A stretch of 64,000 nucleotides of DNA from Bacteroidaceae bacterium. GTDB lineage: Bacteria > Bacteroidota > Bacteroidia > Bacteroidales > Bacteroidaceae. The stretch spans positions 17,772 to 81,771 of the forward strand of contig JAGAQH010000012.1 of NCBI GenBank assembly GCA_017622815.1. Reading direction: 5' to 3'. The notes under the pieces were generated by a model. It was given only the letters and a program-made list of their open reading frames with translations. It searched no databases and was not told the DNA's origin. Position numbers and translations under genes: made by a program. This document shows positions 1 to 64,000 of this stretch, piece after piece; positions within the stretch are counted from its first letter, which is position 1; every line of letters begins with the position of its first letter.

Positions 1-529
1 TACCGCCCTGCACCTCGTGGTACTCGCGGGAAGCGAGGCTGTTCTCGTGGGTGTACTCGCGAACGCTGCGGAAGGCCAGGAAAGGCTGCAGGCGCAGAGT
101 GGTTTCGCTGTGTGCATCCACCAGGGTGTAGCGGATGATGATGCGGTCCTCGAAGTGCTGGAACATCTGCTCCTTCTTCAGGATCACACCACCCACGCGA
201 TAGATTGTTGTGGGAACTTTCAGTGAGTCGAACTCACGGATGTACTTGTGTCCACGTGGAGAAAAGTTGTCGCCGGAGTACTTGTGCAGTCCGAGGTTGA
301 ACTCTGCTCCGTGCTGGATGACCGTGGCGTCCAGGCTGGAAAGGAGCACATGATTCTCCTGATCCAGTTCGGGCACTGGTACAACCAGCAGGCCGTGGTA
401 CTTACGAGTGTTGCAGTCAACGATTGTTGAGCAAGAATAGGCTCCGGAACGATTCGAGCGCAGGATTTCCTTAGGAAGGCTATCCTCCAGATTCGTCATC
501 AGAGTCTTGTCAAAACGTAAATAACTCAT
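1..529 (-). CDS. Glycogen debranching enzyme, N-terminal part (runs off window)
   Basis: The first 176 codons of a minus-strand gene that continues past the left edge. The translation starts MSYLRFDKTL and runs through NTRKYHGLLV, HVLLSSLD, NLGLHKYSGDNFSPRG and FLAFRSVREYTHEN, which I recognise as the N-terminal beta-sandwich domain of bacterial glycogen debranching enzymes (GDE_N, amylo-alpha-1,6-glucosidase type). The catalytic GH133-like (alpha/alpha)6 barrel would lie outside the window, so activity cannot be judged here. The enzyme would remove alpha-1,6 branches left by glycogen phosphorylase in the cytoplasm. The ATG at 529 follows a TAACTTTG -7 element on the minus strand at 564-571, giving a leader of about 30 nt. 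It diverges from the Crp/Fnr gene. Confidence 0.85.
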   Translation of the reverse strand, partial: MSYLRFDKTLMTNLEDSLPKEILRSNRSGAYSCSTIVDCNTRKYHGLLVVPVPELDQENHVLLSSLDATVIQHGAEFNLGLHKYSGDNFSPRGHKYIREFDSLKVPTTIYRVGGVILKKEQMFQHFEDRIIIRYTLVDAHSETTLRLQPFLAFRSVREYTHENSLASREYHEVQGG

Positions 530-563
530 AGGTATTATATATCTGGGTTAGTCTTTAGCACCT

Positions 564-571
564 CAAAGTTA
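564..571 (-). promoter_or_regulatory. -7 element for the debranching enzyme gene
   Basis: Minus-strand TAACTTTG matches the Bacteroidales -7 consensus TAnnTTTG. It lies 35 bases upstream of the ATG at 529. No strong -33 TTTG is visible at the right distance. Confidence 0.5.
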
Positions 572-591
572 GTACTTTTATTTGATAAAAT

Positions 592-622
592 TTTGCTAAT
601 CGGCATAAATAACGTAATTTTG
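592..622 (+). promoter_or_regulatory. Bacteroidales promoter (TTTG-N19-TAATTTTG) for the Crp/Fnr-miaA pair
   Basis: TTTG at 592-595, a 19-base spacer, then TAATTTTG at 615-622: a full match to the -33/-7 promoter of this order. Predicted transcription start is about 628, leaving a leader of about 25 nt before the ATG at 652. Confidence 0.7.
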
Positions 623-651
623 TGCCGAACAACATATTTACTGCGGTATAA

Positions 652-1353
652 ATGGCTAAGAAGCGTATTCCATGGGAGGAATATCTGGACAAAATCAGCG
701 ACATGCTGGACACTCTGACAGAAGAGCAGCGCGATATTCTGACAGATCACATCTCGGTGATTAAATACAAGAAGAACGACATCATATACAAAGAGGGCGA
801 CCTGCCCACCAACCTTCTCTGCCTGGTGAGCGGAAAAGTGAAGATATACAAGGACGGTGTGGGCGGCAGACCGCAGATTATGCGTGTGTTGGGCGAAACG
901 GAATACTTTGCCTACCGCGCATACATGGCCGACGAACCCTTCATCACGGCAGCGGCTGCCTTCGAGCCGTGCGTGGTGCTGAAAATACCCCTGGGCATCA
1001 TAGTGAAGACCATACAGGAGAACGCCCGTCTGGGGTGGTTCTTCATACAAAGGCTGGCGCACGACCTGGGGCAGAGCGACGAGCGCACCGTAAACCTCAC
1101 ACAGAAGCACATACGCGGACGACTGGCAGAAAGCCTGCTCTTCCTGAAGGATTCCTACGGACTGGAGGAGGACGGTTCTACCTTATCTATATATATGTCG
1201 CGCGAGGACCTAGCCAACCTCTCCAACATGACCACTTCCAATGCCATCCGCACCCTCTCTGCCTTTGCCGGCGAGAAACTCGTAGCCATAGACGGACGCA
1301 AGATAAAGTTCATGAACCTGCAGGGGCTGGAAAAAATATCTCGTATCGGCTGA
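652..1353 (+). CDS. Crp/Fnr-family transcriptional regulator
   Basis: 233 residues. An N-terminal cyclic-nucleotide-binding-type beta-roll (about 30-125, with IIYKEGDLPTNLLCLVSGKVKIY) is followed by a long helix and a C-terminal winged helix-turn-helix (about 150-225, with MSREDLANLSNMTTSNAIRTL). There is no cysteine cluster of the kind that binds the Fnr iron-sulfur centre, so oxygen sensing by that route is unlikely. The effector is unknown. A strong promoter sits 30 bases upstream. The next gene, miaA-like, starts 49 bases after the stop and is probably cotranscribed. The sequence does not show what it regulates. Confidence 0.9.
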   Translation: MAKKRIPWEEYLDKISDMLDTLTEEQRDILTDHISVIKYKKNDIIYKEGDLPTNLLCLVSGKVKIYKDGVGGRPQIMRVLGETEYFAYRAYMADEPFITAAAAFEPCVVLKIPLGIIVKTIQENARLGWFFIQRLAHDLGQSDERTVNLTQKHIRGRLAESLLFLKDSYGLEEDGSTLSIYMSREDLANLSNMTTSNAIRTLSAFAGEKLVAIDGRKIKFMNLQGLEKISRIG

Positions 1354-1402
1354 CACCGCCCCTACCCTTTTTTAGCGGCACGCACAGACACAGAGCACAC
1401 AA

Positions 1403-2149
1403 ATGAGCAAGTACCCCGTAGACCTGATTACCATCCTCGGCCCCACGGCCAGTGGCAAGACACCCTTTGCCGCCCGTCTGGCACACGCCATGGGCGATGC
1501 AGAGATAATCTCCGCCGACTCGCGCATGGTGTACCGAGGCATGACCATAGGCAGCGGCAAGGACCTGGACGACTACATAGTGGACGGCGAGCAGGTGCCC
1601 TACCACCTCATTGACATCTGCGAACCGGGATACCGCTTCAACGTGTACGAATTCCAGTGTGCCTTCCAGAATGCCTATATGGACATCACCGCGCGCCACC
1701 GCATGCCCATCATGTGCGGAGGCACAGGCCTCTACATAGAAAGTGTGCTAAAGTCCTACGAACTGGGACAGGTCCGTTTCCCCGAGCGCAAGAGCCTCAC
1801 CATAGGCCTGAAGATAGACCGCGACCTCAGGCGCGAGAAGATAACACGCCGCCTGAAGGCCCGTCTGGAGGAAGGCATGATAGAGGAGGTGCAGACGCTC
1901 CTGAAAACCGTCTCCGCCGAGCGCCTCATCCGCTACGGTCTGGAGTACAAGTACGTCACCCTTTATTGCATCGGCCAGTTGTCCTACGACGAGATGTTCC
2001 GCCAACTGGAGATAGCCATCCACCAGTTTGCCAAGCGCCAGATGACCTGGTTCCGCGGCATGGAGGAGCGCCGTGGCATCCCCATCCACTGGATAGACGC
2101 TACCCTGCCCCACGAGGAAAAAGTGCGCATGGTGATGGAGATGCTTTAA
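1403..2149 (+). CDS. miaA: tRNA dimethylallyltransferase homologue with an internal deletion
   Basis: 248 residues against about 300 for the family. Retained motifs: P-loop GPTASGKT (12-19), DSRMVYRGM after ISA (catalytic Asp region), GGTGLYIESVL, and near the C-terminus YDEMFRQLEIAIHQFAKRQMTWFRG. MiaA adds a dimethylallyl group to N6 of A37 in tRNAs reading UNN codons. Between VLKSYELGQVRF and SLTIGLKIDRDLRREK, roughly 60 residues normally found in MiaA are missing. They include the helical insertion that contacts tRNA and carries the R-x-x-RALE-type motif. The reading frame is intact. Bacteroidales often carry two MiaA paralogues, so this may be a specialised or decaying second copy. It is cotranscribed with the Crp/Fnr gene. 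Confidence 0.85.
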   Translation: MSKYPVDLITILGPTASGKTPFAARLAHAMGDAEIISADSRMVYRGMTIGSGKDLDDYIVDGEQVPYHLIDICEPGYRFNVYEFQCAFQNAYMDITARHRMPIMCGGTGLYIESVLKSYELGQVRFPERKSLTIGLKIDRDLRREKITRRLKARLEEGMIEEVQTLLKTVSAERLIRYGLEYKYVTLYCIGQLSYDEMFRQLEIAIHQFAKRQMTWFRGMEERRGIPIHWIDATLPHEEKVRMVMEML

Positions 2150-2270
2150 GAACGGAAAACGGAAAACGGAAAGGTGAAAACGAACTTGCGGAGTTTGATG
2201 AGCGAAGGCATATAAAGGTTTTACAGTCCTCGGAGTATTCGGAGTATTCGGAGTATTCTGACTATCCAAG
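2150..2270 (+). repeat. Intergenic heptamer (AACGGAA) and nonamer (ATTCGGAGT) tandem repeats
   Basis: Directly after the miaA stop, the unit AACGGAA occurs three times in tandem (about 2153-2173). About 55 bases later the 9-base unit ATTCGGAGT is repeated (about 2228-2267). The same heptamer recurs inside mfd (36682-36800), and the same nonamer recurs in reverse orientation between the oxidoreductase subunit genes at 25150-25212. No gene is encoded here. Confidence 0.75.
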
Positions 2271-2312
2271 CTCCTCCCCTAAACCGACCACAAACCTAAA
2301 ATAAATACTATC

Positions 2313-3224
2313 ATGGAAAAATACGAGGAATACGGCTACAACATCCAGAATGGCAAGATCATCATACCTGAGTGGGAAACGGAGATAAAGGAGGGGGCGT
2401 TCGAGGATTGCTCAAACCTCACGAGCGTCTCTATCCCTCCATCGGTAACGCAGATTGGGTATGATGCTTTCAAGGGTTGCTCCAGCCTCGCGAGCGTCTC
2501 TATCCCCCCATCGGTGACAAAGATTGGGAATTATGCCTTCTCGGAGTGCTCCAGCCTTGCGAACATCTCCATCCCTCCATCGGTAACGCAGATTGGGAAT
2601 GATGCTTTCAAGGGTTGCTCCAGCCTCGCGAGCGTCTCTATCCCCCCATCGGTAACGGAGATTGAGAACTGGGTATTCTCTGATTGCCCCAGCCTCGCGA
2701 GCATCATTGTTTCCAAGGGCAACAAGATATACGATTCGCGAGAGGATTGCAATGCCATAATACATACGGAGAGCAATACGCTTATATATGGGTGCAAGAA
2801 CACCATCATCCCCCCATCGGTGACAGAGATTGGGGAGTTTGCTTTCTCTGGTTGCTCCGGTCTCGCAAGCATCTCCATTCCCCCATCGGTGACAAAGATT
2901 GGGGATTATGCCTTCTTGGAGTGCTCCAGCCTTGCGAACATCTCCATCGCTCCATCGGTGACTGAAATAGGAGAAATGGCTTTCGCGCTTTGCAAAAGCC
3001 TCAGGAGTATCACCATTCCCGATTCGGTAGCAGTGATTGGTAAATGGGCTTTCGCGGGGTGTGAAAGTCTCACCGAATTACGGATTCCCGAATCGGTGAC
3101 AAATATTGGATTTAGTTCTTTCTCTGCTTGTGAGAATCTCACCAAAGTATGGATTCCAACGGATTGCTATCTTGACAGGAATGATTTTGAGCATTGCCTC
3201 CACGTACAAATCATCCGCTACTGA
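2313..3224 (+). CDS. BspA-like leucine-rich-repeat protein without an export signal
   Basis: 303 residues made almost wholly of about eleven 23-residue LRR_5 (Treponema pallidum/BspA-type) repeats of the form IPPSVTKIGDYAFSGCSSLA. The N-terminus, MEKYEEYGYNIQNGKIIIPE, has no hydrophobic segment or lipobox, so as written it is cytoplasmic. Either it really is intracellular or an exported upstream part has been lost. Nucleotide-level repeats are very similar to each other (69-bp units), which favours copy-number change by recombination. BspA-type repeats usually mediate binding to proteins or cells; no specific partner can be named. It sits just downstream of short tandem repeats and is followed by a palindromic repeat region. 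Confidence 0.85.
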   Translation: MEKYEEYGYNIQNGKIIIPEWETEIKEGAFEDCSNLTSVSIPPSVTQIGYDAFKGCSSLASVSIPPSVTKIGNYAFSECSSLANISIPPSVTQIGNDAFKGCSSLASVSIPPSVTEIENWVFSDCPSLASIIVSKGNKIYDSREDCNAIIHTESNTLIYGCKNTIIPPSVTEIGEFAFSGCSGLASISIPPSVTKIGDYAFLECSSLANISIAPSVTEIGEMAFALCKSLRSITIPDSVAVIGKWAFAGCESLTELRIPESVTNIGFSSFSACENLTKVWIPTDCYLDRNDFEHCLHVQIIRY

Positions 3225-3464
3225 CCTCCAAAAAACGTCTCTCTCATTATCAGACGCACGAAGACTCAACCAACCTATCATAAACGAACACAAAAGGCGA
3301 TAACAGATAACAGTTTGTTTTTATACGAAACGGGAAACAGAAAGTCTTCCGCCAGGAACTGAGCCTGAGCCGAGGCCTGCACCAAGCCATGCATGACGTA
3401 GGCTACAAAGACAATGATTGGTGTACGGTAAACATTATGCTTCAATAATCAACGACCCTTATAA
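3225..3464. other. Gap with a possible gene remnant
   Basis: No complete gene. A plus-strand open stretch of about 45 codons (about 3314-3447) ends LSLSRGLHQAMHDVGYKDND...MLQ followed by a stop. It has protein-like composition but no start codon or recognised family, and could be the tail of a decayed gene. Confidence 0.3.
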
Positions 3465-3605
3465 ACAGACCCCTCCGCCCTTCGGGCACCTCCCCTAACT
3501 TCGGGGAGGAAAGTTGTTAGCACATTGTTATGTAGTTTTTGGCTGAAACACTTCTCTTTCCTCCCCGTAGTTAGGGGAGGAAAGAGAAGCGACGGAGGGG
3601 TCTGT
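3465..3605. repeat. Palindromic intergenic repeat (left element)
   Basis: Left arm 3465-3513 begins ACAGACCCCTCCG and ends GGGGAGGAAAG. Right arm 3556-3605 is its imperfect inverse, ending CGGAGGGGTCTGT. Together they form a roughly 140-base inverted repeat. The right arm continues to 3681 as a minus-strand copy of the element at 7320-7448. Confidence 0.75.
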
Positions 3606-3681
3606 CCTTCGTTACCAGACAAATCAGGGCTTGGAACATTATAAACTACTATAACTCAATAAGATTATCTGGTTTACCGGA
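3556..3681 (-). repeat. Dispersed intergenic element, copy 1
   Basis: Read on the minus strand from 3681 it begins TCCGGTAAACCAGA, passes TATTGAGTTATAG and CCAAGCCCTGATTTG, then ACAGACCCCTCCGTCGC, and ends GGGGAGGAAAG. The plus-strand stretch at 7320-7448 has the same order of blocks at the same spacing, so these are two copies of one element of about 127 bases in opposite orientation, flanking the bspA-gapA-mscL segment. Confidence 0.8.
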
Positions 3682-3938
3682 CACCAATAAAAGACAATGA
3701 ACGCGTACTCACACCCCGCCAGGTGCAGGTGACAGAGGAGTTCCTGGGGGAGGCATTGAGGAAACAGAAACAAGGTAGGGACACGGCATGCCGTGTCCGA
3801 AAACAGAGAACAAGCGGCCCCAGCCGAGTCACGACCATCCCATAAACAAGAAGAAACCCGCAGACACTCGCCATTGGGGCGCCTGCGGATTGTGCTTATT
3901 TTTAATAAAGTGTTACATCGTGAGGGATGCCCCCATTA
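3682..3938. other. Gap with a possible short coding remnant
   Basis: A plus-strand stretch near 3690-3760 reads NERVLTPRQVQVTEEFLGEAL before running into low-quality sequence. It lacks a clear start and I cannot assign a family. A GACACGGCATGCCGTGTC perfect palindrome lies at 3780-3797. Nothing else recognisable. Confidence 0.3.
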
Positions 3939-5108
3939 TCATTCAGTGAGGGCAACAATCTGTCCAAAATGTTTCCAAGGCTCACTTGCCTTATAACTAT
4001 CAATAGAGGCAGCAGGAACGCGAAGGATGGAGTTTTTTATGAAAGAAGTATCAAATGCGTAAGCAAAAATGTAGTGAGGATATGGATATGAAGATGCAGT
4101 AGGCACTTTTTCTGCATAGCAATAGACTTCAAGCAATTTAGAGCAACCATCGAAAGCAAAACCACCTATGCTCTCCACACTATTGCCTATAATAACCGAT
4201 GTCAAACCCTTGCAATAGGAGAAAGCATAATCCCCAATGCTCTCCACACTATTGTCGATAGTAACCGAAGTCAAGCCCTTGCAACTATAGAAAGCCTCAT
4301 TCCCAATGCTCGTCACACTATTGGGGATAGTAACCGATGTCAAACCTTCGCAATATCCGAAAGCACTATTCCCTACGCTCTTCACACTATTGGGGATAGT
4401 CACCGAGGTCAAACTAGAGCAAAAATAGAAAGCATATCCCCCTATGCTCGTCACACTATTTGGGATTACCAAATCCTTTACTTCTTCTCCATTAACATAT
4501 AAGCGATGAGCTTGTGATAAAGGGTTAGACGCATTTTCTTTAAAATCAACATTGCACCATGAACCAATATCAGAGATATGAACCGAAGTCAAACTAGAGC
4601 AACCACGGAAAGCCTCCTCCTCTATTCTCTTCACACGATCAGGAATAGTTATCGAGGTCAAACCAGAGCAATACGCGAAAGCCTCCTCCCCTATGCTAGT
4701 TACACTATTTGGCAACACTATATAAGTCAAAGTGGTCTTACTTTTAAAAGCTTTTGCCTCTATAGCCGTTACCTCGGATGCGAACTCGATTGTTCCATAC
4801 CCCTTGGTTGAGGAATATGTATTTGACAAAATCTTTGCACCACCGAAAACATCCTCATTTTTAAAACGGACAATAATATCATCATTAGTGATATAATAGA
4901 TAATATTGTTGGGGATGTTACTAGGAATACCATTTGGATGCACTATCTTATCTTCATCATTGTCAGCATCATCATTACCATCCTCGCTACCATCATTGTT
5001 ATCGCCTTGCTCAGTATCAGGAACAATATCGTCCTTGCTACATGACGTAAAATTCACGTTCAACAGGATACCCAACAGCAGCATCGTAAACAATCTGAAA
5101 AACCTCAT
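3939..5108 (-). CDS. BspA-like leucine-rich-repeat surface lipoprotein
   Basis: 389 residues. Signal peptide MRFFRLFTMLLLGILLNVNF is followed by a lipobox ending TSC, so the mature protein begins at the Cys of CSKDD. The acidic SKDD directly after the lipidated Cys resembles the lipoprotein export signal that sends Bacteroidetes lipoproteins to the cell surface. An Asp/Glu/Asn-rich linker (about 28-52) precedes seven or more LRR_5 repeats (IPNSVTSIGxxAFxxCxGLTSV). The C-terminal block ends YKASEPWKHFGQIVAL, common in this family. A GGAGG ribosome-binding site precedes the ATG. The likely role is adhesion or binding of host or neighbour-cell surfaces. It stands alone between the palindromic repeat and gapA. 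Confidence 0.88.
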   Translation of the reverse strand: MRFFRLFTMLLLGILLNVNFTSCSKDDIVPDTEQGDNNDGSEDGNDDADNDEDKIVHPNGIPSNIPNNIIYYITNDDIIVRFKNEDVFGGAKILSNTYSSTKGYGTIEFASEVTAIEAKAFKSKTTLTYIVLPNSVTSIGEEAFAYCSGLTSITIPDRVKRIEEEAFRGCSSLTSVHISDIGSWCNVDFKENASNPLSQAHRLYVNGEEVKDLVIPNSVTSIGGYAFYFCSSLTSVTIPNSVKSVGNSAFGYCEGLTSVTIPNSVTSIGNEAFYSCKGLTSVTIDNSVESIGDYAFSYCKGLTSVIIGNSVESIGGFAFDGCSKLLEVYCYAEKVPTASSYPYPHYIFAYAFDTSFIKNSILRVPAASIDSYKASEPWKHFGQIVALTE

Positions 5109-5338
5109 ATCACAAATTCTTTATTGCCTCCTAATTCCCAGAAGAAGGAAGTTAAATATAAAAATTAAGGTGTAGGAACTTATTGGTTTGTTATCTAAGA
5201 AGATAATCTCAATAACACCTTTTCGGTAAAGTCCTTCCTTACACCACCGCTGTGGTGACGGAATTGCCACAAATTTACGACAAAATAGGGAAACAACAAA
5301 GCAAACGACAAAAAATCCAGGCGGTTAGGGAGGGATAC

Positions 5339-5372
5339 ACAAAAAAACGCCCGAAGGGGTAACCTTCGGGCG
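5339..5372 (-). terminator. Terminator of gapA
   Basis: Inverted repeat CGCCCGAAGG / CCTTCGGGCG (5348-5357 and 5363-5372). On the minus strand it is followed by an uninterrupted T run (5339-5347). It lies just after the gapA stop. Confidence 0.9.
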
Positions 5373-5398
5373 CCATAATGTTATAACGGATTGTTGGA

Positions 5399-6745
<1,347 letters not shown>

Positions 6746-7219
6746 ATGGCAAAGAGTACATTTTTACAGGACTTCAAGGCCTTCGCGATGAAGGGCAATG
6801 TGATTGACATGGCCGTCGGTGTAATCATTGGCGGAGCCTTCGGAAAGATCGTTACCTCTGTGGTAAACGACCTGATTATGCCCACCGTGGGCATGCTGGT
6901 GGGCGGTGTCAACTTCAGCGACCTGAAACTGACTATGAAGGAAGGTGTGCCCGAGAAACTGAACGAGGCTGGAGAAGTTATAGAGGCAGCCGTACCTGCC
7001 GTGACTCTGAACTACGGCAACTTCCTGCAGCAGACCTTCGACTTCCTCATCATTGCATTCTGCATCTTCTTGATGATCAAGGGCATTGCCAAGCTGAACA
7101 ACATGAAGAAGAAGGAAGAGGAAGCACCCGCTGAACCTACTCCCGAACCCGAACCCGAACCCAGCGCAGAGGAGAAACTGCTGACCGAAATACGCGACCT
7201 GTTGAAGAACAAGCAGTAA
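6746..7219 (+). CDS. mscL: Large-conductance mechanosensitive channel MscL
   Basis: 157 residues. MscL opens a wide pore in the inner membrane when membrane tension rises, releasing solutes on osmotic downshock. The amphipathic N-terminus [31 protein letters not shown] leads into TM1, the periplasmic loop holds GVNFSDLKL, and TM2 is [22 protein letters not shown]. The C-terminal part carries a Glu/Pro-rich stretch ([16 protein letters not shown]) that makes it some 15-20 residues longer than usual, before the conserved [13 protein letters not shown] helix. A good terminator follows directly. Confidence 0.97.
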
Positions 7220-7244
7220 AGAGATACATAACAAAAAAAGACAA

Positions 7245-7280
7245 GCAAGCCCACGCTTTATGCCACGGGCTTGCTTTTTT
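7245..7280 (+). terminator. Terminator of mscL
   Basis: GCAAGCCC (7245-7252) pairs with GGGCTTGC (7267-7274), followed by a run of T. Confidence 0.85.
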
Positions 7281-7319
7281 GTTGCTGTCCAGCAAAAGGG
7301 GATTCCTATTCGACTGGAG

Positions 7320-7448
7320 TCCGGTAAACGAGACAATATGATTGAGTTATAGGCGTTTATATTGTGCTAAGCCCTTATTTGGACATGGAGTAAAGTACAG
7401 ACCCCTCCATCGCGTTGCGACACCTCCCATAACTTAGGGGAGGAAAGT
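7320..7448 (+). repeat. Dispersed intergenic element, copy 2
   Basis: Begins TCCGGTAAACGAGA, then ATTGAGTTATAG, CTAAGCCCTTATTTG, ACAGACCCCTCCATCGCG, and ends AGGGGAGGAAAG. Block order and spacing match the minus-strand copy at 3556-3681. The remaining gap to 7619 holds a two-fold 23-base repeat (about 7476-7520, GTTTCTGAGTTTCAGGTGTC) and nothing coding. Confidence 0.8.
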
Positions 7449-7619
7449 GGGTGTAGGCTGCTTTCTGGTTTCTGAGTTTCAGGTGTCAATGTTTCTGAGT
7501 TTCAGGTGTCCCGCTACTTTGTCCTCCAGAGCAAGAGGGCGAAGAGGGACAAAGAATAGTGGTTTTATAAAAACATCGCCAGCGACCTTCTCACGCTGGG
7601 GAGCAAAGAGGATACAAAG

Positions 7620-7644
7620 AGGGCAGAGGTTTATCCCCTGCCCT
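7620..7644 (-). terminator. Probable terminator of the first GH20 gene
   Basis: AGGGCAGAGG / CCCCTGCCCT stem (7620-7629, 7635-7644) just past the minus-strand stop, followed on that strand by CTTTGT. The T run is weak. Confidence 0.55.
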
Positions 7645-7659
7645 ACTCTTTTATCATTA

Positions 7660-9984
7660 TCAGTTGACTGTAATCTCGTCCAGGAACACGAATGAGGGAT
7701 GACCCTTACCGCCATGCCATTCGGGCAGGCTATGCTCGGGCTGTACATACACCTTGATGTAACGGGCAGTAACGGGCATGAAATCCAATGTGTGCTCGTA
7801 GATCTGGTTGGGGTTGTCCAGAGTCATGGCAGGATAATCCTCAGCAGCCACCTCGGTGAAGTTCTCACCGTCCCCGGAAGTGGAAACGGCAAAGCGGCGT
7901 GCATCGAACACCCAGTCACCCTTCTCCACCAAGGTAGAGATAGAAACGGTGCTGAACTCAGTGGGCTGCTTCAGGTCGATGACAGCCTCCATGTCGTTCT
8001 TGAAGAAGGCTATCCAACGACCGGTCTTGTAGTTGTGGTTACCCTTCAGACCGTCCAGCAATGTGCCGGCACCGTCAAATTCGTACTGACGGTTGATGGG
8101 CTGGAGCATGGTGATGGGCTTGAAACTGGCCTTGTGGATATTTATCTCTTCCTGGAACACACGGCTGTTTCCTGTGGGGCGGATGGCAATGGCCTTGATG
8201 GTACATGCCTGGTTGATCTTCAGCGTGTCGGTGTACTTCTCTGACTGAGCGGTGGGCTCTGTGCCGTCCAGAGTGTAGTAGATGGGGCTGTTGTCAATGG
8301 TCTTGAAAGCAACTTTCAGTACCTCCTCCTCGGTATCGGGAGTCATCTTGGCGGTGATGTCAAATACATGTGTGGCATAGTTGTACTGCTTCATGTCGTA
8401 GATTTCCACCAACTGGGGCAGACGGCTCAGGAAGTTCTCATAGTCCTTCTTGTCGGCAGCGCTCCACTGTACCTCGCAAAGGGCAGCCATACGGGGCATG
8501 AGCATGTATTCAACATGGCTGTAGGTGGGAACGTACTCTGTCCACAGGTTGGCCTGCACGCCGATGATGTGCTTCTGCTCTTCGGGAGTAAGATGAGCGG
8601 GCTGGGGATCGAAGCTGTACACGCGCTCAACGGGAACATAACCGCCGATGGCAAGAGGTTCGCCCTCAACGTCCTTTGTCTGGTAGTAGTCGAAATAGAA
8701 ATAAGATGTGGGAGCCATGATGGCATCATGTCCCTGACGGGCTGCCTCGTAGGCATGGTTCTCGCCGCGCCAAGCCATAACGGTGGCATTGGGTGCAAGA
8801 CCGCCTTCCAGGATTTCATCCCAACCAATAATCTGGCGTCCCTTCTCGTTGAGGAACTTCTCGGCATGGCTGATGAAGAAACTCTGCAGGTACTCCTCGG
8901 CAGTGTGCTTGTCGTCACCCTTTATGCCCAACTGCTTGATGCGAGCCTGACACTTGGGGCACTCCTTCCAACGGGTCTTGGGGCACTCGTCGCCGCCGAT
9001 GTGGATGTATTCTGAGGGGAAGATTTCCACAATCTCAGTCAGAACGTCCTCGATGAAGCGCAATGTGGCATCGTTACCGGCACAGAGAACCTCCTCGGAA
9101 ACGCCCCACATGGTCCATACGTCGTAGGGACCGCCTGTGCAACCCAGTTCGGGATAGGCATGCAGGGCACCCATCATGTGGCCGGGCATGTCAATCTCGG
9201 GGATGATGGTAATGTAGCGCTCGGCAGCATACTTGACGAGTTCCTTAGCCTCTTCCTGAGTGTAGAAGCCGCCATAGGGGATACCGTCGTACTTGCCGGA
9301 ATTGCGGCCGATGACGGTCTCCTTACGCATAGAGCCCTTCTCGGTGAGCAAAGGACGGCTCTTGATCTCTATTCTCCAGCCCTGGTCCTCGGTCAGATGC
9401 CAGTGGAAGCGGTTGATGTTGTGCAGGGCCAGCATGTCGATATGACGCTTCAGAGAGTCCATGCTGAAGATGTGACGTGACACGTCAAGCATGTTGCCAC
9501 GATAGGCAAAACGGGGAGCGTCGTTGATTTCCACACAGGGCAGAGTCACGGTTGCGTCCTTGGCATCGGCAACTGACTTGCGCAAAGTCTGGATACCATA
9601 GAACACGCCAGCCTCAGAACCGCCGGTGATGATTACCTGACTGGGAGTAACCTTCAGGTTGTAACCCTCGGGCTGTTCTGCATTGGGAGCCAGTTGCAGG
9701 ACGATACCGTTGCCCTCGGTGCCTTCCATGGGCACCAGTTTCTTGCCAGTCTGCTCCAGCATGTACTCGGCCAGGAACTCGGCATTGCGCTGCATCTTTG
9801 CATTGCCCTCGGGATAGAACACCTTTGTGCCGTCGGTAAGCACAAATGTACCCTCATCGCCCATTACCACCTCGGCAGGAACAGGGATGACATTGTAGTC
9901 GGCCTGCTTCACATCGGCAGAACAGGAAAAGAGCATACAACCCGCCGCCACGATGGCGGCAAAACTGATAAATGTCTTCTTCAT
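7660..9984 (-). CDS. Beta-N-acetylhexosaminidase (GH20) lipoprotein
   Basis: 774 residues. Lipoprotein signal with lipobox LFSC (Cys 21). The GH20 N-terminal domain (about 30-150) is followed by the (beta/alpha)8 catalytic domain (about 155-510). HIGGDECP places the catalytic Asp-Glu pair at 332-333, the substrate-assisted mechanism of GH20, and WHLTEDQGWR and IPEIDMPGH are typical. A chitobiase C-terminal-like fold (about 545-620, with YYTLDGTEPT) and a discoidin/F5-8C-like module (about 630-774) follow. It removes terminal GlcNAc or GalNAc from glycans such as mucin, host N-glycans or chito-oligomers, outside the inner membrane. No SusC/D pair lies nearby. A second GH20 lies at 32.6 kb. Confidence 0.95.
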   Translation of the reverse strand: MKKTFISFAAIVAAGCMLFSCSADVKQADYNVIPVPAEVVMGDEGTFVLTDGTKVFYPEGNAKMQRNAEFLAEYMLEQTGKKLVPMEGTEGNGIVLQLAPNAEQPEGYNLKVTPSQVIITGGSEAGVFYGIQTLRKSVADAKDATVTLPCVEINDAPRFAYRGNMLDVSRHIFSMDSLKRHIDMLALHNINRFHWHLTEDQGWRIEIKSRPLLTEKGSMRKETVIGRNSGKYDGIPYGGFYTQEEAKELVKYAAERYITIIPEIDMPGHMMGALHAYPELGCTGGPYDVWTMWGVSEEVLCAGNDATLRFIEDVLTEIVEIFPSEYIHIGGDECPKTRWKECPKCQARIKQLGIKGDDKHTAEEYLQSFFISHAEKFLNEKGRQIIGWDEILEGGLAPNATVMAWRGENHAYEAARQGHDAIMAPTSYFYFDYYQTKDVEGEPLAIGGYVPVERVYSFDPQPAHLTPEEQKHIIGVQANLWTEYVPTYSHVEYMLMPRMAALCEVQWSAADKKDYENFLSRLPQLVEIYDMKQYNYATHVFDITAKMTPDTEEEVLKVAFKTIDNSPIYYTLDGTEPTAQSEKYTDTLKINQACTIKAIAIRPTGNSRVFQEEINIHKASFKPITMLQPINRQYEFDGAGTLLDGLKGNHNYKTGRWIAFFKNDMEAVIDLKQPTEFSTVSISTLVEKGDWVFDARRFAVSTSGDGENFTEVAAEDYPAMTLDNPNQIYEHTLDFMPVTARYIKVYVQPEHSLPEWHGGKGHPSFVFLDEITVN

Positions 9985-10102
9985 AGTGAAAATTAGATTA
10001 ATAATTTATGTTAACGATAGATTTTACGGAAGGTAAAAGTAGTGCTTTAATTTGACATACCCAAACAAAAGCGCGCGTTTTGTGCAAAAACGGAGCAAAA
10101 AC

Positions 10103-10141
10103 AAAGGAGACAAGCGCCCTTGACAGACACTCGTCTCCTTT
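10103..10141 (-). terminator. Terminator of the glycogen synthase-phosphorylase operon
   Basis: AAAGGAGAC (10103-10111) pairs with GTCTCCTTT (10133-10141). On the minus strand it is followed by TGTTTTTG, just downstream of the phosphorylase stop. Confidence 0.75.
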
Positions 10142-10193
10142 ATATGCCGACAATTTCAAAAGAAATTGCCCTATCATGTCCGCACGGAGCGGA

Positions 10194-12755
10194 TTAGAAC
10201 CATGTTACGTAGCAGAAGTCCTGACGGTGAGGCAGGTTCTCGTTCTTGGGGAACATACGCAGGGCAGACTTGTAACTGCCGGCGTTGTCCAGAACGTGAA
10301 TACCCTCGAAGGTGAACTCGTTGCCGTTCTTGCCAGTCATCTTCATGGGCTCAACGCTGTAGATTGTCTCTACGCCGTCCTTGTCGGTGCGTACGGTAAC
10401 GATTTCGATACCTACAGCATCGTTCAAACCAGCCTCGTCAACAACAACCTTCACGTTGTACTCCTTACCGGCCTCTACCTGACCGTTCATCAGAGCCTCG
10501 TTGGCGTCAACGCTGAGAACCTTGATGTCGTTCCACTTGGTAGCAACCTCTTCCTTCCATGCAGCAATCTCCTTGGCCAGCTTGTTGCCGTTGGCACGCA
10601 GGGCGTTGCCACGGTCGCGCAGCTTGTTGTAGAACTTGCTATAGTAGTCATCCAACTGACGCTTCATGGTGTAGTGAGGAGCGATAGTAGCGATAGAGTT
10701 CTTGATAACCTTCACCCAACCAGTGCTGTAACCCTTAGAGTTACGTGCATAGTAGAGAGGCATGATCTCGTTCTCCAGCAGGCTGTAGATGGTAGCGGCA
10801 TCCAGCTGGTCCTGATGGGCCTGGTTCTGGTATGTACGCTTCTCGGTCAGAGCCCAACCTGCACCCTCGCGGTAGCCCTCGAGCCACCAACCGTCAAGTA
10901 CAGAGAGGTTTACAACACCGTTCATCAGAGCCTTCTCGCCAGATGTACCGCTGGCCTCGAGAGGACGTGTGGGAGTGTTCATCCAGATATCAACACCGGA
11001 AATCAGGCGACGAGCCAACTGCATGTCGTAGTTCTCCAGGAAGATGATCTTGCCCAGGAACTGAGGCATCTGGCTGATCTCGTAGATGCGCTTGATCAAG
11101 CCCTGACCTGCACCGTCGGCGGGGTGAGCCTTACCGGTGTACAGGAACTGTACGGGATAGTTGGGGTTGTTGACGATCTTCTCCAGACGCTCCAGGTCGG
11201 TGAACAGCAGGTGTGCACGCTTGTAGGTAGCGAAACGACGGCCGAAACCGATCAGCAGGGCATTGGGGTTGATCTTGTCCATCAGGCTTACTACGCGAGA
11301 GGGATCACCCTGGTTCTTCAGCCAGCTGTCGCGGAACTGCTCGCGGATGTAGTTGACCAGCTTGGTCTTCAGTTCCATGCGTGTCTTCCAAACCTCGTCA
11401 TCGCTTACGTTGTAGATACCGTGCCAGATTTCCTCGTTGCTCTGGTCGGCCAGATGGTTGGCATCGAAGTGCTTGGCATAGAGCTTGCGCCACTCGTTAG
11501 CACACCATGTGGGGAAGTGAACACCGTTGGTAACGTAGCCAACGTGGCTCTCCTCGGGATAGTAGCCGTTCCAGATACCGGCAAACATCTTCTTGCTGAC
11601 CTCACCGTGCAACCAGCTTACGCCGTTAACCTCCTGACAGGTGTTGCAAGCGAAGGTAGACATACAGAAGCGCTCGCCCTTGTCCTCGGGATTCATGCGG
11701 CCCATGCCGATGAACTCGTCCCAAGAGATACCCAGAAGCTGGGGATAACCGCTCATGTACTTAGAGAACAGCTGCTCGTCGAAGTAGTCGTGACCTGCAG
11801 GCACGGGAGTGTGAACGGTGTAGAGAGAGCTTACGCGAACCAGCTCAAGAGCCTCGGTGAAGCTGAAACCATCCTTAACGTAGTCAACCAGACGCTGTAC
11901 GTTGCACAGTGCTGCGTGACCCTCGTTGCAGTGGTAAACGTCCTTCTTGATGCCGAGCTGCTTCAGCAGCAGAACACCACCGATACCCAGCAGGATTTCC
12001 TGCTTCAGACGGTTCTCCCAGTTACCACCATACAGAGCGTGGGTGATAGAACGGTCGAACTCGCTGTTCATATCGTTGTCGGTGTCAAGCAGATACAGCT
12101 TAACGCGACCAACGTTTACACGCCAAACGTATGCGTGAACAAAGTAGTTCATGTAGGGAACATCCACAACCATGGGAGTGCCGTCAGCATTGAGCTGCTG
12201 CTCGATGGGCAGTGAACCGAAGTTCTGAGCCTCGTAGTTGGCAACCTGCTGGCCGTCCATGCTCAGGGTCTGTGTGAAGTAACCGTAGCGATACAGGAAA
12301 CCTACAGCGCACATGTCCACGTTGCTGTCAGAAGCCTCCTTGATGTAGTCACCGGCCAAGATACCAAGACCACCGGAGTAGATCTTCAGCACCTGGTTCA
12401 GACCATACTCCATGCAGAGGTATGCAACGGAAGCACGGTTCTTGTCGGGCTCCACGTCCATGTACTGACGGAACTGTGAGTACACATCGTTCATCTTCTT
12501 CACGATGGCCTTGTCCTTTGCCAGTTCCTCCATTCTCTCGTGTGAAAGACGCTCCAGCAGAAGCACGGGGTTCTGACCGCACTCGGCATACAACTTGGGA
12601 TCCAAGCTGGTAAACAGGCTACGTACATCGTGATTCCAAGCCCACCACATGTTATGGGCCAGTTCATTCAACTTCTCCAACTCGGCGGGGATATTGCTCT
12701 TTGCAGAGACAGCTCTCCATGCAGCCGCATTGGCGTTGCTTGCTTTAATTCTCAT
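10194..12755 (-). CDS. glgP: Alpha-glucan (glycogen) phosphorylase, GT35
   Basis: 853 residues, the length of the short 'alpha-glucan family phosphorylase' with an N-terminal DUF3417-type segment. It releases glucose 1-phosphate from the non-reducing ends of glycogen using phosphate and pyridoxal phosphate. The hallmark motif [15 protein letters not shown] gives the PLP-binding Lys at 608. [13 protein letters not shown]-like (501-514) and HCNEGHAAL (276-283) phosphate/glucose-site motifs are present. It lies 59 bases downstream of the glycogen synthase gene on the same strand, so synthesis and breakdown enzymes share an operon; a terminator follows it. Codon bias is strong. Confidence 0.96.
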
Positions 12756-12814
12756 AATTGTTTGTTTTTATTTGTTTATTCTTGTATTTTTCAATAAGGT
12801 AGAATAAGGTGGTC

Positions 12815-14482
12815 TTATTTGGAAGCGACACGGATGTCGCGGTTCTTCAGTGCTATGTCGTAAGCCTCGTAGTAGTACTTGATAAAGTTCTTCCACAGGG
12901 CCTTGTCGGAAAGTTTCTTGGCCTTCTTGCGCACCTCTTCCACTTCCTTGTCGGAAAGCAGGGAGAAGTCGGAAACGGTCTCCTTGATACGGTCGGCAAC
13001 CTCGCTGTAGTTATAGTCGGTACGACGGATTACCTCCACACCGTCCATGATGGTGGAGTTGCCACCCTTCACGCTGTTTGCCCACATGCCGAAACCGGAA
13101 AGGCTGGTGGTGACACAGGGAACGTGGAAAGCCACACTCTCCAGAGGAGTATAGCCCCAAGGCTCATAATAAGAGGGATATACGCTGAGGTCCTTGCCGA
13201 TGATGACATCATAATAACTGATGTTTACCACGCCGTCCTTGCCGTCCAGATAACAGGGAACGAATATCAGTTTCACCTTGTCCTCGGGACGATTCCACAT
13301 ATCATGATATTTCATCATGCCGGTAACGTTGTCATGACTCATATCGTTCAGCCAATGGGTGATTACAGGACATTCCAGGGGAGTATCGAACTTGTCGTTG
13401 CTGGAAAGACGCTCCACAAGGTCTTCGCGGGGTTCGCCAACCCAGGCGGGCACCTCTACCAGAGCCAGCACCTGCTTGTTCAGGTTTCTGTCGCGGCCAA
13501 GACGGTTCATTGCCTCTATGAATACGTCTATACCCTTATTGCGGAACTCGTAACGTCCACTGGTACCGACAATCAAAGTATCTTCGGGGAATTCGCATCC
13601 TGTCAAACAATTTGCCATACGCAGAATAAGTTCGCGTGCTGCCTTGCGCTTGCGCTTGAACTCTGCTGCCTTGGGTACGAAATCAGCCTCAAAGCCGTTG
13701 GGCAGTACGGCATGGCACTTCTTGTCCATCAGTTCCTCACATTCGTGTGCAGTAACATCGCTGACGGTAGAGAAGCAGTCAACACGGTGAGCAGTCTCGC
13801 GCTCAAGGCTGTGCTTGGCCTCCACGTTCAGTTCCTTGGACATCTGTGTGCCGTTGTAGGCCCAGAGGTAGTCGTAAAGGGGCTTGTTGTTGCCTGCTAT
13901 GCTACGGCCGATGGTTGTGGCATGGGTGGTGAAGATTGTAGCGATGGCGGGTACATTCTGCTGGATGTACATTGCTCCGAGGCAAGTCATCCATTCGTGT
14001 GCCTGATATACCACGTTCTTGCAGGTCTTTTCCAGCGAATGGCGATAGAAGCTCTCCACTACAAGGCCAGCAGCATAGGAGAACATGTTGGCCTCGTCGT
14101 AGTCACCGTATCCATTCATGCTGTCCACCTTGGCATACTCCCAAAGGTTTGCATACAGCTGGTCGCGCATGGGGAAATACTTGTTGAAGTTCACCAGAAC
14201 GACGCATGGCTGACCGGGGATGTTCCAACGGCCCACACGCACGTCCAAGCCTTCCTTGCGTGCCTTAGTTGTCCATGACTTCCACATCTTCTTATCCTCA
14301 ACAAACAGGGGATTCTCCTTACCCTGCCAGAAATCCGGGCCAATGAACACGACCTTGTCAGGCATGGCATCCTGAAGGGTTTTGGCACGAGTAGAGAGGA
14401 CGGTGTATATGCCACCGACCTTATTGCAGACTTCCCAACTTGACTCGAAAATGAAGTCGGGAGAGAGCTTTGTATTTGCCAT
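12815..14482 (-). CDS. Glycogen synthase, GT3 (eukaryote-like) type
   Basis: 555 residues from the ATG at 14482. FESSWEVCNKVGGIYTVLSTRA near the N-terminus is the UDP-glucose-binding start of GT3 glycogen synthases (animal/fungal type) rather than the GT5 GlgA of most bacteria. YEPWGYTPLES (conserved Glu pair region) and TSGRYEFRNKGIDVFIEA support a GT-B fold. It extends alpha-1,4 chains in the cytoplasm. An in-frame upstream ATG at 14533 is rejected because the -7 element TATCTTTG covers 14523-14530, so transcription begins after it. Phosphorylase follows in the same operon. Confidence 0.93.
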   Translation of the reverse strand: MANTKLSPDFIFESSWEVCNKVGGIYTVLSTRAKTLQDAMPDKVVFIGPDFWQGKENPLFVEDKKMWKSWTTKARKEGLDVRVGRWNIPGQPCVVLVNFNKYFPMRDQLYANLWEYAKVDSMNGYGDYDEANMFSYAAGLVVESFYRHSLEKTCKNVVYQAHEWMTCLGAMYIQQNVPAIATIFTTHATTIGRSIAGNNKPLYDYLWAYNGTQMSKELNVEAKHSLERETAHRVDCFSTVSDVTAHECEELMDKKCHAVLPNGFEADFVPKAAEFKRKRKAARELILRMANCLTGCEFPEDTLIVGTSGRYEFRNKGIDVFIEAMNRLGRDRNLNKQVLALVEVPAWVGEPREDLVERLSSNDKFDTPLECPVITHWLNDMSHDNVTGMMKYHDMWNRPEDKVKLIFVPCYLDGKDGVVNISYYDVIIGKDLSVYPSYYEPWGYTPLESVAFHVPCVTTSLSGFGMWANSVKGGNSTIMDGVEVIRRTDYNYSEVADRIKETVSDFSLLSDKEVEEVRKKAKKLSDKALWKNFIKYYYEAYDIALKNRDIRVASK

Positions 14483-14522
14483 TATGATAGTTGTTGTCTT
14501 AAAAAATATCTTAAATCGCGTG

Positions 14523-14530
14523 CAAAGATA
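14523..14530 (-). promoter_or_regulatory. -7 element of the glycogen synthase-phosphorylase operon
   Basis: Minus-strand TATCTTTG, a perfect TAnnTTTG, with a T-rich run about 19 bases upstream. The leader would be about 35 nt. It decides the start codon at 14482. Confidence 0.75.
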
Positions 14531-14593
14531 CAAATTATTATTTAAAAAACATAAAAAGCGCTGTCATTTTATCACTTAATATCCCTTTTTGAA

Positions 14594-14601
14594 TAACTTT
14601 G
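14594..14601 (+). promoter_or_regulatory. -7 element for the 136-residue exported protein gene
   Basis: TAACTTTG on the plus strand, with TTTT about 23 bases upstream. It is divergent from the glycogen synthase promoter. The ATG at 14634 follows after about 32 bases. Confidence 0.6.
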
Positions 14602-14633
14602 CAAGACATTTGCAAATATAAGCACATACGGAA

Positions 14634-15044
14634 ATGAGACACATTTTTGCATTACTTGCATTGTCGCTATGCCTTGCCATCCATGCCGGCAAACCATGGA
14701 AACTCAGTTTGACCGACCCGAAAGAAAAGATAACTCTGGACATTGACCTGTACGAGGAAAGCATTGAGGTCCCCGATATGGAAATGTTCGGCCCCATGAA
14801 CGGTTACCTGGGCGGAAATATTTACGGAGTATGGACAGTAACCTCGTTTCAGATAAAGAAGGACAAGGCCATACTCAGGCTTTCCAACGACATGGGCAGC
14901 GAAACCCAGGAGGCAGAACTGACTCAGACATCAGACTCTACCTACACGCTGAAACTTCTCGGTTCCACCGTGGTAAAAAGAGCAGAGGGGCGCAAACTTC
15001 ACAAGATTGCGCCCACTCTGAAAATGATTAAAAAGCGAGATTGA
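14634..15044 (+). CDS. Small exported protein of unknown function
   Basis: 136 residues. Signal peptide MRHIFALLALSLCLAIHAG, then a basic, beta-rich domain with LTDPKEKITLDIDLYEESIEVPDMEMFG and a NIYGVWTVTSFQIKKDKAILRL block. No lipobox, so it is probably periplasmic. I do not recognise a characterised family. It has its own promoter and its last 17 bases overlap the end of the convergent antiporter gene. Confidence 0.8.
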   Translation: MRHIFALLALSLCLAIHAGKPWKLSLTDPKEKITLDIDLYEESIEVPDMEMFGPMNGYLGGNIYGVWTVTSFQIKKDKAILRLSNDMGSETQEAELTQTSDSTYTLKLLGSTVVKRAEGRKLHKIAPTLKMIKKRD

Positions 15045-15975
15045 CCTGCCACCCCATCACCAGGGCAACCATATACAGGACGTACAAGGCAATCATTACC
15101 GCGCCCTCCATTTTTGTTATCTTGTGGCCGGTGCCTCCGAAGACGAACAGCACTATGCCACTGCCCACCAGTGCAATCCAGTCAAGCGTTCCGATACCCT
15201 TGATGTTCATCGGGCAGATAAAGGCACTGGTACCCAGTATAAAGAAGATATTTAACAGGTTACTGCCTATGGCATTGCCCAACGCCAACCCCTTGCTGCC
15301 CTTTCTTGCGGCAACAATGCTGGTGGCCAACTCCGGCAAACTGGTACCCGCGGCAAGGATGGTAAGACCCACTACCCTTTCGCTCATTCCGCACGATGTG
15401 GCCAAAGACGAAGCGCTGGACACAAGCAACTGGCCACCGCCTACAAGGCATACCAAACCAATCAGCATATAGAGCAAGGTCTTGCCCCAGCCATATATAA
15501 TTCCGGCGCCATCTTCCTGCTCTTCTCCGCTACGCGCAACATTATATGAATATATCATGTACATGCTGAAGCACATCAGCAGGACAAGTGCGTCCCATCT
15601 GCTCAATGTTCCGTCCTGAGACAATGCTACCAGGATAAGCGAGGAATATATCACAAAGAGAATATCTCTCGTCAGCAGTTTCTTTGTCAACGACATGGAC
15701 ATCATCATCGCAGACAAACCTACAATCAACAAGACATTGAAGATATTGCTGCCAACGACATTGCCCACACTCATATCGGCACTGCCATCCAATGCGCTGA
15801 AGAAACTTACCACAAACTCGGGCATGCTGGTACCCATGGCCACCACCGTAAGACCGATTACCATCTCACTGACATTCCATCTGCGAGCCATGCTGGACGC
15901 TCCGTCGGTGAACTTGTCTGCACCCCACACGACTACCGCAATTCCAACTAAAAGCAAAACGATGTCCAAAAACAT
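15028..15975 (-). CDS. Calcium/sodium antiporter (CaCA family, YrbG-like)
   Basis: 315 residues with about ten membrane segments arranged as two homologous halves. The paired alpha-repeats that form the ion site are visible: GLTVVAMGTSMPEFVVSFFSAL in the first half and GLTILAAGTSLPELATSIVAA in the second. Each half also has a GNVVGSNIFNVL or GNAIGSNLLNIF stretch. It exchanges Na+ for Ca2+ across the inner membrane. The gene stands alone and converges on the preceding small exported protein. Confidence 0.93.
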   Translation of the reverse strand: MFLDIVLLLVGIAVVVWGADKFTDGASSMARRWNVSEMVIGLTVVAMGTSMPEFVVSFFSALDGSADMSVGNVVGSNIFNVLLIVGLSAMMMSMSLTKKLLTRDILFVIYSSLILVALSQDGTLSRWDALVLLMCFSMYMIYSYNVARSGEEQEDGAGIIYGWGKTLLYMLIGLVCLVGGGQLLVSSASSLATSCGMSERVVGLTILAAGTSLPELATSIVAARKGSKGLALGNAIGSNLLNIFFILGTSAFICPMNIKGIGTLDWIALVGSGIVLFVFGGTGHKITKMEGAVMIALYVLYMVALVMGWQVNLAF

Positions 15976-16142
15976 TGATTTAATCTCCTATACCTATTTA
16001 ATATTATAATACCATCGTGCCCATAGCACGGTTTTACAAAAATTGTGTGCAAAGATAGTGCTTTTTAGACAATTTGACCTTCTAATTTGACTTTTTTTAG
16101 TTTTTTAAAGGAGGGAGTCTGCCTTTTGTGCAGAAAAAGCGC

Positions 16143-16150
16143 TACCTTTG
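16143..16150 (+). promoter_or_regulatory. -7 element directly before the lipoprotein gene at 16159
   Basis: TACCTTTG matches TAnnTTTG but ends only 8 bases before the ATG at 16159, which would leave almost no leader. TTTG at 16125-16128 is only 14 bases upstream, shorter than the usual 19-21. Confidence 0.4.
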
Positions 16151-16158
16151 TCCACAAC

Positions 16159-16575
16159 ATGAGAAAGATAGCCTACATAATCACAGCAGTTGTCTGTGGA
16201 ATGAGCATAGGAGCATGCCACAAAGGCGGGACGACGGCCGAGCACAACCGGTCCGAAACCCAAGAGAAGACATCCGCCGCACCATCCCGCGACACGCTAC
16301 TGGTTATAACCATGCCGGAGGATGCCCTATGGGGGCATCTGGGAGAAGGCACCGGGATGAGCGTACTGGAATTCATAACGGACAAAGGTGACACGCTGTA
16401 CATCAACAAGGAAAGCGAAATCACCGGAAAGCCCGGCATCATATACGGCAGCATCAGGAACTACACGGACAGGTTCTGCCTTACCGTCGCTGAAGGAGGA
16501 GAAACACTTGTAAAGGCCGTAAACGTTACGGAAATGCAGGAACTCTGGACAGAAAACATGCAATTAGAAGAATAA
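16159..16575 (+). CDS. Small lipoprotein of unknown function
   Basis: 138 residues from the ATG at 16159: signal peptide MRKIAYIITAVVCGMSIGAC with lipobox IGAC. The mature part holds a compact beta-rich domain (LLVITMPEDALWGHLGEGTGMSVLEF, DTLYINKE, IIYGSIRNYTDRFCLTV). No family recognised. The upstream in-frame ATG at 16087 is less likely because it would put a cysteine-rich stretch before the signal peptide. A TTG at 16126, 10 bases after an AAAGGAGGG sequence, is a possible alternative. The TPR gene follows after 24 bases, suggesting an operon. Confidence 0.75.
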   Translation: MRKIAYIITAVVCGMSIGACHKGGTTAEHNRSETQEKTSAAPSRDTLLVITMPEDALWGHLGEGTGMSVLEFITDKGDTLYINKESEITGKPGIIYGSIRNYTDRFCLTVAEGGETLVKAVNVTEMQELWTENMQLEE

Positions 16576-16599
16576 AAACAAAGAATATAACAGACAATT

Positions 16600-18009
16600 A
16601 TGAAGATCAGAACACTTGCTTTTGCATGCCTGGCTACATTTGCATCTGCAGCCATGGCACAGTTTGAAGGAGCTACCATCGACGAGAGAATTGCGGCTAC
16701 TGCCGGCGAAGACAGCGTTGTTGTAGGTCGCGGACACATCAGCAGTTTCCAGATGGGCATTGAGAACAAGAACTGGAAAGACGCCCATATCTCATGGAAA
16801 TGGCTCATGAAGCATGCCCCATACGCCATTTCCGGCCTCTACAAGGGACATGCCCCCTTCATGCTTTACCAGCTGATTATAGCCGAACAGGACCAGACAA
16901 AGAAACTGGAGTATTTCAACGACCTGATGTACATGTTCGACCAGCGTGCCGCACGTCTGGACACGCTCAACAGCATGGAGAAGAGAGACAACCTGAAGAG
17001 CACTCTGGGTGACGTTCTCGCCATCAAGGCTGACTACTACAACTGGACCGCTCCCTCCACTCCTGGTTCAAACTACACTCTGAACACCAGCTACAAGAAC
17101 TATTCAGAGGCTATCAAGATGATTAACGAAAAGGGCGGCCGTGAGGTAGAAGGTTCCGTGCTCCAGAACTTCTTCCTGACCTCAGATGCTATGTACAAGA
17201 GCGCTCCCAACGCCCTGCGCGAGCAGTATCTGCAGGACTATCTGGACTCCAAGGACGCGTGCGAAACCATGCTCCAGTTGGCCAAGGAGGCCCAGGCTGC
17301 CGGCGAAGACGCCAAGGCACAGAAGTTGCTGGCCAAGTACGAAGGCCCTCTGGCTCTTATCGAGCAGACCTTCGCTAACAGCGGTGCGGCTGACCGCGAG
17401 CAGATCATTGCCATCTACACCAAGAAGTTCAATGAATACAAGAACGATGTAGCCAAGTTGAACTCTTCTCTGAACCTGATGGCTCAGAACGGTTGCGACA
17501 ACGACTCCATCTACTTCATCTACGCCAAGGCTGCCTACGACATCCAGCCCACCTTCACCGCCTCTATCGGTCTGGCACAGAAGGCACAGAAGGACGGCAA
17601 GGCTTCTGAAGCCCTCTCCTACTACGACAAGGCTCTGGAACTCGCTGCCGACGACGCCACACGTGGCAGAATCTGCATCAAGGTTGCCCAGGCTCTTATC
17701 TCCAGCGGTGGTTTCGCAAAGGGTGAGGAATACATCAACAAGGCTATCGCCTTCAACCCCGCCCTCACCGGTGCCGCTTACTGGCAGATGGCCATGAGCC
17801 TCATCAAGGCACACGACCTGAAGGGTGCCGTTGCTTATTGCGACAAGGCAGGTCAGGCTGACATCACATACGCCAACCGTGCCGAGGACATGAAGAAGCG
17901 CCTCAACGAGGCCATTGCACAGCAGGCTACCAACGCAAGAATGCAGGCCGAATACAACGAGTATATGCGCAAGAAGAAGGCCGAGGAAGATTTCTGGAAC
18001 CAGAAGTAA
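16600..18009 (+). CDS. Periplasmic tetratricopeptide-repeat protein
   Basis: 469 residues. Signal peptide MKIRTLAFACLATFASAAMA, then a helical protein with TPR-like units. The clearest are in the C-terminal half (GKASEALSYYDKALELAADD, GGFAKGEEYINKAIAFNPALTGAAYWQ, HDLKGAVAYCDKAGQ). It ends in a charged coiled-coil-like tail (MQAEYNEYMRKKKAEEDFWNQK). TPRs organise protein complexes; the partner is not evident. Highly biased codons suggest abundant expression. It follows the lipoprotein gene by 24 bases and ends at a strong terminator. Confidence 0.9.
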   Translation: MKIRTLAFACLATFASAAMAQFEGATIDERIAATAGEDSVVVGRGHISSFQMGIENKNWKDAHISWKWLMKHAPYAISGLYKGHAPFMLYQLIIAEQDQTKKLEYFNDLMYMFDQRAARLDTLNSMEKRDNLKSTLGDVLAIKADYYNWTAPSTPGSNYTLNTSYKNYSEAIKMINEKGGREVEGSVLQNFFLTSDAMYKSAPNALREQYLQDYLDSKDACETMLQLAKEAQAAGEDAKAQKLLAKYEGPLALIEQTFANSGAADREQIIAIYTKKFNEYKNDVAKLNSSLNLMAQNGCDNDSIYFIYAKAAYDIQPTFTASIGLAQKAQKDGKASEALSYYDKALELAADDATRGRICIKVAQALISSGGFAKGEEYINKAIAFNPALTGAAYWQMAMSLIKAHDLKGAVAYCDKAGQADITYANRAEDMKKRLNEAIAQQATNARMQAEYNEYMRKKKAEEDFWNQK

Positions 18010-18041
18010 ACCAACGCACATACAACACAGACATAAACATG

Positions 18042-18077
18042 GAGGCCGTATCCGATGGGGTACGGCCTCTACTTTTT
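18042..18077 (+). terminator. Terminator of the lipoprotein-TPR operon
   Basis: GAGGCCGTA (18042-18050) pairs with TACGGCCTC (18061-18069), followed by TACTTTTT. Confidence 0.85.
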
Positions 18078-18135
18078 CATTGATATTCAGACTTCATCCA
18101 AGCCTCAACAAAAGACCAGATTAGTCGTCATTGAG

Positions 18136-18273
18136 GACAAGGACGAGTCACCGAGGGTGACAAGGGCGAGTCACCGAGGGTGACAAGGACGAGTCACCGA
18201 GGGTGACAAGGGCGAGTCACCCGGGACAACAAGGGCGAATCATCCGGGACAACAAGGGCGAATCATCCGGGAG
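18136..18273. repeat. Six tandem 23-base repeats
   Basis: Six consecutive 23-base units, core GACAAGGGCGAGTCACCGAG, the last two diverged to CAACAAGGGCGAATCATCCG. They lie between convergent transcription units. The unit has no dyad and there are no spacers, so this is not a CRISPR array. The same 23-base unit recurs at 56816-56900. Confidence 0.85.
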
Positions 18274-18380
18274 GACAAAATATCGTTGTCAGTGAGGGCA
18301 AAAACAGATTGTAGGCACGATGGAAAAGGGACATGCCAACAGACATCTTTTGCCTCTCCTGCAACACACGAAAGAAACAA

Positions 18381-18410
18381 GGGTGCGAAGACTGTTACGT
18401 CTTCGCACCC
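18381..18410 (-). terminator. Terminator of the acyl-ligase fusion gene
   Basis: Perfect 11-base stem GGGTGCGAAGA / TCTTCGCACCC with an 8-base loop. On the minus strand it is followed by TTGTTTCTTT. Confidence 0.75.
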
Positions 18411-18457
18411 TATGATTTTGGTATACGGTAACTATTACCTGTTTCCTACAGAAAGTA

Positions 18458-20980
18458 TCAATCCAGTGCTATGGCCTTCTTTACCTGCTCGGCAATCTCG
18501 TCGTAAGACTTGCTGGTGTCGGGCATGATGGCCGGCAGATACTCCACGGTAATCTTGTGGGGACGCGGCAGGGACTTCTGGCGGGGCAGAGCCTCGAAAG
18601 CACCCGTTATGCGCACGGGGACGATGGGAACACGAAGTTCCTTGGACAGGATGGCAAAGGTCTTCTTGAACTGACCCATCTCGCCTGTGTTGGTACGACG
18701 GCCTTCGGGGAATATAATCAGGTTCTTGCCGGCACGCAGTACCTGAGCCATGTTCTGGATGGAGGTCTTCAGGTTGGCACGCTGCATCAGTATGATGTTG
18801 CACTGACGTGCAAAGGATTGTCTTGCCTTGGACTTCACATGCTCCTCGGTGGCATAGAAGTAGCAGTCCTTCAGGGTACTGAACGACAGACCGCTGGTAA
18901 CGATGGGGCCATCCAGGAAACTCTGGTGGTTGGGAGCTATGATAAAGGGACCCTTGGCAGGGATGTTCTCCTTGCCCTTCACGGAAAGGCGGAAGTACAG
19001 GCGGTTGAACAACTCGGTGATGGCTGCAGTTACGGGCAGAAGGGCCGTAGGTGTGGAGGGAAGGACGGCAGGTGTACTGGTGAGCAATGTGTGCCAATCC
19101 ATCTCCTCGGTAACTTCGGTATGCTTCTTCTGCTTGGCAATGTGTTCGGCAAGGGCCTGCAGGGTGGAGAAGGACAAGATGCTGTCTGCATTCACCTCGG
19201 CGCCGAAGGTCTGCTCTATGAACTCCTGCATGCTTACACGGTCCAGCGAGTCAAGGCCGAGGTCGGTTTCCAGATGGTCGGTGGGACGCACGGTATCCAG
19301 ACGCTTCTCCTTCATTACATAGTCGCGCATGATGCGGTACTCCTCCATGTCGGGCTCCACAATCTTTCCCTCAGCCTGAGTGTTGGCGGCAGAAACGCCG
19401 TTCTTAAGCATATCCAGCACCTTGAAGCGCTGAATCTTGGACAGGCGTGTACGGGGCAGGGCGCCGTGAAGGACTAAGATGGACATCACCTTCTTGTAGT
19501 TCATGGCTTCGTTGTTGTAGGGTTCCAGAACCTCGTGCTTCAGCAAAGCCTCTATTTCTGCATCAGTCTTGTCCTTGGCTATATCGTCCTGGGGCACGAT
19601 GACGGCCACCAACTTGTCGTTGTAGTATGATACGGCACATTCCTTTACGAACTGGTCGTACTTCTCCAACTTGAACTCAATCTCCACGGGCTGAACGTTC
19701 TTGCCGTTGGACAGGACTATGATTTCCTTCTTGCGGCCGGTGATGTACACCCTACCCTTCTCGTCCAGACGGGCCAGGTCGCCGGTATGCAGATAACCGT
19801 TCTCGTCAAAGAGTTCGGCGGTTTCCTCGGGACGGTTGTAATAACCCTTCATCACGTTATCGCCCTTCACGCACATCTCGCCGTCTATAATCTTGCACTC
19901 GCAACAGGGCAAGGGCAAACCGGAGCATCCGGGGATGACATCGCCGGGACGTGTGAAACATATCATGGGGGAAGTCTCGGTCATGCCGTAACCCTCGAGC
20001 ACGGTAATGCCCAGCGTCTTCATGCCGTTGCCTATCTCCTTGTCCAGAGCGGCGCCACCGCTGACGCAATATACCAAGTGTCCGCCCAACTTCTTATGGA
20101 CGCTGGCAAACACTTTCTTGGAGAAGCCGTAACTGCCCATCTTTTCGCACAACTTGTAGAGTGTGCTGGCAAGGGCGCTTTCATCTATCTTCTTCTTTAT
20201 GCCGTTGTAGAGTGTCTGCCACAGACGGGGCACACCCACCATGACGGTCACCTTGCCTCTCTGCAACGAAGCCATGATGTCAGGACCCGACATAGTGGGA
20301 CACAATACCACCTGCGACTCGCTGAATATGGGGGCAACAAGCGTACCAACCAAGGGCATGACATGGTGCAGTGGCAGCAGGATAAGCGTGCTGCTGTTCT
20401 TGTTGAAGATGGGCACTTCCTTGCACGAAATGGCATCGATGTTGACCAGCAGGTTCTTGAAGGTGAGCATAACGCCCTTGGGGAAACCTGTAGTGCCGGA
20501 GGTGTAGAGGATTACGCACACGTCGCTATCCTCGAAACTGATACCCGTTTCCTTTGTCTCGGCATGGGCGGCAAGTCCTGAGAGGTCGTCCATGCGAAGC
20601 ACCACGGTATCTACACCGGCCTTCTCTATTGCCTGGCGTGCCGTGTCCTCTGTCTGCTCGCTTACCCAGATAGCCTCGGGCTTGGCATCGTTCAGGATAT
20701 AGGCAACATCGTCCACGGTGCTGCTGGCATCCACGGGAATGGCAATGCCCTTGTTCTGCCAGATGGAGAAGAAACTGTATATCCACTCCACGGAGTTCTC
20801 GGCAAAGACGATGGTCTTGGCCTCCTTCTGCACAGGGGTATAGCGTGCAAATAGACGGATGTTCTCAAGCATCTCGGCATAGGAAATCTCCTCGGTGGGA
20901 GTCACTATGGCCACGCGGTCAATGACCTTTATCTTGTTTTCGTAATACATAATGCTGCTCTTTTGTTGTTGTTTAGCCAC
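18458..20980 (-). CDS. Acyl-adenylating ligase - acyl carrier - PlsC acyltransferase fusion
   Basis: 840 residues in three domains. An AMP-binding ligase (about 10-540) has P-loop ILYTSGTTGFPKGVML, GYGMTETSP and YLHTGDLARLDEKGRVYITGRKKE. A phosphopantetheine carrier (about 555-630) has attachment motif DLGLDSLDRVS. An acyltransferase (about 665-835) has NHQSFLD (HX4D) and FPEGRR. The likely role is to activate a fatty acid, hold it on its own carrier and esterify it to a lysophospholipid or glycerol phosphate: Aas-like logic in the opposite domain order and with a built-in carrier. It follows the FadL-type porin by 132 bases on the same strand. The start is GTG at 20980; ATG at 20950 is an alternative that removes ten residues. 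Confidence 0.9.
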   Translation of the reverse strand: MAKQQQKSSIMYYENKIKVIDRVAIVTPTEEISYAEMLENIRLFARYTPVQKEAKTIVFAENSVEWIYSFFSIWQNKGIAIPVDASSTVDDVAYILNDAKPEAIWVSEQTEDTARQAIEKAGVDTVVLRMDDLSGLAAHAETKETGISFEDSDVCVILYTSGTTGFPKGVMLTFKNLLVNIDAISCKEVPIFNKNSSTLILLPLHHVMPLVGTLVAPIFSESQVVLCPTMSGPDIMASLQRGKVTVMVGVPRLWQTLYNGIKKKIDESALASTLYKLCEKMGSYGFSKKVFASVHKKLGGHLVYCVSGGAALDKEIGNGMKTLGITVLEGYGMTETSPMICFTRPGDVIPGCSGLPLPCCECKIIDGEMCVKGDNVMKGYYNRPEETAELFDENGYLHTGDLARLDEKGRVYITGRKKEIIVLSNGKNVQPVEIEFKLEKYDQFVKECAVSYYNDKLVAVIVPQDDIAKDKTDAEIEALLKHEVLEPYNNEAMNYKKVMSILVLHGALPRTRLSKIQRFKVLDMLKNGVSAANTQAEGKIVEPDMEEYRIMRDYVMKEKRLDTVRPTDHLETDLGLDSLDRVSMQEFIEQTFGAEVNADSILSFSTLQALAEHIAKQKKHTEVTEEMDWHTLLTSTPAVLPSTPTALLPVTAAITELFNRLYFRLSVKGKENIPAKGPFIIAPNHQSFLDGPIVTSGLSFSTLKDCYFYATEEHVKSKARQSFARQCNIILMQRANLKTSIQNMAQVLRAGKNLIIFPEGRRTNTGEMGQFKKTFAILSKELRVPIVPVRITGAFEALPRQKSLPRPHKITVEYLPAIMPDTSKSYDEIAEQVKKAIALD

Positions 20981-21112
20981 GACGGAGAGTACCGCCCGTT
21001 TTCATAAATTTGAGCGGCACCTCCCTCTCCTCTGGCTCGGCCAGTAGGGGCATGCCGCTCAAAAGCAGAATAGTTACTTATTTAATATATGTATTGGTAT
21101 ATACATTCTTGA

Positions 21113-22573
21113 TTACCAAGCGAAGTTGAAGCCAATACCTACAACATCGTTGGTGCGAGAATAACGGTCAATCTTGTTACCCAGTGCAGTTACAGACGTT
21201 ACCTCGCGGTCCTTGTAGAAGGTGTGCATGTAACCAAGGTCTATATTGAAGAGTTTGGTGGGATGTATACGTATACCAAGACCCATTGAGTTGCTGCTAA
21301 GGTTGAAACTTACGTCACTCATGTAAGCGTCAGTCAGGCCATAACTGGTGTTCTGCCAAGAGCAAGAAGCTGTAATCCACTTGCAGAACTTCCATTCAAC
21401 ACCTGCCAGGAACTCCATGGTGTTATGATCGATGTATGCACTGGTGTGCTTGTCACCATACTTGGTGGCAGACTTGTCGAAGTAATAGTGCCATGCACCG
21501 GCAATGCGCAAATCCTTGATGGGGCTGTACTGTGCACCAACGGTCAGCAGTGCAGGCATGTCCTCTGCAATTTTCTTGCCATCAGCAAACTGAGACAACA
21601 GGTGTGTGGGATCAGCGGCAAAAGCTGCGGCAGCCTCGCTCATACGTGAGCTGTTCTCAAGACGGATACGAGTCTTAAACTCATACTTGGCTGCCAGTTC
21701 CCAATGCTTGTTAGGACGGTAGTGGATACCCAAGATAGGAGTAACGCCGAAACCAACCTGGTCACAATTAAGACTCAGTTCGGTACCTGTAGCAGTACCG
21801 TTCACTGTTACGTCCTCAACGAAGCCGTTGTAGTTACATGTAGCATAAACGCCACGGATACCACCATAAACAGCAAGATTGTCCAGCACCTTGTATGTAG
21901 CACCAACCTGCAGACCGAAGTAGTACTGCTTACCCTTCATGTAGGAATTCAGGCTGTAGTTCTTGAAGTTTTGTGCGCCAAAAGCAGCGGCATCCTTCTG
22001 CATCTGTGCCATAGCCTGCTCCTGACTCATACCCTGTTGCATATAACCCATAACAGTTGCTTGACCAACGGTCATGCCAGTATTGCCATAGGGAGAATTT
22101 GCCCACATGTTGGCTATACCCTGAATACCGCTCTGTACAGTAAGAGCCTCTAAAGAACCAAGGCCGTTCTCAAATTCGCAAGCACCACCGCCACCTACAA
22201 GACCGAGGTGAGCAGAAATGCTCCACTTGTCCTGATTATAGGTAACATCCAATGAAGGCACCACAGGGGCAAAAGCCTCGCCCTTAAAAGTGTGTGTCGG
22301 ATTGGGGTTGTTTGTGTTCAGGGCAAAAGCGGGGAAAGTTGTATCAATAGTACGGCTCTGAATAGCAGTCATTGAAGAGATACCCATGTGCCATCCGTTA
22401 TGCAGGAAAGCCTGGCCTGCGGGATTGGCATAAAGACTGGAAAGTGTAATGTTGGCATCCTGTGTGAAGAAACGCAGGTAATGAGCGTTCTGGCTTGTTG
22501 TTGTCAACAGACCACCGGCGAAAGCACTTGTTGCGGCCAAAGCGGTGGCCAAAGAAATTACAATCTTTTTCAT
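21113..22573 (-). CDS. OmpP1/FadL-type outer-membrane transport protein
   Basis: 486 residues. Signal peptide MKKIVISLATALAATSAFAGG, then the FadL-like N-terminal hatch (TTTSQNAHYLRFFTQDANITLSSLYANPAG) and a beta barrel ending in the aromatic VGIGFNFAW, a typical outer-membrane insertion signal. The family lets long-chain fatty acids or other hydrophobic molecules cross the outer membrane. The downstream acyl-activating fusion supports a fatty-acid substrate, although no substrate can be read from the sequence. A TACCTTTG -7 element lies 32 bases upstream. Confidence 0.92.
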   Translation of the reverse strand: MKKIVISLATALAATSAFAGGLLTTTSQNAHYLRFFTQDANITLSSLYANPAGQAFLHNGWHMGISSMTAIQSRTIDTTFPAFALNTNNPNPTHTFKGEAFAPVVPSLDVTYNQDKWSISAHLGLVGGGGACEFENGLGSLEALTVQSGIQGIANMWANSPYGNTGMTVGQATVMGYMQQGMSQEQAMAQMQKDAAAFGAQNFKNYSLNSYMKGKQYYFGLQVGATYKVLDNLAVYGGIRGVYATCNYNGFVEDVTVNGTATGTELSLNCDQVGFGVTPILGIHYRPNKHWELAAKYEFKTRIRLENSSRMSEAAAAFAADPTHLLSQFADGKKIAEDMPALLTVGAQYSPIKDLRIAGAWHYYFDKSATKYGDKHTSAYIDHNTMEFLAGVEWKFCKWITASCSWQNTSYGLTDAYMSDVSFNLSSNSMGLGIRIHPTKLFNIDLGYMHTFYKDREVTSVTALGNKIDRYSRTNDVVGIGFNFAW

Positions 22574-22604
22574 ATATTTTACCTTGTTTGTGTAAATTCA
22601 AGTG

Positions 22605-22612
22605 CAAAGGTA
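22605..22612 (-). promoter_or_regulatory. -7 element of the FadL-type porin operon
   Basis: Minus-strand TACCTTTG, 32 bases upstream of the ATG at 22573. No clear -33 TTTG. Confidence 0.55.
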
Positions 22613-22844
22613 ACACATTTTCACACATCATGTGCATAATTGAGAGCTTTTTTGACGATATTAAGTGTTTTTTGTGCACTTATAAGCATAGGCAGGTGCA
22701 CTATACCTTATTTATATATATATATACATAGCGTACACGCGTTGTGGCGTCTCTCTCCCCGGGCAAAACGAGAACTCAAGACAATACAGCATCGCATGCA
22801 TGACTATATAATAGGAATAAGCCATGCGCTTTAGGGGAATTCCC

Positions 22845-22875
22845 TTTCATTATTATATATATCGGCATATCTTTG
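22845..22875 (+). promoter_or_regulatory. Promoter of the META-domain lipoprotein gene
   Basis: TTTC at 22845-22848, a 19-base spacer, then TATCTTTG at 22868-22875. Start codon at 22910. Confidence 0.65.
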
Positions 22876-22909
22876 CACCTGGAAACATAACAACACATTA
22901 TAATAAATT

Positions 22910-23323
22910 ATGAAAAAGACATTATTCTCTGCCCTTATGGCATGTATGGCATTTTGTTGCTGCACCAATGAAAACAGTACCGGCAATACCGCAGAACCCG
23001 ACGTGATTGGCAAATGGGCCATCATAGAGGCCAACGGCCTGAGTACGGACAGTGCGGAGACAAAACCCTTCATAGAGTTCTGCGACAGCGGCATGGTAAA
23101 CGGACATGCTTCCGTGAATGCCTTCTTCGGCCAATATGCCCTGAAGGGGGACAGCATCTTCTTTGACCAGATGGCAGCAACCAGCATGATGGGACACGAC
23201 ATGGAAGTGGAAATGGCGGTAATGACCGCACTTGCCCAATGCACCACACTGGAGATGCAGGATTCCGTTCTCAATGCAAAGGATTGTGACGGAAACGTGG
23301 TTATGACCATGAAGCGCAACTGA
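22910..23323 (+). CDS. META-domain (HslJ-like) lipoprotein
   Basis: 137 residues. Signal peptide MKKTLFSALMACMAFCCC with adjacent cysteines that form the lipobox, then a single META domain (about 32-135): IGKWAIIEANGLS, PFIEFCDSGMVNGHASVNAFFGQYALKGDSIFF, MEVEMAVMTALAQCTTLEM. META/HslJ proteins are envelope proteins linked to heat or novobiocin resistance in other bacteria; the biochemical role here is unknown. It has its own promoter and a near-perfect terminator, so it is monocistronic. Confidence 0.9.
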   Translation: MKKTLFSALMACMAFCCCTNENSTGNTAEPDVIGKWAIIEANGLSTDSAETKPFIEFCDSGMVNGHASVNAFFGQYALKGDSIFFDQMAATSMMGHDMEVEMAVMTALAQCTTLEMQDSVLNAKDCDGNVVMTMKRN

Positions 23324-23378
23324 TAGAAGGAATATCCGGTCATTTGTCCAAATGAAAAGGCAAATGCCAGAAATACAC

Positions 23379-23434
23379 ACTCCCCAATTCTGCACAGGCA
23401 TGCTGCAACATGTGCAGAATTGGGGAGTCTTTTT
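23379..23434 (+). terminator. Terminator of the META lipoprotein gene
   Basis: 18-base perfect stem (23379-23396 with 23411-23428), starting ACTCCCCAATTCTGCACA, followed by CTTTTT. Confidence 0.92.
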
Positions 23435-23510
23435 ACACACAAAACAGGCAAAGAGCAGTTTTTAACATGTTTTTTGTTCTTATTTGCAACAATAAAAAAG
23501 TAAAATGACG

Positions 23511-23518
23511 TATCTTTG
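23511..23518 (+). promoter_or_regulatory. -7 element of the 2-oxoacid oxidoreductase operon
   Basis: TATCTTTG, with TTTG at 23483-23486 (24-base spacer, longer than usual). The first ATG of the operon is at 23557. Confidence 0.6.
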
Positions 23519-23556
23519 CATTAAAATAGACAAAACAGAGCCGGCTCCACAACACA

Positions 23557-23736
23557 ATGACCGAAGAAGAATACATTGCAAAAGGAGATACCGCATGGAA
23601 AGAGCAGGATTGGAAGCTGTGCCTTGACTCCTATGCCGAGGCCATAGCGCTGAATCCGGAAAGCCTCGCCAAGGAAAAAAGGGAAATGGTGATGCAGATA
23701 ATCCGCTTCTTCAACAAGGATATGCTCAATCCATAG
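23557..23736 (+). CDS. 59-residue TPR-like protein at the head of the oxidoreductase operon
   Basis: Short gene starting MTEEEYIAKGDTAWKEQDWK and ending FFNKDMLNP. It contains one TPR-like helix pair (AWKEQDWKLCLDSYAEAIALNPES) followed by a charged helix. It lies between a good -7 element (23511) and the ferredoxin-subunit gene (71 bases later) on the same strand. I recall similar small TPR proteins preceding this oxidoreductase in Bacteroides, which supports a real gene; its role is unknown, perhaps assembly of the complex. Confidence 0.7.
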   Translation: MTEEEYIAKGDTAWKEQDWKLCLDSYAEAIALNPESLAKEKREMVMQIIRFFNKDMLNP

Positions 23737-23807
23737 CCTCCCCATACACATGCCGGAGCCTCGTAACAAGGACAATAACAGACAACTACCACACACATAC
23801 ACACACA

Positions 23808-24032
23808 ATGGCCAGATTCAAAGGTATTATAGAAGTGGACACAAAGCGATGCAAGGGATGTAACCTGTGTGTCGTGTCCTGCCCATTGAAACTGATAGAG
23901 TTGTCGCCCATGGTAAACCATAACGGATATAACTATGCGGTGCAGACAGACCCAGAGAAGTGCAACGGATGCAGCAGTTGCGGCATCATATGCCCCGACG
24001 GTTGCATCACCGTATACAGAACCAAGGAATAA
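23808..24032 (+). CDS. 2-oxoacid:ferredoxin oxidoreductase, 4Fe-4S (delta) subunit
   Basis: 74 residues with two complete ferredoxin motifs: CKGCNLCVVSCP (15-26) and CNGCSSCGIICP (52-63). They bind two 4Fe-4S clusters that carry electrons from the thiamine-diphosphate site to ferredoxin. It is first of the four catalytic subunit genes in the order delta-alpha-beta-gamma, with 15 bases to the next gene. The operon resembles the VOR/KOR type found in Bacteroidales. Confidence 0.95.
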   Translation: MARFKGIIEVDTKRCKGCNLCVVSCPLKLIELSPMVNHNGYNYAVQTDPEKCNGCSSCGIICPDGCITVYRTKE

Positions 24033-24047
24033 CCCCCTACTCCACAC

Positions 24048-25139
24048 ATGCAGAAAGACAACGACATACTTTTGCTGAAGGGAAACGAAGCCATAGCACA
24101 TGCTGCCATACGCTACGGTTACGACGGTTTCTTTGGCTACCCCATCACGCCACAGAGCGAGATACTGGAAACCCTGGCATTGCTGAAACCCTGGGAAACG
24201 ACAGGCATGGTGGTGCTTCAGAGCGAGAGCGAGGTGGCAAGCATCAACATGATATATGCCGGAGGCGGCTCGGGCAAGTGCGTCCTGACATCGTCCTCCA
24301 GCGTGGGCGTGTCGCTGATGCAGGAGGTCATCCCCTACATGGCCATCTGCGAAGTGCCAGGCCTCATAGTTTCAGTACAACGCGGAGGTCCGGGCCTTGG
24401 CACCATACAGCCGTCTCAATCCGACTACCGGCAGGCTACCTGCGGAGGCGGCAACGGTGACTATCACACCATTGTCCTTGCCCCCTGTTCGGTGCAGGAG
24501 AGCTGCAACATGGTGGGTCTTGCCAAGGAACTGATGATGAAGTGGCGCACCCCGGTAATTATCCTGTCCGACGGCAGCATTGGGCAGATGATGGAGAAGT
24601 GCATACTGCCCCCCTACACTCCACGGCGCACCGATGAGGAAATACGCCGGCAGTGCCCTTGGGCCACTAACGGACTTGGGCTTAAAGGCAGGAAGCCAAA
24701 CGTTATGACAAGTCTGGAACTTGACCAGGCGCTGATGGAGAAGCGCAACCGCGAACTGCAGAAGAAGTACGCAAGAATACAGCAGGAGGAAGTTCGTGCC
24801 GAGCACTATCATACAGAGGATGCCGAGACCCTCATAGTGGCCTTCGGTTCTGCTGCAAGAATCTCCATGGGTGCCATAGACAACCTGCGCCAGCAGGGAC
24901 ACAAGGTGGGCCTTCTGCGCCCCGTCACACTATGGCCCTTCCCCGAGAAGGAAATATTGGAACTGGCATCACGCATGAAACGCATCGTGGTGGTGGAACT
25001 GAACGAAGGGCAGATGTTGCGTGATGTACAGTGGGCATCGCAATTCCGATGCCCCATAGAGTTCATCGGACACAGTGGCGGAGTAATCATCACTCCCGAC
25101 GAGATTACCAGGAAGATCAGCGAAATGGGAAAGTTATAA
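24048..25139 (+). CDS. vorB: 2-oxoacid:ferredoxin oxidoreductase, alpha subunit (VorB/KorA type)
   Basis: 363 residues. LLKGNEAIAHAAIRYGYDGFFGYPITPQSEI is the conserved pyrimidine-side start of this family. SSSVGVSLMQEVIPYMAICEVPGLIVSVQRGGPGLG and the C-terminal domain (TLIVAFGSAARI, GLLRPVTLWPFP, VVELNEGQM) follow. Together with the other subunits it decarboxylates branched-chain 2-oxoacids or 2-oxoglutarate to acyl-CoA and reduces ferredoxin, or runs in reverse. Sequence alone does not separate VOR from KOR. The next gene's likely start is 79 bases on, after a 9-base repeat array. Confidence 0.94.
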   Translation: MQKDNDILLLKGNEAIAHAAIRYGYDGFFGYPITPQSEILETLALLKPWETTGMVVLQSESEVASINMIYAGGGSGKCVLTSSSSVGVSLMQEVIPYMAICEVPGLIVSVQRGGPGLGTIQPSQSDYRQATCGGGNGDYHTIVLAPCSVQESCNMVGLAKELMMKWRTPVIILSDGSIGQMMEKCILPPYTPRRTDEEIRRQCPWATNGLGLKGRKPNVMTSLELDQALMEKRNRELQKKYARIQQEEVRAEHYHTEDAETLIVAFGSAARISMGAIDNLRQQGHKVGLLRPVTLWPFPEKEILELASRMKRIVVVELNEGQMLRDVQWASQFRCPIEFIGHSGGVIITPDEITRKISEMGKL

Positions 25140-25149
25140 ACGGAAATCT

Positions 25150-25212
25150 ATGAAAACTCCGAGTACTCTGAATACTCCGAATACTCCGAATAACTCAGAA
25201 TTCTCAGAATAC
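25150..25212. repeat. Seven 9-base tandem repeats between oxidoreductase genes
   Basis: Seven imperfect 9-base units, core CCGAATACT (reverse ATTCGGAGT-like), directly before the beta-subunit start. The same unit occurs at 2228-2267. Because 9 is a multiple of 3, an open frame from ATG 25150 runs through it as an Asn-Thr-Pro repeat, but the conserved protein starts at 25219. Confidence 0.8.
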
Positions 25213-25218
25213 AACCTC

Positions 25219-25986
25219 ATGGACGAGAAGACAATAAAATCACCCCAGAACATCGTTTACCAGAAACCACGTCTGATGAACGACATCCCCATGCACTACT
25301 GCCCCGGATGCGGACATTCCATAGTGCACAAACTGGTGGCCGAGATTCTGGACGAAATGGGCATAGAGGAAAAGACCATAGGCGTATGCCCCGTGGGATG
25401 CGCTGTCTTTGCATACAGGTATCTGGACATCGATTGGATAGAGGCGGCACACGGACGTGCTCCGGCATGTGCCTCGGCACTGAAGAGATTGTGGCCGGAA
25501 CATCTGGTGTTCACATATCAGGGCGATGGCGACCTGGCTTGCATAGGCACAGGCGAAACCATACAGACACTGAACCGCGGCGAGAACATCACCGTCATCT
25601 TCATAAACAATGCCATCTACGGCATGACGGGCGGACAGATGGCCCCAACCACACTGATGGGCATGAAGACAAGCACCTGCCCCTACGGCCGACAGGCCGA
25701 CCTGCATGGCTTCCCCCTGAAAATAAGCGACATTGCCGCCACACTGGAGGGCACATGCTACGTTACCCGCCAGGCGGAGAACACCGTGGGCAACATTGCT
25801 CGAGCCAAGAAAGCCATACGACAGGCCTTTGAGAACAGCCTGCAGGGACGCGGTTCGTCGCTGGTGGAAATCGTCAGCACATGCTCTGCCGGATGGAAGA
25901 TGACACCAGTGCAAAGCAACCAGTGGCTAGCCGAGAACATGTTGCCCTACTATCCCTTGGGCGACCTGAAAAACATTAAGGACTGA
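25219..25986 (+). CDS. 2-oxoacid:ferredoxin oxidoreductase, beta (thiamine-diphosphate) subunit
   Basis: 255 residues from ATG 25219. MPMHYCPGCGHSIVHKLV-like start (CPGCGHS) and the thiamine-diphosphate/Mg motif GDGDLACIGTGETIQTLNRGENITVIFINNAIYGMTGGQ are diagnostic. It forms the active site with the alpha subunit. An in-frame ATG at 25150 would add 23 residues encoded by the 9-base repeat array; these look unlike the family and I regard them as untranslated or non-essential. The gamma-subunit gene follows after 5 bases. Confidence 0.93.
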   Translation: MDEKTIKSPQNIVYQKPRLMNDIPMHYCPGCGHSIVHKLVAEILDEMGIEEKTIGVCPVGCAVFAYRYLDIDWIEAAHGRAPACASALKRLWPEHLVFTYQGDGDLACIGTGETIQTLNRGENITVIFINNAIYGMTGGQMAPTTLMGMKTSTCPYGRQADLHGFPLKISDIAATLEGTCYVTRQAENTVGNIARAKKAIRQAFENSLQGRGSSLVEIVSTCSAGWKMTPVQSNQWLAENMLPYYPLGDLKNIKD

Positions 25987-25991
25987 AAGCA

Positions 25992-26543
25992 ATGAAAGAG
26001 GAAATAATCATATCGGGCTTCGGCGGACAAGGCGTCCTCTCCATGGGAAAGATACTGGCATACGCTGGTATCATCGAAGGCAAGGAAGTGACATGGATGC
26101 CGTCCTATGGACCTGAGCAGCGCGGAGGCACGGCCAACGTTACCGTAATACTCTCGGACGAGCGCATCACTTCGCCCGTACTGAACACCTACGACACGGC
26201 CATAGTGCTGAACCAGCCCTCGCTGGAACGCTTCATGCCCCTCGTAAAACCTGGCGGCACACTCATCTACGACCCGTCCAGCATCCTCACCCCTCCCATG
26301 CGCAAGGACATAAACGTGTATAGCATAGAGGCCATGGCCGAAGCGGCAAGAATGAAGAACGGCAAGGTGTTCAACATGCTCCTGCTCGGAGGCCTCATCA
26401 AGGTGCGCCCCATCGTCAGCGTGGAGGATGTGGTGGAAGGTCTGCATAGGACCCTGCCCGAGCGCCACCATCACCTCATCCCCATGAACGAGGAGGCCAT
26501 ACGCCACGGCATGGAAATCATCCGGGAGGAGAACAAGGCCTGA
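25992..26543 (+). CDS. 2-oxoacid:ferredoxin oxidoreductase, gamma subunit
   Basis: 183 residues. IIISGFGGQGVLSMGKILAYAGIIEGKEVTWMPSYGPEQRGGTANVTVILSDE is the standard CoA-binding-side gamma domain. It completes the delta-alpha-beta-gamma set. The gene begins 5 bases after the beta stop and ends the operon, with a weak hairpin about 40 bases downstream. Confidence 0.95.
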   Translation: MKEEIIISGFGGQGVLSMGKILAYAGIIEGKEVTWMPSYGPEQRGGTANVTVILSDERITSPVLNTYDTAIVLNQPSLERFMPLVKPGGTLIYDPSSILTPPMRKDINVYSIEAMAEAARMKNGKVFNMLLLGGLIKVRPIVSVEDVVEGLHRTLPERHHHLIPMNEEAIRHGMEIIREENKA

Positions 26544-26584
26544 CACAGCAAGGTCTCTACAAAATATGAAGCATCACACAGGAA

Positions 26585-26615
26585 GTCTCATGCCACATAC
26601 GCATGGGACTTTTCT
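26585..26615 (+). terminator. Possible terminator of the oxidoreductase operon
   Basis: AAGTCTCATG / CATGGGACTT stem with one mismatch, followed by TTCTGTTT. Confidence 0.45.
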
Positions 26616-26785
26616 GTTTAACGCTAATGACCTATTCTGGGATTATCACGAAGAAAACGGCACCAGAACACCGGCAGGGTGGACAAAACTTCATTTTTCC
26701 TGCCTCCGCCTGTAATAAAAACACTATCAGTGCGTCTAAGGGTGTAAAGCAACAGACAAAGAGAACGACAAAGAGAACGACAAAG

Positions 26786-27265
26786 ATGAACCAAGAGCAA
26801 GAATTTTCGGAACTCGTGCATCGGCACAAGTCCACAATATACACCGTCTGCTACATGTTCTCCAAGGACAACGACGAGGTGCAGGACCTGTTCCAGGACA
26901 TACTGGCCAACCTATGGACAGGTTTCGGCTCGTTCCGCGGAAAATCGCAACAGAAGACCTGGGTATGGCGCGTGGCGCTCAACACCTGCATCTCGGTGGA
27001 GAGAAAGAAGAAGAGGCGCCAGCAAGCGGCGCAACTGTCCATGGACATAGACCTGTATGCGGATGACGACAACGACACCCTGCAGGTACAGGCCCTGCAC
27101 AAGCGCATCAACTCCCTGGGCCTCGTGGACCGTGCCATCATCCTGCTATGGCTGGAGGACATGAGTTACGACGAGATTGGTGCCATAATGGGCATCACCT
27201 CCAAGCACGTAGGGGTGAAACTCTTCCGCATAAAGGAGCGCCTGAAGCAAATAAAAGACAAATAA
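26786..27265 (+). CDS. ECF-type RNA polymerase sigma factor
   Basis: 159 residues from ATG 26786. Region 2 (about 8-75: HRHKSTIYTVCYMFSKDNDEVQDLFQDILANLWTGFGSFRGKSQQKTWVWRVALNTC) and region 4 (about 105-155: VDRAIILLWLEDMSYDEIGAIMGITSKHVGVKLFRIKERLK) are clear. The open frame extends upstream to 26603, but that part is not conserved and includes a 12-base tandem repeat (AAAGAGAACGAC) encoding Lys/Arg/Thr. The next gene, 34 bases downstream, encodes a four-TM protein likely to be its membrane-bound control partner. The signal and regulon are unknown. Confidence 0.92.
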   Translation: MNQEQEFSELVHRHKSTIYTVCYMFSKDNDEVQDLFQDILANLWTGFGSFRGKSQQKTWVWRVALNTCISVERKKKRRQQAAQLSMDIDLYADDDNDTLQVQALHKRINSLGLVDRAIILLWLEDMSYDEIGAIMGITSKHVGVKLFRIKERLKQIKDK

Positions 27266-27299
27266 CATTCACCCGTTAACAATATAAAGCACTATCATC

Positions 27300-27878
27300 A
27301 TGAAAGATATGGAATTAGAAGAAATGCGTGCCCAGATAAACCTGCTCAAGGAGAAACTGGAAAAGCAGGGCATCGTCAACAGCCACCTCCTGCAACAATC
27401 CATGAAGACCAAGGTTAACCAGATACACCGCCAAGGCTGGAAGTCCGTGGCATGCGGCTTGGTTGCCATAGTAGCCTTTACCTTCAATTATATCATGGGA
27501 AGCCTCAGCCTGCCTTTCGTCATCGCCAGCATACTGCTGATGCTCTTCTGCATCATCGGCACCTGGCATAGCCACATGCCTTTGAACGACAAGGACCTGA
27601 TGGGACAGGACATCCACACCACCGCCCGTGCCTTCTCGCTTGTGAAAAGGCGCTACAACTTCTGGCTTCACTACATCACCCCCACCCTCACCATCCCCTG
27701 GATTCTATGGTTCTGCCACGATTTCATCCACTCCTCCAACATACCCCAGGAGTTTGCCAAACCTACGATGATAGCATTCTGCATATCGGCATGCATAGGA
27801 GGCCTGATCGGTTACATGTGGCACCGCAAGGTAGTGAATGCCTGCGATGAAGCGGTGAAGCAATTGGAAGACGTTTGA
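27300..27878 (+). CDS. Membrane protein paired with the ECF sigma factor (putative anti-sigma)
   Basis: 192 residues. An N-terminal cytoplasmic coiled-coil-like helix (MELEEMRAQINLLKEKLEKQ) is followed by four hydrophobic segments (about 48-65, 70-88, 125-142, 155-173) and a short basic tail. It has no zinc anti-sigma HxxxCxxC motif. Position directly after the sigma gene and membrane topology suggest an anti-sigma factor, similar in layout to the EcfO/Reo pair of Bacteroides fragilis; this is inference. It converges on the PrsW-type protease gene 41 bases away. ATG 27309 is an alternative start. Confidence 0.75.
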   Translation: MKDMELEEMRAQINLLKEKLEKQGIVNSHLLQQSMKTKVNQIHRQGWKSVACGLVAIVAFTFNYIMGSLSLPFVIASILLMLFCIIGTWHSHMPLNDKDLMGQDIHTTARAFSLVKRRYNFWLHYITPTLTIPWILWFCHDFIHSSNIPQEFAKPTMIAFCISACIGGLIGYMWHRKVVNACDEAVKQLEDV

Positions 27879-27919
27879 TCCGGATGCGGAAAAAGGAGAG
27901 TACAGACAGGGGGGAGGAT

Positions 27920-29158
27920 TCAGAACCTTATCTCTATGTTGCAATTACCTATCCCTTGCATAGCCACGGCCATGCCATCCTTGTCGGCACGCTTGCGGAA
28001 AAGGTCCAATGCGTTGGCATACCTCTCCTTGGCTTCCGAATAGCGCTTTTCCTGAAAATACACATCGGCCAGAAGGCAGAACACGCGGGCAAGGCTTATG
28101 TCTACCTGACGGTTGCTTCCCATGGCATAGTGCACATGGATGGCTTCCGAGAAAGCACGTTTGCCATCCTCGTTTCTGCCGGGGTCGGCAAGGTACATGG
28201 TGCCGAGGGTCGTGTACACTCTTGCCATCTCTGCCTTGTAGGAATGGTGCATCGTAGCGTCTGCATGGCGATATGTCTCCAGTGCCTCCAGATAGAGGTG
28301 TTCCGCCTTCTGCACATCGCCATGCTCACGACAGAAATCACCCATGGAGGCAAGGATGTTGGCCAGTTCTGGTTCGTAAATCTTCGGATTCTCCTTGGCA
28401 AGGCGGCGGAACTCGGCCAGACACTTGGCACGCTCCTCCTCAGATGCAAAGTCCACATCCCTGGCCAGATGCTCCTCTATCCTTCGTGCGGCATACTTCC
28501 ACATCTTGAAGCAGAAGACCAGGAAGGCTACAAACATCACCAAGACAAGACTCTTGGGCATTGTGCCTATGGAAAACAGCATCGTGTCGTAAAGTCCGTG
28601 AAGCAGTATGGGCACAAGCAAGACCATTGCACGGTTAGTGGAGTGGCGTTTGGAGTTGGGATAGAACTTCACCAACGAGTAATAGTAACCCATCATTATG
28701 CCAAAGCACAGATGACCCGGCACGGAAAATATGGCCCTCATTATTCCCACGCTGAGGAAGTTGTCCATATTCATGAAGAGATACCCTATGTTCTCGAAAG
28801 CGGCAAAGCCCAAGGACACACAGGCGGCATATACGATGCCATCAAACTTCTCGTCAAAATAAGGGTTGTTCCTCAGGAAAAACCACAGGACAACGAACTT
28901 GGCCACCTCCTCCGGAATGGCGGCTCCGAAGAAGGAGATGCGGAAGGCATCCATAACCGTTTTCACCTCTTGCGGGAATAACCCGATGGCGGCAAAGGGA
29001 CCGGACATTAAGGCAGACAGGAAACAAGACAGTACGCCCCAATAGAAAGCCTTGCGCAACTGTTCCTTGGGTTCTGGCTGCATGCTGTCCTTCTTGTACA
29101 TAATGTACATCAGGACCACAACCGGCAACATTGCCGTAGCAATGACAATAAGATTCAT
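27920..29158 (-). CDS. PrsW-type intramembrane metalloprotease with TPR tail
   Basis: 412 residues. The N-terminal PrsW domain (about 1-225) has seven or eight membrane segments with the family's motifs: EEVAKF (83-88), FENIGY (121-126), GH (148-149) and HGLYD (187-191), which supply zinc ligands and the catalytic Glu. The C-terminal third (about 250-400) is TPR-like (CREHGDVQKAEHLYLEALETYRHAD, KRYSEAKERYANALDLFRKRADKDG). In Bacillus, PrsW cuts the anti-sigma factor RsiW. Here it lies beside an ECF sigma/membrane-protein pair. It starts 52 bases after pyrC on the same strand, so it may be read from the pyrC operon. Confidence 0.9.
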   Translation of the reverse strand: MNLIVIATAMLPVVVLMYIMYKKDSMQPEPKEQLRKAFYWGVLSCFLSALMSGPFAAIGLFPQEVKTVMDAFRISFFGAAIPEEVAKFVVLWFFLRNNPYFDEKFDGIVYAACVSLGFAAFENIGYLFMNMDNFLSVGIMRAIFSVPGHLCFGIMMGYYYSLVKFYPNSKRHSTNRAMVLLVPILLHGLYDTMLFSIGTMPKSLVLVMFVAFLVFCFKMWKYAARRIEEHLARDVDFASEEERAKCLAEFRRLAKENPKIYEPELANILASMGDFCREHGDVQKAEHLYLEALETYRHADATMHHSYKAEMARVYTTLGTMYLADPGRNEDGKRAFSEAIHVHYAMGSNRQVDISLARVFCLLADVYFQEKRYSEAKERYANALDLFRKRADKDGMAVAMQGIGNCNIEIRF

Positions 29159-29210
29159 GGCAATCAGATTAAAGCATTAGATTATATTAAATGGCTTTCG
29201 TGACTGTCGC

Positions 29211-30530
29211 TCAGGCAAATGCAAGAGGCATACCATAGACATCCTCATGAACCTTGACACCGTCCCACACGCATTTGCCATTGACCCATGTGGACATCAC
29301 GCGCCAGTGCAGGGCATCGCCTTCGCGCGGTGACCATCCGCACTTGCTCAGCACATCTGACGGTGTAACGGTATATGGAACGTCGTCGCGACGTACAAGC
29401 ACCAGGTCGGCCATCATGCCCTCGCGGATGAAACCACGGTCCTGTATGCCGAAGAGGGTGGCGGGATTGTGGCACATGAGTTGCACCATCCTTTCCATGG
29501 ACAGGACACCCTCGTCCACCATTTCCAGCATGCTCACCAGCGAGAACTGGACCATGGGCATGCCACTGACGGCGGTACGCGCCCCACCCTGCTTCTCGCT
29601 GAGCAGATGTGGTGCATGGTCGGTGCCTATGCAGGTGATGCGTCCATCGGTAAGGCCGCGGCGCAAGGCCTCGCGGTCGCTCTCCGACTTGATAGCGGGA
29701 TTGCACTTGATGCGTCCGCGCAGACGGGCATAGTCCTGGTCGGTGTACAGAAGGTGCGCCACGCATGCCTCGCCTGTGATGTTGCCGCCAAGGAGCGCCA
29801 ACTCCCTTTCCGTGGAAATGTGCGCTATGTGCAGGCGTGCCCCGCTTGCCTTTGCCATTTCTGCCGCCAGGGCGGAACTCTGCCAGCATGCCTCGGCATC
29901 GCGTATTTCGGCATGGTGGGTTATGTCCGGGTCATCGCCGTACTTCTGCCTGGCCTCTGCCATGTTGGCGGTTATGCGTGCCGTGTCCTCGCAGTGGGTC
30001 ATGATGAGTTTCGGAGTCTTGGCAAAGAGTTCCTCCAGCATCTCGCGCTTGTCCACAAGCATGTTGCCCGTGCTGCTTCCCATGAAGAGTTTTACGGCAG
30101 GGTACTCTGTGGAGGGCATGGCCAGGATTTCATCAAGGTTGTCGTTGGTGGCACCGATGAAGAAGCCGTAGTTCACGTGCATGCGCTCCTTGGCCAGAGC
30201 CATGCGCTCGCGCCAACGCTCCACGGTGGTTGTCTGCGGAACCACGTTGGGCATGTCCAGCACTGATGTCACGCCACCTGCCGCCGCCGCCATGCTCTCC
30301 GTGTGCATATCCGCCTTGGCGGTCATGCCCGGCTCACGGAAATGCACGTGGTCATCTATCACACCTGGCAGAAGGTACATGCCCGTGGCATCCACCACCC
30401 GGCAACCGTCCTGAGGTTCTATCTCGCCACCAAGGACGATACGCTCTATCCTGCCCTCACATACCAACAAGGAGCCGACGTGCGACTCCCCATTGTTTAC
30501 TATCGTTGCATTGTTGATTATCGTCTTCAT
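29211..30530 (-). CDS. pyrC: Dihydroorotase
   Basis: 439 residues from ATG 30530. It closes carbamoyl aspartate to dihydroorotate in pyrimidine synthesis. Metal-binding DDHVHFREPG (about 60-69) and GTDHAPHL near the C-terminus are diagnostic of the amidohydrolase fold. The open frame continues upstream to 31019, but that part overlaps the GT2 gene in another frame and is rejected. The ATG overlaps the stop of the GT2 gene by four bases (ATGA), implying translational coupling. pyrB and pyrI lie 23 kb away. Confidence 0.95.
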   Translation of the reverse strand: MKTIINNATIVNNGESHVGSLLVCEGRIERIVLGGEIEPQDGCRVVDATGMYLLPGVIDDHVHFREPGMTAKADMHTESMAAAAGGVTSVLDMPNVVPQTTTVERWRERMALAKERMHVNYGFFIGATNDNLDEILAMPSTEYPAVKLFMGSSTGNMLVDKREMLEELFAKTPKLIMTHCEDTARITANMAEARQKYGDDPDITHHAEIRDAEACWQSSALAAEMAKASGARLHIAHISTERELALLGGNITGEACVAHLLYTDQDYARLRGRIKCNPAIKSESDREALRRGLTDGRITCIGTDHAPHLLSEKQGGARTAVSGMPMVQFSLVSMLEMVDEGVLSMERMVQLMCHNPATLFGIQDRGFIREGMMADLVLVRRDDVPYTVTPSDVLSKCGWSPREGDALHWRVMSTWVNGKCVWDGVKVHEDVYGMPLAFA

Positions 30531-31258
30531 GCCTTTCTTCTCTTGAAGTTGGTCATACGCAGTCTCATAACACCGAAAAGCGCCTCGCTGAATATGCCGC
30601 CCGACATCTTGCTTGTTCCCAACTCGCGGTTCACGAACACCACGGGCACCTCCTTTATCTTGAAGCCCAGGCGCAGAGCCGTGTACTTCATCTCTATCTG
30701 GAAGGCATAGCCCTTGAAGCGGACATCGTCCAGCGACATGGTTTCCAGCACCTTGCGTGTCCAGCACACGAAACCTGCGGTGGTGTCCCTGAGTTTTATG
30801 CCCAACACGGTGCGCACATAGGCAGAGGCATAGTAGGACATCAGCACACGGCCAATGGGCCAGTTTACCACGTTCACGCCGGTGATGTAGCGGCTTCCCA
30901 CGGAAACGTCGTACCCTTCGTCGTGGCATGCGGCATACAGGCGCGGCAGGTCGGCAGGTGCGTGGGAGAAGTCGGCATCCATCTCGAAGATGTACTCGTA
31001 GCCGTGCTCCAGCGCCCACTTGAAACCGCAGATATAGGCCGTGCCCAGACCCAGTTTGCCGGAACGCTCCACAATGTTCACGCGTCCCTTGAACTCGTCA
31101 GCCATCAGGCCCTTCACTATGGCGGCCGTTCCGTCTGGACTTCCATCGTCTATCACCAGCACGTCAAAGTCCTTTTCCAGGGATGTCACGGCACGTATGA
31201 TGGCCTCTATGTTTTCCTTCTCGTTATAGGTGGGGATGATAATTACGCTGTCGCTCAT
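30527..31258 (-). CDS. Polyprenyl-phosphate mannosyl/glycosyltransferase (Dpm1-like GT2)
   Basis: 243 residues, with the catalytic domain only and no membrane anchor. IIIPTYNEKENI at the N-terminus, VLVIDDGSPDGTA, and FEMDADFSHAP (DxD metal/nucleotide site) are typical of dolichol-phosphate mannose synthase. GTAYICGFKWALEHGYEYI and DTTAGFVCW fit too. It loads a sugar on a lipid carrier for protein or envelope glycosylation, such as Bacteroidales O-glycosylation; the sugar is not proven. It is first in an operon with pyrC, and has a TATCTTTG -7 element. Confidence 0.93.
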   Translation of the reverse strand: MSDSVIIIPTYNEKENIEAIIRAVTSLEKDFDVLVIDDGSPDGTAAIVKGLMADEFKGRVNIVERSGKLGLGTAYICGFKWALEHGYEYIFEMDADFSHAPADLPRLYAACHDEGYDVSVGSRYITGVNVVNWPIGRVLMSYYASAYVRTVLGIKLRDTTAGFVCWTRKVLETMSLDDVRFKGYAFQIEMKYTALRLGFKIKEVPVVFVNRELGTSKMSGGIFSEALFGVMRLRMTNFKRRKA

Positions 31259-31284
31259 GATATGTTTTAGGTTGTTTTCTCAAA

Positions 31285-31292
31285 CAAAGATA
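31285..31292 (-). promoter_or_regulatory. -7 element of the GT2-pyrC(-prsW) operon
   Basis: Minus-strand TATCTTTG, 26 bases upstream of the ATG at 31258. Confidence 0.65.
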
Positions 31293-31500
31293 CATTTTTT
31301 CTCTGTTACCCACAACTATTTTGCCCGCCAACACACGCAAACGATGTAATTTCATTGTCTTTGCACGGGAAAGCCATTGTAAACGACCAAAAACTATTGG
31401 TCAAATATGGTTTTAGGAGCAAACACAAGAAGTATGGAACAAGTCAGAAGCGTTTCAAAAGAACAAGTAACGATGGCTTTTGTTGCGACATGTTTTGCCC

Positions 31501-32119
31501 CTATTCTTCCATGCGCCTTACATACACCTTGCCGGCAAGGCGGCCGATTGAGGTGATGCCCGATGCCGCGTCTTTTTCGAACTCGCGCAGTTCCTTTACC
31601 GCCACCGTATGCGAAAGGCCGGTAAGTTCCATGTAGTGCTTCACTCTCATGGCACCATGTGACGATAGAAACTCCAAGGTCTTCCTTGGTAAATGGTGAA
31701 CGACGTAGCTTGCTTACACCGGCACGTTTCAGTTCGCATCGTTTGTCCACATTCACAATCAGTTTCTTGTCTGCCTGAAAGTTCACACCATCTATCCTCA
31801 GGCTCCGTGCATTCAGTTTGGGAGTCCCTTCCTCGAAAGAGTCCATCTCCTTATCCTCCACCAAACCAACAGTGGCCTTGAAAGTACCCATTTCGTCTAT
31901 CGTCACGGAGTAGCCCTCGGCCAGGAGTTCGGCCAAAGTATCGGTGGCATGCATGAGTACCCGTATAGCCTCTCCCCTGCTGATACCGGAATTATGACTG
32001 CTGATGCGGTCAACGAACTGATTGAAATCTATTTTCCGTTCTGTCTTCAAACGGTAATATGCTTTCTTCTCGCCCGTCTTGTGCAAATCGGGCAACTCCT
32101 GTTTAATGTATTTTGCCAT
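31501..32119 (-). pseudogene. HU-HIG family DNA-binding protein, +1 frameshift
   Basis: From ATG 32119, 147 codons (MAKYIKQELPDLHKTGEKKA ... LRRSPFTKED) match the Bacteroidales HU-HIG fold: an HU-like half with GEAIRVLMHATDTLAELL and GYSVTIDEMGTFKATVG. After Asp-147 the original frame gives non-family sequence. Skipping one C at 31678 restores a 58-residue ending (LEFLSSHGAMRVKHYMELTG ... GKVYVRRMEE) and a stop at 31501, exactly the C-terminal HIG domain expected. This is a decayed gene, an assembly error, or a product of +1 slippage at CTT-G. A -7 element lies 28 bases upstream and a 22-base repeat array lies beyond it. Confidence 0.88.
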
Positions 32120-32146
32120 ATGCTGAAACCTTTTTCTATACCGACA

Positions 32147-32154
32147 CAAAGATA
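32147..32154 (-). promoter_or_regulatory. -7 element of the HU-HIG gene
   Basis: Minus-strand TATCTTTG, with T-rich sequence about 19 bases upstream. It lies between the gene and the 22-base repeat array. Confidence 0.65.
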
Positions 32155-32192
32155 ATAAGAAAGGATAGAAAAAGCAAGAAAAGCATGATATA

Positions 32193-32302
32193 TTATATAA
32201 ATTCAATATTGGGGCGCATTAGACCAAAGGTTCAGTCTATATAGACTAAACATTGGGGCTATATAGTCCCAACGTTGGGTCTATATTATAAAACGTATAC
32301 TT
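32193..32302. repeat. Five-unit 22-base iteron-like array
   Basis: Five units at an exact 22-base period (starts 32193, 32215, 32237, 32259, 32281). The consensus begins CTATATAGACTAAACATTGG; the first and last units are more diverged. Unit 3 overlaps a perfect 14-base palindrome AGTCTATATAGACT (32234-32247). A 22-base period is two helical turns, so equivalent bases face one side of DNA, as in operators or iterons. It lies about 40 bases upstream of the HU-HIG -7 element. Confidence 0.85.
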
Positions 32303-32558
32303 CATTGATATATCTCGTAGTCTTTTACCCTTATCTACGGTTAATATCACATTTTGGTCCTTGTGTCACCATATGTGGAAGGATGAGGTCAGCTCACAAG
32401 CCACTCTGACCCTAATAGTTTTTCTGCCCTATATTTGATTGTTTCATAAAAAAAACGTTTCTTTGTGTAAGGAAAGGCGCTCTTCCCATGCCCAGAAACG
32501 AAGGCATAAACAACATAACAGCACCCCCTAACAAACGAAATATAATCAAACCACTACA
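32303..32558. other. Upstream region of the GH20-GH97 pair
   Basis: 256 bases with no gene. TTTCTTTGTG near 32458-32467 is a loose -7-like sequence. Nothing else recognised. Confidence 0.4.
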
Positions 32559-34097
32559 ATGATATTAAAAAAAATCACTCTCATTACGGCATGTGCATGC
32601 ACGTTGCTTTTGACTGCCTGCGGTGTAAAAGACAGTTTGCCACAACCCGAACCTGCTGACTTGATTCCGGCTCCTGTTGAACTTACCGTACGCTCCGGAA
32701 GCGTTTGTTCACACAAATTGGAAACCCTGCCCCAAAAGGTGATAATCTCGGAGAAAGCTCTCCTCAACAGACTGAATGGCAAGACACTTACCGACTGGCA
32801 ACTAAAGTCGGCATATTGGATGGAGATAGGGAAAAGAAAGGTGAAGATAGAGGCTGCTGACGAGCAAGGTGTGTTCTATGCCCGACAGTCGCTTAGGATG
32901 ATGGCAGCCTTGGACAGTGCCGTCAGTTGCTGCACCATTCTGGACTGGCCCAGATTCCAGTATCGAGGTGTTATGCTGGACGAGAGCCGTCATTACCAGG
33001 GAAAGGAATTCCTGCTGAAACAATTGGAGATGATGGCTCTGCTCAAACTGAATCGTTTCCATTTCCATCTGGTGGACAATCCGGGATGGCGTATGCAGAT
33101 TGATGCCTATCCGCACCTTACCCAGCTTACGGCCTGGCGGCCCGTGGCCTATTTCTGGGATTGGGAGGTGAATGCCATCGGAGGTGACTTTGTGGAAGAA
33201 GGAACGCCCAATGCCTATGGTGGCTACTATACAAAAAAAGACATTGCCGAGATTCTGGCCTTTGCCCATGAACGACACATAGAGGTTATTCCCGAGATAG
33301 AGATGCCCGGACACAACTATGAGACCCGTGCAGCCTATCCCGAACTGGCATGCAGTCTACCCGATGGCGGCCCGAGCAAGCGCGAGCTTTGTCCGGGAAA
33401 GGAAAGCACATATAAGTTTCTGGAAAACGTCCTTATAGAAGTCTTTGACGTGTTCCCAAGCCAATATATCCACATCGGCGGAGACGAAGCAGGAAAGAAA
33501 AGTTGGGAAACCTGTCCCGACTGCCAGGCACGCATGAAGTCAGAAGGCCTAAAAAACGTAGAAGAACTTCAGAGCTACATGATTCGTCGCATGGAAAGCT
33601 TTGCCCACAAGCATGGGAAGCGCATCATCGGTTGGGACGAAATACTGGAAGGCGGACTGGCACCCGACGCTACAGTAATGTCATGGCGAGGAACCGAAGG
33701 TGGCCTGAAGGCCATTTCCCAGGGTCACGATGTCATCTTCACTCCCTCGCATTTCTGCTATCTCGACTTTCACCAGGATTCCACACAATATCGGCCGGTA
33801 GGTCGCCATCTACCCTTGGAAAAGGTTTATTCCTTCGACCCCATGGTGGAAGGTATATCCAAGGCTGATGCCCATCATGTGCTGGGCATACAGGGCAACC
33901 TCTGGACCGAATGGGTAATGGAACCATGGCATGCCGAAATGATGCTCTACCCCCGTGTGTTTGCCATCGCCGAAACTGGATGGACACCAGCAGAAAAGAA
34001 AGACTGGCCCACCTTTGAACGACGTGCCTCAATCCTCTCAAAGGTGGCACACGATTGGGGATACAATGTATTTGTAAAGCCCATCCCCCATAAATGA
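32559..34097 (+). CDS. Beta-N-acetylhexosaminidase (GH20) lipoprotein, second copy
   Basis: 512 residues. Lipobox LLTAC (Cys 21). N-terminal GH20b domain (about 30-130), then catalytic domain to the end: HFHLVDNPGW, IPEIEMPGH, and HIGGDEAGK with catalytic Asp-Glu at 309-310, SWRGTEGG and NLWTEWV. It lacks the C-terminal modules of the 7.7-kb enzyme, so the two may act on different glycans or in different places. It is cotranscribed with a GH97 enzyme 60 bases downstream, suggesting work on a glycan with both hexosamine and an alpha-linked hexose. Confidence 0.95.
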   Translation: MILKKITLITACACTLLLTACGVKDSLPQPEPADLIPAPVELTVRSGSVCSHKLETLPQKVIISEKALLNRLNGKTLTDWQLKSAYWMEIGKRKVKIEAADEQGVFYARQSLRMMAALDSAVSCCTILDWPRFQYRGVMLDESRHYQGKEFLLKQLEMMALLKLNRFHFHLVDNPGWRMQIDAYPHLTQLTAWRPVAYFWDWEVNAIGGDFVEEGTPNAYGGYYTKKDIAEILAFAHERHIEVIPEIEMPGHNYETRAAYPELACSLPDGGPSKRELCPGKESTYKFLENVLIEVFDVFPSQYIHIGGDEAGKKSWETCPDCQARMKSEGLKNVEELQSYMIRRMESFAHKHGKRIIGWDEILEGGLAPDATVMSWRGTEGGLKAISQGHDVIFTPSHFCYLDFHQDSTQYRPVGRHLPLEKVYSFDPMVEGISKADAHHVLGIQGNLWTEWVMEPWHAEMMLYPRVFAIAETGWTPAEKKDWPTFERRASILSKVAHDWGYNVFVKPIPHK

Positions 34098-34157
34098 GTG
34101 GTACAACATATCATATAAAACAACAAGAAAAACAACAACATACGAAACCTAAAACAA

Positions 34158-36104
34158 ATGAAAACATCAAGAACCTTATCTCTCATTCTGATGGTTGTAG
34201 CCTGCCTCTCTGCTTATGCCCAGAAGGTGGTGACTGCCAAGAGTCCCGACGGACAAACTGCAGTGAAAGTCACACTCTCGGACCGTATCTATTACGACGT
34301 GGAAAGCCACAACGAAACACTATTGAAGCAAAGTGTGATTGGCATGCAACTGCGCGACAAAACATTGGGAGCCCAACCTGTTTTGAAGAAGAAAAGCGTG
34401 CGTACCGTAAAGGAAATCATCAAGCCTCTCTTCCCTCTAAAATATAGTGAGGTGGAGAACAACTACACTTTGCTCACACTGAACATGAAGGGCGGATATG
34501 CCGTAGAGTTCCGCCTCTACAATGATGGAGTGGCATGGCGCATGAAGACATCGCTCCCAGGCGAGATCGAGGTAATGCAGGAGAACACGCTGTTCCAGTT
34601 GGCAGACAACAGTACCCTTGTGTTGCAGCAGCCTGGTGGCTTCAAGACAAGTTGCGAGGAGAGTTACTCCATCGTTAAAAGCAACGAATGGAAGGCCAGC
34701 GACAGAATGTCAGAACTGCCCGTACTGATTATGGGAAAGAGCCAGAAGATTTTGCTGAGCGAGTTCGACCTTGTCAGCTATCCCGGCCTTTTCCTGAAAG
34801 GTAATGCCGACAACAGCCTTTCAGCAATCCAACCCAAGAATCCCCTTGAATACGAGGACCATGGAGACCGTAGCCACCGCATTCTGAAGGAAGCGGACTA
34901 CATTGCCAAGACAAACGGCACACGCACCTTCCCCTGGCGTTATATGCTGATTACCCGCGAAGACGGCCGATTGGCAGAAAACACCATGCCCACACGTCTG
35001 GCACCAAAATGCGAGATTGAGGATGTAAGCTGGATCAAGCCTGGCCAGACCTGCTGGGATTGGCTTAACGGTATCCCCTATGGTCCCGATGTGACCTTCG
35101 AGGGTGGCATAAACCTGGAAACCTATAAGTATTTTGTGGACTTTGCCTCACGCAATGGCGTACCATACATCATCATGGACGAGGGGTGGGCACTGAACAC
35201 ACGCGACCCATTCAAGACCAATCCCAAGGTGAACCTGCCCGAACTTATCCGCTACGGAAAGGAAAAGAACGTGGGCATCTGGGTGTGGTTGCCATGGCTT
35301 AGCGTAGAACATAACATGGATCTTTTCGAAACATTTGAAAAGTGGGGAATAGCAGGTGTCAAGATCGACTTTATGGACCGTCAGGACCAGTGGATGATAG
35401 ACTACTATGACCGTGTGGCCAAGGAAGCGGCCGAGCACCACATAATGATTGATTTCCACGGAGCATTCCATCCCAGTGGCCTTGACTACCGTTACCCCAA
35501 TGTGCTGACTTATGAAGGTGTGCGCGGAATGGAGTTCAATGGACATTGCAAGCCGGTCAACAGCATATGGTTGCCCTTCATTCGTGGTGCAGTAGGCCCT
35601 ATGGACTTTACACCAGGTTCCATGATTTGCTATCAGCCGGAGAACCACCATGGCAACCGTCCCTTCTGTGCAGGTGTGGGGACCAAGGCCTATCATATGG
35701 CCGTATTTGTTCTGTTTGAAAGCAACCTGCAAATGCTGATGGACAACCCCTGTCGCTATGACAAGTGGCCCGACTGCCGCGACTTCCTTACCAGTATTCC
35801 TGTAAACTGGGACGAGACCCGTGTGCTGGCTGCCGAGGCCGGACAGTATATTGTCATGGCAAAGCGTAGGGGCGACAAGTGGTTCATCGGTGGCATTACC
35901 AACGACAAACCACGCGAGCTGGACGTTACGCTCAGCATCCTTACAGAAGGAAAGAACATGCAGATGACCTCGTTTGTGGATGGTGTGAATGCCAACCGCA
36001 TGGCAATGGATTACCGCATGGAAAAGACTTCTGTAAACAAGAACACCAAACTCCATATCAAAATGGCCCGCAATGGTGGCTTTGCGGCTGTGATTGGAGA
36101 ATAA
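34158..36104 (+). CDS. GH97 alpha-galactosidase or alpha-glucosidase
   Basis: 648 residues. Signal peptide MKTSRTLSLILMVVACLSAYA, no lipobox (periplasmic). An N-terminal beta-sandwich (about 23-290) is followed by the catalytic barrel with CWDWLNG, YIIMDEGWA, GVKIDFMDRQDQWM, DFHGAFHPSGLDYRYPNVLTYEGVRGMEFN and a C-terminal beta domain. GH97 contains inverting alpha-glucosidases (SusB) and retaining alpha-galactosidases. The Asp in KIDFMDR is a candidate nucleophile of the retaining type, favouring alpha-galactosidase, but this needs alignment. It is second in the operon with GH20 and ends at a good terminator. Confidence 0.92.
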   Translation: MKTSRTLSLILMVVACLSAYAQKVVTAKSPDGQTAVKVTLSDRIYYDVESHNETLLKQSVIGMQLRDKTLGAQPVLKKKSVRTVKEIIKPLFPLKYSEVENNYTLLTLNMKGGYAVEFRLYNDGVAWRMKTSLPGEIEVMQENTLFQLADNSTLVLQQPGGFKTSCEESYSIVKSNEWKASDRMSELPVLIMGKSQKILLSEFDLVSYPGLFLKGNADNSLSAIQPKNPLEYEDHGDRSHRILKEADYIAKTNGTRTFPWRYMLITREDGRLAENTMPTRLAPKCEIEDVSWIKPGQTCWDWLNGIPYGPDVTFEGGINLETYKYFVDFASRNGVPYIIMDEGWALNTRDPFKTNPKVNLPELIRYGKEKNVGIWVWLPWLSVEHNMDLFETFEKWGIAGVKIDFMDRQDQWMIDYYDRVAKEAAEHHIMIDFHGAFHPSGLDYRYPNVLTYEGVRGMEFNGHCKPVNSIWLPFIRGAVGPMDFTPGSMICYQPENHHGNRPFCAGVGTKAYHMAVFVLFESNLQMLMDNPCRYDKWPDCRDFLTSIPVNWDETRVLAAEAGQYIVMAKRRGDKWFIGGITNDKPRELDVTLSILTEGKNMQMTSFVDGVNANRMAMDYRMEKTSVNKNTKLHIKMARNGGFAAVIGE

Positions 36105-36131
36105 CAGGAAACAGAGGGAACAATGTAACAA

Positions 36132-36169
36132 GGGAAAGCGGTATGAGATATATCGCTTTCCCCTTTTTT
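36132..36169 (+). terminator. Terminator of the GH20-GH97 operon
   Basis: GGGAAAGCG (36132-36140) pairs with CGCTTTCCC (36154-36162), followed by CTTTTTT. Confidence 0.9.
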
Positions 36170-36204
36170 CTATAATGGCGGGAGCATATTCCAAATGTTT
36201 TTTG

Positions 36205-36212
36205 TATTTTTG
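36205..36212 (+). promoter_or_regulatory. Candidate -7 element of mfd
   Basis: TATTTTTG, about 115 bases upstream of the mfd start. The long leader makes this less certain. Confidence 0.4.
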
Positions 36213-36327
36213 TCTTTTGATAGCATATGACCACATAACTGACAAGGCACCGACATCAACTATATAAGATAAAAAGACAAATGACTGATGGCCCATATGT
36301 GTAACATCTAAGTGTGAACCCGAATTT

Positions 36328-39300
36328 ATGGAAATACAGAAACTTCAGAAACTCATAGGACGCTCGCCCAAGGTGAAAGCCCTGGGACGATTGCTGGCAG
36401 ACGAGGGATTGAGGGAGATAAGGCTGGGAGGACTGGTGGCAAGTGCCGCACCGGTACTCTTCTCTGCCCTGACTGAGAAGTGCCCCGAGGTGCTCACACA
36501 CCCCTACATGTTCATTATGGATGATGAGGAGCAGGCGGGCTACTTCTATCACGACCTCACACAGATACTGGGCACAAGCCAGGTGTACTTCATGCCGAGC
36601 AGTTTCCGCCGTGCCGTGAAGTACGGCCAGCGCGATGCCGGCAACGAAATACTGCGCACGAATGCACTCTCGGCACTGACGAACGGAAAACGGAAATCTG
36701 CGAGTAAGCGAGAGCAATCAAACTTGTTTGAATTGCCGAGCGGAAGCAGATTCGACGGAGTCAAAACGGAAAACGGAAATCTTGATGAACGGAAAACGGA
36801 ACCGCTCACCGCTCACCGCTCATCCGCCCACCTCTTTGTGGTCACTTACCCCGAGGCTCTGACCGAACTGGTGGTGAGCAAAAAGGACCTGCAAGACCAC
36901 ACCATTGCCTTGGCGGTAGGCGAGATGCAGGACATCAGGGAATTGCAGAAGGGACTGATGGAACAGGGCTTCCGCCGCACTGACTACGTCTACGAGCCGG
37001 GGCAGTTTGCCGTCCGCGGCTCGCTGGTGGACGTGTACAGTTTCTCGCACGAGCACCCTTTCCGCATAGATTTCTTCGGCGACGAGATAGACAGCATACG
37101 CACCTTCGACGTGCAGAGCCAGTTGTCGCTGGAACGACTGAAGGAAGTGCGCATAGTGCCGGAACTGGCACAGGACCGGGACGGGCGCATCTGCATACTG
37201 GACTTCCTGCCCGAAAGCACACGCCTGGTGATGCACGACCGCGTCTTCCTCTGCGACGAGGTGGACCGCATCTGGCAGGAGGGTTTCTCCCTGTCGGCAC
37301 GCATTGTGGAGATGGAAGAGGGCAGCAACGGAACAGACGGCAGCACGGCCCTGGTGCGCGAACACGTGCTTACGGAACCTGACAAGTTCCGCCACCGCCT
37401 CCTGGACTTCCGCACAATCCTGCTGGACACGGCCGCAAGCGGACAGGCCAACCTGTCGTTCAACATAAGCCCCCAGCCCATCTTCCACAAGAACTTCAAC
37501 CTGCTCACACGCGAACTCCTGCGCTACCAGCACGAGGACTACGACATATACATCCTGGCGGACAGCACCAAGCAGACGGACCGTCTGGAGAGCATCTTCC
37601 ACGACATGCAACTGGGCATACGCTTCACTCCCGTAGAGAAAACCCTGCACGAGGGGTTCGTGGACCACGACCGGCGGTTGGTACTCTTCACCGACCATCA
37701 GATATTCGACCGCTTCCACAAGTACAACCTGCGCTCGGAGCATGCCCGGAGGGGCAAGATGGCGCTGACGCTGAAAGAGATACAGCAGTTCCAACTGGGC
37801 GACTACGTGGTGCACATAGACCATGGCGTAGGTCGCTTCGGCGGACTCATCACCATACCCGAGGGCGAGCGCATGGTGGAGAAGATACGCATAAACTACG
37901 ATGGCGGAGGCGTCATCTACGTTTCCATACATGCCCTGCACAAGGTGTCGAAGTACAAGGGGCAGGACGGCACTCCGCCCAAGGTGAACAAACTGGGTGG
38001 CCGCGCATGGGAGAACCTGAAGGAGCGCACCAAGAAGAAGATAAAGGACATAGCACGCGACCTGATACGCCTCTACAGCCGCCGCCGGCAGGAAAAGGGT
38101 TTCCGCTTCTCGCCGGACACATACATGCAGACGGAACTCGAAGCGTCCTTCCTCTACGAGGACACTCCCGACCAGTTGAAGGCCACACAGGAGGTGAAGG
38201 CCGACATGGAGCGCCAGCGCCCGATGGACCGCCTAGTGTGCGGCGACGTGGGCTTCGGAAAGACGGAAGTGGCCATACGCGCCGCCTTCAAGGCCGCCAC
38301 GGACGGCAAGCAGGTGGCCGTACTCGTGCCCACCACGGTGCTGGCATACCAGCACTACCGCACCTTCACCTCACGCCTGAAGGACATGCCCGTAAGGGTG
38401 GATTATCTCTCACGTGCACGCTCGGCAAAGGACACCAGGGAACTGCTCGCCGACCTGAAGGACGGAAAGATAAACATCATCATAGGCACGCACCGGCTCA
38501 TAGGCAAGAGTGTGAAGTTCCAGGACCTGGGCCTGCTCATCATCGACGAGGAGCAGAAGTTCGGAGTCTCCACCAAGGAGAAACTGCGCCAGATGAAGAC
38601 CAACGTGGACACACTCACACTGACCGCCACACCCATACCTCGCACCCTGCAGTTCTCGCTCATGGGGGCACGCGACCTGAGCGTCATACAGACTCCCCCA
38701 CCCAACCGCTACCCCATACAGACACAGGTATGCTGCTTCTCGGCCGACGTCATTGCCGAGGCGGTAAGTTTCGAGATGAGCCGCAACGGACAGGCCTACA
38801 TCGTGTCCAACCGCATATCCTCCCTGCCCGAACTGGAAAGCATAGTGCGCAAGTACGTTCCCGACGCCAGAGTGGTGACAGGACACGGACAGATGTCGCC
38901 CGAGAAACTGGAGGAGATTATCCTGGGCTTCGTGAACCACGACTACGACGTGCTCATCTCCACCACCATCATAGAGAGCGGCATAGACATACCTAATGCC
39001 AACACCATCATCGTATGCTCGGCACAGAACTTCGGCCTGTCCGACCTGCACCAGATGCGAGGTCGTGTGGGACGAAGCAACCGCAAGGCATTCTGCTATC
39101 TGCTGGCACCTCCGTTCTCAGGCCTGAACCCCGAGGCACGCCGACGCCTGCAGGCCATAGAAACCTTCTCCGACCTGGGAAGCGGCATACACATAGCCAT
39201 GCAGGACCTGGACATACGAGGGGCGGGAAACCTGCTTGGAGCGGAGCAGAGCGGCTTCATTGCCGACCTGGGCTACGAGACCTACCAGAAGATTCTCTCC

Positions 39301-39855
39301 GAGGCGGTGAAGGAACTAAGAAACGAGGAGTTCCAAGACCTCTATGCCGAGGAAGCCAACAAGGTGGCAAGCGAGGCACAGGCCACGGACTTCGTGGACG
39401 AATGCCAGTTGGAGACCGACCTGCCGGCACACCTGCCCGAAACCTACGTGCCCACCAGCAGCGAGCGCATGCTCCTCTACCGCGAACTCGACCAGATGGA
39501 GCAGGACCACCAGATAGAGGCTTTCTGCACCAGGTTGAAGGACCGCTTCGGCCCCATGCCCAAGGAGGCCGAGGACCTGTGCAACCTCGTACGCCTGCGC
39601 CGCCTTGGCAAACAACTGGGTGCCGAGCGCCTGGTGCTGAAGAACGGCCAGATGCGCCTCTACTTCGTCCAATCCGAGCAGAGTCCCTATTACCAGGGCC
39701 ATGCCTTCGGCCAGATAGTGGCATACTACACCATCAATGCCGCCAACTGCCAACTCTCCGAGCGCAACGGCCACAAGTTCCTCAACATAGCCCGCGTGGG
39801 CAACGTACGGACAGCACTCACCACACTGGAGAACATATCCGCAATAAAGCCATAA
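36328..39855 (+). CDS. mfd: Transcription-repair coupling factor Mfd with a repeat-derived insertion
   Basis: 1175 residues against about 1120 in relatives. Mfd removes stalled RNA polymerase and recruits UvrA for repair. UvrB-like N-terminal modules are followed by the RNA-polymerase-interacting domain (GDYVVHIDHGVGRFGG). Then come the helicase motor with VCGDVGFGKTEVAIRAAF (Walker A), IIDEEQKFG (DEEQ box), TATPIPRTLQ and QMRGRVGRSNRKAFCYLL, and a TRCF domain (YVPTSSERMLLYREL). Residues about 119-167 are not Mfd-like: they are encoded by heptamer repeats and a palindrome (36682-36828) and interrupt the conserved run between EILRTNALSAL and HLFVVTYPEAL without breaking the frame. A terminator follows the stop. 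Confidence 0.95.
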   Translation: MEIQKLQKLIGRSPKVKALGRLLADEGLREIRLGGLVASAAPVLFSALTEKCPEVLTHPYMFIMDDEEQAGYFYHDLTQILGTSQVYFMPSSFRRAVKYGQRDAGNEILRTNALSALTNGKRKSASKREQSNLFELPSGSRFDGVKTENGNLDERKTEPLTAHRSSAHLFVVTYPEALTELVVSKKDLQDHTIALAVGEMQDIRELQKGLMEQGFRRTDYVYEPGQFAVRGSLVDVYSFSHEHPFRIDFFGDEIDSIRTFDVQSQLSLERLKEVRIVPELAQDRDGRICILDFLPESTRLVMHDRVFLCDEVDRIWQEGFSLSARIVEMEEGSNGTDGSTALVREHVLTEPDKFRHRLLDFRTILLDTAASGQANLSFNISPQPIFHKNFNLLTRELLRYQHEDYDIYILADSTKQTDRLESIFHDMQLGIRFTPVEKTLHEGFVDHDRRLVLFTDHQIFDRFHKYNLRSEHARRGKMALTLKEIQQFQLGDYVVHIDHGVGRFGGLITIPEGERMVEKIRINYDGGGVIYVSIHALHKVSKYKGQDGTPPKVNKLGGRAWENLKERTKKKIKDIARDLIRLYSRRRQEKGFRFSPDTYMQTELEASFLYEDTPDQLKATQEVKADMERQRPMDRLVCGDVGFGKTEVAIRAAFKAATDGKQVAVLVPTTVLAYQHYRTFTSRLKDMPVRVDYLSRARSAKDTRELLADLKDGKINIIIGTHRLIGKSVKFQDLGLLIIDEEQKFGVSTKEKLRQMKTNVDTLTLTATPIPRTLQFSLMGARDLSVIQTPPPNRYPIQTQVCCFSADVIAEAVSFEMSRNGQAYIVSNRISSLPELESIVRKYVPDARVVTGHGQMSPEKLEEIILGFVNHDYDVLISTTIIESGIDIPNANTIIVCSAQNFGLSDLHQMRGRVGRSNRKAFCYLLAPPFSGLNPEARRRLQAIETFSDLGSGIHIAMQDLDIRGAGNLLGAEQSGFIADLGYETYQKILSEAVKELRNEEFQDLYAEEANKVASEAQATDFVDECQLETDLPAHLPETYVPTSSERMLLYRELDQMEQDHQIEAFCTRLKDRFGPMPKEAEDLCNLVRLRRLGKQLGAERLVLKNGQMRLYFVQSEQSPYYQGHAFGQIVAYYTINAANCQLSERNGHKFLNIARVGNVRTALTTLENISAIKP
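36682..36828. repeat. In-frame palindromic/heptamer repeat inside mfd
   Basis: About 147 bases (49 codons). AACGGAA units occur at 36682-36695, 36765-36779 and 36788-36800. A 58-base imperfect hairpin spans 36695-36752, with arms AATCTGC / GCAGATT and centre GCAATCAAAC-TTG-TTTGAATTGC. Three CGCTCAC heptamers lie at about 36803-36823. The same AACGGAA heptamer array sits after miaA at 2153. Confidence 0.85.
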
Positions 39856-39878
39856 CCGCCTTATACGGATACAAAAAC

Positions 39879-39916
39879 ACGCCGCCCCCGATGTGAAGTC
39901 ATCAGGGGCGGCGTTT
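39879..39916 (+). terminator. Terminator of mfd (possibly bidirectional)
   Basis: ACGCCGCCCC / GGGGCGGCGT stem (39879-39888 with 39905-39914), followed by TTATAT on the plus strand; the minus strand has TTTTTG. It separates mfd from the convergent outer-membrane protein gene. Confidence 0.75.
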
Positions 39917-39950
39917 ATATGTGGTGTACAATAATGTGTCTTCGGCAGAA

Positions 39951-41513
39951 TCAGAACCTTACACCCAATGTGGCGGTGATGCTATGACGGCTGAGGTCCA
40001 CGGGAATGGGAGACATCTCAACATTGCTATAGAAGGAGTCGAATGCATAGTACTCGCCCTTCTGATGCCTGTACTTATATGCCAGGTCGGCATAGAACCA
40101 CTTGTAGCGGTAGCCCAGGCCGAAGGTGGCTATGTGAGTGTCCGACAGGTTCATGTAGTCAAGACCGGTGGGATATGCCAAGGCATTGTCTGAGAAATAG
40201 GGGTCCCAATAGGAGTCCGGAGTTGTAGTGGAGGTGATGTAGTTGTAGCCGGCACGCACCGCCAGGGCGCTGACGGGCTTGAACTCCATACCCGCACGCA
40301 GGGTGTGCTGGGGCTTGAACATCATCTCGGTAATGTCCTTGAAATCCTGGTCCACGGTGGTACCGCCATAGGAAGAGGGGTAGCGAGTGCTTGCACCGGG
40401 ATAGTTGGCATACTCATACTCCAGTCCCCATGCAAAGTTGGTGGAGACGGTGCTGCCCATCTGTGCACGCACCTTCCAGGGAGTGGTGATGCGGTACTCA
40501 AGATAGTTGACGTAGGAGTCCGAGAGATCGTAAACGTAATGTGTGTAATACTGGCCGGGGGCGGGGTCGTAGAAGGCCTTGCCTGCCTTGTCGTCCCAGT
40601 AGTACTTGGTGGTGAGGCTCTGGTCGTCAATGTACTTCAGATTGTACCATGTGGGGGTCTCCACAGTGAATCCCAAGCGGAAGGGACTGGACTCGAAGGG
40701 GCGAACAATGGCACCGAACTTGAGATTGAATCCGTTGCCAGTGATGATCTGCTCGTTGACATAACCGAAGTCCTGAATCTGCCCGAACTCGTCGGTACGC
40801 TGTTCCCAGTAGTCGGTACCGCGACGGAAGTCCACGTTGTCCACTCCCACGGTCATGCCTATGAAGTAGCGGTTCTCCAGATTCATGCTCAGGTTGAACT
40901 CGTATGCATTGAGCGAACCGCGTGACACAGAGAGCGTGCTGTTGGGGTCGGAAGGATCCTTTACAATCACATCGTCGAACAGACCGCTTGTTTCCGCAAG
41001 ATTATACAAGGTGTTGTAATACGTCTCGGGACGGCCATAGAGCTGCCCCCTGTTGTCGTAGGCCTCACCTGCCAAGCCATAGAGTTGGTCGGCCCATGAC
41101 GCGGCGGTATAGGTTTCACCGAAGAAACTGTTGTTATAATCCGCCTTCTTCTGGTAGTTGAAGGAGAGGTTGATGTTGCGCAACTTGCCGCTGCCCTTGA
41201 ACGAAGCCACGGCACCTATCTGATTGAACTGGCCGAAGGTGCCGGCGGCCATTCCCTTGGCGCTGTTGTTTCCCAACCACGAGGCTCCGGCGGTCAGAGA
41301 CATCTCGTTCTTGGAAATCATGCCAAGACCGGCAGGATTGCTGCTGATGACGGAGAGATCGGCGCCGAGGGCGCCCATGGCACCACCCATACCCACAAAT
41401 CGTGATGTACCGAATACATCAGAGGTGTTGATGATGGTATTGTTCAAATATGGGTCCTGAGCCGACGCCGTAAGACAGAGGGCAGAAAGGGCCAAAAGAC
41501 ATATCTTCTTCAT
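39951..41513 (-). CDS. Outer-membrane beta-barrel protein, OmpP1/FadL-like
   Basis: 520 residues from ATG 41513. Signal peptide MKKICLLALSALCLTASAQ. MGGAMGALGADLSVISSNPAGLG resembles the FadL/Toluene_X start, and the rest is amphipathic beta strands rich in Tyr and Trp, ending TATLGVRF. It is probably a hydrophobic-substrate or related channel of the outer membrane; family members are often annotated as hemin receptor without proof. The open frame extends upstream to 41618 through tandem heptamers, which I treat as non-coding. It is last in a run of minus-strand genes from 47.6 kb. Confidence 0.8.
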   Translation of the reverse strand: MKKICLLALSALCLTASAQDPYLNNTIINTSDVFGTSRFVGMGGAMGALGADLSVISSNPAGLGMISKNEMSLTAGASWLGNNSAKGMAAGTFGQFNQIGAVASFKGSGKLRNINLSFNYQKKADYNNSFFGETYTAASWADQLYGLAGEAYDNRGQLYGRPETYYNTLYNLAETSGLFDDVIVKDPSDPNSTLSVSRGSLNAYEFNLSMNLENRYFIGMTVGVDNVDFRRGTDYWEQRTDEFGQIQDFGYVNEQIITGNGFNLKFGAIVRPFESSPFRLGFTVETPTWYNLKYIDDQSLTTKYYWDDKAGKAFYDPAPGQYYTHYVYDLSDSYVNYLEYRITTPWKVRAQMGSTVSTNFAWGLEYEYANYPGASTRYPSSYGGTTVDQDFKDITEMMFKPQHTLRAGMEFKPVSALAVRAGYNYITSTTTPDSYWDPYFSDNALAYPTGLDYMNLSDTHIATFGLGYRYKWFYADLAYKYRHQKGEYYAFDSFYSNVEMSPIPVDLSRHSITATLGVRF

Positions 41514-41545
41514 AATGGTTTCTATGATGTAATTGTTAGTAGAGT

Positions 41546-41637
41546 TCAGATGACAGAGTACAGAGTACAGAGTACAGATGACGGATGATTTAAACGTTAA
41601 ACATGAAACTTGAAACATGAAACATGAAACTTAAAAC
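41546..41637. repeat. Heptamer tandem repeats between two exported-protein genes
   Basis: ACAGAGT-type heptamers occur three times (about 41555-41577), followed by GAAACAT/GAAACTT heptamers (about 41600-41632). They have the same 7-base period as the AACGGAA and CGCTCAC arrays elsewhere in the window, with different sequence. Confidence 0.75.
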
Positions 41638-41639
41638 CT

Positions 41640-42830
41640 CTATCTTCCACGTCCACCGCCACGGGAGCCGCCACCGTGAGAGCCAAAGCCTCCACCACCA
41701 TGGGAGCCGAAACCTCCACCTCTGGAAGAAGATGAAAAACTGCCTCCGGAACGGCTGGAAGAGCGGTCGACGCTACGGCTTGTGGAGCGCTCGGTGCTAC
41801 GGCTGGAAGAGCGGTCAACACTACGGCTGGCAGAGCGGTTGGAACTACGGTCAACATTGCGGTTTGTGGTGCGGTCGGTAGAGCGATTTACCGCACGTTC
41901 GGTACGGCGCTCAGACGAGCGGTCAATGGTTCTGCTTCCGGAACGGCTGGAGGAGCGGTCGGTAACACGGTTGTAGCGATCTATTGCGCGGTCGCTGAAA
42001 CGTGAAGAACGGTCGTTCACACGGCCAGGAGCACGGCTTGAAACGGTATTGCGTCTGCCGGTACTGCCTTCATAACGCCCGCTGGCACCAACGCGGTTGC
42101 TACGGTCTACTATACGGGTACGCCCATAGTCGCGGTTGCGCTCCGTGGAAATACGCGGACCATGTCCGTAGTATCCGCCATGTCCCCAATGAGGGTGATG
42201 ATGGTGATGAGGATAATAGCCCGGCCAATAGGGATTCCAATAACTGCCCCAGTAGCCAACGCCCCATCCCACAGAATACCATCCTCCGTAATAATAGGGA
42301 CGATACCAGGGGTCCCAGTACCAGGGATCCCAACTCCATGGATTGTAAACATAGGAAACACGGTTCCAATACCAGGGATCATAGAAATGGCAGCCATGGA
42401 AACGAGCCAGACGAAGGCCATAATAGAAGTCCATGTCGTCACCGTCGGAGTATCCCTGGCTATAGCCCTCGCTATACCCCAAATCGTAGAGGCTCTGCGC
42501 AGAAAGTTCGTAGGTCTGCGCCTGACGGGTGTCTGCCTCCTGGGCATCAGCATACAGAGTGTCGGCCGATGTGGAGGAATATCGTCTGCCACGTCTGTTG
42601 TACTCGTCCACATCACGCAGTTCGGATGTAGCCACGACACCGGAAACCGGTGCATGGACAGGCTCTTCTGTCTCATACACTATCTCAACCTTGTGAGTGG
42701 TCTTCTCTGCCTTGGGGGCAGTCTCCTTCTTCTCCTTCCTGGAGGTGAAATACATATCGTCCTCCTGTGCCATAGCCACGGAGGAAAGTGTCAGCATCAA
42801 AGTGCCAAGTAGTATTGTCAGGTGTTTCAT
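41640..42830 (-). CDS. Exported low-complexity protein (Trp/Tyr-rich core, Ser-Arg tail)
   Basis: 396 residues. Signal peptide MKHLTILLGTLMLTLSSVAMAQ. An acidic/polar section (about 22-125) carries the GYSEGYSQGYSDGDD repeat, followed by a core very rich in Trp, Tyr, Pro and His (about 125-225: WYWDPWY and HHHHHPHW stretches). Next comes a long Arg/Ser/Asp tail of DRSSxRS repeats (about 230-370) and a Gly-rich end (GGGGFGSHGGGSRGGG). No enzyme fold. The His cluster could bind metal and the basic tail could bind polyanions; both are guesses. It has its own TATCTTTG -7 element and lies between prmA and an outer-membrane protein gene. Confidence 0.8.
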   Translation of the reverse strand: MKHLTILLGTLMLTLSSVAMAQEDDMYFTSRKEKKETAPKAEKTTHKVEIVYETEEPVHAPVSGVVATSELRDVDEYNRRGRRYSSTSADTLYADAQEADTRQAQTYELSAQSLYDLGYSEGYSQGYSDGDDMDFYYGLRLARFHGCHFYDPWYWNRVSYVYNPWSWDPWYWDPWYRPYYYGGWYSVGWGVGYWGSYWNPYWPGYYPHHHHHPHWGHGGYYGHGPRISTERNRDYGRTRIVDRSNRVGASGRYEGSTGRRNTVSSRAPGRVNDRSSRFSDRAIDRYNRVTDRSSSRSGSRTIDRSSERRTERAVNRSTDRTTNRNVDRSSNRSASRSVDRSSSRSTERSTSRSVDRSSSRSGGSFSSSSRGGGFGSHGGGGFGSHGGGSRGGGRGR

Positions 42831-42869
42831 ATCTCAATATAATTACGTTAGATGAGGTTTTCTATGGGT

Positions 42870-42877
42870 CAAAGATA
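42870..42877 (-). promoter_or_regulatory. -7 element of the low-complexity exported protein gene
   Basis: Minus-strand TATCTTTG, 39 bases upstream of the ATG at 42830. Confidence 0.65.
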
Positions 42878-42916
42878 CGATTTTACCCGCGAAGTCCAAT
42901 GGGCATTACCCTATTA

Positions 42917-43834
42917 TTAATAGGATTTTTCCTTTTTTAGCAAAAGTAAAGACCAATTGGCATCCTGTTGCTGAAGAACGGGATACAGGCAATGATTGGC
43001 CGCTTCGGAAAGCAGAACTGGCACATCTTCGGTATAGAAACCGCTCAACAGCAGTTCTCCTCCACTGGGCAGGCAGGAGGCAAAGCGCGGCATGTCCGCC
43101 AGAAGGATATTCCGGTTGATGTTGGCAATGAGAAGCGTAGGAGAGAAAGATGCCGCCTCTGACTCTGCAGCCCCCCCGGAAGCAGACGCCGGACATGGCA
43201 GGACACTGCTGTCTCCGAGGTGTACCTCCACGGCATCCAGAATACCGTTCAGCAGAAGGTTGTCCTTGGCGTTGCGTACGCTCCACTCGTCAATATCATA
43301 GGCAAACACACGGGCAGCACCAAGCATGCGGCACAGAATGGCAAGAATGCCGGTGCCGGTGCCGGCATCTACAACATGGCGTCCTGCCATGGGCATAGAG
43401 AGCAGTTGACGCAATATCATACGCGTGGTTTCATGCGTGCCTGTGCCAAAAGCCTGACAGGGGTTTATGCGAATGTCGTACTGAGACTCGGGGACATCGT
43501 CATGTGCTGTATCGTGAATGACAATGACAGGCTTTGCATTGTCCTCATCGGAAATCACTATAGGTACGAAGCCGTCCTGCTCCCACTGGCGGTTCCAGTT
43601 CTCGTCGGGAGCCTCGGAAACATTGTATGTGATGTCGGTATCGGGCAGGGGAAACTCTCCTATGGCACGTTCCACACCATCCTGGGCATACACGGCCTGT
43701 TGCACCCATGCCGAGAGGCCTTCATCGGAAGGTTCGAATGCTTCAAAGCCTTCATCCGCAAGCAATGCACTAAGGATGTCCGTTGCTACCTCGGAATTAG
43801 GCGATATGCGAAAACTGACTTCGTAATACTTCAT
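42917..43834 (-). CDS. prmA: Ribosomal protein L11 methyltransferase
   Basis: 305 residues. PrmA trimethylates L11 with S-adenosylmethionine. The N-terminal substrate-binding domain (about 1-100) is followed by the methyltransferase domain with INPCQAFGTGTHETTRM, SAM-binding VDAGTGTGILAILCRMLGA, and LIANINRNILL (the NxxxN/NI motif). The loop near 225-245 (CPASASGGAAESEAASFSP) is an unusual small-residue insertion before the NIN motif. It lies 72 bases downstream of the permease gene on the same strand. Confidence 0.94.
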   Translation of the reverse strand: MKYYEVSFRISPNSEVATDILSALLADEGFEAFEPSDEGLSAWVQQAVYAQDGVERAIGEFPLPDTDITYNVSEAPDENWNRQWEQDGFVPIVISDEDNAKPVIVIHDTAHDDVPESQYDIRINPCQAFGTGTHETTRMILRQLLSMPMAGRHVVDAGTGTGILAILCRMLGAARVFAYDIDEWSVRNAKDNLLLNGILDAVEVHLGDSSVLPCPASASGGAAESEAASFSPTLLIANINRNILLADMPRFASCLPSGGELLLSGFYTEDVPVLLSEAANHCLYPVLQQQDANWSLLLLKKEKSY

Positions 43835-43906
43835 TCTTATCTATATATACCTTATTATTTATAATATACACCTATGCCTACATGGCAGGAAACCGTATTC
43901 AAGCCA

Positions 43907-45142
43907 TCACTCAAATCTGATGCTTCGTGCGGGATGTATGCGGCTTACCACATGGGTGGGTACAATAAGCACAAGTATGCATGCGGCAAGGGTGACAATG
44001 TTGACTATGACGATGCCCCACACGGAAATGAACACAGGGACACGGGCAAGATAATAACTTTCTGGGTCGAGAGCGACAATACCGGTGGCCTTCTGTATGA
44101 AAAGCAATGCAAGGGCTATGACGTTTCCGAAGAACAGCCCGCGCAAGACAATCATGGCAGAAAGATACAGGAAAACGGAGCGCAACTGTCTGTTTGTCGC
44201 TCCCATAGCCTTCATTACACCTATGAAACGAGTGCGCTCCAGTATAATGACGAGCAAGCCGCTCACCATCGTCACACCGGCAACACATATCATCAGCACA
44301 AGAATGGCCACAACATTCGTGTCCAACAATGTGAGCCAAGAGAAAACCTGCGGGAACAACTCGTCTACACGAGGTGTGGCATAGTATTGGCCATAGGCGT
44401 CCTCCCTCATGAAAAACATGGAGGACAGGCTTGCCGCAACCGTATCCATGCTGTTGAAATCATCCAGAATTACTTCGGCTCCGCTGTACTGGTCCTCCTT
44501 CCATCCGGACAGGCGCTGGACCGTGCGCACATCGGCATAGCACATTTTGCCGTCGAAATCGGCCATGTTGGTCTGGTACACTCCAGATACGAGAAAGCGG
44601 CGTGCACGCAGACTCTTGTCGAAGAAATAGGCATATATCTTCTGGCCTACCTCTACCTGCAATGCAGATGCCAGGGAAGCGGAGAGAAGAATGCTGTCGG
44701 ATGGAGCACCGCCATGTCCGAATAAAGGCACGGTGCCTGACAGAAGGTTGTCGGAAAGGAACGAGGAATCGAATGTGGAATCCACACCTCGGAAATATAA
44801 TCCACGGAAGGCATGGTCTGTCTTTAGCATGCCGGTGCATAGCGCAAAGCGTTGTACGTGTGCTACGCCATACAAAGCGGAAATCTCCTTGCAAAGAGAA
44901 TCGGAAACCTCTATCGGAGCACCGTTGTTACGATAGAGGGTTTCCGAATTTACTACCTGTATGTGTCCTACCAAGGATGCTATCCTACCCTTTATCTCCC
45001 GTTGGAAGCCTATGGTGACACATATACTGATTATCATAACCAAGATGCCTACGGCAACACCGGCAGTGGCAATGCGTACCGCGGATGCAGAGGCACGACC
45101 GGCCTCACCACCCTGATATATCCTCTTGGCTACGAAATACAT
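43907..45142 (-). CDS. FtsX/LolC-family ABC transporter permease
   Basis: 411 residues. One N-terminal membrane segment (about 24-48: AVRIATAGVAVGILVMIISICVTIG), a large periplasmic domain, then three C-terminal segments (about 275-295, 320-345, 370-395): the MacB/LolC/LolE layout with GVMKAMGATNRQLRSVF-type coupling motif. The LolCE proteins extract lipoproteins from the inner membrane, but without an ATPase gene alongside the substrate is uncertain. It is preceded by an aminotransferase gene 24 bases upstream. Confidence 0.9.
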   Translation of the reverse strand: MYFVAKRIYQGGEAGRASASAVRIATAGVAVGILVMIISICVTIGFQREIKGRIASLVGHIQVVNSETLYRNNGAPIEVSDSLCKEISALYGVAHVQRFALCTGMLKTDHAFRGLYFRGVDSTFDSSFLSDNLLSGTVPLFGHGGAPSDSILLSASLASALQVEVGQKIYAYFFDKSLRARRFLVSGVYQTNMADFDGKMCYADVRTVQRLSGWKEDQYSGAEVILDDFNSMDTVAASLSSMFFMREDAYGQYYATPRVDELFPQVFSWLTLLDTNVVAILVLMICVAGVTMVSGLLVIILERTRFIGVMKAMGATNRQLRSVFLYLSAMIVLRGLFFGNVIALALLFIQKATGIVALDPESYYLARVPVFISVWGIVIVNIVTLAACILVLIVPTHVVSRIHPARSIRFE

Positions 45143-45166
45143 ATCACATGGTTAGCATATGAATGA

Positions 45167-46366
45167 CTATTCTGTCCGGCCGGGATAAGCCTCCAATGCC
45201 TTACGCAGAACAAAAAGCGCACGGACAAGGTCGTCCTTCTTCAACACGTAGGCAAGGCGAACCTGATTGCTACCGGCACCGGGCGTAGTATAGAAACCCG
45301 AGGCAGGAGCCATCATTATGGTTTCACCCTCCCACTGGAAGTCGCTGAGACACCAGGCACAGAACTTGTCGGCATCATCAACGGGCAGTTTGGCCACGGT
45401 ATAGAATGCTCCCATAGGAATGGGACTGTACACACCAGGAATACGGTTGAGACCGTCTATAAGACACTTGCGTCGCTCCACATACTCGTCGTAAATCTCA
45501 CGGCTGTACTCCTCGGGCTCGTCCAATGATGCCTCGGCGGCTATCTGTCCGATAAGAGGAGGACTGAGGCGTGCCTGACAGAACTTCATCACGGCCTTTC
45601 TTACCTCAGGGTTCTTGGTAATGAGGGCACCGATACGGACACCGCACTCGGAATAGCGCTTTGAGACGGAGTCAATGAGCACGACATTGTTCTCTATGCC
45701 TTCAAGATGACATGCAGAAATGTAGGGAGAACCCGTATAAATGAACTCTCGATAAACCTCGTCGGAAAACAGGTACAGGTCGTACTTCTTGACAAGATCG
45801 CGTATCTGGTTCATCTCACGACGAGTGTAGAGATAGCCTGTAGGGTTGTTGGGATTGCAGATAAGTATGGCACGTGTGTGCTCGTTTATCAGTTCCTCGA
45901 ACTTCTCCACCTTGGGCAGGGAGAACCCCTCCTCTATTGTCGTAGATATGGTGCGTATCTTCGCTCCTGCCGAAATGGCAAAAGCCATATAGTTGGCATA
46001 GGCAGGTTCCGGAACGATAATCTCATCACCGGGATTCAGGCATGCCAGGAAAGAGAACAGCACAGCCTCTGAACCTCCGCTTGTTATGATTATGTCGTCT
46101 GCGGTCAGGTTGATGTTGTATGAGGCATAATAACCGACAAGCTTCTGCCGATAACTGAGATATCCCTGCGAAGGACTGTATTCCAATATCTTGCGGTCTA
46201 TGTTGCGTATGGCATCAATGGCCGATTGCGGAGTAGGCAAATCCGGCTGGCCTATGTTCAGATGATAGACATGCACGCCACGCTTCTTTGCGGCATCAGC
46301 CAAAGGAGCAAGCTTTCTGATTGGTGACTCAGGCATTTCCTGACCACGAACTGATATTTGTGGCAT
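45167..46366 (-). CDS. Class I/II pyridoxal-phosphate aminotransferase
   Basis: 399 residues. NIGQPDLPTPQSAIDAI, YSPSQGYLSYRQKLVGYY, CNPNNPTGYLYTRREM (substrate/PLP site), YLFSDEVYREF and SVSKRYSECGVRIG (PLP-binding Lys in SKR) are standard fold-type I aspartate/aromatic aminotransferase motifs. Conserved C-terminal Arg (NQVRLAYVL) binds the substrate carboxylate. Substrate cannot be fixed from sequence. It lies 11 bases after a membrane-protein gene and 24 before the permease gene, so it is part of an operon. Confidence 0.93.
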   Translation of the reverse strand: MPQISVRGQEMPESPIRKLAPLADAAKKRGVHVYHLNIGQPDLPTPQSAIDAIRNIDRKILEYSPSQGYLSYRQKLVGYYASYNINLTADDIIITSGGSEAVLFSFLACLNPGDEIIVPEPAYANYMAFAISAGAKIRTISTTIEEGFSLPKVEKFEELINEHTRAILICNPNNPTGYLYTRREMNQIRDLVKKYDLYLFSDEVYREFIYTGSPYISACHLEGIENNVVLIDSVSKRYSECGVRIGALITKNPEVRKAVMKFCQARLSPPLIGQIAAEASLDEPEEYSREIYDEYVERRKCLIDGLNRIPGVYSPIPMGAFYTVAKLPVDDADKFCAWCLSDFQWEGETIMMAPASGFYTTPGAGSNQVRLAYVLKKDDLVRALFVLRKALEAYPGRTE

Positions 46367-46377
46367 AGGCTTTATAC

Positions 46378-47610
46378 TTAGTTGTGAGTTTGGTAATCTG
46401 TATTGTTATATCCGTAGAAATAGTAGTTCCAGTATGAATGAGGGTAGGACCTGACGCAAGCCTTACGTTGCATAAGGACATCCCCCTTGTGCTCCTCCCT
46501 TAGTTCTGCATATCCGGCGAAAACACTATCCATGGGCAGGTCCTCGTACATGCGCTTGGCAAGGGAATCCTGACTATGGTACAGGGTGAGGGCCTCGCGA
46601 TAGTGTCTGGGCAACGTAGCGTCCACCGTGCGATGCTTGTAAACCTCATCAGAGAAACGCGACAGGTCTCTGTCCAGCAGCAAGGCACAAAGGTAATAGT
46701 CTACCAACGGCCGGGCACGAAGACTATCTGCCGACGTGGCAGAAGTGTCGCTCAGCAAAGACATGCGTCTTGACAGGGCCTTTTCCAAAAAGGCAGCCGC
46801 ATTCCGATGCTTACCCACAGGAACTGCCTGCAGGTATCCATATACCAAAGCCGTGGTATGGTATACGGCGGATGCCGGCACCGTATCCGGCAACAAACTG
46901 TTGCTGCCCTTCAGGTGAGGTAAGGAAAACAACTTGTCTGCCAGTTGGCCACGCCTACTCAGACTGAAAGCCTGAAGGGCGGTAATCGTGTTGTTCGTGG
47001 TGGTTTCGCCATGCGGAAGCCTGTCCACCACAGAATGGTCGTTTTGATGTACGCCGTCGGCCAGGGCCAACTGAACATGCAACTGGCGATCCGTATTGGT
47101 CAGCATCATACAAAGCAGCATGCCAACACATGAGATGAAGACATTGGGCACCAGATAATTAAATATCGGTGCATGCTCACCGCGGTCCTCATGATAGACC
47201 AGACTCACGAACAGCAAGATGGCCGACACGACCAGCAATGCTATTGAAGAAAGAAGCGGAATGCTATTCTCCGTTGCCGTTATGCTCTCCGGAGAAATCC
47301 CCGTTATCAGGCCTAAAATAATATACGACGGAAGGAAAGCCAAAGCCTTGAGCCGAAGAGGGAAATGCAGCAATCTGGCCAATACCAGTGCGGGGATAAT
47401 ACACAGGAGCGTTCCCAACAGGGCACTGATCCACGCGCCAGATGATGTGGCCGATGAAGCAGACGTTCCGGAAGCGACATAGTAACTCAATGCCACTATT
47501 CCGGTTTGATGCCCAATGTACATATGGACAGAGTATAGCACAAACAACACAAAGCAGGCAACATAAAGAAAGATTGCCTTGTACTGTGTACTCTTATAGT
47601 GATACTTCAT
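46378..47610 (-). CDS. Membrane protein of unknown function
   Basis: 410 residues. Four or five membrane segments in the first half (about 12-30, 62-82, 88-105, 118-138, 148-168). The soluble C-terminal half has TPR-like helices (NNTITALQAFSLSRRGQLADKLF, VYHTTALVYGYLQAVP). It ends in an aromatic run, SYWNYYFYGYNN. It may belong to the DUF6057-like group common in Bacteroidales, which I recall but cannot verify. It is first in the minus-strand series leading to the aminotransferase. Confidence 0.75.
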   Translation of the reverse strand: MKYHYKSTQYKAIFLYVACFVLFVLYSVHMYIGHQTGIVALSYYVASGTSASSATSSGAWISALLGTLLCIIPALVLARLLHFPLRLKALAFLPSYIILGLITGISPESITATENSIPLLSSIALLVVSAILLFVSLVYHEDRGEHAPIFNYLVPNVFISCVGMLLCMMLTNTDRQLHVQLALADGVHQNDHSVVDRLPHGETTTNNTITALQAFSLSRRGQLADKLFSLPHLKGSNSLLPDTVPASAVYHTTALVYGYLQAVPVGKHRNAAAFLEKALSRRMSLLSDTSATSADSLRARPLVDYYLCALLLDRDLSRFSDEVYKHRTVDATLPRHYREALTLYHSQDSLAKRMYEDLPMDSVFAGYAELREEHKGDVLMQRKACVRSYPHSYWNYYFYGYNNTDYQTHN

Positions 47611-47745
47611 GTCGTGTCTGAGTTAACTGCTTATGTACAAACCCTGTTCCTTTCACTTTCGCACAATATCCACATAGCCCTACCCTATTCTTCATCGGGT
47701 AGTTCCATGCGGATATTATACCTTTATGTTCTTGTTCTTTTCCTA

Positions 47746-49902
47746 TCAGTCCTTAACCATCTTCAGGACACAAGCACTACGTGCAGGCAAGTAGAGTTTG
47801 AGCCAGCCCTTGCCGTCCTTTGCCAATTCACGGTCGTAAATGGTAAGATGCTTGAGGGTGTCATCGTTGAATCCCTTTCCGCCGAACTTGACATCATCAG
47901 TATTGAGCAGATACTGGTAAGTTCCAGCCTTCACCATGAAGCCATAGTCGGTATAACTGCGGAACGGGCTGAAGTTGAAGAAGAACAGCAACTCGCCACG
48001 CTGGAATGCAAACACCTGATCGCCATCATTGTGCCAGATTTCCGTAACGTTGGTCTTCTGCATATCCTTCTCGCTCTTGATAATCTTCAGCATACTGCGG
48101 TCGAAGTCGCCAAGATAATGGAAGCACAGTTCCTTGTTGTCCACCAGATTCCACTGGCGGCGTGCATACTTGTGGCTCCAGCCGTTACCCTCACGCGGGA
48201 AGTCAATCCATTCGGGATGACCGAACTCATTACCCATGAAGTTCAGGTAACCACCGTTGATGGTGCTGCAAGTCAGCAGACGTATCATCTTGTGCAACGC
48301 AATACCGCGCTCCACAGTATAGTTCTCGTCACCCTTCTTGAAGTGCCAGTACATATCGGCATCCACAAGACGGAAGATAATGGTCTTGTCGCCTACCAGT
48401 GCCTGGTCGTGACTCTCGCAGTAACTGATAGTCTTCTCATCGGCACGTCGGTTGGTGGTTTCCCACAACATGCTGCTGGGCTTCCAGTCCTCGTCGCGCA
48501 ATTCCTTGATTATCTTGATCCAATAATCAGGGATGTTCATGGCCATACGATAGTTGAAGCCATAACCGCCGGCCTCGAACGTTGCAGCCAGACCCGGCAT
48601 ACCACTCACTTCCTCTGCAATGGTGATGGCCTTCTTGTTGACCTGATGTATCAGGCAGTTGGCCAGAGTCAGGTAAACGATGGCATTGTCATCCTGACTT
48701 CCATTGTAGTAGTCGCCATATCCACCGAATGCCTGGCCAAGACCATGGCTGTAGTACAGCATTGATGTAACGCCGTCAAAGCGGAAACCATCAAAGTGGA
48801 ACTCGTCCATCCAGTACTTGCAGTTGCTCAACAGGAAGTGCAGAACCTCGTTCTTTCCATAGTCAAAACAAAGGCTGTCCCATGCCGGATGCTCACGGCG
48901 GTCTCCCTGATAGAAGTACTGGCAAGGATCGCCGGCAAGGTTGCCAAGACCCTCCACTTCATTCTTCACCGCATGGCTGTGAACAATATCCATAATGACC
49001 GCTATGCCCATACCATGAGCCTCATCTATCAGAGCCTTCAACTCCTCAGGCGTGCCGAATCGGCTGCTGGCAGCGAAGAAACTGCTCACATGATAGCCGA
49101 AACTGCCATAATAGGGGTGCTCCTGAATGGCCATAATCTGGATGCAATTATAACCGGCCTTGTGCACACGAGGCAGCACGTTTACGCGGAACTCCTCGTA
49201 AGAGCCTACCTTCTCTGCATCCTGTCCCATGCCGATATGGCACTCGTAAATAAGCAGAGGACTTGTATTGGGCTTGAACTTGTTGTTCTTCCATTCATAC
49301 TTGTGCTCGGGTTCCCACACCTGGGCAGAGAATATCTTTGTCTGCTCATCCTGAACAACACGACGCACCCAAGCAGGAATACGCTCACCCTGACCGCCTT
49401 CCCAGTGCACGCTCATCTTGTACAGGTCACCGTGCTTCAGAGCCTTCTCTGGCAATACCAATTCCCAATTACCGCTGTCGCCAAGTTTCTTGAAGGCATA
49501 GTGTCCGTCTTCCTTCCATCCATTGAAATCGCCAATAAGGTATATGGCAGATGCATTGGGGGCCCACTCACGGATAACCCAGTTCTTGCCATCCTTGTGC
49601 AGGCCGAAATACAGATAGCCGGTAGCAAACTCAGAGAGGGTCTTCTCTCCATTGTTGGTCAGTTCTGCAATCTTGTTCAGGGCAGATTGGTGTCGGCCAT
49701 TGATGGCTTCTGCATACTCAGCCAGATACTTGTCGTTTCTGATAAGACGAAGAACGGCCGGAGCCTTTTCTTCTTCAGGAATAGCCACCTTCTTGGCGCA
49801 TGTCTTCTTTGCACATGCTTTCTTTGCCGTTGTCTTCTTGGCAGCAGTTGCGCTCTTCGTGGTTTTAGATGCCTTTGTGGCATCGGTCTTCTTGGTTGCC
49901 AT
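47746..49902 (-). CDS. glgB: 1,4-alpha-glucan branching enzyme with a Lys/Ala-rich N-terminal tail
   Basis: 718 residues. Residues 1-39 are a histone-H1-like tail of Lys, Ala and Thr with two KKxCAKK blocks. The enzyme proper begins near LRLIRNDKYLAEYAEAINGRH. CBM48 (about 90-190) is followed by the GH13 barrel with DIVHSHAVKN, DGFRFDGVTSML (nucleophile Asp), TIAEEVSGMPG (acid Glu) and YCESHDQA, plus a C-terminal beta domain. It creates alpha-1,6 branches in glycogen. Family members in relatives that I recall start at about residue 45, so the tail is an addition. The gene is 46 bases downstream of the MORN gene and may share its promoter. Confidence 0.95.
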   Translation of the reverse strand: MATKKTDATKASKTTKSATAAKKTTAKKACAKKTCAKKVAIPEEEKAPAVLRLIRNDKYLAEYAEAINGRHQSALNKIAELTNNGEKTLSEFATGYLYFGLHKDGKNWVIREWAPNASAIYLIGDFNGWKEDGHYAFKKLGDSGNWELVLPEKALKHGDLYKMSVHWEGGQGERIPAWVRRVVQDEQTKIFSAQVWEPEHKYEWKNNKFKPNTSPLLIYECHIGMGQDAEKVGSYEEFRVNVLPRVHKAGYNCIQIMAIQEHPYYGSFGYHVSSFFAASSRFGTPEELKALIDEAHGMGIAVIMDIVHSHAVKNEVEGLGNLAGDPCQYFYQGDRREHPAWDSLCFDYGKNEVLHFLLSNCKYWMDEFHFDGFRFDGVTSMLYYSHGLGQAFGGYGDYYNGSQDDNAIVYLTLANCLIHQVNKKAITIAEEVSGMPGLAATFEAGGYGFNYRMAMNIPDYWIKIIKELRDEDWKPSSMLWETTNRRADEKTISYCESHDQALVGDKTIIFRLVDADMYWHFKKGDENYTVERGIALHKMIRLLTCSTINGGYLNFMGNEFGHPEWIDFPREGNGWSHKYARRQWNLVDNKELCFHYLGDFDRSMLKIIKSEKDMQKTNVTEIWHNDGDQVFAFQRGELLFFFNFSPFRSYTDYGFMVKAGTYQYLLNTDDVKFGGKGFNDDTLKHLTIYDRELAKDGKGWLKLYLPARSACVLKMVKD

Positions 49903-49948
49903 AAATATTATGATTTAAAGTAATTACATTCAAACTATGCTTCTTTCG

Positions 49949-51013
49949 TCAACGTCCGACCATTTCCCCGGCTCTGAACTCGCCTTCAAAACGGTTGCCG
50001 TCCTTATCTTCCTGTATGCCGTGTCCGTCCTTCATGCCAGCACGGAACTGTCCTTTGTACTTTGTGCCGTCGGCCTGGCGCAGAATGCCTTCTCCCTCCA
50101 TGACTCCGTCAACCCAATCACCGTCGTAGACATCGCCGTTTGCCGAGGTGTACTTCCCCTTGCCATGCTGCCGGTTATCTTTCCATTCTCCGACATAAAC
50201 GGCTCCACCGCTCCATGTGAACGTCCCGTGTCCGTTCTGGTTGCCGTCCAGGAAGTTTCCCACGTACTTGTCTCCGTTCTTGAACGTAAAGATACCTTCT
50301 CCGGTACGCTGACCTTTGACGTAGGTTCCTTCATAGACATTTCCGTCTCCGAACATATATATTCCGCGGCCGTGCTGTTCGTCGTTCATCCATTCGCCGG
50401 TATATTTGTCTCCAGTTGCGTATATGAACGTGCCATGCCCGGATTTCTTGTTCTCCTTCCAGTTTCCTTCATACCTGTTGCCGTCGGCCCAATCGAAGAT
50501 GCCCTCACCGTCCCTCTTGTCCTTCTTCCATTCGCCGACATACGAGGCGCCATTACTGAAGGTATATGAGCCTTGCCCTTCCCGCATGTCACGTACCCAG
50601 TTGCCAACATAGACATCTCCGTTGTAGTAATACATCGTACCATTGCCATGCTGGTAATCGCGGAACCAAAGACCCTCGTAACGATTGTTGTTGATGAAAT
50701 AATAGGTGCCTACTCCGTGCTGCTGGTCCTGAAACCAATCGCCGACGTATTTTTCACCGTCCGAAAACACGTAAGTACCACTGCCGTGACGCATACCTTT
50801 CAAATACTGCCCCTCATGGCGGTCTCCGTTCTTAAAGTGGGTAACTCCCTTTCCGCTGGGTTTTCCCTTGGACAGTTCGCCTTGATAAACCGCGCCATTG
50901 GGGAACTCATAGGAACCTATCTGTATTTTCTGGGCATATATTGTGCCTACAACCGAAAAAAGAAATATGGTTGCAAGAGAAAGAGTGCGTATGACAGTAT
51001 TATTTGAATGCAA
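49949..51013 (-). CDS. Exported MORN-repeat protein
   Basis: 354 residues. Signal peptide about 1-27 (IRTLSLATIFLFSVVGTIYA), then some 13 MORN repeats of 23 residues (GDKYVGNFLDGNQNGHGTF type) to the end. MORN repeats form extended beta hairpins that bind lipids, proteins or glycans. It is upstream of glgB on the same strand, with a TATCTTTG promoter element. Whether it has anything to do with glycogen is unknown. Confidence 0.9.
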   Translation of the reverse strand: MHSNNTVIRTLSLATIFLFSVVGTIYAQKIQIGSYEFPNGAVYQGELSKGKPSGKGVTHFKNGDRHEGQYLKGMRHGSGTYVFSDGEKYVGDWFQDQQHGVGTYYFINNNRYEGLWFRDYQHGNGTMYYYNGDVYVGNWVRDMREGQGSYTFSNGASYVGEWKKDKRDGEGIFDWADGNRYEGNWKENKKSGHGTFIYATGDKYTGEWMNDEQHGRGIYMFGDGNVYEGTYVKGQRTGEGIFTFKNGDKYVGNFLDGNQNGHGTFTWSGGAVYVGEWKDNRQHGKGKYTSANGDVYDGDWVDGVMEGEGILRQADGTKYKGQFRAGMKDGHGIQEDKDGNRFEGEFRAGEMVGR

Positions 51014-51038
51014 TGTACCTTATTTATATATTTGCGTA

Positions 51039-51046
51039 CAAAGATA
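51039..51046 (-). promoter_or_regulatory. -7 element of the MORN(-glgB) unit
   Basis: Minus-strand TATCTTTG, 25 bases upstream of the ATG at 51013. Confidence 0.65.
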
Positions 51047-51103
51047 TGAAATATTACCGATATAAACAAGCATTCATGCGTTTTTTATACATATATTCAA
51101 AAC

Positions 51104-51139
51104 AAAGGCCTGCCACCGGTATATCCCGGCGACAGGCCT
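51104..51139 (-). terminator. Terminator of the PBP1a gene
   Basis: AAAGGCCTG / CAGGCCTT stem with an inner CCGG/CCGG pairing. On the minus strand it is followed by TGTTTTG. Confidence 0.7.
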
Positions 51140-51167
51140 TCTATGCTTCGGTTTCCAAATTCCGAGC

Positions 51168-53504
51168 CTACGGATTCATTGCTTCCTCGTCAAGAGGCAC
51201 TCCGTCCGCCTCGCCTGAAGCGTCACGGGCCTCAAGCCATGCTGCGGAAATCTCCTGCGGAATTTCGAAATTTTCTTGCGGGTCGTATCCCAAATGCTTG
51301 TCGGCATACACTTTCTTGAGGAACAGTGCCACTACCGGCAGGGCAGATGCCGCTCCCTGGGCATAGGCCATGGAAGAAAAACGGATGTCTCTCTCGTCAC
51401 CACCTACCCATGCACCAAAGGCAAGGCTTGGCGTATAGCCTATGAACCAGCCGTCGGAGTTGTCGTTTGTGGTTCCGGTCTTACCTGCCATGGGTGACTT
51501 GACATTATAACGGAAACGCATACGGGAACCCGTACCTCCATCCATGACACCGCGCATCAGTTCCACCATTCTCCATGCCGCATCCCTGCTTATCACATGG
51601 CGGATTTGCGGAGAGAACGTTGCCAGCACGTTGCCGTCAGCGTCCTCTATACGGGTAACGAAGCGGGGAGCACGTCTCATTCCCTCGTTTGCGAAAGCGG
51701 TATATGCGCTCACCATTTCGAGCACACTGATTTCACATGCGCCAAGACACAGAGACATCACTGGTTCAATCTCGCGATTCAACACGCCGAACTCATGTAT
51801 CAGGCTGACAAGCAATTCCGGGCTCAACTGATTCATCAGCCAGGCAGAAATCCAGTTGTTGGACTGTGCCAGACCCCATTTCAGCGTCACCATTTCACCA
51901 TACCGGCTTCTGCTTGCATTGCGAGGAGTCCACTCCTTGTTTCCATCCTGATACGTAACCTGTTCATTGGGAGCCAGGTCATAGGGGCTGTATCCGCTCT
52001 CCATTGCCAGGGCATAAAGGAAAGGCTTTATGGTAGAGCCCACCTGCCTGCGTGCCTGACCGGCCATATCGTAACGGAAATGAGAGTAGTTGATATCACC
52101 CACGTATGCCTTCACGTCACCCATTTCCACATCCATGCACACAAAGCCCGAGTGCAGGAATCCCTTGTAATATTTCAGGGAGTCGAGCGGTGTCATCAGG
52201 GTGTCTATGTCGCCTTTTGGCGAATATATTGTCATTTCCCTCGGTTCGTTGAAAGAAGCCTCTATCTCTTCAACTGGTATTCCGGCCGCCTTCATCGTCA
52301 CGTATCTGGCACTCTGGCGCTTTGCCCTCTGAAGGTCATCGGCCACTTTCGAAGCAGAAAGACTGCGGTTGTATGGTCTGCGGGGGTTCTTCTGCTGCTC
52401 CTTGTCGAATGCCGGCTGAAGATAGTCTTCCACGTGCTCCGATACGCTTTCCTCGGCATACAGCTGCATACGGCTGTCTATGGTGCTGTATATCTTAAGG
52501 CCGTCCGTGTACAGGTTGTAGTGCCTACCCTCCTTGTTCACGTTCTTGTTGCACCAGCCATACAGGGGATCTTCTTCCCATGCCAGAGAATCCTCGTAGT
52601 ACTGCTGTGCCTGCCACGATTCATAGTCGTTGCGGTTTGGACGCTTGGCCATCAGCACCCTGCGCAGGCGTTCACGGACATACATGGCCGTGCCGCTTCT
52701 GTGGTCGGCCCTGCGGAAGTTCAACACAAGGGGCAACTGCATAACACTATCGGCCTCATTTTCCGTAAGATATCCCGAACGTACCATTTGTCCCAGAACA
52801 ACGTTACGGCGATCGCGTGTCCTGTCGGGCATCCGCACCGGATTGTAATACGAGGGGTTCTTGCACATACCCACCAGCGTTGCACACTCCTCCAGGGAGA
52901 GGTCCTGCGGTTCCTTGCTGAAGTATGTACGCGAGGCAGTCTTCACACCTACTGCATTGTGGAGGAAATCAAAATAGTTGAGATACATTGTTATTATCTC
53001 CTCCTTGGTATAGAAGCGTTCCAACTTCAGGGCTATCATCCACTCTATGGGCTTCTGGAAGAGTCGCTCCATGGTGTTAGAAGCCCTCTCGCTATAGAGT
53101 TGCTTGGCCAACTGCTGTGTGATGGTGGAGCCGCCGCCCGCACTTTTCTGCCCCAGGAGTCCTCGCTTCACTATTGCCCTGAACAATGCCTTGAGGTCTA
53201 TGCCTGCATGCTCGTGGAAGCGCTCGTCTTCCGTAGCGATGAGTGCCTGAATCATGGCCGGGGCTATCGAGTCATACTCGGTAAAGATACGGTTGTTCGA
53301 GCCATAGCTGTATGTTCCCATCAGTTTACCATCGCTTGTCATTATCTGGCTGGCAAACTTGTCCACCGGGTTGGAGAGTTGTTCCATATCAGGCATATAG
53401 CCGATACGGCCTTCGTTTATCGACCAGAACACCCAGCCCACACCGGCCGTTCCGCCTATAAGCAGCAGCCACAGGAATATGAATATCGCCTTCCTCATCG
53501 TCAA
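51168..53504 (-). CDS. Penicillin-binding protein 1A (bifunctional)
   Basis: 778 residues. One N-terminal membrane anchor (about 5-28). The GT51 glycosyltransferase (about 60-235) has ATEDERFHEHAGID (catalytic Glu 92), GGSTITQQLAKQLY and EEIITMYLNYF. The transpeptidase (about 440-740) has STIKPF (nucleophile Ser 490), SNN and KTGTTND motifs. It polymerises and crosslinks peptidoglycan at the outer face of the inner membrane. It starts 20 bases after the pyrI stop on the same strand, so it may be transcribed with pyrBI. Confidence 0.96.
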   Translation of the reverse strand: MTMRKAIFIFLWLLLIGGTAGVGWVFWSINEGRIGYMPDMEQLSNPVDKFASQIMTSDGKLMGTYSYGSNNRIFTEYDSIAPAMIQALIATEDERFHEHAGIDLKALFRAIVKRGLLGQKSAGGGSTITQQLAKQLYSERASNTMERLFQKPIEWMIALKLERFYTKEEIITMYLNYFDFLHNAVGVKTASRTYFSKEPQDLSLEECATLVGMCKNPSYYNPVRMPDRTRDRRNVVLGQMVRSGYLTENEADSVMQLPLVLNFRRADHRSGTAMYVRERLRRVLMAKRPNRNDYESWQAQQYYEDSLAWEEDPLYGWCNKNVNKEGRHYNLYTDGLKIYSTIDSRMQLYAEESVSEHVEDYLQPAFDKEQQKNPRRPYNRSLSASKVADDLQRAKRQSARYVTMKAAGIPVEEIEASFNEPREMTIYSPKGDIDTLMTPLDSLKYYKGFLHSGFVCMDVEMGDVKAYVGDINYSHFRYDMAGQARRQVGSTIKPFLYALAMESGYSPYDLAPNEQVTYQDGNKEWTPRNASRSRYGEMVTLKWGLAQSNNWISAWLMNQLSPELLVSLIHEFGVLNREIEPVMSLCLGACEISVLEMVSAYTAFANEGMRRAPRFVTRIEDADGNVLATFSPQIRHVISRDAAWRMVELMRGVMDGGTGSRMRFRYNVKSPMAGKTGTTNDNSDGWFIGYTPSLAFGAWVGGDERDIRFSSMAYAQGAASALPVVALFLKKVYADKHLGYDPQENFEIPQEISAAWLEARDASGEADGVPLDEEAMNP

Positions 53505-53524
53505 AACTTCTCTTGCTTATTGTT

Positions 53525-53983
53525 CTATTCCACTATACGCACGTCGTTCAACTCCACGTCCTTGTTGCAATAACAGCATCGTATGATGTTCTTGCCAGGT
53601 GCTACGGAGCGGAAGCGGGTTTTCATGGGTTCGTTGTTGGTTATGCACTTGGGGTTAGGGCACATGACTATACCCACCAGTTCTTCGGGCATCTCCACCG
53701 TGCGTTTCTCTATGATTTCGTAGTCCTTGATGACGCACATCGTTATGTTGGGCGCCACGGCCGACAACTGGTTCAGTTCCTCGTCGGTGAAGTACTTGTC
53801 GGCAATCTTTATTATACTCTTGCGTCCCATGGCGGCGCTCTTCAGGTTGAAGCCTATGGTTATGGCATTGCCCATCTTTTCCAGATGCAACATGCTCACC
53901 ACATCGAAGAGTCTGTCACTGGGTATGTGATCCAATACGGTACCGTTCTCTATGGCGGCAACCATCATTTCCTTCTTGTTCAT
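53525..53983 (-). CDS. pyrI: Aspartate carbamoyltransferase regulatory chain
   Basis: 152 residues. The allosteric domain (about 1-100: GTVLDHIPSDRLFDVVSML, GFNLKSAAMGRKSIIKI) is followed by a zinc domain with CPNPKC and CCYC, the four Cys that bind zinc and hold the catalytic chains. It gives feedback control of PyrB by nucleotides. The gene is 69 bases downstream of pyrB. Confidence 0.97.
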   Translation of the reverse strand: MNKKEMMVAAIENGTVLDHIPSDRLFDVVSMLHLEKMGNAITIGFNLKSAAMGRKSIIKIADKYFTDEELNQLSAVAPNITMCVIKDYEIIEKRTVEMPEELVGIVMCPNPKCITNNEPMKTRFRSVAPGKNIIRCCYCNKDVELNDVRIVE

Positions 53984-54052
53984 GGAATGGTATTTCGTTC
54001 GTTCTGTTTATAGATTAGTTAGATAACTCTGTTCCCTCCAGCGGCACGACAC

Positions 54053-54997
54053 CTACAGTATGGTTTTGTCGTTTACCACATCGTCCAGTGTAATGCCAAG
54101 CACATCGCATATCAGTGCCTGACGGGCATACAGGCCGTTCTGTGCCTGCTGGAAATAATACGCGTATGGAGTATCGTCTATGGAGTACTCTATTTCGTTC
54201 ACACGTGGCAGGGGGTGCAGAATCTTCATGTTGGAACGCGCCTTGCACAGCATGTCCTTCTTCAACAGGTAGCGGTCCTTGACACGCTCGTATTCGTCGA
54301 GGTCTGCAAAACGTTCCTTCTGCACACGGGTCATATAGAGGATATCTGCATCGCTTATCGTGTTTGCGTCAAAATCCTGGTGCTCAACGTATTTTATTCC
54401 GTACTCGTCGCAATACCTCTTGTAGACAGCCGGCATGGCCAGTTCGTCGGGTGCGATGAAGTGGAAAGTGGGATTGAAGTGGCGCATGGCCATAAGCAAT
54501 GAGTGTACGGTACGTCCGTACTTCAGGTCGCCCACCATGTAGATGTTCAGGTTGTCCAGTGTTCCCTGTGTCTGGTTGATGGTGTACAGGTCCAGCATGG
54601 TCTGCGACGGATGCTGGTTGGCACCGTCTCCTGCATTCACGATGGGCACAGGTGCCACCTCGCTGGCATACAGGGCCGCTCCCTCCAGATAGTGGCGCAT
54701 CACTATCACGTCGGCATAACTGGACACCATCATGATGGTATCCTTCAGTGTCTCGCCCTTGGTTCCGCTGGTCACCTTAGGGTCGGCAAAACCTATCACA
54801 CGGGCACCCAGGCGGTTGGCTGCCGTTTCAAAACTCAGTCGTGTACGGGTAGAAGGCTCAAAAAACAGTGTTGCCACCACCTTTCCGGCCAATATCCTGC
54901 GGTTGGGGTGTTTCTCAAACTCCTGAGCCATCCTTATCAGATACTCGATCTTCTCTCTGGTATGACCGGCAAGGGTCACAAGACTTCTATTCTTCAT
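54053..54997 (-). CDS. pyrB: Aspartate carbamoyltransferase catalytic chain
   Basis: 314 residues. Carbamoyl-phosphate site [13 protein letters not shown] (about 45-57), HPSQTMLDL, and [12 protein letters not shown] for aspartate binding; HPLPRVNEI near the C-terminus. It commits carbamoyl phosphate and aspartate to pyrimidine synthesis. It is first in the pyrB-pyrI pair, with a TATCTTTG element 28 bases upstream. Confidence 0.98.
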
Positions 54998-55024
54998 GGC
55001 AATAAGCTTACTCTTTTTTCATGC

Positions 55025-55032
55025 CAAAGATA
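55025..55032 (-). promoter_or_regulatory. -7 element of pyrBI
   Basis: Minus-strand TATCTTTG, 27 bases upstream of the pyrB ATG. The short leader leaves no room for an attenuator. Confidence 0.65.
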
Positions 55033-55139
55033 CAACTTTATAAACAAAAACACAGGGCATAGCGCAGGTATTTTGACATAATTGTAACAAAAAGGAGAAA
55101 ATAACGCCTGCGCATAATATAAGGTACGGAGTTTTTTTA

Positions 55140-55147
55140 TAATTTTG
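55140..55147 (+). promoter_or_regulatory. -7 element of glyA
   Basis: TAATTTTG on the plus strand, 79 bases upstream of the ATG at 55227. Confidence 0.5.
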
Positions 55148-55226
55148 TGGCCTGTTTTAGGACAAAGGGACGACAGACCGTTGCCGCCCCGGGTATTCGG
55201 AAGGTAACAAACAAAAACATTATTAT

Positions 55227-56501
55227 ATGGACAAGATTGTCTTTGACTTAATCAGCGAAGAGCGTGCACGCCAGATGCGTGGCATAGAGCTTATCGCCAG
55301 CGAGAATTTCGTTTCTGACCAGGTAATGCAGGCCATGGGCAGCGTTCTTACCAACAAGTATGCCGAGGGTTATCCCGGCAAGCGCTACTATGGCGGTTGC
55401 CAGATTGTTGACCAGGTAGAGGAACTGGCCATTGAAAGAATCTGCAAACTGTTCGATGCAGAGTATGCCAACGTGCAGCCTCACTCAGGTGCCCAGGCAA
55501 ATGCTGCCGTATTCCTGGCATGCCTGAACCTTGGCGACACCTTCATGGGCCTCAACCTCGACCATGGCGGCCACCTGTCTCACGGTTCTGCGGTAAACAC
55601 CTCAGGTATCAACTACAAGCCCGTAGGCTACAACCTCAACAAGGAGACCGGCCGTGTGGATTACGACGAGATGGAGCGCCTGGCTCTGGAACACAAGCCC
55701 AAACTCATCGTGGGCGGCGGTTCTGCATATAGCCGTGAGTGGGACTATCGCCGCATGCGCGAGATTGCCGACAAGGTTGGCGCCATCCTGATGATAGACA
55801 TGGCTCACCCCGCAGGCCTCATTGCCGCAGGCCTTCTGGAGAACCCCGTCAAGTATGCCCACATCGTAACCTCCACCACCCACAAGACCCTGCGCGGTCC
55901 CCGTGGCGGTATCATCCTGATGGGCAAGGATTTCCCCAACCCCTGGGGCAAGACCACTCCCAAGGGCGAGGTGAAGATGATGTCTGCACTGCTCAACAGC
56001 GCCGTATTCCCTGGCACACAGGGCGGTCCTCTGGAGCATGTGATTGCTGCCAAGGCAGTAGCATTCGGCGAGGCACTCGACCCCAAGTTCCGCGAGTATG
56101 CCGCTCAGGTGAAGAAGAATGCCGCAGTGCTGGCAGACGAGTTGCAGAAGCGCGGCTTCTACATTGTCAGCGGCGGTACCGACAACCACTCCATGCTGGT
56201 GGATCTGCGTACCAAGTACCCCGAACTGACCGGTAAGGTTGCAGAAAAGGCTCTCGTTGCCGCCGACATTACCGCCAACAAGAACATGGTTCCCTTCGAC
56301 AGCCGTTCTGCCTTCCAGACCTCCGGTATCCGCCTGGGCACACCTGCCATCACCACACGTGGTGTCAAGGAGGACATGATGGCCGTTATCGCCGCTCTGA
56401 TTGAGCGTGTGCTCAACGACCCCGAGAACGAGGAGAACATCGCCACCGTTCGCGCCGAGGTCAATGCCATGATGGCAGAATATCCCCTCTTTGCCTGGTA
56501 A
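55227..56501 (+). CDS. glyA: Serine hydroxymethyltransferase
   Basis: 424 residues. It interconverts serine and glycine, charging tetrahydrofolate with a one-carbon unit. [14 protein letters not shown] and [16 protein letters not shown] at the N-terminus, [10 protein letters not shown]-like [13 protein letters not shown], and [15 protein letters not shown] (PLP-binding Lys) are diagnostic. It is highly codon-biased, has its own promoter and a strong terminator, and converges on serB, which makes serine. Confidence 0.98.
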
Positions 56502-56533
56502 ACCGACCGTCTGAAAGTCAATAATAGCACATG

Positions 56534-56567
56534 CGCCAATGTTCCCTCCCGGAACATTGGCGTTTTT
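56534..56567 (+). terminator. Terminator of glyA
   Basis: CGCCAATGTTCC (56534-56545) pairs with GGAACATTGGCG (56551-56562), followed by TTTTT. Confidence 0.93.
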
Positions 56568-56815
56568 GTTGGTGGTACGGATGCTACATGTCTTGTTTTT
56601 TCATAATCCTTCCTATAACCGTCAGGCGAGCAAATTCAAACAGAAGGGATTTGGCGCACACAGGTCTTACGAATACAGGCACTACCCTCCCCTTGCCATA
56701 TCACGAAGCAAACCACAAAGACCACAAACCGCTCTTTTACAAAGAAATAACATTCCTTACAGAAAACATTTTCCCTTCAGCACGACATCCTGTTGACCTC
56801 GTCGGCAACACGACA
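56568..56815. other. Non-coding gap after glyA
   Basis: About 250 bases. Open frames here have no start context or family likeness. Nothing recognised before the 23-base repeats begin. Confidence 0.4.
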
Positions 56816-56905
56816 CTCATGTCCTCCCGAGGACCTTGGCGAATCATCGGTGGTGACAAGGGCGAGTCATCGGTGGTGACAAGGCCTTGTTCTCCCGAGG
56901 ACAAA
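56816..56905. repeat. 23-base repeats, second locus
   Basis: Units with core GACAAGGGCGAGTCATCGGT at a 23-base period (about three units), plus CTCCCGAGGAC flanks on both sides. The family is the same as at 18136-18273. Both loci lie between convergent genes. Confidence 0.75.
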
Positions 56906-56938
56906 AACGCGTTCTCCACGATGAAGCCTACACAACGA

Positions 56939-56978
56939 CATTGCCCTTGGACGAAGACATTCTCGTCCAAGGGCAATG
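56939..56978. terminator. Perfect 16-base hairpin between repeats and serB
   Basis: CATTGCCCTTGGACGA (56939-56954) with its exact inverse (56963-56978), loop 8. The T run is incomplete (TCAAACTTTTTG on the plus strand) and absent on the minus strand, so its function as a terminator is uncertain. Confidence 0.5.
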
Positions 56979-57010
56979 TCAAACTTTTTGCATATTCTGG
57001 GCACACGGCA

Positions 57011-58240
57011 CTACTGTGCCTTGGCATCCAGATAACTGTCCTTGAAGCCCAGGAAGTACAGGACTCCGTCCAAACCTATGGTGTTTATGGACTGGCGTGC
57101 ATTGGCCACTACACGGGGCTTGGCATGGAATGCTATTCCCAGTCCTGCCGCGGCAAGCATGGGCAAGTCGTTTGCACCGTCGCCCACGGCAATGGTCTGT
57201 TCCATGTCCACCTTCTCCACCTGCGCTATGAGGCGAAGCAGTTCTGCCTTGCGCTTGCCGTCTACCACCTCGCCGACATAGTTGCCTGTCAGGTGTCCTG
57301 TCTCGTCCACCTCCAGTTCGTTGGCATAGACATAGTCGATGCCGTACTTCTTCTGTATGTATTCCCCGAAATAGGTAAATCCGCCGGAGAGGATGGCAAT
57401 CTTATAACCATAACTCTTCAGTACATACATGAGCCTGTCCACACCTTCCGTGAAGGGCAGGTTTTCCGCTATGTCCTGCATCACACTCACATCAAGACCT
57501 TTGAGCAACTGGCACCTGCGTCTGAATGACTCGCAGAAATCTATCTCGCCGCGCATGGCCTGTTCCGTGATGGCGGCAACCTCGTCATACACACCATGAC
57601 GGCGTGCCAGTTCGTCTATAACCTCTGCCTGAATGAGGGTGGAATCCATATCGAAGCAGATCAGGCGGCGCATTCTGCGGTACATATTGTCGCGCTGGAA
57701 GGAGCAGTCTATTTCCATCTCGGCGGACAGGCGCAACAGGTCTGCCTGCATCTGCTCCCTATCGTGGGGAGTACCGCGCAAGGAGAATTGTATGCATGCA
57801 CGGGTCTTCTCTGCCGGACGCTCTATACTCTGTCTGCCCGACATGCGGCGTACCGCATCTATATTCAAGCCCTGCTTCACCACCAGATTGGTTACCGCAC
57901 CTATCTGGCGTGCCTCCAGCCTACGGCCAAGGATGGTGAGGATGTAGCGGTTCTTGCCCTGACGTGACACCCATGCCTCGTATTCTTCCATAGTGACAGG
58001 CGCGAACTTGATGTTGAAGCCCATCTCGCTAGTCTTGAAGAGCAATTCCTTCATTACACGGCCACTGCGCTCCTCATCCACCCTGATCAATATACCCAGA
58101 CTCAGAGTGGCATGTATCACAGCCTGGCCTATATCCTGAATATGGACATCGTGACCAGAAAGGATGTCCATTATCTCTGCGGTAAGTCCTGGACGATCAA
58201 CTCCCGTGATGCGTACCAGCATCAATTCTTCCTTATTCAT
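57011..58240 (-). CDS. serB: Phosphoserine phosphatase with two ACT-like domains
   Basis: 409 residues. Two regulatory ACT-like domains (about 5-80 with VRITGVDRPGLTAEIMDIL, and about 95-175) precede the HAD phosphatase (about 185-395) with CFDMDSTLIQ (nucleophile Asp), ILSGGF and VGDGANDLPML. It performs the last step of serine synthesis; the ACT domains probably sense serine. It follows the nuclease gene by 25 bases on the same strand. Confidence 0.96.
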   Translation of the reverse strand: MNKEELMLVRITGVDRPGLTAEIMDILSGHDVHIQDIGQAVIHATLSLGILIRVDEERSGRVMKELLFKTSEMGFNIKFAPVTMEEYEAWVSRQGKNRYILTILGRRLEARQIGAVTNLVVKQGLNIDAVRRMSGRQSIERPAEKTRACIQFSLRGTPHDREQMQADLLRLSAEMEIDCSFQRDNMYRRMRRLICFDMDSTLIQAEVIDELARRHGVYDEVAAITEQAMRGEIDFCESFRRRCQLLKGLDVSVMQDIAENLPFTEGVDRLMYVLKSYGYKIAILSGGFTYFGEYIQKKYGIDYVYANELEVDETGHLTGNYVGEVVDGKRKAELLRLIAQVEKVDMEQTIAVGDGANDLPMLAAAGLGIAFHAKPRVVANARQSINTIGLDGVLYFLGFKDSYLDAKAQ

Positions 58241-58265
58241 AATACTGCCTTTATTCTTCTGCCAA

Positions 58266-59045
58266 TCAGAATATTTTGTTCAATAAAAATGCAAGTCTCA
58301 ATCCGCCACGAAGCAACTGCTGTTCCACCACCGGGGTCCATCGTGCCAGATAATCGTAGGACAACTTTGACTGCTGGGGCGTGGATTCATAGACTTCCGT
58401 GGCTACGGCAAATGTCTCGCGTGCCCAGTCCTCTATCGTACCACGGCAGATTTCCTTTCTCTCGGCCCTGCGAAGACAGTCTGTCTCTGTGGCCCACTCC
58501 TCGTAACTCCACTTATGCCCTCTCTCCAACACATCCGTATCCCAAATGCCATGCAGGTTCTTCTCGTTACCGAAGAACACCACAGGCCAGAGATTGCCGC
58601 CCAAGTCGCTCTTGTGCCCCATGTGCATAGGCTGGTGCAAATCTCCCACCAGATGGACAAGCATCTTCAGAGCCACACGCTTGTCGTCCGTAGATGCCTT
58701 CTTGTCGGAAAGCACGTCTATCTGCCTGTATATGGCAGTGACCACGTCTCCCTGAGGTTCCAGTTCGGCGTCCTCGAAACGCACACCGGCATCAATGTTC
58801 TTGTAGTGCCAGGTCTTGGTATAGGCATACTCCGATGTGTGGCTGGCATTATCAAGCCAGTTACTCCAGTACACCATGCTCTTTCCCTCCAGTAGTTTCC
58901 TCACCGCCTTTCTGGCTCCCCTGTCCAGATGGCGCTCGGCTATCTCACATGTCACGTCATGACCTTTCTGTCCCCAGCCGTACACATCAGGCAACGCCAG
59001 AAACAGGGAAAGGACAAGAAACAATATACGATGCTGCTTTACCAT
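58266..59045 (-). CDS. S1/P1-type zinc nuclease, exported
   Basis: 259 residues. Signal peptide about 1-23 ending VYG; the mature N-terminus is WGQKGHDV, whose Trp and His are zinc ligands in S1/P1 nucleases. Further ligands lie in WHYKNIDAG, LVHLVGDLHQPMHMGH and NLHGIWDTD. It cleaves single-stranded DNA/RNA and 3'-nucleotides outside the cytoplasm, presumably for nucleotide scavenging. It lies between the M6 protease and serB genes, with 25 bases to serB. Confidence 0.94.
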   Translation of the reverse strand: MVKQHRILFLVLSLFLALPDVYGWGQKGHDVTCEIAERHLDRGARKAVRKLLEGKSMVYWSNWLDNASHTSEYAYTKTWHYKNIDAGVRFEDAELEPQGDVVTAIYRQIDVLSDKKASTDDKRVALKMLVHLVGDLHQPMHMGHKSDLGGNLWPVVFFGNEKNLHGIWDTDVLERGHKWSYEEWATETDCLRRAERKEICRGTIEDWARETFAVATEVYESTPQQSKLSYDYLARWTPVVEQQLLRGGLRLAFLLNKIF

Positions 59046-59124
59046 ACTTATGCTGAATTATAATATCCTTGACAAAATCACCTTCCGGTCTTGATATATG
59101 AAAGAAGCCTGAACGGCAACTCCG

Positions 59125-60792
59125 TCAGCGGCCAATGAAACCCTTTCTGCTCTTGCCAGACAACACATCACGAATGACGTACAGACCTCCGGGAAGCGTG
59201 GACATAGCGCCCTCCCTGCCTCTGAATATTTTCCTACCATCCATGGTGTATACATCCACAACAGCATCGCCTGCCGCGATGTTGCCGCAGAGGACATCCT
59301 CTATGCCAGTAGGCGTTCCTCCCATGAAGGAGAACGAGATGGTCTGCCTGGTGGCATCAAAGGCTATGTCTGTGATGGGCTTGTGCATCAGATAGGAACC
59401 GTCCGTATTGGGTGTGTTCAGTCGTGCGGCCGGGGCTATGCGGTCTCCTTCGGTACGTTCCTCGTCGGTAAGGGCATTGTTGCCTGCCAGTCCCCAATAT
59501 GCCAGGACTGATTCCTTTGGATTCAACGGCCACAGGTGACCGCGCAGTTCGGAGAAGTACTTGTCCATATCGTCCATCAGGTTGTCGCAGATTTCAAAAT
59601 GTCCGTTGGCGGGAACTATTGTCATGCGCTGGCGCGAGATATTGGTGTTCACTCTGTTTGATGACCAGGCCGATGCATCGTAGTCCACATGGTATATCAT
59701 CAGGCCGCTACCGAAGAGTTTGCACAGGCTCTGGCTCCAGGGGTCGTTGACGGTACGGTTTTCCAGAATGTAATACTCATTGCGGTTGGCATCGTTATAT
59801 ACTATATATGCCGAGCCGTCATCGCCCAAGGCCTTCATGCCTTCGATATAGGTGGGCTCCGACAATTCAACCAAAGACGTCCAGCCCATGAAGTTGCGCT
59901 CGTAGGCTGTGTATGGAGTGGGACGATAGCCGTCGTAGAAATATTCTCCGTAGTCCATCAGGCTCCAGTAGTCCATGCCGGGAGCCTTGTAGTTGATATC
60001 GTAGAAGTCGGGAAGACCAAGCATGTGGGATATTTCATGCACGTAAACACCGATGCCGTTCAACTTGGCATTGTTCTGGCCTCCCTGCGAGGTGTAATCC
60101 AGGCCAAGGAGTTCGGGGGCGACAAGTGCCGTAGCATAATTTACCCCATTTCGGGTAACGGCACCTGTCCAACAGGCAGGATGCATGCCTTCTTCGTCTC
60201 CAACATTGGCACCGCATCCGGTAAACACTATGATTACCCCGTCAACCTTTCCGTCTGCATCCGTATCAAGTTCGCTCAATCTGTCGGAAATCCTGACGGA
60301 AAGAGAGTCGAGAGCCTCGTTGCGGAATACGGTCCTGCCATTTGAGCCGTTCACATCACCATAGTAACTACGTTCCTTAGACATGGTGATGGGTTCGGTT
60401 ACTACAAACTCCGGAGAAAAGACGTCATTGCTCATGCCACGGAAATAGTCGGCAATGGAATAAGGGTTGTCGCCTGCACCAATACCCTTGCCGTTGAAAA
60501 AAGTGTCGAACACCTGCATCAGGGATTCGGTGTTATCGGCAACGGTGAACTGCACATCGGGGAACTGGGCCAGACAAACGACAATCTTCGGAGAGCCCGT
60601 TGCCCGCAAAGGAGCATTGGCCTGAACGGCAGAGGTATAGAAGGCAGAACGACCTTCGGCAATGCCCTCGTCCTGTACACAATGCCGTCTGTTTATGGGA
60701 ACTGTAGGCAATCCTTCTGTGCTGAACTCATGTGATTGGGCTTGGCAAAACATGCTGACCAGCAAGGCGGCCATGAAATGTACTGTTCTCAT
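59125..60792 (-). CDS. Secreted M6-family metalloprotease with C-terminal sorting domain
   Basis: 555 residues. Signal peptide about 1-19 (MRTVHFMAALLVSMFCQAQ). The catalytic region (about 65-400) has HEISHMLGLPDFYD, the zinc-binding HExxHxxGxxD motif, as in M6 (immune inhibitor A-like) peptidases. DTDADGKVDGVIIV is a Ca-binding-like loop. The last 70 residues (VVDVYTMDGRKIF, LPGGLYVIRD, KSRKGFIGR) resemble the type A C-terminal signal of the type IX secretion system, so it is probably released to the surface or medium. Upstream of the nuclease gene by 79 bases. Confidence 0.9.
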   Translation of the reverse strand: MRTVHFMAALLVSMFCQAQSHEFSTEGLPTVPINRRHCVQDEGIAEGRSAFYTSAVQANAPLRATGSPKIVVCLAQFPDVQFTVADNTESLMQVFDTFFNGKGIGAGDNPYSIADYFRGMSNDVFSPEFVVTEPITMSKERSYYGDVNGSNGRTVFRNEALDSLSVRISDRLSELDTDADGKVDGVIIVFTGCGANVGDEEGMHPACWTGAVTRNGVNYATALVAPELLGLDYTSQGGQNNAKLNGIGVYVHEISHMLGLPDFYDINYKAPGMDYWSLMDYGEYFYDGYRPTPYTAYERNFMGWTSLVELSEPTYIEGMKALGDDGSAYIVYNDANRNEYYILENRTVNDPWSQSLCKLFGSGLMIYHVDYDASAWSSNRVNTNISRQRMTIVPANGHFEICDNLMDDMDKYFSELRGHLWPLNPKESVLAYWGLAGNNALTDEERTEGDRIAPAARLNTPNTDGSYLMHKPITDIAFDATRQTISFSFMGGTPTGIEDVLCGNIAAGDAVVDVYTMDGRKIFRGREGAMSTLPGGLYVIRDVLSGKSRKGFIGR

Positions 60793-60928
60793 CTATGCGT
60801 ATGATATATTATATTATAAATAATGTGTAGTGTGCCTATATGCCGGCATAACGAGTACAAAGTTATGATTTTTAGGCGAACTCATCAAAAAAAAGCACAA
60901 AAAACTTCCGTAGTTCAACAAAAAGCCG

Positions 60929-60936
60929 TACATTTG
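60929..60936 (+). promoter_or_regulatory. -7 element of tRNA-Ala
   Basis: TACATTTG on the plus strand, 18 bases before the tRNA 5' end. Confidence 0.55.
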
Positions 60937-60954
60937 CAACGCAAAAAGCCAAAA

Positions 60955-61028
<74 letters not shown>

Positions 61029-61030
61029 CA

Positions 61031-61075
61031 AAAGAAGAAAGCGAATCTTTAAGGATTCGCTTTCTTCTTTTCTTG
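61031..61075. terminator. Bidirectional terminator between tRNA-Ala and the glucanotransferase gene
   Basis: Perfect stem AAAGAAGAAAGCGAATC / GATTCGCTTTCTTCTTT with a 6-base loop. T-rich on the plus strand (TTTTCTT) and on the minus strand. Confidence 0.85.
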
Positions 61076-61078
61076 TGC

Positions 61079-63823
61079 CTATGCACGGCCGCTTCGGTCT
61101 ATCATCATCCTGATCTTGTTGTTGAACACCTCGGCCTGCATCAGTTGCTCTATGGTAAGGTGCATACGGTAACGCCAATAGTGATTGGGATCGGCCGGTA
61201 TGTTTATGCGTTCCTGCTCTATGTTGTCCGAGCGCAACTCCTCGTCCATAGAGAGCCAGTCCTGCAGGGAGATAAGGCAGAGCATGGAGGGAGAGAAGAG
61301 ATGGCGGGCCACAACCTCTTCGCACAACCAGCCCGGCATAGTCTCCGGAGCACGGCCGTCCTTCTGCAACATTTCATTGAAATACTGCTGGCGACGCTCC
61401 TCGTCCTCCTGCCACCACATACGCAGAGTGGGCATGTCGTGGGTGAAGATTGTAACGACAGACATATAGGGGTTGTTCTCCAAACGTCCGAAACGCACAC
61501 CGAAATCCTTAGGCATGGACTGAATCTCCAAAGAGAGTATCCTCAGGCGGCTCATCACGGGTGCCACACAAGCCGGCACCATTCCCAGGTCTTCGGCACA
61601 ACAGAGCATCTGGGTTGCCTCCACGAGGGCCGGCAACTTCTTCATTGCCTCTGCTCCCCAGAATTCATTATGCCGGTAATAGTAGAAGTCCTCGTAGATG
61701 CGGTTGAATGCCTCACGTTCAGAGGCAGACAAGGACTCGTAGATAAAAGTCTTCTGTGCAGAGATACGAGGCACGAAACCGCCATCCAGCGGCAGGAATA
61801 GCACATTCTGCACCACCTTGCACAATGCGTCCCTGATGGTTCGGGCATGCGGATTGTCGTCCACATTGCCGAAATGGGCATATATCTGCTGCTCTGTGGC
61901 GAACTCATCGCGCAAGCCATACCAATCCGGACCCATGGCCTCGAGGAAACCGGAGCGCAGTTCTTCTACGTCTGCCTGCTCCTGCAACAAGGTACGAAGG
62001 AAGCGGTCCGTAATGTATGGCACGGTAAAGAACTTCTCGCGCCATTCCAGTCCGGCATGCTCTATCTCTTCTATGCTCAGGGGCAGACACGGCTCGAAGT
62101 GTCCGAGCAGTCCGCTTCTTGCGGATGTGGGAATTTCCCAGATACGGAAGAAGCCCAAGACATGATCTATGCGATATGCGTCGAAGTATTCTGCCATCTT
62201 GCGGAAACGCCGTATCCACCAGCGGTTGCCGTCCTGCTGCATACGTTTCCAGTTGTATGTGGGGAAGCCCCAGTTCTGGCCGTCTGCGCTGAAGTCATCG
62301 GGTGGCGCACCTGCCGAACCCTGCATATTGAAATACTCCGGTTCTGTCCATGCCTCCACGCTGGTACGCGATATGCCGATGGGTATATCACCCTTGAGCA
62401 GGACACCGTTGTTGCGTGCGTATGCCGTAACCTCTGCAAGTTGGGAGGAGAGCAAATACTGGACGTAGACATAGAATCCCACCTCGTGTGCCTTTTCCGA
62501 AGCATAGGCACGCACCTCCTTCTCGTCATACACGGAAAGCATGTGCCACGAAGGGAAGTAACTGGTTCCCTCCTCGTCCCTGCGATGACAGAACACGCTA
62601 TATGATATCAGCCACTCCTCGTTACGGCAGATGAAATCCTTACATGCCGGAGAGCCTAATACGGAAGCACCGTCCTGCTCATATAGCCTGTGCAGATAAC
62701 GCATCTTCATGTGGAAGGTACGTTCGTAATCAACCTGGGCCAAGGCATTCAGTTCCTCGCGCTCGCGATGATACTCCTGCATGAATGCTTCATCGGAAAC
62801 GTCAGGCAGTTGGCTGAGGTCCAGATACAGGGGATGCAGGGCATAGATGCTGATGGCATTGTACGGATAGCAATCCCTCCATGTGGATGTCTGCGTGGTG
62901 TCGTATATAGGCAACAACTGAATAACGCGCATGCCGGTCCTATTGGCCCAATCCACAAGCATATGCAGGTCGCCGAAGTCGCCAGCTCCCTGGCTATGAC
63001 TGCTGCGCAGGGAGAAGACAGGGATTACCACACCGGCCGTCTTCCAGTGCTCATCGGCCATGCGCAAACGACGGTCCCATATCACCTGTATGGTATTGGG
63101 GGGCAAATGCATGTTCTCTTTGGGGCCTTGGTAGGAAAAGGATTCAGCACCCAACTCCTCGGGAGCAAAGTTCTCCACCTTGGGAGAAACACGATTCTCG
63201 CCACCTTCCCACGCGATGAGGTCTCCGGTGTTCTCATCTATAACTACATATTTATATTCAAAAGGAAACTGCAGTCCTGTGGCACTCAGTGCCAGACACC
63301 ACTCATGGGTACCGCCGCGGCTCATCCTCATGGCACGCTCCGGCATCCACTCGCCCAACTGGGGCAGAGAACCCAGCAGGGCCAACTGCTGGCCTTTGAC
63401 CAACTGAGGTGCCTGCACGCGGAAAAGCAGTGTACGGTCGTAATATGTTATATCTGGGTCCTGTGCCAAGGTGCGTGCCACACAATGGCTGTAGGCGGAA
63501 GAGTACAGATGGCTGAGAATAGGTATCTCCTTCCAATAGTCATATAACAGGAAGGTCTTGTTCTGTTCATAAGGGAACGTTCTTGGCACTCCGCACCACT
63601 CCCTGCGCATCACCTCGTCACCGGCGGCAATGAAATAACTGTAACTGAAGGACAGGGCATCCTTCTCGTGAAGAACCATTTCCCCACTCCAGTTCACTCC
63701 GTCCTGGGTGTTCAACTGGTGCGTATGTATCAAATCGGCACCACGTCTGCGCCTCACCTTTATCTCAACACGGACATCCTGTCCCCATGCTGTAACGTAT
63801 TCAAGTTTGAATTGAAGTTTCAT
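61079..63823 (-). CDS. malQ: 4-alpha-glucanotransferase, DPE2-like (GH77 with two CBM20)
   Basis: 914 residues. Two starch-binding CBM20 modules (about 1-115 and 125-235: LLGSLPQLGEWMPERAMRM) precede a GH77 catalytic domain (about 260-905) with SHSQGAGDFGDL, YPYNAISIYALHPLYLDL, KGDIPIGISRTS, YDAYRIDHVLGFFRIWEIP (Asp nucleophile in RIDH) and CCAEDLGMVP, HDMPTLRMWW. Length and the inserted segment between catalytic motifs match plant DPE2 rather than the 500-residue MalQ. It transfers glucosyl units between maltose and glucans. It has its own promoter and terminator. Confidence 0.93.
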   Translation of the reverse strand: MKLQFKLEYVTAWGQDVRVEIKVRRRRGADLIHTHQLNTQDGVNWSGEMVLHEKDALSFSYSYFIAAGDEVMRREWCGVPRTFPYEQNKTFLLYDYWKEIPILSHLYSSAYSHCVARTLAQDPDITYYDRTLLFRVQAPQLVKGQQLALLGSLPQLGEWMPERAMRMSRGGTHEWCLALSATGLQFPFEYKYVVIDENTGDLIAWEGGENRVSPKVENFAPEELGAESFSYQGPKENMHLPPNTIQVIWDRRLRMADEHWKTAGVVIPVFSLRSSHSQGAGDFGDLHMLVDWANRTGMRVIQLLPIYDTTQTSTWRDCYPYNAISIYALHPLYLDLSQLPDVSDEAFMQEYHREREELNALAQVDYERTFHMKMRYLHRLYEQDGASVLGSPACKDFICRNEEWLISYSVFCHRRDEEGTSYFPSWHMLSVYDEKEVRAYASEKAHEVGFYVYVQYLLSSQLAEVTAYARNNGVLLKGDIPIGISRTSVEAWTEPEYFNMQGSAGAPPDDFSADGQNWGFPTYNWKRMQQDGNRWWIRRFRKMAEYFDAYRIDHVLGFFRIWEIPTSARSGLLGHFEPCLPLSIEEIEHAGLEWREKFFTVPYITDRFLRTLLQEQADVEELRSGFLEAMGPDWYGLRDEFATEQQIYAHFGNVDDNPHARTIRDALCKVVQNVLFLPLDGGFVPRISAQKTFIYESLSASEREAFNRIYEDFYYYRHNEFWGAEAMKKLPALVEATQMLCCAEDLGMVPACVAPVMSRLRILSLEIQSMPKDFGVRFGRLENNPYMSVVTIFTHDMPTLRMWWQEDEERRQQYFNEMLQKDGRAPETMPGWLCEEVVARHLFSPSMLCLISLQDWLSMDEELRSDNIEQERINIPADPNHYWRYRMHLTIEQLMQAEVFNNKIRMMIDRSGRA

Positions 63824-63863
63824 ATCGTTGGAATAGCGATGAATTTTCTATGTTTATTTGCCA

Positions 63864-63871
63864 CAAATATA
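63864..63871 (-). promoter_or_regulatory. -7 element of the glucanotransferase gene
   Basis: Minus-strand TATATTTG, 40 bases upstream of the ATG, preceded by a T-rich -33 region. Confidence 0.6.
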
Positions 63872-63904
63872 GAAAAAAAACAAGCATCTTCCAATAATAC
63901 CAAG

Positions 63905-63951
63905 CAAAAAAAGTCGGGCAAACATCTGGATGCTTCCGATGTTTGCCCGAC
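63905..63951 (-). terminator. Terminator of tRNA-Thr
   Basis: Perfect 14-base stem GTCGGGCAAACATC / GATGTTTGCCCGAC (63913-63926 with 63938-63951). On the minus strand it is followed by seven T. Confidence 0.92.
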
Positions 63952-63958
63952 ATGACTG

Positions 63959-64000
63959 AGCCACCTGCGGGACTCGAACCCGCGACCCACGCATTACGAA
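63959..64000 (-). tRNA. tRNA-Thr (anticodon CGT), 3' half
   Basis: Minus strand, 42 bases in the window. Acceptor 3' strand AGGTGGC, T arm GCGGG-TTCGAGT-CCCGC, variable GGGTC, anticodon stem TGCGT and a complete anticodon loop TTCGTAA ending at the window edge. Anticodon CGT, discriminator T. The 5' half lies outside. Confidence 0.85.

What the first reader, a model, noticed from the sequence alone, without database searches (positions are those of the whole stretch)
36682..36828. Palindromic/heptamer repeat inserted in frame in the mfd coding sequence
About 49 codons between EILRTNALSAL and HLFVVTYPEAL of Mfd are made of AACGGAA heptamers, a 58-base hairpin and three CGCTCAC heptamers: the kind of sequence found between genes elsewhere in this window. 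The frame is kept, so the repeat is translated in an essential-type repair protein. This resembles the Rickettsia palindromic elements that insert into genes, but I know of no such description for Bacteroidales.
Basis: partly seen in the sequence, partly recalled or inferred. Interest (0 to 1): 0.75.

Follow-up and report, generated by a model that had tools for sequence, protein, structure and literature searches.

The report
Mobile hairpin inside the Mfd gene
A short mobile DNA hairpin, found in many copies across a genus of Prevotella-like bacteria and on some virus-like contigs, sits in the middle of a DNA-repair gene without breaking its reading frame, and the way it inserts suggests why frames can survive.

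Summary
Codons 119-167 of mfd (36682-36828) are repeat DNA, absent from the 29 other Mfd loci aligned. The mobile unit is smaller than reported: a two-hairpin core (66 nt here, 36697-36762) between two AAA triplets, lying in AAAACGG heptamers. The hairpin is conserved through paired changes and has no Rfam match above threshold. Model matches occur in 24 of 25 genomes of the genus (92 in this one) and 3 of 16 others, and a pattern scan finds it on virus-like contigs.

Three filled/empty comparisons suggest the insertion rule. In a lipocalin, a phosphoglucomutase and an iron alcohol dehydrogenase, a 72-nt core lies between AAG and AAG, AGG or AAA, where a relative has one triplet. Each insertion is 75 nt (25 codons), in one frame (K-A..EREQS..), the frame also used in mfd. 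In this genome itself core length varies and shows no peak at 72.

It works like Rickettsia palindromic elements (RPEs) but fails tested features of REPs and MITEs; RPE sequence kinship was not tested. The mobilising enzyme is unknown; translation is inferred. The same Mfd loop carries other heptamers in other species and a reversed relative of the element in one.

The parts
36328..39855 (+). mfd, transcription-repair coupling factor; frame open through the insert
   Evidence: ORF; Pfam domains, all downstream of the insert; matches to solved Mfd; N-terminal block before the insert conserved in relatives
36682..36828 (+). whole repeat-derived stretch, 49 codons (residues 119-167)
   Evidence: absent from 29 other Mfd loci aligned; letters
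36682..36696 (+). AACGGAA heptamers upstream of the element; ends in AAA (36694-36696), the left triplet, a lysine codon in phase 0
36697..36762 (+). element core, 66 nt, encodes SASKREQSNLFELPSGSRFDGV
   Evidence: model match 36694-36768, 92.2 bits
36695..36752 (+). hairpin I, arms AATCTGC and GCAGATT
   Evidence: paired changes on 26 aligned copies
36754..36762 (+). hairpin II, GAC-GGA-GTC
   Evidence: seen in the sequence; other copies have GACCAAAGGTC or CCGCAAAGCGG; pairing not counted by a tool
36763..36801 (+). right triplet AAA (36763-36765) and further AAAACGG-type heptamers
36801..36832 (+). ACCGCTC (CGCTCAC) heptamer array, the last few bases belonging to the downstream coding sequence

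Best explanation
A non-autonomous mobile element of about 72 nt, made of two hairpins, inserts next to an AAR triplet, usually preceded by C or G, and leaves a like triplet on either side. Core plus triplet is often 75 nt, so a landing inside a gene can add 25 codons without a frameshift. Shown: many copies, empty sites in relatives, like triplets on both sides in three compared genes, a structure kept through paired changes, in-frame copies in conserved genes. Inferred: that this is a 3-bp target duplication made by an enzyme not yet identified, perhaps acting on the single-stranded hairpin; that the peptide is translated and tolerated because it is hydrophilic and lies in a variable loop. 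In this mfd the element lies in an AAAACGG array, either because the array offered AAA targets or because array and element came together. The effect on Mfd is most likely near neutral; the loop tolerates length change and collects repeats in several lineages.
For: Lipocalin: G001 ATC-AAG-GAT and G014 ATC-AGG-GAC against G017 ATC-AAG-[72]-AAG-GAC. Phosphoglucomutase (PGM): 17 of 17 genomes searched (G014 not among them) match the gene on both sides of the insert with little or no DNA between; 16 of 18 loci could be read at the site, none has an insert and 11 have AAR followed by TAC or TAT; G014 has CAG-AAG-[72]-AGG-TAT. Fe-ADH: G027 (89% identical) ATC-AAG-AAA-ATA against G014 ATC-AAG-AAG-[72]-AAA. 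Of 109 unique copies, A stands at -3 in 93% and at -2 in 98%, A or G at -1 in 89%, C or G at -4 in 88%. In a scan of core lengths 55-94, identical flanking triplets peak at 72 in relatives (18 of 67; next 11 at 73; mean of the 32 lowest lengths 2.3) and on virus-like contigs (7 of 40; next 5 at 66; 0.6). On 84 parsed copies the two triplets are equal in 22, against at most 4 when the frame of reference is shifted by 1-6 bases. Structure: 18 pairs, 89.3% of cells paired, 14 pairs with changes on both sides, 0 of 500 shuffles as high. Copies per genome 92, 61, 42, 37, 31 in G000, G001, G006, G017, G008. Pfam: PGM domains I-IV with domain III spanning the insert; Fe-ADH, Lipocalin_2, FecR_C (two proteins), DUF3987 beside it.
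Against: In this genome no peak at 72 is seen (2 of 47 copies; the best lengths are 77 and 81 with 10 each, in AAA-rich flanks), so the rule rests on relatives and virus-like contigs. AAR stands on the right in only 34 of 84 parsed copies (the end finder is crude). In PGM and Fe-ADH the two triplets differ by one base, and of four empty Fe-ADH sites read only one has AAA at the place (the others CGC, CGC, AGA). Five of 16 empty PGM sites are not AAR-TAY. No transposase or larger copy was found. In a uvrA paralogue of the same genome two tandem elements do not keep the frame. The genomes are incomplete drafts. No expression data.
Confidence: 0.8

Rival explanations
1. Heptamer slippage is the main event: the loop is a tandem-repeat tract that grows and shrinks, and the hairpin came in by recombination between tracts. 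As 7 is not a multiple of 3, changes in copy number could even switch Mfd on and off in some species.
For: Of 96 loops read among 110 Mfd loci, 6 have period-7 runs of 8 or more matches and none has one at any other period 4-12; shuffles give about 0.1. G017 has CTCACCT repeats at this site and its frame changes across it; L129 has the same heptamer in frame.
Against: In three other genes the hairpin stands without heptamers. No population data on copy number; the G017 frame change may be an assembly error.
Confidence: 0.2
2. The element is skipped: ribosomes hop from the first AAR codon to the second, as in known translational bypassing (recalled), so it is not in the protein.
For: Identical or like codons flank a hairpin.
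Against: The homology-supported genes mfd and PGM, and the DUF3987 gene, keep an open frame through the element, which skipping would not need. Of 109 copies, 20 gave long frames after removal of the core in silico; many of these are blocked with the element in place. Of five blocked loci that I looked at, the neighbouring ORFs of at least three place the copy between genes; one stayed unresolved.
Confidence: 0.05
3. The hairpin is kept because it serves the host, as an RNA or DNA signal between genes, and the copy in mfd is a by-product.
For: Strong paired changes and several copies beside a GCAAAGGTA motif like a Bacteroidetes promoter box (motif recalled).
Against: Copy number runs from 0 to 92 in one genus, and the centre is freely exchanged, as expected of mobile DNA.
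Confidence: 0.15

Closest known systems
Rickettsia palindromic elements (RPE)
   Same: Short palindromic elements, intergenic and in frame inside conserved protein genes (PMC2229807, passages)
   Different: RPEs are 105-146 bp, listed with 12-bp terminal inverted repeats and an unknown target duplication (PMC2229807, passages); here about 72 nt, no terminal inverted repeats seen, AAR flanks. Sequence kinship was not tested.
GTAG- and CGTC-tagged REPs, including copies inside repair genes
   Same: Palindromic repeats, some inside ORFs of uvrA, uvrB, recB and others (PMC3733652, abstract, section 15, passages). The paper says that some RPEs are CGTC REPs and that CGTC REPs lack a dedicated transposase.
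   Different: No GTAG or CGTC tag at the element's ends; no Y1 transposase in this genome; that paper's main text does not hold the word mfd
MITEs
   Same: Non-autonomous, many copies, short duplication at the site
   Different: The two ends are not inverted repeats; no parent transposon found
Heptanucleotide repeats of Beggiatoaceae, Cyanobacteria and some Bacteroidetes
   Same: Period-7 arrays, some in ORFs (PMC4679880, abstract, sections 12 and 15)
   Different: Other units here (AAAACGG, ACCGCTC, CTCACCT); they flank the element but are not part of it

Membership tests
Rickettsia palindromic element | palindromic element in frame in conserved genes, absent from orthologues | tested here: met
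   mfd, PGM, Fe-ADH, lipocalin
Rickettsia palindromic element | sequence kinship with a described RPE | not tested
   no RPE sequence was fetched
Rickettsia palindromic element | insert translated in the host protein | not testable with these tools
   needs peptides
GTAG/CGTC REP | GTAG or CGTC tag at one end | tested here: not met
   ends read at empty sites are GCTGCG/GCTCCG and GGTC/GGCC; a GTAG palindrome is nested in some copies
GTAG REP | Y1 tyrosine transposase (PF01797) in the genome | tested here: not met
   none in this genome (88% complete); among 15 genus mates searched, 4 have a match, 3 over the cut-off, one strong (G013)
MITE | terminal inverted repeats | tested here: not met
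   ends of the three 72-nt cores by eye
MITE | target site duplication | tested here: inconclusive
   exact in one gene, one base off in two
Heptanucleotide repeats | excess of period 7 | tested here: met
   17 runs against at most 9 for other periods 4-18
Known RNA family | Rfam match above the gathering score | tested here: not met
   one match, 18 bits against 60

The most novel reading that the evidence does not exclude
A frame-neutral mobile element: core and duplicated triplet are both multiples of three, and the target AAR, a lysine codon when in phase 0, sets a frame that encodes a hydrophilic peptide, so it spreads through genes of bacteria and their viruses as a 25-residue tag. It is moved by an unidentified enzyme unlike known REP and MITE systems, and repair proteins of the lineage (Mfd, UvrA) repeatedly collect such repeats in the same loops.
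Probability: 0.4. Interest if true: 0.85.

Novelty: new variant of a known kind. Interest (0 to 1): 0.72.

Why it matters
In-frame palindromic insertions are best known from Rickettsia and Wolbachia; the review seen (PMC2229807, passages) marks the RPE target duplication as unknown. Here several insertions have empty sites in relatives, so ends, target and frame can be read to the base. That makes the question of how selfish DNA survives inside genes testable in a gut lineage and its virus-like contigs. My nine full-text searches listed no description of such an element in Bacteroidales; the library holds open-licence papers only, and most listed papers were seen as listings.

Tried and rejected
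Lone folding of the 147 nt: not significant. CTCACCT pattern as a marker: 3 of 25 genomes, G017 not among those searched. Y1 transposase as mobiliser: none in the own genome. Larger autonomous copy: half-sites paired up to 4 kb in the fetched loci gave only spans of 104-111 nt, holding a nested GTAG palindrome. Plasmid and phage records: no match to one element at E 0.01. Bypassing: not favoured. Preference for repair genes: considered, not concluded; in-frame copies also lie in metabolic, envelope and DUF3987 genes, and no rate per gene class was computed. The first loop finder missed 36 of 110 loci; its successor misses 14, G017 among them.

Rows dropped: copies that could not be parsed, duplicates and copies near contig ends were left out before the counts. 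The 464-kb sample is 20 stretches chosen by me from larger contigs plus the window. The relatives' regions were taken from the matches listed, which lists the best first and cuts the rest. The aligned copies were picked by hand.

Full report
What is there. The window carries mfd at 36328-39855. Between EILRTNALSAL and HLFVVTYPEAL lie 49 codons of repeat DNA. None of 29 other Mfd loci aligned has it; the closest, G004, 84% identical downstream of the site, has RGGN there. The closest named sequence is from Prevotellaceae bacterium UBA711 (84% over the downstream part). The 191-bp region has 49 matching places in its own genome, itself included.

Anatomy. Copies in this genome share a plan: heptamers (mostly AAAACGG), TCTGCGAGTAAGCGAGAGC, a palindromic centre, GCCGAGCG..AGCAGATTC, a small second hairpin, heptamers again. 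The centre is interchangeable: AATCAAACTTGTTTGAATT in 9 of 33 arm pairs, AGAAGCAAAGTTTACTTTGATTAT in 4, AGAGGAAATGCATTTACTCT in 4, and a nested GTAG-containing palindrome in a few. In other genomes of the genus the hairpin is the same kind but neighbouring heptamers differ: GAAGAGT in G008, ATTGAAA in G001, AAAAGTG in G016. On 26 copies picked by hand, 14 of 18 pairs show changes on both sides, 89.3% of cells pair, and none of 500 shuffles reaches the observed values. The structure was drawn from these sequences, which favours it; slid versions reach 26-44% paired.

Distribution. With a covariance model of these copies, 27 of 41 genomes have a match: 24 of 25 of the genus, and 3 of 16 others with 8, 4 and 1 (at most 114 candidates scored per genome, stricter filters). 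One element gave no match in the plasmid or phage records; a pattern scan of virus-like contigs gave 28 stretches. Some of those contigs may hold host DNA.

How it inserts. Among fetched loci I looked for frames open at least 45 codons on both sides: 21 rows for 147 hits, some copies counted in two frames; further loci are. Plausible ones went to Pfam. Three have empty sites. Lipocalin: G017 ATC-AAG-[72]-AAG-GAC; G001 ATC-AAG-GAT; G014 ATC-AGG-GAC. PGM: G014 CAG-AAG-[72]-AGG-TAT; 17 of 17 genomes searched match the gene on both sides with little or no DNA between, and 16 of 18 loci could be read at the site, none with an insert, 11 with AAR then TAC or TAT. Fe-ADH: G014 AAG-[72]-AAA; G027, 89% identical, has AAA; three more distant loci have CGC, CGC and AGA. 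All three insertions add 25 codons in one frame. In mfd the order is AAA-[66]-AAA, with AAA a lysine codon in phase 0 and the same frame. In PGM Pfam domain III spans the insert; in Fe-ADH and lipocalin the best Pfam stretch begins after it.

Flanks of all copies. Of 109 unique copies, 93% have A at -3, 98% A at -2, 89% A or G at -1 and 88% C or G at -4. When core length is scanned from 55 to 94, identical triplets on both sides peak at 72 in relatives (18 of 67; next 11 at 73) and on virus-like contigs (7 of 40; next 5 at 66). In this genome they do not (2 of 47 at 72; 10 each at 77 and 81), where core length varies and the flanks are AAA-rich. With a crude end finder 27 of 84 copies have length 72, 39 of 84 a multiple of three, and AAR stands on the left in 66 and on the right in 34. 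The first 72 nt are open in 2.62 of 6 frames on average against 1.93 for shuffles; the three sense frames are open in 54%, 60% and 7% of copies.

Other copies in genes. Two proteins with a FecR_C domain (G017, G002) carry the element antisense, outside that domain; a DUF3987 protein of G001 carries it in the second sense frame, outside the domain. A protein of this genome with a weak DUF3987 match (below the cut-off) holds a remnant in frame. An ORF of G004 that looks like a restriction-specificity subunit (recalled from its motif; no Pfam match) has it near the start of its frame. On virus-like contigs several ORFs run through the element in the main frame, one with a MutS_I match; these were not compared with empty sites, and many of them are open on the other strand too. 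In a uvrA paralogue of this genome two tandem elements and CTCACCT heptamers lie between conserved blocks and the frame is not kept; another UvrA gene has an open frame of 943 aa.

The Mfd loop as a recurrent site. It holds AACTC-type heptamers in G001, CTCACCT in G017 (with a frame change in that assembly) and in L129, and in L112, Bacteroidaceae bacterium RGIG8693, a reversed relative of the element with AATTGA-type heptamers, in frame. Of 96 loops read among 110 loci, six (this window's included) have period-7 runs of eight or more, none at other periods 4-12; shuffles give about 0.1. A UvrA loop holds repeats in some relatives too (by eye). I take this as tolerance of a variable loop; no structure could be predicted.

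Mechanism. Shown: presence against empty sites, the AAR context, like triplets on both sides, structural conservation, frame-keeping length in four genes. Inferred: true target duplication, a hairpin-recognising enzyme, translation, near neutrality. No Y1 transposase was found in this genome; of 15 genus mates searched, 4 have a match, 3 over the cut-off, one strong. No larger element with both ends was found in the fetched loci. Skipping by ribosomes is not favoured: mfd, PGM and the DUF3987 gene keep an open frame through the element, and of five blocked loci looked at, at least three have the copy between genes.

Relation to what is known. RPEs are nearest in mode of action (PMC2229807, passages). 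REPs inside repair genes are described in PMC3733652 (abstract, section 15, passages), whose authors speculate about mutators; the word mfd is not in its main text. Heptamers in Bacteroidetes and in ORFs are in PMC4679880 (abstract, passages, sections 12 and 15); PMC4692102 (passages) calls reports on such repeats rare. The element lacks features that define GTAG/CGTC REPs and MITEs, and RPE kinship was not tested, so I call it a new variant of the protein-coding palindromic kind.

Noticed in passing
L009 (G000:C20, about 129.6-129.9 kb): A uvrA paralogue is interrupted by two tandem elements plus CTCACCT heptamers and the frame is not kept; another UvrA gene of the genome has an open frame.
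   Followed up: partly
L222 14566-19110 (+): An AcrB-type pump and an outer membrane efflux protein form one 1514-aa open frame joined through AAAACGG heptamers.
   Followed up: partly
L112 279-3941 (+): This Mfd holds, besides the reversed element, a second stretch (HPEQREGSQKKSKGEILHFVQND) in another loop that looks like a repeat recalled from other genomes.
   Followed up: no
L294, L296, L321: Intergenic copies split a GCAAAGGTA-like motif (reverse complement TACCTTTGC, like the Bacteroidetes -7 promoter box, recalled): GCAAA or CAAA, element, AAAGGTACG or AAAGTTACG.
   Followed up: no
L052 (G017 mfd): CTCACCT heptamers at the same Mfd loop coincide with a change of frame; slippage or assembly error.
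   Followed up: partly
window 18133-18278 and 56838-56884: 23-base tandem repeats of the GACAAGGACGAGTCACCGAGGGT type.
   Followed up: no
window 2400-2962 and 4140-4731: 69-base repeats such as leucine-rich-repeat surface proteins have (family recalled, not tested).
   Followed up: no
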